The notes beneath the pieces are model-generated. The model saw nothing but the letters and a program-made list of their open reading frames with translations. It ran no database searches and had not been told where the DNA came from. Shown piece by piece: positions 1 to 24,014 of a stretch of DNA of 24,014 nucleotides. The position numbers were made by a program, and so were the translations under genes. This stretch comes from a virus. Each line of letters opens with the position of its first letter. Position 1 is the stretch's first letter. The stretch is taken from positions 1-24,014 of IMG/VR virus record IMGVR_UViG_3300021964_000528; one strand, 5' to 3'.

Positions 1-2
1 GA

Positions 3-860
3 CACGGACAGTACCTGGATCCCCTGCTAGATGAGTGGTTGGCCTCGGTTGCTTCTGCCAGGGATTACAAAACGGTAGATCACTATCGACTGGATGTGCA
101 AAGATTTCTGCATGTTGCCCCCCCGAGAACTGGACAGCTTTCCTCCAAGGTCCAGGAACCATTCTACGACCACCTCCGCAGTTTGGGTCTATCCGATTCC
201 TCCATCAATTCTGCAGTCAGATCCGTGCGGGTTTTTGTTCGTTGGTTGTCGGAGAGGGAACTGCTGAAGCACCCAGTGACCTTGAAGGCATTGCGAACAG
301 TGAAGAAGAGACCACAGTTCTACAGCTCAGAACAGATCAAGCAGATGCTGGAATATTGCCGAGAGACTGCAGGTAGGAGATATACATTATTATATAGAGC
401 AATCTGGATACTCTCGCAGACAGGCATGAGGGGAGGGGAACTGTTGAATCTGAAGTGGTCGAGTGTGGAAGAGAAGAGGATCAAGATCGTCAGCACGGAC
501 AGTTGGCAGGTCAAATCACGACGAGATGCCTGGGTGCCGATCTCGCCAAAACTGCGGGAGGAAATGGTTCAGTGGGACAGATCAGGAGAATTCTGGGTAT
601 TGGATAAGGGAGATGGGAAACGATACTGGGCGCATTTGAACGAACTGACTGCCAGCATGAGATTTGTCCAGACCAAGTGCGACTGCCGAGGTCCGAAACC
701 TCTACACGGATTCAGGGCGGGAGTGGCAACGGAATTATTGAGACAGGGTGCTAGTCCGGTGCATGTGCAACGGTTGCTGCGTCATGAAGATCTGAGTACG
801 ACGATGGGGTACCTCGATCCAGATGCGTTGGAGATCGAAAATCTGGTGAGAAACCTATGA
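3..860 (+). CDS. int: Tyrosine integrase, 5' end cut by window edge
   Basis: Site-specific tyrosine recombinase that would integrate and excise the phage at a host tRNA gene. The frame is open to the left edge with no stop, reading HGQYLDPLLDEWLASV before the first possible internal start (TTG at 39), so the true start lies outside the window. Counting from that TTG codon, the catalytic set is complete: R131 in GMRGGELLNLKW, K159, H223 and R226 in LHGFRAG, H249 in LLRHEDLSTTMGYL, and the nucleophile Y258. The N-terminal part (about residues 1-90) resembles a SAM-like core-binding domain. It is the only + strand gene seen, convergent with the late operon, and it ends 41 bp before the tRNA-derived attachment site, the usual int-attP arrangement. 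The family call is secure; the recombination target is inferred from the adjacent tRNA fragment. Confidence 0.93.
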   Translation, partial: HGQYLDPLLDEWLASVASARDYKTVDHYRLDVQRFLHVAPPRTGQLSSKVQEPFYDHLRSLGLSDSSINSAVRSVRVFVRWLSERELLKHPVTLKALRTVKKRPQFYSSEQIKQMLEYCRETAGRRYTLLYRAIWILSQTGMRGGELLNLKWSSVEEKRIKIVSTDSWQVKSRRDAWVPISPKLREEMVQWDRSGEFWVLDKGDGKRYWAHLNELTASMRFVQTKCDCRGPKPLHGFRAGVATELLRQGASPVHVQRLLRHEDLSTTMGYLDPDALEIENLVRNL

Positions 861-1018
<158 letters not shown>

Positions 1019-3382
1019 TCAGTCGTCCAAAAGTCCAAATTCATTTGCCAATCCATACCCCCCTGCAGACGACATCAATCCACCTCGCAAATCTCTAGCA
1101 GCACGGTCTCGCATGTACTGTTCTCGGATAGGGATGAAGTCCTGCAGTCTTTGCAGAACTGCTTGGTTTTCATCGAACCCTGTTGCCTTCATCATTGGCA
1201 GCATTTGCTCAGACATCCGCAGGTTCTCCAGTCGGTTGACATTTAGGAAGTCTGGAACATTCCTTCTGGTGATTCCAAGAAATGCCTGTGGACTGTTATA
1301 GGACGCAGCAAGTCCTAAGACATCAAGTGGATCAATCCCTCCTTGTTCTTCTTGAGCTGCAAGTCTTCTTGCTGTTGCTGAGTTGCCCATTGTGTAGTTG
1401 TAGGTTCCTGATCTCCTGCGTTCCACATCCATCATCTGTTTGTAAATATTGAAGTTGTCTTCATTGCCAAACATCAGACGGATTCGTTTCTTCATATTTT
1501 CAGAATTCCAATCACTGGCACGATCTCCCATCTCGGCAGTCTTCTCGCCCATCCGAGTCGTCAACTTTTCAACAAATCCTTTTCTGAGTGCATCCATCTG
1601 GTTCTCAGATCGAACCTTTTTATTGATGTATTCTTCCAAGTCTTTTGGATTCTCGCTTGCGGCCTTTTCATACCCATATTTGACATGATCAATCATCTGT
1701 TTGTTGTCCATGCCTTCATCAAGTAGTCGTGCATAGGTTTGATTTTCAGCCCGTGCTGCACCCATAATCTCATTTAGATTCTGTTCCAAGGACTGTGCTG
1801 CCCTTCCTCCAATGTATCCAGGCTCTGAAGGGAACTTGCCTAGTGCATCCCTTGTGCTTTGTCGGAGGTCTTCTAATTGACGCAGAGTATAAGGTTCCAA
1901 AGGATTATTATCTGCATCAGCAATGGGGCCATAACTTGGCAACCCTCTTCGTTTGTAATCTTCTCGCAGCAGTTCGTAGTTTGGAGACATTCGATCATCT
2001 CGACGAATGACAGTACCGTAAGTTGGATCTGTCATTACCTGACCTTCAATGTTTTTGTACTCTGGATTGATGTTGGTATACCGTTCTTGGTCGAGTCGTT
2101 CTTTTGCCATCTGGGGAGTCTCACCTTCCCCCAAAAATCGTTGCAATGCTGCAGGGACTCGTTCCTTCTGATCTCGTTGTCTTGCCTGCAGTAGTTCGGC
2201 AAGCTGTTGATTCCCCTCACCTGGTCGATTGACTAAGGTATCTGCAACATTCATCACGTTTCTGCCATACAGATCAGGGAACATGGTTTGATCTGCATTG
2301 ACTTCACGGGGAAGTGCGGCCTGATCTCCCAGTCGTTGTCTTCCCACATTTACAGCATCAATCCCTGTTTGGCCTGTGTCTCGTTCTGCTGCCAGTAGCA
2401 GTTTTGCAGTGGCACGGTTTGCTGGTTCGTTGGGACTACTGCCAAGACCTGGGGGATTGATAATATTTCCATTGCCTCCATTGTTGGCACGGATCAGTCC
2501 ACCTAATCGGCTTGCTGCGTCCATACCAGCGCCAATCACACCCTCTCCTACTGCTCCAGTTGCGCCACCAAACAAACTGCTGGCAAATACCTTGTTGGGG
2601 TCTGCATCAATGCCTGCTTGAGTTGCAGCTCCCTCTGCTGCACCAACAATCCCACCTTGCCCCATTCTTCTCGCAAAATTCCGAACTCCTTGCCCTTCTT
2701 GCAGTGCTAAAGGTCCTCGGTTCGTTACCGCAGAGATGGGACGACCAAGAGGATAACTGCCGAGAACTGACCCAGACAATTCTGCAAAATTTGCGGCAGC
2801 AGGATTGAATTCACGGTAATTGGTTTGTTCCTGATTGATTGCGCTGAGTCGTTCCTGGTAAGCATCCAGAGATTGTTCCTCTGGTGTGGACATTGCCAGT
2901 AAGAAGGCTTCTGCTTCATCGGCAAAGGTCCCTACAAATGGAAGACCCTGAGCAAATTGACGGGCAAACTGTTTGATTCTGGGGTTGATCCCTTGAACGT
3001 CAGTGTCCTGCACCATCTGCTCTGCTGTTCGGTTGTCACTACCCCGAAACTGAGGACCTGGTCTTCTTGCCATTCGGTAATCTGCTTCCCGTTGAACATC
3101 TTCCATTCGTTTGCCAATGGTGTTCTCTAAACGGGAGGTGATCGCTTTCTCCAGTCCTGCCTTGCCTTGGTATTTGTTCTTCCTCAAGAACTTGTCAATT
3201 GCCTGCTCAATGACTTCAGGACTATCTCCTCGGCCTGTTCTTTCCAAACGGATGTTTGTAATGGCCTTTACAATTTTAGTAAGTCGAGTGTCCTTCTGAT
3301 CATTTGATGCGTACTTCAACCAGAGTTCTGTGACTACTGGAGAGATGGGGGTCCATGCCTTGAGGTAAGGTCCAGTTTCCAT
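1019..3382 (-). CDS. Large ejection/internal virion-type protein (787 aa)
   Basis: Probable virion protein delivered with the DNA (pilot or ejection type). Residues about 137-215 carry a pattern that recurs in phage internal proteins: an aromatic/Gly stretch ending in FADEAEAFL, then SLDAYQERLSAINQEQ, then FNPAAANFAELSGSVLG. A Gly/Ala-rich weakly hydrophobic stretch follows (about 240-296), of the kind that could insert in membranes. Residues about 330-600 hold long charged helices, including ADTLVNRPGEGNQQLAELL and a QLEDLRQSTRDALGKF segment, also typical of these proteins. It is the last gene of the late operon and starts 2 bp after the stop of the previous gene. Such trios of large proteins occupy the place of T7 gp14-16 or P22 gp7/gp16/gp20. 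No lytic transglycosylase motif was recognised. The role is inferred from composition, pattern and position. Confidence 0.65.
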   Translation of the reverse strand: METGPYLKAWTPISPVVTELWLKYASNDQKDTRLTKIVKAITNIRLERTGRGDSPEVIEQAIDKFLRKNKYQGKAGLEKAITSRLENTIGKRMEDVQREADYRMARRPGPQFRGSDNRTAEQMVQDTDVQGINPRIKQFARQFAQGLPFVGTFADEAEAFLLAMSTPEEQSLDAYQERLSAINQEQTNYREFNPAAANFAELSGSVLGSYPLGRPISAVTNRGPLALQEGQGVRNFARRMGQGGIVGAAEGAATQAGIDADPNKVFASSLFGGATGAVGEGVIGAGMDAASRLGGLIRANNGGNGNIINPPGLGSSPNEPANRATAKLLLAAERDTGQTGIDAVNVGRQRLGDQAALPREVNADQTMFPDLYGRNVMNVADTLVNRPGEGNQQLAELLQARQRDQKERVPAALQRFLGEGETPQMAKERLDQERYTNINPEYKNIEGQVMTDPTYGTVIRRDDRMSPNYELLREDYKRRGLPSYGPIADADNNPLEPYTLRQLEDLRQSTRDALGKFPSEPGYIGGRAAQSLEQNLNEIMGAARAENQTYARLLDEGMDNKQMIDHVKYGYEKAASENPKDLEEYINKKVRSENQMDALRKGFVEKLTTRMGEKTAEMGDRASDWNSENMKKRIRLMFGNEDNFNIYKQMMDVERRRSGTYNYTMGNSATARRLAAQEEQGGIDPLDVLGLAASYNSPQAFLGITRRNVPDFLNVNRLENLRMSEQMLPMMKATGFDENQAVLQRLQDFIPIREQYMRDRAARDLRGGLMSSAGGYGLANEFGLLDD

Positions 3383-3384
3383 AG

Positions 3385-5289
3385 TTAATTACCGATTGCT
3401 TCGTTATATCCGTCAAGCCCAACTGCATTAATGTTGGGAAATGGTCGATACCGACTACTGGGGTATTGTTGTTCAAGCAATCCCAATTTGTTTTGGAAAA
3501 TGTCTTTCAATGTGTTGAGTTTGACCTGCAGGGTCTCTTCCGAATCTGTTTCCAGAGGAACTGCGGCCTTAATGCGATCAAACTCCTGCTTTGTCAGTGC
3601 AGCACCAAACTTCTCATTTAATCGATCAGAGGTAAGGTCTGCCATCAATGCCCTGAGTTGTTTGGCTTTTGCAGGAATTACCACCCCTGGGAAATATCCT
3701 TGAATGTCCCCTACGCCTTTGATTGCCTCTTCATCCTTTAACAACCCAATGGACTGATCAATTTGGTTTAGAGTAATTTGATAATCATTATAATTTCGGA
3801 TGTCGGTTGCATTGATTTCCTTCTTTGGTGGAACCGTTGTGCCACCTGGGATCTCATCCATTGCTAGATTGTTTCGATCCAACAACATCAAGCGACTTCC
3901 TTTTGTCGGATCATTTGGATCAACAGGCACACTGACGACTTGAGGAGTTGAACGCCCCTCCATAATCCGTTCAGCAAGTTGTTGTGGATCTGCACCTTGT
4001 TCGTCAATCAGATATTGTGCAGCTTTTGCTTGCAATGAATCCCCAAACAAACCCCCTTCGGGTTTCTCTTGCTTGACCCGTTGTGCTGCGATTGTTTTTG
4101 CAGTGTCCTTCAAGATAGACAGAGGCAATCCTGCTGCACTTTCGGCATCATACTCTCCAGACTTAATCAGAATCTGTTCAAACGGTGTTCTGTCGGTTGT
4201 GGAATTCTGATGCAGCTCATTGAATCGATCTCGGTCTTGCCGTGCCAAGGTCGTCAGGTTGATTTTGCGTGTCTTGTTGTCCGTCTTGCCCTCTGCAACA
4301 AGGATCTCGTTGACCATGCCTTCAATCTGATTTTTCTCTTCTGCCAATCGCATGATTCGATCCGTGTATCCCTCGTTACGTTCATCCATCCGACTGCGGG
4401 CATCATCCATCATGACACCCTTGAACATCTGGTTGAATTCCCGTTCTGATCTACGGTACTCATCTTCCAGTTCCTGCCTCTCTTCTTCTTTCAGTCGTTG
4501 ACTCGTCGTCCCATACCCTTGGATGAATCCACCTACACCCTTGGCAAGAGCATTGGTCAAGGAGACATCATTTGGGTTGGTGGAATATTGGGGAGCAGAC
4601 ATCAATCCTAGTCCTGCCTGCAATAATCCCATCCGAGTCGGATCATTGAAAAGTGACGGGGCAGAGTCCTGCTCCTCATCCAGCAGACCTGCAGAAAACA
4701 AGTTAGGAATCCCAAACTCGGTTTTGGGACTCGTGGGTTGAGGTGGATTCACAGCAGGCAGTTTGCCCATCGGAGGTGCACCTGGGATCTGCGGAACGGT
4801 TGCATTCTCTGGTTCGGAGAGTAGGGAACCACCTGCCTGTGCAGGTAACCTCATTGGAGGTAATTTAGGACGATTCTCCAGTGGGAATCGTTGTCCTAAA
4901 GTCGTTGGATTCTTTGATGGGACCCCTGTCCCAATCAACTGCTGTGGATTCATCCGAGACTGCACCGTCAGGTCACGATTCAAATCAGGGTTCTGTGCCT
5001 GTTGGATCACTGCTGCAGGGTCAGATTCCAACGGAGTCACCGCAGGTTGCTTGACTTGAAAACTCATCGATTCTTCGGGCATTGCAGGGCCTGCCTGGAA
5101 TGCGTCCTGCCGTCGTTGCATTCGATCTGCCGTGGACATCTGCAGTAACTGCTGAGTGTACGGTTCCAACCTCCGTTGAGCCAGTGCCCTAGACTGTGGA
5201 TCTCCAGACTCATACTGCCGCATCAACTCTTTGATGATTTGCTGGTCTGTGGCAGGGAACTGGTTCAGGTACTGATTGTACAACTGCAT
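3385..5289 (-). CDS. Ejection/internal virion-type protein (634 aa)
   Basis: Second of three large proteins at the end of the late operon. The N-terminal 60 residues are helical and charged (NQYLNQFPATDQQIIKEL and following). Residues about 90-190 form a Pro/Gln-rich linker, about 260-330 a strongly charged helical stretch, and the C-terminal 110 residues a more compact domain with FGAALTKQEFDRIKAAVP and TLQVKLNTLKDIFQNKL. This last pattern (GAAL-T-x-x-E near a charged helix) is shared by many large phage internal proteins. No enzyme motif, signal peptide or transmembrane segment was recognised. ATG start; the preceding gene ends 7 bp upstream and the next starts 2 bp downstream, so it should be translated with them. 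The function as an ejection or internal core protein is inferred from context. Confidence 0.6.
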   Translation of the reverse strand: MQLYNQYLNQFPATDQQIIKELMRQYESGDPQSRALAQRRLEPYTQQLLQMSTADRMQRRQDAFQAGPAMPEESMSFQVKQPAVTPLESDPAAVIQQAQNPDLNRDLTVQSRMNPQQLIGTGVPSKNPTTLGQRFPLENRPKLPPMRLPAQAGGSLLSEPENATVPQIPGAPPMGKLPAVNPPQPTSPKTEFGIPNLFSAGLLDEEQDSAPSLFNDPTRMGLLQAGLGLMSAPQYSTNPNDVSLTNALAKGVGGFIQGYGTTSQRLKEEERQELEDEYRRSEREFNQMFKGVMMDDARSRMDERNEGYTDRIMRLAEEKNQIEGMVNEILVAEGKTDNKTRKINLTTLARQDRDRFNELHQNSTTDRTPFEQILIKSGEYDAESAAGLPLSILKDTAKTIAAQRVKQEKPEGGLFGDSLQAKAAQYLIDEQGADPQQLAERIMEGRSTPQVVSVPVDPNDPTKGSRLMLLDRNNLAMDEIPGGTTVPPKKEINATDIRNYNDYQITLNQIDQSIGLLKDEEAIKGVGDIQGYFPGVVIPAKAKQLRALMADLTSDRLNEKFGAALTKQEFDRIKAAVPLETDSEETLQVKLNTLKDIFQNKLGLLEQQYPSSRYRPFPNINAVGLDGYNEAIGN

Positions 5290-5296
5290 GACGACC

Positions 5297-6868
5297 TTAT
5301 TGGTTGCTGTTCATGTAAGTCAATGCGCCCATGCCCATTGCAATGGGTAGTGCGTATCCTGATGCTGCTGTTCCAGCCAGTGCGGCATAGGTCCCCAGAC
5401 CTGCCCCCGCAGCAGGGAGGAATGGATTCTGTTGGTACTGTGGTTGTGTCCGCACCACGGTCCCTGTCAATGGACTCAATGCGGCATTGCGTAAATCAAT
5501 CTGTCTGCCTGGGTATGCCTGCCGATCCAAGAACTGCTGGTAATACCAATCCTGATCTCGTTGTTCCCGCATGTCTTGAGCTGCACCACCTGCCAGCATA
5601 TCGGCAATCCGTTGACGTTCATCGGCAGTTCCAGCTTGGGCCAATGCTCCGAGTTGCTGCCCACCCTGAAGATTCAATGCTCCAGCGTTCCGCATAGCAT
5701 TTTCTGCGAACTGTGCTTCATTGCTTGCAATGCTTCGCAGTTGATTGAGGTCTTGTCGGTCATACCCCATAGCATCTGAAAGCAGTCCTGCGTTGTATCC
5801 CATTGCTGCCCGATCAGCAGCAGCAGTTGCCCCCAGTCCCTGACCATAAAGATTGGCGTTTTGTGCCTGGGTTGCCAGTGCCCCCTGACTTTCCAACCCT
5901 TGTGCTGCCAGTGCCCCTTGGGAACGCAGACCCTGTGCTGCCAGTGCCCCCTGAGATGTCAACCCTCGGACATTCTGACGATCCTGTGCAGACAACCCCT
6001 GTGCTGCCAGATTCCCTTGAGACTGCAGACCTCTTGATTGCTGGACATCCGAGGCAGTCTGCGATAGTCGTTGCAGGTTTTCTCGTTGCGCCAAATCTGC
6101 TGCTTTCTGGAATCCTTGAGAACGCAACTGCCCCACGGCAGCAGCAGTTCGATCTGCAAAGTTTCGGTTGTTCTCAGACCTCATCAGTGCCTCTCGGCTT
6201 CCGCCAAATGCTCCAGCCCGTGCAGCATCTCCACTGATCTGATTGCCTGTGATCTCTCTCGCACGGTTCATGTCGTCAATCGTCTGATTGACCACAGAAT
6301 CGGTGTACGGATCTTGGAAGTTTTTCATTGAATCACGCAGGGTCTTGCCTTGCTGGTAATTCACAGGACCCTGCAGTCCTTGATTTGCATTTGTATAGTT
6401 TTGGTTTTGCAGTCCTACATTCACATTGGAGGCTGCAGCATTTTGATTGGCGAGATATGCATTCGGGTTACTGAACTGCGGGAGACCCTGTGTGTAGTTC
6501 TGTGCTTGAAAAACATTTGGGTTCTGCATCCCTGAGAGATTAGACTGGTAGTTCATTGGTTGCCCAAAGGACCCACCCATTGTCCCCTGGTAGGACGACT
6601 GGTATCCTGCGGCATTGGCAGTGGCAGCATTGGCAGCAGCAAAGGGGTCTGTGCCTCCTTCCCCAAAACGATTATCATATCTCCCTCCCAGAATCCCTTC
6701 TGCTCGGTTCGTCATTGCGGAGGGGTCTGCGTATCGCTGATAACGATACGGTTCATAGGGTTTCTGACTCTCTGCGTCTGCCCTGTCCAGAGTGTCCTTG
6801 GCATAGTCCTGTGCCCATTCTGGAACATTTTCCTGTGTGATGGTTTGGTTTCTTGATCCACCCTTCAT
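5297..6868 (-). CDS. Ejection/internal virion-type protein with 11-residue repeats (523 aa)
   Basis: I place the start at ATG 6868 (MKGGSRNQTITQENVPEW), 4 bp after the upstream stop at 6873; the frame stays open further up, but that would overlap the upstream gene by about 95 bp. Composition is dominated by Ala, Gln, Asn and Gly. Residues about 30-210 are Asn/Gln/Gly-rich and low in charge. Residues about 210-270 are helical (NDMNRAREITGNQISGDAA). From about 272 the chain falls into 11-residue units, three nearly identical (SQGALAAQGLR type), and it ends in a hydrophobic Gly/Ala stretch (about 490-515) that could contact membrane. Long alanine-rich helices of this kind are expected for a protein that forms part of an ejected conduit. 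It is first in the terminal trio of large virion proteins. The function is inferred. Confidence 0.6.
   Translation of the reverse strand: MKGGSRNQTITQENVPEWAQDYAKDTLDRADAESQKPYEPYRYQRYADPSAMTNRAEGILGGRYDNRFGEGGTDPFAAANAATANAAGYQSSYQGTMGGSFGQPMNYQSNLSGMQNPNVFQAQNYTQGLPQFSNPNAYLANQNAAASNVNVGLQNQNYTNANQGLQGPVNYQQGKTLRDSMKNFQDPYTDSVVNQTIDDMNRAREITGNQISGDAARAGAFGGSREALMRSENNRNFADRTAAAVGQLRSQGFQKAADLAQRENLQRLSQTASDVQQSRGLQSQGNLAAQGLSAQDRQNVRGLTSQGALAAQGLRSQGALAAQGLESQGALATQAQNANLYGQGLGATAAADRAAMGYNAGLLSDAMGYDRQDLNQLRSIASNEAQFAENAMRNAGALNLQGGQQLGALAQAGTADERQRIADMLAGGAAQDMREQRDQDWYYQQFLDRQAYPGRQIDLRNAALSPLTGTVVRTQPQYQQNPFLPAAGAGLGTYAALAGTAASGYALPIAMGMGALTYMNSNQ
5858..6022 (-). repeat. 33-bp tandem repeat encoding hendecad (11-aa) units
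   Basis: Five consecutive 11-codon units encode residues 283-337 of the host protein: SQGNLAAQGLS, AQDRQNVRGLT, SQGALAAQGLR, SQGALAAQGLE, SQGALATQAQN. On the + strand the shared GCCAGTGCCCC block recurs at 5874, 5907 and 5940, exactly 33 bp apart. The same 11-residue register continues less perfectly on both sides. The period fits an extended alpha-helix of three turns per unit. Confidence 0.85.
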
Positions 6869-6872
6869 ATGC

Positions 6873-7280
6873 TTACTCGATTGCTTGTGTGTAAATGATT
6901 TGTTCGGAACACAACCCCAAAGTCTTCTGCCAACCCCTGCGTCCAATGGCCTGAAACTTGTCAGCACCCCGCAAGATTCCCAGTCTTTTGCCGATTTCCC
7001 AGAGTTTCAGGACTTCGTTCATCACACCCCCTGCTAGAAAACAATGATATACTTTGATCTTCGGGGTCTTCAGCATCTCGGCAACTGCGATAGAGTTCTG
7101 GTGGATGAGGCAGTCATAGGTTCCATCCCAGATGCCTTGCCAGATATGCACAGGGTCATGGGTCCCAATGTCTTTTGCCAATACTCGTTTAACTTCATGA
7201 TGGAGTCGGATAAATTCTTCAAAAGCCCTTTGACCATTATCAATCTCTGTCAGTCCCCCATCTTTGCAGTCGTAAATCAA
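6873..7280 (-). CDS. GNAT-fold-like phage virion protein (135 aa)
   Basis: The C-terminal half carries the signature of a phage family with an acetyltransferase-like fold: hydrophobic strand VYHCFLAGG, helix VMNEVLKLWEIGKRLG and terminal GRRGWQKTLG. Relatives sit among internal virion genes of T7-like and marine phages (the T7 gp13 position). Whether any acetyltransferase activity exists is doubtful; the family is usually treated as structural or assembly-related. The start is TTG at 7280, giving a TTGA overlap with the upstream stop; no strong Shine-Dalgarno is seen, so translational coupling is likely. It lies directly before the three ejection-type genes, which supports a role in building or loading that complex. 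Family resemblance is moderately sure; function unproven. Confidence 0.6.
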   Translation of the reverse strand: MIYDCKDGGLTEIDNGQRAFEEFIRLHHEVKRVLAKDIGTHDPVHIWQGIWDGTYDCLIHQNSIAVAEMLKTPKIKVYHCFLAGGVMNEVLKLWEIGKRLGILRGADKFQAIGRRGWQKTLGLCSEQIIYTQAIE

Positions 7281-7486
7281 ACGGCACTCGCACTGAGAAC
7301 CCCTGAGTTATCCACCACGATCTCGTAGCGGGTCCCATCGGGCGAAACGATGATTAGACGTTGGTCCGCATTCAGCTCAACGTCTTGGTTTTTCTGATAC
7401 GAACTGGTCAACAACTTCGCAATCTGTTGAAGAATCGGTGCAAAGTACGATTGTAAATATTGACCTGGAGGATTGGGTAGAATCAT
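7277..7486 (-). CDS. Small conserved phage protein (69 aa)
   Basis: Begins with a helix (YLQSYFAPILQQIAKLLTSS) and ends in a short beta-rich module, RLIIVSPDGTRYEIVVDNSG. The latter looks like the 'PDGTRY/W-xI-VDN-G' ending of small proteins found beside the tail-stabilisation gene in marine phages. ATG start in an ATGA overlap with the upstream gene; its own stop overlaps the TTG of the next. No specific function is recognised; a small virion or tail accessory role is plausible from position only. Confidence 0.7.
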   Translation of the reverse strand: MILPNPPGQYLQSYFAPILQQIAKLLTSSYQKNQDVELNADQRLIIVSPDGTRYEIVVDNSGVLSASAV

Positions 7487-9267
7487 CTCCGACCTCCGAC
7501 ATGGGTTTCAAATCTTGTGGACCCTACAGTCCAGTCTTGGGTCAATGCTCCGGTCACTCGATACCGCACCTGTCTGCCCTGCAGTCGCACATCAATCTCC
7601 CCATCCGTCTCCAGTGGGTAGCTGGATGATGTGGTCTCGGCAGCATCACCTGACGCAGCAGTATAGAATTGGAAATTGATTGCACCTGCCGCTTGTTGAT
7701 CACTGTCTGTAAAGATTTTGGAAATCCTGCTGTACCTCTCCCCTCGCATCAGATCAATCGCACCCGTCTCGGCCTCTGCAGTATCCGTCTGTGCAGGGTC
7801 TGTGTTCTCATGACTGTAGATGGTATTGTCTCCTGCATCGACGGCAATCGGGGAACTTAGTACACCCTTATCAATCCAGCAGTTTCGACTGACTCCAGAT
7901 GTGCTGAGACTATCGTACCAGTTGTTGTCTCGGTAATTGTAAATCACATAATACTCACATTCCCCCGCAGTCCCTGTGACACTGGGACACCACCACCAAA
8001 CTTCTCCAAATTCGGCATTCCCGCCACTGTAGATCAAACCTTCTTGAGTCCAGTCCACGGTTCTCATGACTCGGTCTTGGATGGGACTCGGCAGAGGTCT
8101 TACAGATCCATCGAATACCCAGAATCCTCCTGAATTGAGCCAGCAAGTGATCTCTGAAGAATTATGAATTGAGTATGGAGAGATCACTCCAGCATTGTCT
8201 GCCAGTTTTGTCGTTCCAAAAACAAGAGGAGGACCGAGGTAGTTGACTTGATGCACATCCACATCCGTCCAGACCAAAGTTGTGCCTCGGACGTTCTTGC
8301 CGCAAACGATGTATCCCTGAGTTTGCAGAGGAAGTGAGCCTGCAGTATTGGTTGCACTGGCAGTCCAGACATCCACGGTCTCCTGACTGCTGAACTTGAT
8401 CTGTCGTGCATCCCCATCTGCACCGAGTGCCAGCACATGGCGTTCTGGAGTGACGACCACGGCAACAGCAGTCGGAGCATTCTCGGTGAAACTATTTGCC
8501 GTGGTGATTTCCTTCGCAGCAATGGAGAGGTCCGACACATCGAGGTAAAACATCGCTTTGTCCCCCGAATGGGTCCCGATCAGGTCTTGTCCAAATGAGT
8601 CCAAACTCCAGTGTGCCTTCTTGGAATAAGATGCCGTTGAAAACGTCTGACCATAGAACCAATCTCCGTAGTAATTCGCCCCGAACCCTGGTCGAAACTC
8701 CGCATCACCTTCTGCCTGATACCCTGACGGGGTGACATCGTAAATCCTTTGTCTAGGGAGCGTTGGATTGACCGTGACCGTGATGTTCGTTGCCGTTGCC
8801 GTGGCATTATTGGAGAGAGTCAGAGTGTTGGTGCTGACTGCCGTGATTGTCGTGGAGTCTGGGATACCTGAGCCTGTGATCACATCTCCAATCTCAAAGA
8901 GGGTTCCATCATCGACTGTTACCTGATCACTGCTATCGGTTGTGTCTGCAGTGTTGTCTGTGAAAGTCGCAGGGGAGGCGACCTCAAATGCGTAGAGTTT
9001 GCCGTAGTCTGGGTTGCCAGATCCTGCAGTTCCCAGTGCCATCAGTCCAACCCCAGCATTGTTTCTCCATTGGAGATGCCCTCGGACTGCCGAGTCCAGA
9101 GTCTCAGAGTGCCGAGACAGTGGGAAGGTAGACCATCCGCCAATCGGTCTCAGTCGTCCATCTCTGAACCGAACCAAGTTCCCCTTGAGCCAGCGTTGTT
9201 TGATCTCTCTTGCAGTGCCATCCACAAAGCCTGGAGGGATCTGGACTTCCTGAAGTTTTTTAGCCAA
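7483..9267 (-). CDS. P22 gp10-like packaged-DNA stabilisation / tail hub protein (594 aa)
   Basis: The N-terminus VQIPPGFVDGTAREIKQRW, followed by LVRFRDGRLRPIGGW, is characteristic of phage proteins related to the P22 gp10 stabilisation protein / short-tail nozzle. These form the tube below the portal-adaptor complex and hold DNA in the head. The rest is beta-rich with repeating WVFDG-type turns (for example GGFWVFDGSVRPL and YVIYNYRDNNWY), consistent with a propeller-like hub. Residues about 100-168 look like a separate Thr/Asn-rich beta insert. The start is TTG at 9267, supported by an AAGGAGA Shine-Dalgarno six bases upstream. The gene overlaps the 50-aa membrane-protein gene upstream and the 69-aa gene downstream. 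Family assignment fairly sure; exact hub geometry inferred. Confidence 0.75.
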   Translation of the reverse strand: MAKKLQEVQIPPGFVDGTAREIKQRWLKGNLVRFRDGRLRPIGGWSTFPLSRHSETLDSAVRGHLQWRNNAGVGLMALGTAGSGNPDYGKLYAFEVASPATFTDNTADTTDSSDQVTVDDGTLFEIGDVITGSGIPDSTTITAVSTNTLTLSNNATATATNITVTVNPTLPRQRIYDVTPSGYQAEGDAEFRPGFGANYYGDWFYGQTFSTASYSKKAHWSLDSFGQDLIGTHSGDKAMFYLDVSDLSIAAKEITTANSFTENAPTAVAVVVTPERHVLALGADGDARQIKFSSQETVDVWTASATNTAGSLPLQTQGYIVCGKNVRGTTLVWTDVDVHQVNYLGPPLVFGTTKLADNAGVISPYSIHNSSEITCWLNSGGFWVFDGSVRPLPSPIQDRVMRTVDWTQEGLIYSGGNAEFGEVWWWCPSVTGTAGECEYYVIYNYRDNNWYDSLSTSGVSRNCWIDKGVLSSPIAVDAGDNTIYSHENTDPAQTDTAEAETGAIDLMRGERYSRISKIFTDSDQQAAGAINFQFYTAASGDAAETTSSSYPLETDGEIDVRLQGRQVRYRVTGALTQDWTVGSTRFETHVGGRR

Positions 9268-9412
9268 GTAAAGTCTCCTTCAGTTTTTTGGCCTTGCGAA
9301 CCTTGCGGTAAACTCCGACCCCTGCTGCTGCCATCGGTAGCCCGATTGCCGTCAGGACCAATTCAACCCCACCTGACTCAATTGCCGAGTTCAGCAGTTC
9401 CATGAATTCCAT
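9260..9412 (-). CDS. 50-aa single-span membrane protein, holin candidate
   Basis: Short gene filling the gap between the M15 peptidase and the gp10-like gene. It reads MEFMELLNSAIESGG, one hydrophobic span (about residues 17-34: ELVLTAIGLPMAAAGVGV), then a very basic tail (YRKVRKAKKLKETLLG). The endolysin stop TAA is directly followed by its ATG at 9412 (a second in-frame ATG lies at 9403). Its TAA at 9260-9262 overlaps the TTG start of the next gene. This packing supports a real gene. A small single-span protein with a cationic cytoplasmic tail beside an endolysin suggests a holin or other lysis helper, but a virion membrane-contact protein is also possible. Confidence 0.7.
   Translation of the reverse strand: MEFMELLNSAIESGGVELVLTAIGLPMAAAGVGVYRKVRKAKKLKETLLG
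9274..9280 (-). promoter_or_regulatory. Strong ribosome binding site for TTG start at 9267
   Basis: AAGGAGA on the - strand, six bases before the TTG codon. It lies inside the end of the upstream 50-aa gene and supports the non-ATG start of the gp10-like protein. Confidence 0.8.
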
Positions 9413-9805
9413 TTAGTAACTCCAGCAAGCGTATTTTTCTCTTGTATCAATATGTATAAACCTCTGATTCCATTCAGTTTTTGGAGACTGGCATACCCCA
9501 ATCCCCTTGAATCCGTGTTTGATCGCAAGCGCAATGAACGGGACCGTATCCTCACCAGCAATCAGACAGTCAAATGCCTGCCCTCCATTTCCATTTTTCC
9601 CGTGATGATATCCTGGGCCATTTGGTTTTGTCCGTTCCCTTGGATGCTCAGAGGACCTATATGCCGAGGACAACTTGATGGGTTTCCCCCATTCATCCCG
9701 TAGAGCCTGCAGTCTGTTCAATGCGTCTTCTTCAAGCTCGCACTCCCCTGAGAAACTACACTTCAGTTCATCTCTGCTGAAATTCTTGGACTCACTGACA
9801 GACAT
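9413..9805 (-). CDS. M15-family peptidase, probable endolysin (130 aa)
   Basis: Looks like a peptidoglycan-cutting zinc peptidase of the M15 type (D-Ala-D-Ala or L-Ala-D-Glu endopeptidases). Visible elements are LSSAYRSSEHPRE (R50, H54), HHGKNGNGGQAFD (H67, H68, D79) and RFIHIDTRE (H118, D120). H-D-H are the expected zinc ligands and catalytic residues, although the first His-to-Asp spacing is wider than the usual H-x-x-G-x-A-x-D. No signal peptide is present, so access to the wall needs a holin or another route. I choose ATG 9805 because AAGGAG lies five bases upstream; the adjacent GTG 9808 would leave only two. The upstream stop overlaps this ATG as TGATG. It sits between two candidate membrane or lysis genes. 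Confidence 0.8.
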   Translation of the reverse strand: MSVSESKNFSRDELKCSFSGECELEEDALNRLQALRDEWGKPIKLSSAYRSSEHPRERTKPNGPGYHHGKNGNGGQAFDCLIAGEDTVPFIALAIKHGFKGIGVCQSPKTEWNQRFIHIDTREKYACWSY

Positions 9806-10122
9806 CACAACTCCTTGACTTGACCACCACAGACCTGGGCGAAATAGAGGGATCGTTCTTCTCGTTCCTCATCACTGAGACTCAACAGTTCAGTATGCGT
9901 GTAGTTCTCTCGGAACTTGTCGATCACGCAACTACAACCCTGACTAGCCATACTGAACGCAAAATTCCACGGGACTCCCTTTTGTTCGTAAGTGGGGATC
10001 AATCGGTGTGTACAGTTGCCTGTCCAGACAAACAGATAATTTGTTTTGTAGTCCAGTTCGTCTTCGTCATGGGCCTGGACCATTGATGTAAAGAACAGGA
10101 GGAGCAGAAGTAAGAGTCTCAT
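9805..10122 (-). CDS. Secreted four-cysteine protein of the lysis block (105 aa)
   Basis: Clear Sec signal peptide: MRLLLLLLLFFTSMVQA with a likely signal peptidase I cut after A17. The mature part of about 88 residues has four cysteines (C37, C63, C65, C98) and the string GCSCVIDKFRENYTHTELL, followed by a charged helix (SLSDEEREERSLYF). The even number of cysteines in an exported protein suggests disulfides. Similar small secreted proteins occur near lysis genes in marine phages, but I know of no established function. A spanin-like or envelope-acting lysis role is inference. ATG start in an ATGA overlap with the upstream membrane-protein gene; its stop overlaps the endolysin start. Confidence 0.75.
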   Translation of the reverse strand: MRLLLLLLLFFTSMVQAHDEDELDYKTNYLFVWTGNCTHRLIPTYEQKGVPWNFAFSMASQGCSCVIDKFRENYTHTELLSLSDEEREERSLYFAQVCGGQVKEL

Positions 10123-10418
10123 TTTCTATTATCTGCCAAGATTTCTCTGAGCAATGTCGTTTGTTCAGTAAGGACAGACTTTAAATCTCCCAGTATTTTG
10201 TTGGAATCCTGCATAATTCGTTGAAGTGCAGCATCTGATTGGGAATCTTTTTCCATCCAGGCGAGACGTTCTTCTTTGTGCATCTCTTCTGCTTTGGTCC
10301 GTTCATCTCGATGAGATTTGGTGATCCATTGAATATAGTAAAATGCTGCTAGGAGGGTGACTACATTCACTCCTAACGTGTTTACCATATCAATGATTCC
10401 AGATGCTTCTGCTGGCAT
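10119..10418 (-). CDS. N-anchored coiled-coil membrane protein, holin-like (99 aa)
   Basis: A single hydrophobic span near the N-terminus (about residues 12-31: NTLGVNVVTLLAAFYYIQWI) is followed by a basic turn and a long charged helix with heptad-like spacing (KSHRDERTKAEEMHKEERL, then LQRIMQDSNKILGDLKSVL). This layout resembles BhlA/UviB-type holin-like proteins, which have one N-terminal span and a soluble coiled coil. It precedes the secreted protein and endolysin, which fits a lysis cassette. The ATG start at 10418 follows the upstream stop by 14 bp with only a weak Shine-Dalgarno. An alternative is a structural membrane-linked protein. Confidence 0.6.
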   Translation of the reverse strand: MPAEASGIIDMVNTLGVNVVTLLAAFYYIQWITKSHRDERTKAEEMHKEERLAWMEKDSQSDAALQRIMQDSNKILGDLKSVLTEQTTLLREILADNRK

Positions 10419-10432
10419 TGCTCGGCCTTTGG

Positions 10433-10792
10433 TTAATCGTTAGGAGGTGTGGGCCAGGTGATGCCCGTCAGTTGCCCGTTTTCGTCAAGTGATGGTGTCT
10501 GTGTGGTGATGTCACGAAGAGCCTGTCTGTAGGTCTGCCACTCGGTTTGGTTAGAACCTGGATAATCGGATACCATTCGCCAATCGGTTTGCTGAAGTAG
10601 TTGGTTGCGTTGAATGCGTAGTTGACGCATTGGTTCGGCTGCTTCTAGTTCTGCGATTTTAGCATCTATTTCTGCTTGATTTGGTTGTAGATCATCTGAT
10701 TCCCATAACCAGATACCTACATCTTGCGACCAGTTAAAAATAGCGGATGGGCTGATTTGACGAATAGCATTAGGTTCAATTCGATTTCTCAA
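10433..10792 (-). CDS. Tail fibre assembly / phage tail chaperone-like protein (119 aa)
   Basis: The C-terminal half has the pattern of phage tail-assembly-chaperone-like proteins found next to fibre genes: RNQLLQQTDWRMVSDYP, WQTYRQALRDITTQTP, and a terminal ITWPTPP. A short helical stretch (AEIDAKIAELEAAEPMRQL) precedes it. In such families this conserved TDW...YRQALRDI...WP module accompanies distal fibre genes. The start is TTG at 10792 in a TTGA overlap with the fibre gene upstream, supported by AGGAGA (10800-10805) seven bases before it. The likely role is folding or assembly of the adjacent fibre or tip protein, though some relatives are virion components. Confidence 0.72.
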   Translation of the reverse strand: MRNRIEPNAIRQISPSAIFNWSQDVGIWLWESDDLQPNQAEIDAKIAELEAAEPMRQLRIQRNQLLQQTDWRMVSDYPGSNQTEWQTYRQALRDITTQTPSLDENGQLTGITWPTPPND

Positions 10793-11466
10793 GGTGCAAT
10801 CTCCTGTAAAAGTAGTGTACAGCCGTAATTTGTAGTCAGTTGGTTATTAATAAATGCAGAATCGGTATAACTGTTTCTTGCCGCAAACTGTGGGATATAG
10901 GTAAGCGTTGTTCCTGCGGACTGTGCTGGTGCGTGGAGATAATTTAGCGTTGCTGGGTTAATCATTGTGCTTGTTGTATCCGTCGCATAGCCAATTAAAT
11001 CGTCTAATTTTTGATCTAATGATGTTACAGATTCTGTAATTTTGACTTGTAAGGCTGCCAATGTGTTTCCTGTTGTTCCAGCACCTGCTAGAAAAATAGT
11101 TACTAGGATTTTTGAATTTGCTACTGACGTAGTGATTGATTTTTCAAATCCATTGGATGCTATAGCTGCATAAGTCGAACTGCTAAACAAAGTATAGGTG
11201 CTGAACGTGTCAATTTCAGTCTGTAAAATATGTCCAGCAGGAAACACAACACTACTGCCAATTGTCCCACCAGAAATTGTCTGAGCAAACGTAGCATTCC
11301 CACTGGAATCAATCGTTAAGCCCGTTACACCAGCATCGGAACTGTCTCCTTGGAGTGTCAGACTACCGTTGGTTGTATTTGGACGAATCGTGTCCATTTC
11401 TGCTGTGATGCTACCAGATGACTCCGTTGCCATCGTGGTTGAATTAAGTTGAATTTCACCTGCCAT
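10789..11466 (-). CDS. Distal tail fibre/tip protein (225 aa)
   Basis: Ser/Thr/Gly-rich, beta-type protein. The N-terminal part (LTLQGDSSDAGVTGLTIDSSGNATFAQTISGG) resembles fibre shaft repeats. The middle PAGHILQTEIDTFSTYT and the C-terminal NQLTTNYGCTLLLQEIAP resemble receptor-binding tips of marine phage fibres, where a 'GHVLQ' string precedes the head domain. It lies directly after the long fibre gene and before the assembly-chaperone-like gene, the usual fibre-tip order. Base composition is distinctly AT-richer (about 32-42% GC in sampled 60-base lines) than the preceding fibre gene (about 57% in one sampled line), suggesting exchange of the host-range module. ATG start, 2 bp after the upstream stop. 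No enzymatic motif seen. Confidence 0.65.
   Translation of the reverse strand: MAGEIQLNSTTMATESSGSITAEMDTIRPNTTNGSLTLQGDSSDAGVTGLTIDSSGNATFAQTISGGTIGSSVVFPAGHILQTEIDTFSTYTLFSSSTYAAIASNGFEKSITTSVANSKILVTIFLAGAGTTGNTLAALQVKITESVTSLDQKLDDLIGYATDTTSTMINPATLNYLHAPAQSAGTTLTYIPQFAARNSYTDSAFINNQLTTNYGCTLLLQEIAP
10800..10805 (-). promoter_or_regulatory. Ribosome binding site for TTG start at 10792
   Basis: AGGAGA on the - strand, seven bases before TTG. It lies inside the end of the upstream fibre gene and supports the non-ATG start. Confidence 0.75.
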
Positions 11467-11468
11467 TA

Positions 11469-13007
11469 CTAACCTCTAATATTTAGTGTTCCGGTAACGT
11501 TAGTTGTCCCACCTGTTTGGTTATAAAGCCCATCAAAGACCAGCATTTTTCCTGCTACAGTCACTGAGTTAGAAAAACTCATCGGCCCAACGTAGAAACG
11601 GTGTTGCCCACTGCTGATCGTCTCTGCAGTGCTTACGGAATTCGTATGTTCTAGGTTCGTTAGACCCCCACCACTGCCCGTGTTTGCTTCCAGTCCAATC
11701 GAAGTGGTGCTGTGGTTGTAGGTGAGGATGTAGTTGTCTTCTGCAGCACCAACGGTCTGATCCACATCAAATGTGAAATTTCCGAGAGCAACGTTACCCG
11801 TTCCATTCGGTGTGATGTTGATCGATCTGTTATCTGTCGAAACAATTGAATACGTTACGACATCAAGATCAGCACCGAGTTGAGGTGTCGCATCATCTGC
11901 GAGATCCTGCAGTGCGGAATCTGCCAAGGCCCCCTGTGCTGCTGTCGCAAAGTCCCCAGAGGCACTGGTTGCGGCAGTCCCCAATCCAAGGGTCGTTCTC
12001 TGTGCTGCGGCATCGGTATCATCGAGGAGTGCCCGTCCTGCAGCACTCAGGTCTGCTGTTTGGTAGGTGTCTGCAGCAGTCGTGTAAATCATTTTATCTG
12101 CTGCTGTTGTCAGCCCTGCAATAGAACTCAGCCCAGCATCGTATGCTAAAATGTTTGTATTTATCACTAAACCTAGTGCCGATCTCGCACCACTGGCATC
12201 TGTTGCCCCTGTCCCCCCATTTGCAACAGGCAGAGTGCCTGTTGCGTCTGCAGCAAGATCAATTGCATTGAGTGTAATTGCCTGACCTGAGAGACTCAGA
12301 TAATCGTGCGAGGTAGTAACCAGGGAGGTTGGGGTGGAGTTGTCTGTCCCTGCAGCATCGACCCCCAAACTGGTGCGTAGAGTTGCCCCCGATTCAAGCT
12401 CAAACTCCCCATCTGTCGAGTTGTAGATCAGAACAGCATTGTCCGCCAAACCTGCTGTGTCCACATCACCAAGAGTCTGGACGGTTGAGCCTGCCTGGTC
12501 TGCAAATTTCCATTCAGAGTCCGTCTTGTTGTAAACCAGAATCTGATTGTCGGTTGGACTGTCGTCATCATCCGTGACCAGAATTCGTCCGATAACGGTC
12601 TGCAACCCTGTGCTGAGTTTGGCAGAAGTGATTGACCCATCGGTGATTGATGCGGCAGATGCTGTCTGAGGGGTAAATTTGCTGCCGTCCCAGACTAACG
12701 AATCCCCTGTGCTGGGTGTCGTGGTGGTAATGTCAACATCACTCAGATCATCCACAGATGATGGGATGCTGACTGTGGCAGCAGACCAGTTCGTTCCATT
12801 GAACTGCAGCAGTTGTCCTGTTGCCGCAGTGTTGTTCAGGACATTCCCAAGATCCTCCAGGTCCTGGGAACTGATTGAAACTGTGAGGGTCTGCAGTTGA
12901 GAGTCAATCGTGTCGAGGGATTCGTTAATGTAAGAACCCCATAGATCAGACGACCCCCCGACAACGGGTTTTTTTAAACTGAAATTAGTGGTAGTTGTGA
13001 AACTCAT
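11469..13007 (-). CDS. Tail fibre protein with DxxDVD-type repeats (512 aa)
   Basis: The N-terminus NFSLKKPVVGGSSDLWGSYIN is the anchor motif shared with the next two upstream genes. Four degenerate repeats follow (residues about 49-78, 86-114, 142-170, 177-205), each with an LxDV/LGNV start and a 'hydrophobic-x-(Y/W/F)-(N/D)...W/F' end, as in VDDLSDVDITTTTPSTGDSL and TLGDVDTAGLADNAVLIYN. This repeat is typical of marine phage fibres. The middle has TLPVANGGTGATDASGARS, another common fibre motif. The C-terminus is a beta-rich head (SGQHRFYVGPMSFSNSVTV). It probably forms a trimeric host-recognition fibre. ATG start, 3 bp after the upstream stop. The tail fibre call is secure; its receptor is unknown. 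Confidence 0.8.
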   Translation of the reverse strand: MSFTTTTNFSLKKPVVGGSSDLWGSYINESLDTIDSQLQTLTVSISSQDLEDLGNVLNNTAATGQLLQFNGTNWSAATVSIPSSVDDLSDVDITTTTPSTGDSLVWDGSKFTPQTASAASITDGSITSAKLSTGLQTVIGRILVTDDDDSPTDNQILVYNKTDSEWKFADQAGSTVQTLGDVDTAGLADNAVLIYNSTDGEFELESGATLRTSLGVDAAGTDNSTPTSLVTTSHDYLSLSGQAITLNAIDLAADATGTLPVANGGTGATDASGARSALGLVINTNILAYDAGLSSIAGLTTAADKMIYTTAADTYQTADLSAAGRALLDDTDAAAQRTTLGLGTAATSASGDFATAAQGALADSALQDLADDATPQLGADLDVVTYSIVSTDNRSINITPNGTGNVALGNFTFDVDQTVGAAEDNYILTYNHSTTSIGLEANTGSGGGLTNLEHTNSVSTAETISSGQHRFYVGPMSFSNSVTVAGKMLVFDGLYNQTGGTTNVTGTLNIRG

Positions 13008-13010
13008 AGA

Positions 13011-14279
13011 TCAATCCGCATTGGGACAACTGGAAAAGTCTGGTTCGTCATAAACTGCGACATTCTGGACCGTGTATTTGATGATTCGCACTTGGAAGTT
13101 TTGTGTAGAGACTCCTACCTCACCACTTTGGGACCCTCTCGACGGACCAACCAAGGTTCCAAATGTTTTATAATTGGTTGCTCCAGAGTCCTCGTTTGCT
13201 TGGACATAACTGAATGACAGATCCTGCAACAACTGGAATGGAGGCCCGTTGGGTGTAGATGCCGCCTGAAAACTCGTAGAACTCTCATTTTCTGTTACAA
13301 CTTCAATCACATAGGCATCTGTCCCCACACTAATTGAGGAATCAACAGGGTAATCCGCAAAGGTGTCTCCATTTGAATTTCCTCCGAGATACCCTCCTGT
13401 GTTGTGTTGATAGCCTATGTATGTATTCGTAGACCCAGTGTTGATGTAGCCATTGGCAACATAGTTCGCAATGTGAGCATCATTCACACTCTGATATTCT
13501 GCTGCAGTCCCAAACGCAATCTCTGCCCCATGAATCAGATCCACTTCATAGGATGATCCTCTGGAGGTCAGGGAATTTGGGAAATAGTAGGCACTTCCTA
13601 ACGTTGGATGAGTCCGATAATGCAGAAACTGCATGAAGAGAATTTCATGAGGATTGTCCACCAGAGCAGACGAAAAGTTACTATACCAAGGTTCTAGTGT
13701 CCCATAACTGGGAGTACTGGCTGGGGCAGTCAAACTCTGACGGACATACTTTTTGACGTAGACACGATTATCAAAACTGTCCAAGACTGCGTTTGTTTTG
13801 CATGTATCCCTGAGTGCCCTTGCGATGTTCGTTTCTGCAGTATCGAGAGTTGAGTTGATCGTTGCGATCCTGGTATCAAAGAAATCTTTGAGGTCATCCA
13901 TTGGGGAGGGGTCCCCAGTAAAGAAGGCGAGGATCTCGGCTTCCGTTTCAGGAGGTGACAATCCTAGTGCTGTCAGTTCGGTATTGAAGGCAGGCCAAGC
14001 CGAGACCGTGGTATGCACTCCAGAATAAGGATCTGGGAATATATCAGGACATCCTGCAGGTAACTGGGAATTAATCGTGTCCACACTGTTGATGTCTCGG
14101 TTGATCTGAGCCAACGTCGAATCCGTACCAACTCCTGCCGCATTGATCCTGTCAGACAATGCCTTCAGTTTTGTGGTCAGATCCTCCAGATACTGGTTCA
14201 GGATTGTTCCCCAAGTGCTTCCGTCTTCATTTAGCGAAGGCAAATTGAGGTCGGTGTAGTAGGTACTGCTTTGTGGCAT
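13011..14279 (-). CDS. Fibre-like structural protein with anchor motif (422 aa)
   Basis: The N-terminus DLNLPSLNEDGSTWGTILNQYLEDL matches the anchor motif of its two neighbours (LP...S.TWG..L), followed by a helical stretch (residues about 30-60) and a second charged region (about 105-175). The C-terminal half is Tyr/Asn/Ser-rich and probably beta-structured, with HGAEIAFGTAAEYQSVNDAH and NTYIGYQHNTGGYLGGNSNG. No known receptor-binding or glycosidase motif was recognised. It is the middle of three consecutive genes with the same N-terminal module, so it likely docks at the same tail site or pairs with the other two. ATG start, 2 bp after the upstream stop. The structural call rests on motif and position. 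Confidence 0.65.
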   Translation of the reverse strand: MPQSSTYYTDLNLPSLNEDGSTWGTILNQYLEDLTTKLKALSDRINAAGVGTDSTLAQINRDINSVDTINSQLPAGCPDIFPDPYSGVHTTVSAWPAFNTELTALGLSPPETEAEILAFFTGDPSPMDDLKDFFDTRIATINSTLDTAETNIARALRDTCKTNAVLDSFDNRVYVKKYVRQSLTAPASTPSYGTLEPWYSNFSSALVDNPHEILFMQFLHYRTHPTLGSAYYFPNSLTSRGSSYEVDLIHGAEIAFGTAAEYQSVNDAHIANYVANGYINTGSTNTYIGYQHNTGGYLGGNSNGDTFADYPVDSSISVGTDAYVIEVVTENESSTSFQAASTPNGPPFQLLQDLSFSYVQANEDSGATNYKTFGTLVGPSRGSQSGEVGVSTQNFQVRIIKYTVQNVAVYDEPDFSSCPNAD

Positions 14280-14281
14280 TA

Positions 14282-14689
14282 TTATACGCTTGCTAGTGCT
14301 GCTTGTGCTGCGGTTAATGCTGCAGCAGCATCGGTTGCTGCGTCATCGGCATCTGCCGCCAAACCCGTCCCGCCTGCAACTGACCCCACTGTGGTTTCAA
14401 GGTTCGATAATGTTGTCGTGAGTCCCGTCAATACGGTGTTGACCTGCTTCGCAGCAATCGCAATCGCATCTGCGGCATCTGATGCTGCAGTGCTGGCGTT
14501 TGTGGATGCTTGGGTCAGATTGTAGGCAAGTGACGGGGTTGCAGAATCCGACGCTTCACCAAGTACCTGATCCACCGTATAGACCTCATTCTCAATGGAC
14601 ACTAGGGCAGCAGAGAGGGTTGTCCCCCAGGTGTTCTTAGATCCTCCAACAGTGGGGAGGGTGATGCTGTAATTGGTCGTCGTGGGCAT
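14282..14689 (-). CDS. Short anchor-module fibre protein, Ala-rich (135 aa)
   Basis: Starts with NYSITLPTVGGSKNTWGTTL, the clearest copy of the anchor motif shared by three adjacent genes, then a helix (SAALVSIENEVYTVDQVLGE). The rest is an alanine/threonine/aspartate-rich low-complexity helix (SDAADAIAIAAKQVNTVL, then ADADDAATDAAAALTAAQAA) with no head domain. It may be an anchor plus a coiled-coil stalk that adapts a separate fibre, or the remnant of a longer fibre. ATG start at 14689 lies directly after the stop at 14690-14692. A structural role is likely; the exact role is unknown. Confidence 0.65.
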   Translation of the reverse strand: MPTTTNYSITLPTVGGSKNTWGTTLSAALVSIENEVYTVDQVLGEASDSATPSLAYNLTQASTNASTAASDAADAIAIAAKQVNTVLTGLTTTLSNLETTVGSVAGGTGLAADADDAATDAAAALTAAQAALASV

Positions 14690-14884
14690 CTAGGTTCCTG
14701 CTTCTCGATTAAGATTTGTCCAAGTATCCGTCTGACTGTTCTGTTGTTTTGTCCAAACTTCTGCAGTGGTGTCCGTCTGTTTTGTCCAAATGGCTTCATC
14801 GGTCAACTGTTTGACGAACCCATAGCTCAATACATATCCCCCAATTCCGTATCGTTTGGTCCCGTATTTGGTCAGGGTACTCAT
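14690..14884 (-). CDS. Small protein with repeated WTKQ-type units (64 aa)
   Basis: After an N-terminal Tyr/Gly stretch (KYGTKRYGIGGYVLSYG) the C-terminal half contains three Trp-Thr units: AIWTKQTDTTAE, VWTKQQNSQTD, TWTNLNREAG. No signal peptide or membrane span. Similar tiny tryptophan-repeat proteins sit between adaptor and fibre genes in marine phages, but I know of no assigned function; a small decoration or fibre-attachment protein is possible. ATG start in an ATGA overlap with the adaptor gene. Confidence 0.65.
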   Translation of the reverse strand: MSTLTKYGTKRYGIGGYVLSYGFVKQLTDEAIWTKQTDTTAEVWTKQQNSQTDTWTNLNREAGT

Positions 14885-15501
14885 GACATGGCCTGGAAGT
14901 TCAGGGAGTGTCTGCTGCCTTTTGTTCTCCTTCGGTCATCAGATGCCTGGATCTCGGCAACGGCACGTTCTGCCTGCTGTGCCCAGACCCCGATTCGTTC
15001 ATCCTCTCCCAAATAGGGTGCGGCCTGGAGCAAGGAATAATACAAGTATGCGTCTGGATGACTGGTCGAAACCCAGTTGCTTGTCACTGATGTGCTTAGT
15101 GCTGGGATCTTGGCATAGTAGAACATTTCGTAGGTGATCGACTCTGCAGGGGTTGGAATGATCCTGAGAGCATTTCCGTAAACGTAGTATCTCGGATAAG
15201 TATCGGATAGTGATGCTGTGAAGTTTGAATCCGTGTACTCGTTGATGCTGTGAGCTGCAATCTCCACTAAATCCCGTTCTTTCGGAGATGTAATCCTGAT
15301 GTGCCGCATTTCCAGGAAATCACTCGGCATGGAGAGATACTGATCAGACGTACTGATGTCTGCACGGGTGTACTGATTCGTTGTCCGCAGTTGTCGGTTC
15401 AGTCTTGCTTCGGCAAGCGTGATGAACGTAGGGATGACAGAAGTCAGATCCGTTCTGTTGAGCCAGTCTGCTATATTTGTTTTGAGTTGATCAAAGGTCA
15501 T
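14881..15501 (-). CDS. Head-tail adaptor protein, SU10-type (206 aa)
   Basis: Resembles the adaptor (connector) protein that binds under the portal in SU10/phiEco32-like podoviruses and gp6-type connectors. Features are the N-terminal helices TFDQLKTNIADWLNRTDL and VIPTFITLAEARLNRQL, the strand pair YLSMPSDFLEMRHIRI, the core TYPRYYVYGNALRIIPTP with ITYEMFYYAKIPAL, and a C-terminal helical region (HPDAYLYYSLLQAAPYLGED) ending in a basic tail. It sits downstream of the capsid gene and before tail genes, the expected place. ATG start in an ATGA overlap with the upstream gene. It would connect the portal to the gp10-like hub. Family call fairly sure. Confidence 0.78.
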   Translation of the reverse strand: MTFDQLKTNIADWLNRTDLTSVIPTFITLAEARLNRQLRTTNQYTRADISTSDQYLSMPSDFLEMRHIRITSPKERDLVEIAAHSINEYTDSNFTASLSDTYPRYYVYGNALRIIPTPAESITYEMFYYAKIPALSTSVTSNWVSTSHPDAYLYYSLLQAAPYLGEDERIGVWAQQAERAVAEIQASDDRRRTKGSRHSLNFQAMS

Positions 15502-15824
15502 AGACGACCTTCCCAGACCCTAAAGGGTTTATTGTGGAAATCGTTCAGCCACTGCTTGAATTTCTTTTTGTCCCTAGTGATTCCTTGACGGTGTAATTCG
15601 TCGTAAAGCACTCTGGGAATCTCCGCAACTCGTTTCCATCCGCTTTGCTTGTTGGCAAATGGATCGAGATGTTGGTTGTCACGCAAGTTTTTCGTCAACT
15701 TCAATGTTGGCTCGATGTCTTGCGTGACCTTGTGATGTATCTGCAGGTTTCGAGGATCGATCTCATCGACATAAAATTCCGACCAGATGTTTCCCTGATG
15801 ATCAAACAATTGCTTTGTCAACAT
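15498..15824 (-). CDS. Conserved small phage protein between capsid and adaptor (108 aa)
   Basis: Of the type common between capsid and adaptor genes in marine and other podo- or siphoviruses: a strand-rich N-terminus (WSEFYVDEIDPRNLQIHHKV), then KQSGWKRVAEIPRVLYDEL, a lysine-rich helix (RDKKKFKQWLNDF) and a terminal PFRVWEGRL. The 'RVAEIP...LND...FR...GRL' pattern is the recognisable part. It has no known enzymatic role; a head-completion or assembly function is suggested by position. ATG start, 26 bp after the capsid stop, and its stop overlaps the adaptor start as ATGA. Confidence 0.65.
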   Translation of the reverse strand: MLTKQLFDHQGNIWSEFYVDEIDPRNLQIHHKVTQDIEPTLKLTKNLRDNQHLDPFANKQSGWKRVAEIPRVLYDELHRQGITRDKKKFKQWLNDFHNKPFRVWEGRL

Positions 15825-15850
15825 TTCAAAACCTGCAGTTCTGTTAAGGA

Positions 15851-16813
15851 TTAGGAAGTGGTCAAATCAAAGATTCCACCACTTGCGGCCTCTTGGGTGC
15901 TTTCGAGTCCCATCTCGCACACCAGATATTTGGTCTGAGCATCAGCGGTTTTTCCAAGTTCTGAAACCTGGAAGTTCCGCAGATAAGCCACTTTCCAATA
16001 CTCTGGATCAATTAGGAACGCATCACGCTCCCGCTGGAATCTATCTGTAACGACGGATAAATTTCCAAAATCGCTAGCAAAAACAGTCACATTTGCGCCT
16101 GCCGTATTGCTGTCAATCATCTCCCGTGCGATGGATCGTCCGGTCAATGTTGAAACAACGGTCTTATTGAAGGGTCCCACCATCAACAAGTTTGGTTCTC
16201 CACCCTGCGTGAAACAGGACTGCATGACTGTGTTGATCAGACTGGCAGTCAATGCTTGTTGGGCCGAGGAATCGGTTCGAGCTGTGGAACCAACAGTTAC
16301 TGGATCTGCACCAGTCGTGGCATCAAAACTGGTATTCGTGTCCAACCAGCAGCCGATCATGCCAGAGGTTCTGGCAGTCGTGCTGTTACCATTGTTTCGG
16401 GCCTGGTTGCTCAACAGTGCAGCTTCCACGGAACGCTTGAGTTCCTTGGTGCGTCTTGCCATCTGATGAGCCATCTGGCTGGTCTTGCCATACAACTTAA
16501 TTGCACTCTGGGTCCCAGTCACAGCAACTGCCCGACTCATGATCTGGCAGACGTTGCTGTTTCGGGTCGTCAGTGATGCTGCTGCAGCACTGATCGCATT
16601 CCCTTCCAGGTCTGTCGTTGTGCTGGTTGCAGACAGTTCCTCAGTGATCCACTCAAAAACTGTGTTGGATACGTTGCGGGTTCCGACTGAGTTGACAAAA
16701 GGGGTCTCAGTCGGAGAGATGTTGTAAACAATCTCCTTAATATCAATTACATCCTCTTCCGTTCCTGACGTTTTGATGTCGTAGGAGGTAGAGGCATTCG
16801 TTAAAAGTGCCAT
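15851..16813 (-). CDS. Major capsid protein, SU10 type (320 aa)
   Basis: Forms the icosahedral shell (HK97 fold expected). The diagnostic N-terminal region is YDIKTSGTEEDVIDIKEIV followed by YNISPTETPFVNSVG, which closely resembles SU10-family major capsid proteins. Later segments fit the same fold: SRAVAVTGTQSAIKLYG, a long helix region (MAHQMARRTKELKRSVEAAL), and the C-terminal ERDAFLIDPEYWKVAYLRNF. The length of about 320 aa is usual. It follows the scaffold gene by 55 bp, the longest gap in this part of the operon, and has its own Shine-Dalgarno (GGAG, nine bases before ATG). Highly expressed capsid genes often have such independent initiation. I am confident of the family. Confidence 0.88.
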   Translation of the reverse strand: MALLTNASTSYDIKTSGTEEDVIDIKEIVYNISPTETPFVNSVGTRNVSNTVFEWITEELSATSTTTDLEGNAISAAAASLTTRNSNVCQIMSRAVAVTGTQSAIKLYGKTSQMAHQMARRTKELKRSVEAALLSNQARNNGNSTTARTSGMIGCWLDTNTSFDATTGADPVTVGSTARTDSSAQQALTASLINTVMQSCFTQGGEPNLLMVGPFNKTVVSTLTGRSIAREMIDSNTAGANVTVFASDFGNLSVVTDRFQRERDAFLIDPEYWKVAYLRNFQVSELGKTADAQTKYLVCEMGLESTQEAASGGIFDLTTS

Positions 16814-16868
16814 TTTGACTTACTCCAATAATCTGGATTACCCATATTGGGCAAAAAATTTTGCAGTC

Positions 16869-17855
16869 TCAACGCAATAGTGCATCAAAGACTGCGACTG
16901 CATCTTGATTGCGCCCCGTCTTCTTCAGGCTCTGCATTGACTTTTTGAGTCGTGATGCACCTTCATCAGTGGGAACAAAATTTCTCCCTCTTGTCGTTGC
17001 AGTCTTGACTGTCGATTCAGAGGGTTTCTTCAATTGTTGCTTGGCTTGCGAGGTCGTCTTGTTCGCTTGCCAAGCTGAGTACAAAATTGCGACAAGGCGT
17101 GAGTCGTATGCTGCAGAGAGGTCTTGCTCGGTCAGACCAAACTTCTCTTGAGCAAACTTACGGATCTCAGCCTTCTCCGTCTTTGCGGTTTCTCTATCGG
17201 TCCATGCTGGGATTAGTTCCAGCAGGTTCTGTCGTTCGTTTTCCAAATGCTGGGCAAACTGCTGCTGCTGCAACTGCTGTTGTTCACTCTGCAGATACTG
17301 CATCTGCTGGGCACGTTCCTGTCGTGCCAACTGTCTGTCTCTGGCAGCATCCTTCTCCAAAACAAACTGGACAGGGTCCTCATGTCGCAACCGTTCCCAG
17401 GCTTGTGGGTCACTAGTCCACTGAGGTTCTGGTATATCGGGTTGCTGCTGGATCTGTTGGGCAAACTGATTGAGTTGCTGAACTCGTTGGGCATAGTCCT
17501 GTTGCAGTGCTTCTGCTTCTTTGCGTTGCTGGGCCAACTGCTGCGTTTTGCGTGTATAATCACTCTGTCTGCTGTACCCTTTCTGTAGCTCATCCAGACT
17601 GACCTCAACTTCTTCCCCGTCAATGATCACCTTGTAGAGTTCTGGTTCTGCCTGGGCCTCTACTTCTTCTTGTTCTTCTTCTTCGTCTTGTACATCTTCG
17701 TCATACTCGTCAATGGGTTCGTCAGTTTCCTCGGTCTCCGGTTGGGGTCGAGTGCCAAGTAGATCATCAAACTTATCGGCTACCAGCATGTCAGGGGTCT
17801 GGGGTGTTCCGTCAGATGTCACAGGGACATCGACCGAGTCCGCATATTCACTCAT
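16869..17855 (-). CDS. Scaffolding protein (328 aa)
   Basis: Internal capsid assembly scaffold, inferred from position just before the major capsid gene and from composition. It has an extremely acidic block (residues about 39-70, runs of Glu/Asp), then YKVIIDGEEVEVSLDELQKG, a Gln-rich coiled coil (about 85-210), a compact helical segment (TEKAEIRKFAQEKFGLTEQDL) and a basic C-terminus (SRLKKSMQSLKKTGRNQDAV). The 'DGEEVEVSLDELxxGY' string followed by QSDYTRKTQ occurs in many phage scaffolds, and a basic C-terminal helix is where scaffolds usually contact the shell. ATG start 2 bp after the upstream stop, with a good AAAGGAG site. Confidence 0.82.
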   Translation of the reverse strand: MSEYADSVDVPVTSDGTPQTPDMLVADKFDDLLGTRPQPETEETDEPIDEYDEDVQDEEEEQEEVEAQAEPELYKVIIDGEEVEVSLDELQKGYSRQSDYTRKTQQLAQQRKEAEALQQDYAQRVQQLNQFAQQIQQQPDIPEPQWTSDPQAWERLRHEDPVQFVLEKDAARDRQLARQERAQQMQYLQSEQQQLQQQQFAQHLENERQNLLELIPAWTDRETAKTEKAEIRKFAQEKFGLTEQDLSAAYDSRLVAILYSAWQANKTTSQAKQQLKKPSESTVKTATTRGRNFVPTDEGASRLKKSMQSLKKTGRNQDAVAVFDALLR

Positions 17856-17857
17856 TC

Positions 17858-18103
17858 TTACTCGTCTCCTTTAGAGGTTTGTTTTTTGCGACGGATAGAC
17901 CGTTGCACCTGAGCGTTCAGTTCGTTCTGCAGGTTCGTCGCAGCGTGGTAGGCATACCAGCAATGCTCTCGATCCTCGGCAGTCTTCCCCGCAATCCACT
18001 GAGTCACTAGCGAGGATTTCAGGTCATCGAATGCCTGTTTGACGGATTCTTCCTGCAGAATCTTCTTCGCACTATCACCGACACGGATGATGGGATCAGT
18101 CAT
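17858..18103 (-). CDS. Small helical phage protein (81 aa)
   Basis: Helical and charged: DPIIRVGDSAKKILQEESV, then KQAFDDLKSSLVTQWIAG, YAYHAATNLQNELNAQVQ and a basic tail (RSIRRKKQTSKGDE). Similar short proteins lie near portal/scaffold genes in many phages, but their role is not known to me. I choose ATG 18103 over a start 24 bases upstream. AAAGGAAG (18106-18113) lies just before it, and the stop of the 31-aa gene upstream shares one base with it (TGATG). It runs into the scaffold gene with a 2-bp gap. A role in head assembly is plausible from position only. Confidence 0.7.
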   Translation of the reverse strand: MTDPIIRVGDSAKKILQEESVKQAFDDLKSSLVTQWIAGKTAEDREHCWYAYHAATNLQNELNAQVQRSIRRKKQTSKGDE

Positions 18104-18198
18104 CACTTCCTTTGTTGTTTGATGCACCTGCCGAGTTTTGCACAGACCTTGGGTGCGGGGCAGGTTGCACAGGGTTTGAACTTGAGGGGGTTGGGCAT
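18103..18198 (-). CDS. 31-aa four-cysteine micro-protein
   Basis: A tiny gene in what otherwise looks like a 98-bp gap. It starts at ATG 18198 and encodes MPNPLKFKPCATCPAPKVC plus AKLGRCIKQQRK, then TGA at 18103-18105. Four cysteines (C10, C13, C19, C25) in a CxxC-x5-C-x5-C pattern within a basic chain suggest a metal-binding knuckle. The stop overlaps the next start by one base (TGATG), the junction style of the whole operon, which argues that it is translated. The Shine-Dalgarno is weak and an inverted repeat lies just upstream. I recall similar Cys-Pro-rich micro-proteins in marine phage structural modules, without known function. Expression is not proven. Confidence 0.6.
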   Translation of the reverse strand: MPNPLKFKPCATCPAPKVCAKLGRCIKQQRK

Positions 18199-18223
18199 AA
18201 TAATCCGTATAATTTCGATTATT
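18199..18223. promoter_or_regulatory. Inverted repeat before the 31-aa gene
   Basis: AATAATC (18199-18205) and GATTATT (18217-18223) form a perfect 7-bp inverted repeat around an 11-base AT-rich loop, touching the start codon of the micro-gene. A -35-like TTGACC lies just upstream on the - strand at the end of the polyvalent gene, but a good -10 at normal spacing is missing. It could be an operator, a translation-controlling hairpin, or chance in AT-rich DNA. Confidence 0.3.
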
Positions 18224-18225
18224 TT

Positions 18226-20454
18226 CTAAGGGTCAAAAAGAAGGGAGCGGAGAGACGAAATGTCAGAAGTGGGAATATCTAGGTTAAATGCGTCGGTAGG
18301 ATTTAGAGACGCAATCTCATTCAGTAGGCCAGAGAACCGTCCACGGGATGCAGGTGTGTCGCTACGTCCCACTGGCCCTGGATCATCAAGTCGGTTATCT
18401 GCTCTGGTTGGAATCGATTCAGTAGCCCGTCTAGCCCGTCCAGCAAGACTGCTACTTGCTGATCTGTCGATGTTTGCAATTCTTCCTGCAGAACCGATTC
18501 GACCCTGTTCAAAAAAAGTTCTGACTGGGTTTTGTCTAACATCTGGATCTCCGGTGTATTTCATTACAACAATCTCAGGCATTCCCTGAGATTCATCCCA
18601 ACCTGTACTTTTCCAATAGTCTACCAGATCATCAACTTCTTGTTTAGTATAAAATTCTTTGTTGAACGGAATTCTTTCGACTACTTCAAAACCAAATCTT
18701 TCATAGGTGTCTGGCAGGAATCCGTTGGGGTTCTTTGCCGTTGGGACGGAGAAGGCATCAAGAACATTCCCCCCTTGCCGTAGTGCTTCCAACATTGTGC
18801 CAGGACCTGCAACTCCTCTCCCACCTTTTTCATTATTGAAAACACTTACGATGGCAACATCATCATTCGTAAACAGTGGATTCTTTAACCCATATTCATT
18901 GTTGTAGTTTGTTTCTCGTTTTAATCCAAATCCAATTTTTCCGTTCTCTCCCAGAGAATACAAAGACATTCTGCCAGACCTGATCATCTTGTTCAGATCC
19001 TTCATAGTCATTCTTCCGTTCTGTCCATCATACCGAGTCAAAGTAGAAGAAGCTGGAGATAGCGTCAATTCACGATTAAAGTCTGCAGCACCCTTCGTCT
19101 GCTTGCCACTCATTACTCGCCAATTGCCCAGACCTGCATCTGTTGCCAACCGTACTTGCCTTGGGGATTGAATAAACTCAAAAGGTTGGGAACGGATTGA
19201 TGACGCAATTTTTGGTGTGATCATTTGCAGGGGATAGTCCCGTGACCCGAATACATAATTGATGTCTCTCTCTGGCATTCCTGCTGCCCGTCGAGAACCA
19301 TAGAACTCAGGGTACAATGTCTCTGATTTGACAGGTGCAGCAAATCTTCCTACTACCTCACCTGCAAAAGTCTTGGTGTACGATGGATGCTCTCCCAGTA
19401 CATCCTTCCCCATCTCCAGAGGAATCAGATTCCCATCTGCATCACGATACGGTTTCATCACCAACATTGGCTGATGTCTCTGTGCCCCAGCAAACTCATT
19501 GCTGAGTGTTTCACGCACAATCTTCGCAGCAGGAGATCCTGCATCTGTTGCCTTTGCAGACTGCAAGGTCTTCAGAATTTCTGCACGTTTGTCAAAACTC
19601 AGTTGATCTGTGATCTTAAACACATCAGGGTCCTGCAGTCCTGGGAACTCAGGGACTTTCTTCTGAATTAAATCGTCTAAATCTTTTACCTGTTTAGCAG
19701 TCAATCGATTGTCTCGGACATATGCTGCCAACTGTTTCAGTGTTGCATTCATCACAGACTGATTGGACTGATGACTTTCGGGATTCATTGCGTGAACTGT
19801 GATGTAGTCCGCTTGTTTCCCTTGACCTCCAACCAAGTCATTCTTCCGTGCTGCCCAGATTGCCTCCGCAGGTTTGCGAGGTTGCCCCATCTCCTGCATG
19901 AAGGTGGGAACAGGTAAGTCTCTGGTTTGAGCTTCTGCAATCCTTGCTCTCTTCTGTGGATCTACTGTCTGAGCAACTCGACCTTCCTGCACAACGTATT
20001 CAGGACCACCAAGCAAAGGTTCTGGTGCATCAATTTTAGAACTGCCAATTCCTGTGAAATACCGACTCCCTGCAGTCAAATCTGCCTCAATTGGGGCAAT
20101 GGTTTTTCCAACATGCTCAGATGGATTAAAGATAGGGACTTCACTAAACTTACCACCTAGTTTTGGGAGTTTCTTAGAGACCGACCCAATTGCAGCAGTA
20201 GGCAATCCCTGTCCAGCCATCCCTGCTTCAGTGAGACTCTGCTCAAACTCTGGTTCTTCCAGCAAGTTTGCCAGTCGATCCCGTGGAGTGGCAAACGGTG
20301 CTACGGGGTAGTCCTCTTCGTACAGCAGAGACTTTGCTGCAGGTTGTAAAGGACTGAACATCGTGATCGCATCAATGAAGTTGCGAAACCTCTTCCCATA
20401 GTCCTCATTGGTGGCAATCGTGCTGCCCCGTGAACCGTAGCGTCGAGGAGTCAT
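18226..20454 (-). CDS. Polyvalent-type large protein with possible ADP-ribosyltransferase/GNAT-like C-terminal domain (742 aa)
   Basis: Encoded between portal and head-assembly genes, where MuF-type and other injected proteins often lie. Residues about 205-415 match, by eye, a domain seen in polyvalent proteins of phages and mobile elements: QADYITVHAMNPESHQSNQS, DLDDLIQKKVPEFPGLQDP, then HPSYTKTFAGEVVGRF and LYPEFYGSRRAAGMPERDI. Residues about 500-640 form a separate domain: LFTNDDVAIVSVFNN, NVLDAFSVPTAKNPNG, LPDTYERFGFEVVERIPFN and MPEIVVMKYTGDP. This resembles ART-type (ADP-ribosyltransferase) or GNAT-like effector domains of such proteins, and I cannot decide between them. The tail (640-742) is basic, Ser/Arg-rich and probably disordered. 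The DNA for the C-terminal domain is AT-rich (30-40% GC in sampled lines) against about 45-55% on both sides. ATGA overlap with the portal. Virion delivery and effector activity are inferred. Confidence 0.65.
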   Translation of the reverse strand: MTPRRYGSRGSTIATNEDYGKRFRNFIDAITMFSPLQPAAKSLLYEEDYPVAPFATPRDRLANLLEEPEFEQSLTEAGMAGQGLPTAAIGSVSKKLPKLGGKFSEVPIFNPSEHVGKTIAPIEADLTAGSRYFTGIGSSKIDAPEPLLGGPEYVVQEGRVAQTVDPQKRARIAEAQTRDLPVPTFMQEMGQPRKPAEAIWAARKNDLVGGQGKQADYITVHAMNPESHQSNQSVMNATLKQLAAYVRDNRLTAKQVKDLDDLIQKKVPEFPGLQDPDVFKITDQLSFDKRAEILKTLQSAKATDAGSPAAKIVRETLSNEFAGAQRHQPMLVMKPYRDADGNLIPLEMGKDVLGEHPSYTKTFAGEVVGRFAAPVKSETLYPEFYGSRRAAGMPERDINYVFGSRDYPLQMITPKIASSIRSQPFEFIQSPRQVRLATDAGLGNWRVMSGKQTKGAADFNRELTLSPASSTLTRYDGQNGRMTMKDLNKMIRSGRMSLYSLGENGKIGFGLKRETNYNNEYGLKNPLFTNDDVAIVSVFNNEKGGRGVAGPGTMLEALRQGGNVLDAFSVPTAKNPNGFLPDTYERFGFEVVERIPFNKEFYTKQEVDDLVDYWKSTGWDESQGMPEIVVMKYTGDPDVRQNPVRTFFEQGRIGSAGRIANIDRSASSSLAGRARRATESIPTRADNRLDDPGPVGRSDTPASRGRFSGLLNEIASLNPTDAFNLDIPTSDISSLRSLLFDP

Positions 20455-22556
20455 GCTGGCATCTGTCCCTGTGGAGGTTGCTGCTGGAACTGTTGTTCGT
20501 ACAGTTGCTGCTGTCGGACCTGGTCCACTCGTTCTAGTTCTCGGTTGCGGGTCAGTGCATCCAAGAGGGGACTGGCATCAATCGGTTGCCCGTACTTGAA
20601 GGACAATTCTTTCAGTTTGATGAAGAGTTCTGCCTCCATCTCGTCCCTCTTTCTGTCGTCTTCCCTCTTCATTTCTTCTTGTCTGTGGGCAATTTCGATC
20701 TGCTTTCTCTGGATCTCTGCCTGGGCCAGCATCTCTTCAGGTGAGGGTTGAGGAGGTTCGTTCTGCTGTTGCATCACTTGCTGCATCTGTTGCTGCAACA
20801 ATGCCTGCATCTGTTGGGGAGGTCTCAGGTAGGAACCTGCCTCTGCACCCAGTCCCTGATCTGCAAATAATCGTTGCAGAGTTTGGTAGTATTGCTCTGG
20901 ACCTACGATGGGATTCATCGGGCCGTACTGGGCAATCAACATCTCTTGTTTTGCCAAGAGTCCCAGCAGTGCTTGTCTGCGTTCTTCTTCAGATCCTCGT
21001 CCGAGGGGGAGGGTGATCAGGACATCGTAGTCAGAGAAACTCGCAGGATCGACGGGAACAAACTCACCCCTCAATCTCATGATGGTCGGTTGATCCATAT
21101 GCTGGAGGATCAATCCCAGCATTCTTTTGTAGAGTGGTTTAAATCCTGACTCGGCAATGTTCCGTGCGATCAGTTCCAGCCTGGCCTGTGCTGCCTTCTG
21201 GGTTGCACTCACTGCTACGGCAGTCGTCGATTGAAGCGCTTCTGCATCAAGTCCCTGACTTGCTCGACTGATCCCTGTGCGTTGTTCCTTGATTTCGTCC
21301 AAATATTGAAGGAGAGGGAATGCGGCTGCTCCAACAAAAGGCATCTCCAGCATTTGAATCGCACCTGCCTGTCGCATTGGGATCAATGCACCCACCTCAT
21401 CATTTGCCAGATCCTCCCAATCGACTGCAGATTCCAGGTAGGAGATTCGGGGTCTGGTGCTGAGAGACAGAGAGTCCAGCATGTTCCGCATGACTGCAGA
21501 CTTGATCCGTTGCACATCGGCAAGCTCGTCGTACAAGGACATGCCTCTCCAACTGTGCGGAAGTGGATCTTTGCGGATCAGAATGAAGGGATGACTATCT
21601 GCAGGTTCGTTCAGCAGGATTTCGTGAGCGTTGCCAATCGTGCAGATTCTGCGGAGTTCGGGGACCCCGTCACCATCTGCATCCACTCGGACATAGGACT
21701 CAACGTACTGGACTAGACGATTGGCTGGATCTGCATCCGTATCGTCCTCTTCTCTCCAGTTGGGATGCCGGAGGTTCCATTCTTCGTTTGACCTAAAATC
21801 GTCCTCGTATCCCTTGTACTCGATGATCGTTTCGTAGGGGTAGCCCAGTTCGACTAGGTCTCCGACTCTCAGCAGTTGTCGATGGGCGATGATCTTTGCA
21901 TCTTCCAGGGAGGTTGCCGTGCGGTTGATCAAAAATTCTTCGGGTGGTAGGCATTCTAGTCTCGTTTTGCCTCGTGGTATTCGTCTGGTCAGCACCACGT
22001 TGTAGAGACCAGGTTGCTCCTCGATCTCCTCACTGCTAGTAACTTCAAACCCTTCCTGCACAAACAACCCAATCTGCAGCTCATCAAGGCCCGTCAATTC
22101 TCTGGTCTGGATGTCATACAAGGTTTCATGCCAGCACTTGATGATGCCCTCGCCTTTGATGAGGCAATCTTTCATTGCGTCTGCGAACACGGAATATGCG
22201 TTGCTCTGTTGCATCATCCAATTCACTAGTTCCGTGGCCTGTGCTGCACCTGCCACATCTTCGGGACCACGGGGAATGAACTCACATGGTTTCTCATGAC
22301 TGAAGAAGACCCGCATCAGAGAGGGGAGGATCGAATGAACGGCATCATGAACGTCCCGACTGACAACCTGTGATCTGCCATCCTCTTCCTGGGGGGAGTC
22401 TCCAGAATCAGAGAAGGGACTGCCGAGGTAGTATCGGAAACTGGATGCTCGGACCGGACTGACCTCATCATCAATGTGATCGACGGCATCTTGCACTGTG
22501 CCAGCGATCCAGGCTTTCAGATCGTCTGCAGTCATCGGAGTGGGGGATTCAGCCAT
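20451..22556 (-). CDS. Portal protein, P22/SU10-like (701 aa)
   Basis: Forms the dodecameric DNA gateway at one head vertex. Recognisable segments are SQVVSRDVHDAVHSILPSLM and FFSHEKPCEFIPRGPED in the N-terminal wing, FADAMKDCLIKGEGIIKCWH, and the conserved helix block after PLPHSWRGMSLYDELAD continuing to RNMLDSLSLSTRPRISY (about 333-373), which is the hallmark of P22-type portals. Residues about 575-640 and the last 25 are extremely Gln-rich, suggesting a barrel-like or disordered tail inside the capsid. About 700 aa is usual for this family. ATG start directly after the TAA of the small gene upstream. The terminase should lie upstream of the right edge. Confident call. Confidence 0.85.
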   Translation of the reverse strand: MAESPTPMTADDLKAWIAGTVQDAVDHIDDEVSPVRASSFRYYLGSPFSDSGDSPQEEDGRSQVVSRDVHDAVHSILPSLMRVFFSHEKPCEFIPRGPEDVAGAAQATELVNWMMQQSNAYSVFADAMKDCLIKGEGIIKCWHETLYDIQTRELTGLDELQIGLFVQEGFEVTSSEEIEEQPGLYNVVLTRRIPRGKTRLECLPPEEFLINRTATSLEDAKIIAHRQLLRVGDLVELGYPYETIIEYKGYEDDFRSNEEWNLRHPNWREEDDTDADPANRLVQYVESYVRVDADGDGVPELRRICTIGNAHEILLNEPADSHPFILIRKDPLPHSWRGMSLYDELADVQRIKSAVMRNMLDSLSLSTRPRISYLESAVDWEDLANDEVGALIPMRQAGAIQMLEMPFVGAAAFPLLQYLDEIKEQRTGISRASQGLDAEALQSTTAVAVSATQKAAQARLELIARNIAESGFKPLYKRMLGLILQHMDQPTIMRLRGEFVPVDPASFSDYDVLITLPLGRGSEEERRQALLGLLAKQEMLIAQYGPMNPIVGPEQYYQTLQRLFADQGLGAEAGSYLRPPQQMQALLQQQMQQVMQQQNEPPQPSPEEMLAQAEIQRKQIEIAHRQEEMKREDDRKRDEMEAELFIKLKELSFKYGQPIDASPLLDALTRNRELERVDQVRQQQLYEQQFQQQPPQGQMPA

Positions 22557-22718
22557 TTATTTCTTTCTCGGTTTCTTTGCACCTGCTGCAGCAATGCGGA
22601 ATGTCTTGTTGCTGGGTCTGCCCTTCTCCCCAGGACGGGCCATGCGTTCTCCTGATCCCGCTTTGATCCGTGCTCGTTTCTTGCGGATGTTGTCAAAGAG
22701 GTTGGTTTTCTTTTTCAT
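22557..22718 (-). CDS. Small basic phage protein (53 aa)
   Basis: I place the start at ATG 22718 (MKKKTNLFDNIRKKRARI), one base after the stop of the preceding gene; a longer frame exists but would overlap that gene by about 75 bp. The protein is strongly basic with SGERMARPGEKGRPSNKTF and an Ala/Lys tail. Closely similar 50-60 aa proteins sit just upstream of portal genes in marine phages. Nucleic-acid binding is plausible from charge; no function is established. Its TAA is followed directly by the portal ATG. Confidence 0.7.
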   Translation of the reverse strand: MKKKTNLFDNIRKKRARIKAGSGERMARPGEKGRPSNKTFRIAAAGAKKPRKK

Positions 22719-22719
22719 C

Positions 22720-22980
22720 TCAACAATCCCATTGTTTGCGAGACCAGTAGTTTGCTTTGAGCTTGGATGTGGATTGGATGCCCCCTGAACGGGCACAGTA
22801 GGATTTTTTGCGGGAGGGTTGGTTCTTCTTAATGGTCAAACCACCTTTGACATCACCAAAGCGGACTAGACGGACCTGATCCCCTTCCTTGGCAAGGACC
22901 TCAAACTTCTTCTTGCCATCGGTGGATCTGCGAGGGCGATTGTACGCACTGAACGTCTTTCCACGGTAAGTGATTGCCAT
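22720..22980 (-). CDS. Small basic protein, DUF6321-like (86 aa)
   Basis: Contains FSAYNRPRRSTDGKKKFEVL, VRLVRFGDVKGGLTIKK and the C-terminal RKKSYCARSGG...ANYWSRKQW. This fits a widespread phage family (I recall it as DUF6321-like): a 'YN-x-P' start, a 'LVRFGD' strand and a RK-S-x-x-AR...YWSRKxW end. Function unknown. It is basic and may bind nucleic acid. ATG start at 22980 overlaps the methyltransferase stop by one base (TGATG), so the two are co-translated. Confidence 0.7.
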   Translation of the reverse strand: MAITYRGKTFSAYNRPRRSTDGKKKFEVLAKEGDQVRLVRFGDVKGGLTIKKNQPSRKKSYCARSGGIQSTSKLKANYWSRKQWDC

Positions 22981-24014
22981 CAGAGTAACCCCTTCATGAT
23001 TCTTTCCAGCACTGGGACAGACATGCTGTTGCCCAGCATCATGTACCTGCGGGTGTCCGAGGGACCTGCTGTGTAGTTCTCCGGTAGTCCAAAGAGACGT
23101 TCAATCTCGATGGGTGTCATCCGTCTCATTGATTCGTCTTCCATCCGCACAGCATTGTAGGGAACTCCTTTGTAGATCACCCTTGGAACCGTTCTTGCCG
23201 TAGGGTTGTTGACATCATATCCATGACGCTGAAAGTGCGTTCTGCCTGATTTCCCTGCAGGTCGGTTCATGTAATCCACGGCACGGTCTGATAACTGGTA
23301 TTTCTCTGGAACCTCTGCATCCAACAAGTCTCGGAACCTCGGCAGTTTGTCCGGTTTGCTCTGATCCACATCCATGTTTGTGAAGAACATTCTGGGACGG
23401 GCCATTGCCGAGTAGTCCCTTGCATCCATAATGATGGGTTCTGCCTCCAGTGCATCTCGGATGATCTTCACATCATCAGACTGCATGGATCCTCTGGGGA
23501 TCACATTCTCAAACACAAAATTCTTGGGCTGAACCTCGTCCTTCAGTCTCTTGTATTCCCAGAACAGTGATGACCGATCTCCTTCCAAACCCTTGCCCCC
23601 ACGATTCCCACGACTTAGATCCTGACAGGGGGAACCCCCACACATCAGATCCACATCCCCCACATCCTCTGCACGGATGCCCCGCACATCACCAAGGTCT
23701 GCACTGTCTGGATAGTTCTGCTGCAGAACCCCCTTGGCGTAGGGGTCGATTTCACTGGACAGATACTTGTCTACGGGGATTCCCAGACGATCCAGGGCCA
23801 CTCGTGCTGCACCCAGACCATCAAAGAGAGATAGCACTCTCTGGGGTTTCAGTCGGTTGATTCGGTCCTGAGCTGCAAATGCGGCTTCCCTGTCGATGTC
23901 TGCAGCATACGCAGTCATCGGACTGGTGGGTTCTCCCAGTACAGCAGTCAGACGATCAGGTGAGACCAGACCAAGGATGTCCAAGAAACTCAACTGATCC
24001 AGCAGTCCAGGTTC
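22980..24014 (-). CDS. DNMT3-like DNA cytosine-5 methyltransferase, 5' end cut by window edge
   Basis: Transfers methyl from S-adenosylmethionine to C5 of cytosine in DNA. All core motifs are visible (counted from TTG 23993): motif I RVLSLFDGLGAARVALDRLG (52-71), the SEIDPYA acid (81), motif IV GGSPCQDLS with catalytic C123, motif VI FVFENV (159-164), motif VIII MARPRMFF (197-204), RMTPIEIERLFGLPENYT, and motif X MLGNSMSVPVLERI. The layout (VLSLFDG, VDKYLSSE, GDVR, GGSPCxDLS, then a short target region) is closer to the DNMT3 type than to HhaI-like restriction methylases. The frame stays open to the right edge (EPGLLDQLSFLDILGLV), so the real start may be outside the window; ATG 23918 would give a shorter enzyme. 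No partner nuclease is seen. Confidence 0.88.
   Translation of the reverse strand, partial: EPGLLDQLSFLDILGLVSPDRLTAVLGEPTSPMTAYAADIDREAAFAAQDRINRLKPQRVLSLFDGLGAARVALDRLGIPVDKYLSSEIDPYAKGVLQQNYPDSADLGDVRGIRAEDVGDVDLMCGGSPCQDLSRGNRGGKGLEGDRSSLFWEYKRLKDEVQPKNFVFENVIPRGSMQSDDVKIIRDALEAEPIIMDARDYSAMARPRMFFTNMDVDQSKPDKLPRFRDLLDAEVPEKYQLSDRAVDYMNRPAGKSGRTHFQRHGYDVNNPTARTVPRVIYKGVPYNAVRMEDESMRRMTPIEIERLFGLPENYTAGPSDTRRYMMLGNSMSVPVLERIMKGLL

What the first reader, a model, noticed from the sequence alone, without database searches (positions are those of the whole stretch)
22980..24014. DNMT3-like cytosine methyltransferase inside the structural operon
The motif order and wording (VLSLFDG, VDKYLSSE, GDVR, GGSPCQDLS, ENV, ARDYSAMARPR, GNSMSVP) are strikingly like the animal de novo methyltransferase DNMT3 rather than restriction-linked enzymes. 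It is co-translated with portal-module genes, so it should act late, perhaps marking DNA around packaging. The target-recognition region between motifs VIII and IX is short, suggesting low sequence specificity.
Basis: partly seen in the sequence, partly recalled or inferred. Interest (0 to 1): 0.62.

Follow-up and report, generated by a model that had tools for sequence, protein, structure and literature searches.

The report
Virion-tagged DNMT3-like phage cytosine methyltransferase
This virus carries a DNA-methylating enzyme related to the animal enzyme DNMT3, and the enzyme begins with a protein tag also found on several unrelated probable virus-delivered proteins, which suggests it is packed into the virus particle and injected into the bacterium with the DNA.

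Summary
ORF 22980-24014(-) is a cytosine-C5 DNA methyltransferase (PF00145, E 2e-39). Its best matches by sequence, by profile and by predicted fold are DNMT3A/B, ahead of HhaI. That likeness belongs to a large phage/prophage family (phrog_116); it is not an animal gene, and its exact relation to DNMT3 is unresolved. The ORF is cut by the contig end. Near-identical relatives show 360 aa with a ~72-aa N-terminal leader that the other full-length family members examined lack. The leader is the main finding. It is shared (54% identity, E 2e-24) with an unrelated protein encoded just after the portal gene. Related leaders sit on ADP-ribosyltransferases, a PBECR nuclease and LPD/DUF7178 proteins in the same phages. 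Its core, GLLD(D/E), or a C-terminal (G/S)LLD, occurs in 32 of 37 cargo or ejection-type proteins and 3 of 251 others. Dcm-type methyltransferases in the same gene slot lack it. Best explanation: a capsid-loading tag, like the T4 capsid targeting sequence, on swappable effectors; the methyltransferase is packaged, injected and protects phage DNA from restriction. The tag's distribution is shown by sequence; packaging, injection and target site are inferred. New variant of a known kind.

The parts
22980..24014 (-). DNMT3-like cytosine-C5 DNA methyltransferase, 344 aa visible (360 aa in relatives L002-L004); 5' end cut by contig end; stop codon 22980-22982
23844..24014 (-). Visible part of the N-terminal leader (57 of ~72 aa): EPGLLDQLSFLDILGLVSP...AADIDREAAFAAQDRINR
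   Evidence: leader dN/dS about 0.06-0.08 against L004
23994..24008 (-). GLLDQ core motif of the leader (GLLDE in L003)
22983..23843 (-). Catalytic domain, including PCQ, ENV and RPR motifs
23127..23375 (-). Variable target-recognition region between motifs VIII and IX, 83 aa
22720..22980 (-). 86-aa gene translationally coupled to the methyltransferase (TGATG); phrog_7595, unknown function
22557..22796 (-). 79-aa gene between the 86-aa gene and portal (phrog_16028)
20451..22556 (-). SU10-type portal protein
   Evidence: PF23899 1.6e-172
18226..20454 (-). 742-aa protein directly after portal, start overlapping the portal stop; N-terminal RYGSRGST leader, GLLNE near the C-terminus, SLLFDP at the end; residues 504-643 match the C-terminal part of Microbacterium phage UtzChips 'minor capsid protein'
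16869..17855 (-). Probable scaffolding protein (by position and composition; no Pfam match)
   Evidence: same position as annotated scaffolds
15851..16813 (-). Major capsid protein (SU10_MCP)
   Evidence: PF17236 7e-82
3385..5289 (-). 634-aa ejection-type virion ORF with internal GLLDE (4675-4689); homologues in L260/L261 start with MLFGLLDDD
1019..3382 (-). 787-aa ejection-type virion ORF ending in GLLDD (1022-1036); homologues end in GLLD, SLLD or SLLSE, including Microcystis phage MJing1

Best explanation
The gene encodes an orphan, late-expressed cytosine-C5 DNA methyltransferase of the DNMT3-like phage family that carries an N-terminal capsid-loading leader. The leader (basic start, GLLD(D/E) motif, amphipathic segment, AADxDRDxAFAAQDR end) is shared with other swappable effectors of the same phages. 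It probably directs the enzyme into the prohead, near the portal or internal core, from where it is ejected with the DNA and methylates the entering genome, as DarB and the T4 internal proteins are thought to shield incoming phage DNA from host restriction. Shown here: the enzyme family, the shared leader, the motif's restriction to cargo and ejection-type proteins, and purifying selection on the leader. Inferred: late expression, packaging, injection, protection from restriction. Unknown: the target site.
For: Leader shared with the unrelated 466-aa post-portal protein in the same genome (54% over 70 aa, E 2e-24) and found on the 260-aa and 711-aa proteins. A hybrid leader on the L251 258-aa ORF links the methyltransferase type (E 3e-9) to the ADP-ribosyltransferase type (E 2e-13). 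Leader cargoes include domains named for polyvalent proteins: ART-PolyVal, PBECR5, LPD23 (PMC5512222). GLLD(D/E) near the N-terminus or (G/S)LL(D/E/F/Y/S) at the C-terminus: 32 of 37 cargo/ejection proteins against 3 of 251 others at 80% non-redundancy. After the motif had been noticed, newly fetched homologues of the 787-aa protein, 25-35% identical, ended in GLLD, GLLD, SLLD, SLLSE and, in MJing1, GLLD. Window: 4 motif-bearing proteins against 0.07 expected by shuffling, all in the predicted classes. Dcm-type methyltransferases in the same slot start at motif I. Leader dN/dS about 0.06 against 0.12 in the catalytic part. The cargo domain of the window's post-portal protein is fused to a capsid protein in Microbacterium phages, between portal and scaffold.
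Against: No virion proteomics or methylation data. The motif is short, was chosen after seeing part of the data, and the cargo class includes proteins found through the leader, so the p-values are descriptive. Outside this phage clade the motif weakens: in eight distant relatives few proteins carry it, some hits look like chance, and phiM5 internal proteins lack GLLD except for a terminal GLL. The ejection role of the 634- and 787-aa ORFs rests on gene position and weak similarity. AlphaFold gives the leader low confidence. No head protease that would remove a T4-like leader was seen.
Confidence: 0.55

Rival explanations
1. An ordinary orphan phage methyltransferase that acts in the infected cell on progeny DNA before packaging, to protect the phage from restriction in the next host. 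The leader is a domain gained by recombination in a variable gene slot and does not send the enzyme into the virion.
For: The family is widespread in phages (1318 phage records hold a match) and mostly sits in early/replication modules without a leader. In sister phages the same slot holds leaderless Dcm-type methyltransferases.
Against: The leader is under purifying selection, is shared with unrelated cargoes, and its core motif recurs at the termini of strongly diverged ejection-type proteins, which recombination alone does not explain.
Confidence: 0.25
2. The leader docks the enzyme on the portal or packaging complex so that DNA is methylated as it enters the head, without injection into the next host.
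For: Gene position between terminase and portal, translational coupling (TGATG), and the shared leader on the gene directly after portal.
Against: The other leader cargoes (ADP-ribosyltransferase, PBECR nuclease) make sense inside a host rather than in packaging; the motif is also on proteins at the far end of the virion operon.
Confidence: 0.13
3. Recent gene transfer from a eukaryotic DNMT3 gene.
For: DNMT3A/B are the best matches among solved structures.
Against: Whole-domain neighbours are phage sequences (L174, L176 with 97/92 support); the DNMT3-like features are family-wide in phages and bacteria; DNMT3A sits on a very long branch.
Confidence: 0.02

Closest known systems
DNMT3A/DNMT3B catalytic domain (and plant DRM2)
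   Same: Motif order, GGSPC(N/Q)DLS, FENV, DA(K/R)..SA..RPR/RAR, G.S.SVPV, overall fold; best PDB hits by sequence, profile and structure
   Different: No ADD or PWWP domain; viral leader instead; about 28-31% identity; not shown to be a sister sequence
phrog_116 / PF00145 phage orphan C5 methyltransferases
   Same: Same domain family; closest full-length relatives are phage and prophage enzymes
   Different: Others start at motif I and usually lie in early modules; this one has the leader and lies in the packaging/head operon
T4 internal proteins with capsid targeting sequence (IPI and others)
   Same: Diverse proteins united mainly by a shared N-terminal sequence in a head context (PMC3012670)
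   Different: No sequence relation shown; longer leader; motif can also be C-terminal; no protease cleavage site or protease identified
Phage P1 DarB and other polyvalent proteins
   Same: Methyltransferase plus other effector domains linked to virion genes and predicted to be injected (PMC5512222)
   Different: DarB is an adenine methyltransferase-helicase inside large proteins; here effectors are separate, smaller proteins with a common leader, and the enzyme is C5 DNMT3-like
Encapsulin cargo-loading peptides
   Same: Short terminal hydrophobic motifs that load diverse cargo into an HK97-fold shell (general knowledge; leads)
   Different: Different motif; no binding site tested here

Membership tests
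Cytosine-C5 DNA methyltransferase (PF00145) | Profile match and conserved motifs I, IV (PCQ), VI (ENV), VIII (RxR), IX-X | tested here: met
   E 2e-39; invariant columns in A5/A7
Cytosine-C5 DNA methyltransferase (PF00145) | Catalytic activity on cytosine in DNA | not testable with these tools
   needs enzyme assay or bisulfite/nanopore data
Eukaryotic DNMT3 family | Catalytic domain closer to DNMT3 than to HhaI/Dcm types | tested here: met
   100/100 split from HhaI/Dcm
Eukaryotic DNMT3 family | Falls in the DNMT3 clade itself rather than a prokaryotic/phage clade | tested here: inconclusive
   query groups with phage sequences L174/L176 (97/92); grouping with DNMT3A alone neither supported nor rejected (p-AU 0.49)
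Eukaryotic DNMT3 family | ADD/PWWP or other eukaryotic accessory domains | tested here: not met
   only PF00145 found; intact relatives have only the viral leader
T4-type capsid targeting sequence system | Common N-terminal sequence on otherwise unrelated proteins of one phage group | tested here: met
T4-type capsid targeting sequence system | Tagged proteins are inside the virion and are ejected | not testable with these tools
   no proteomics for this clade; phiM5 virion proteome annotated but leader absent there
T4-type capsid targeting sequence system | Leader removed by a head protease | not tested
   no protease seen among the ORFs searched, no systematic search
Polyvalent proteins | Large multidomain effector proteins of 2-15 domains | tested here: not met
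   methyltransferase is leader plus one catalytic domain
Restriction-modification methyltransferase | Adjacent cognate restriction endonuclease | tested here: not met
   neighbours are terminase, dCTP deaminase-like, small genes and portal

The most novel reading that the evidence does not exclude
GLLD(D/E) (N-terminal) or (G/S)LLD (C-terminal) is a general cargo-loading peptide of this podovirus group: it brings ejection proteins and a rotating set of effectors (DNMT3-like methyltransferase, ADP-ribosyltransferases, PBECR nucleases, others) into the capsid for injection. It would be a capsid-targeting system unrelated in sequence to that of T4, with a virion-borne cytosine-5 methyltransferase as one payload.
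Probability: 0.45. Interest if true: 0.78.

Novelty: new variant of a known kind. Interest (0 to 1): 0.6.

Why it matters
A readable loading tag would let one predict which phage proteins travel in the particle from sequence alone, and would make virion-delivered effectors (including a DNA methyltransferase acting on entry) directly testable in small podoviruses. It also puts a DNMT3-like enzyme in a plausible anti-restriction role and adds phage sequences to the unresolved question of where eukaryotic DNMT3 came from: two DNMT phylogeny papers checked here (PMC3227630, PMC12344493) do not contain the word phage in their main text.

Tried and rejected
Leader tblastn against cultured phages: no usable match. 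Leader scans of IMG/VR: only this clade. CpG depletion as a trace of methylation: present (0.67) but equal in relatives without this enzyme, so uninformative. Structure of the post-portal 742-aa protein: model too poor (mean pLDDT 46), not used. Eukaryotic transfer: rejected as above. Low specificity from a short target region: weak. AU tests to fix the position of DNMT3A: not decisive. Literature searches for a DNMT3-phage link or a GLLD-like loading motif: nothing found in the open-access library.

Full report
**What was checked.** The window is one complete IMG/VR record, a linear fragment of 24,014 bases. The finding is an open frame on the minus strand, 22980-24014, which runs into the contig end. 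Three near relatives (86-87% identical; L002, L003, L004) contain the whole gene, 360 aa, starting MAKRYGSRGSTIRATREPGLLD. The first 16 residues are therefore missing in the window. The stop codon overlaps the start of the next gene as TGATG. The gene order in transcription direction is methyltransferase, 86-aa gene, 79-aa gene, SU10-type portal, 742-aa gene, 89-aa gene, probable scaffold, SU10-type capsid protein. In relatives, terminase and a dCTP-deaminase-like gene come just before.

**The enzyme is DNMT3-like, and so is its whole phage family.** Pfam gives C5 methyltransferase at 2e-39 and PHROGs gives phrog_116 at 5e-56. Among solved structures the best matches are DNMT3A (5e-28), then DNMT3B/C, DRM2 and HhaI (4e-20). 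A profile of 12 phage relatives scores DNMT3A at 176 bits and HhaI at 131. An AlphaFold model (pLDDT above 90 over most of the catalytic core) matches only DNMT3 structures in the top 50. In cultured phages 1318 records hold a match to this protein. In a 147-sequence quick tree and a 43-sequence careful tree the phage/prophage family, the query and DNMT3A are separated from HhaI, HaeIII and Dcm-type enzymes (99 and 100/100). DNMT3A sits on a very long branch. Tests do not decide whether it lies inside or beside the phage family (p 0.30) or next to the query (p 0.49), nor do they exclude the query grouping with the HhaI/Dcm side (p 0.35). The query's supported neighbours are two other phage sequences (97/92). 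So 'DNMT3-like' is right, but it is a family trait and not evidence of an animal origin.

**Target region.** The stretch between motifs VIII and IX is 83 aa; the family median is 103, DNMT3A has 59, HhaI 95-101. This is in the lower quarter of the family, and I do not think it says much about specificity.

**The leader.** Of 184 full-length hits of this family only the window's lineage has this ~72-aa N-terminal leader; most others begin at motif I. The same leader is on an unrelated 466-aa protein encoded immediately after the portal in the same genome (54% over 70 aa, E 2e-24), on a 260-aa protein in the methyltransferase slot of another genome, and on a 711-aa post-portal protein. The window's own post-portal protein (742 aa) has a shorter match at its start (RYGSRGST; E 3e-6). 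The leader is kept under purifying selection (dN/dS 0.076/1.22, about 0.06; catalytic part 0.112/0.90, about 0.12).

**Cargo swapping.** In 63 portal-bearing loci the post-portal gene keeps its N-terminus while the rest changes: 442-482 aa with LPD23, 536-537 aa with PBECR5 nuclease, 466 aa DUF7178-like, 682, 711, 742-760 aa. The methyltransferase slot holds, in other genomes, ART-PolyVal ADP-ribosyltransferases with a related leader, a 260-aa protein, or a Dcm-type methyltransferase that has no leader and starts at motif I. That last case shows that the slot alone does not create the leader. An extra 258-aa ORF in L251 has a hybrid leader that joins the ART type (E 2e-13) to the methyltransferase type (E 3e-9). 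ART-PolyVal, PBECR and LPD domains were described in polyvalent proteins, which are predicted to be injected with phage DNA (PMC5512222). Part of the window's 742-aa protein (residues 504-643) matches the C-terminal part of a 'minor capsid protein' encoded between portal and scaffold in Microbacterium phages (E 1e-4 in the database, 1e-11 pairwise).

**The GLLD motif.** The leader core GLLD(D/E/Q) also occurs at the C-terminal end of the window's 787-aa ORF (GLLDD) and inside the 634-aa ORF. Both are in the last part of the virion operon, where phiM5 has its three internal virion proteins. In the window there are 4 such motifs against 0.07 expected after shuffling, all in cargo or ejection-type genes. 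Homologues of the 787-aa protein fetched afterwards, only 25-35% identical, end in GLLD, GLLD, SLLD and SLLSE, and the distant homologue in Microcystis phage MJing1 ends in GLLD; homologues of the 634-aa protein start with MLFGLLDDD. Post-portal proteins end in SLLD, SLLF or SLLFEED whatever their cargo. Over 288 non-redundant proteins of the clade, 32 of 37 cargo/ejection proteins carry the N- or C-terminal motif and 3 of 251 others do; one of those three ends exactly like the PBECR5-type post-portal proteins. These counts are descriptive, because the motif was defined on part of the data. In eight more distant genomes the signal is weaker; MJing1 (two post-portal proteins with N-terminal GLLDD, one ending in GLLGGDE) is the clearest.

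**Interpretation.** The simplest reading is a loading tag for the virion. T4 is a close functional parallel: its internal proteins are diverse defence proteins sharing only a capsid targeting sequence (PMC3012670), and P1 DarB is a virion-borne methyltransferase that protects DNA in cis (PMC5512222). By this reading the methyltransferase is packed with the DNA, ejected and methylates the entering genome. What is shown is the tag's distribution and the enzyme family. Packaging, injection, timing and target are inferred. I give this 0.55, an ordinary intracellular orphan enzyme 0.25, and a packaging-complex marker 0.13.

**Score.** As a DNMT3-like phage methyltransferase alone the finding would be modest. 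The shared leader and terminal motif raise it: new variant of a known kind, interest 0.6.

Noticed in passing
L009, L014, L018, L024, L025, L027, L028, L037, L040 between the dCTP-deaminase-like gene and portal: A second, Dcm/HhaI-type C5 methyltransferase without leader occupies the same slot in sister phages, so the slot repeatedly acquires cytosine methyltransferases.
   Followed up: partly
L021 517-1233, L024 9151-10008, L019 3334-4143, L046 401-1186, L035 7161-8000, L260 11848-12534: ART-PolyVal ADP-ribosyltransferases with their own KLE(Q)QQGLLDE leader, usually before portal, once after portal and once in the tail region.
   Followed up: partly
L251 7584-8360: 258-aa ORF of unknown function beside the integrase with a hybrid leader joining the ART and methyltransferase leader types.
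   Followed up: partly
window 3-860: Tyrosine recombinase (PF00589) on the opposite strand at the end of the virion operon; related phages have it too, so this group may integrate.
   Followed up: no
window 18226-20454, residues 504-643: Domain shared with the C-terminal part of Microbacterium phage UtzChips minor capsid protein (VG15-type N-terminus), encoded between portal and scaffold.
   Followed up: partly
L034 7002-9104: The same slot holds a 245-aa protein that looks like a PAPS-reductase type and an SPPY-motif DNA methyltransferase (by eye), another possible DNA-modification set.
   Followed up: no
L004 2626-3147 and equivalents: A dCTP-deaminase/dUTPase-like gene follows terminase in most relatives of the main group.
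   Followed up: no
window and relatives: CpG is depleted (observed/expected about 0.67-0.75) in the main group whether or not the DNMT3-like enzyme is present; L053 has 0.47.
   Followed up: partly
L081 30667-32873 (Microcystis phage MJing1): Two post-portal proteins, a SAM-methyltransferase-like 231 aa and a DUF7178 504 aa, both with GLLDD near the N-terminus; a cultured phage in which the tag idea could be tested.
   Followed up: partly
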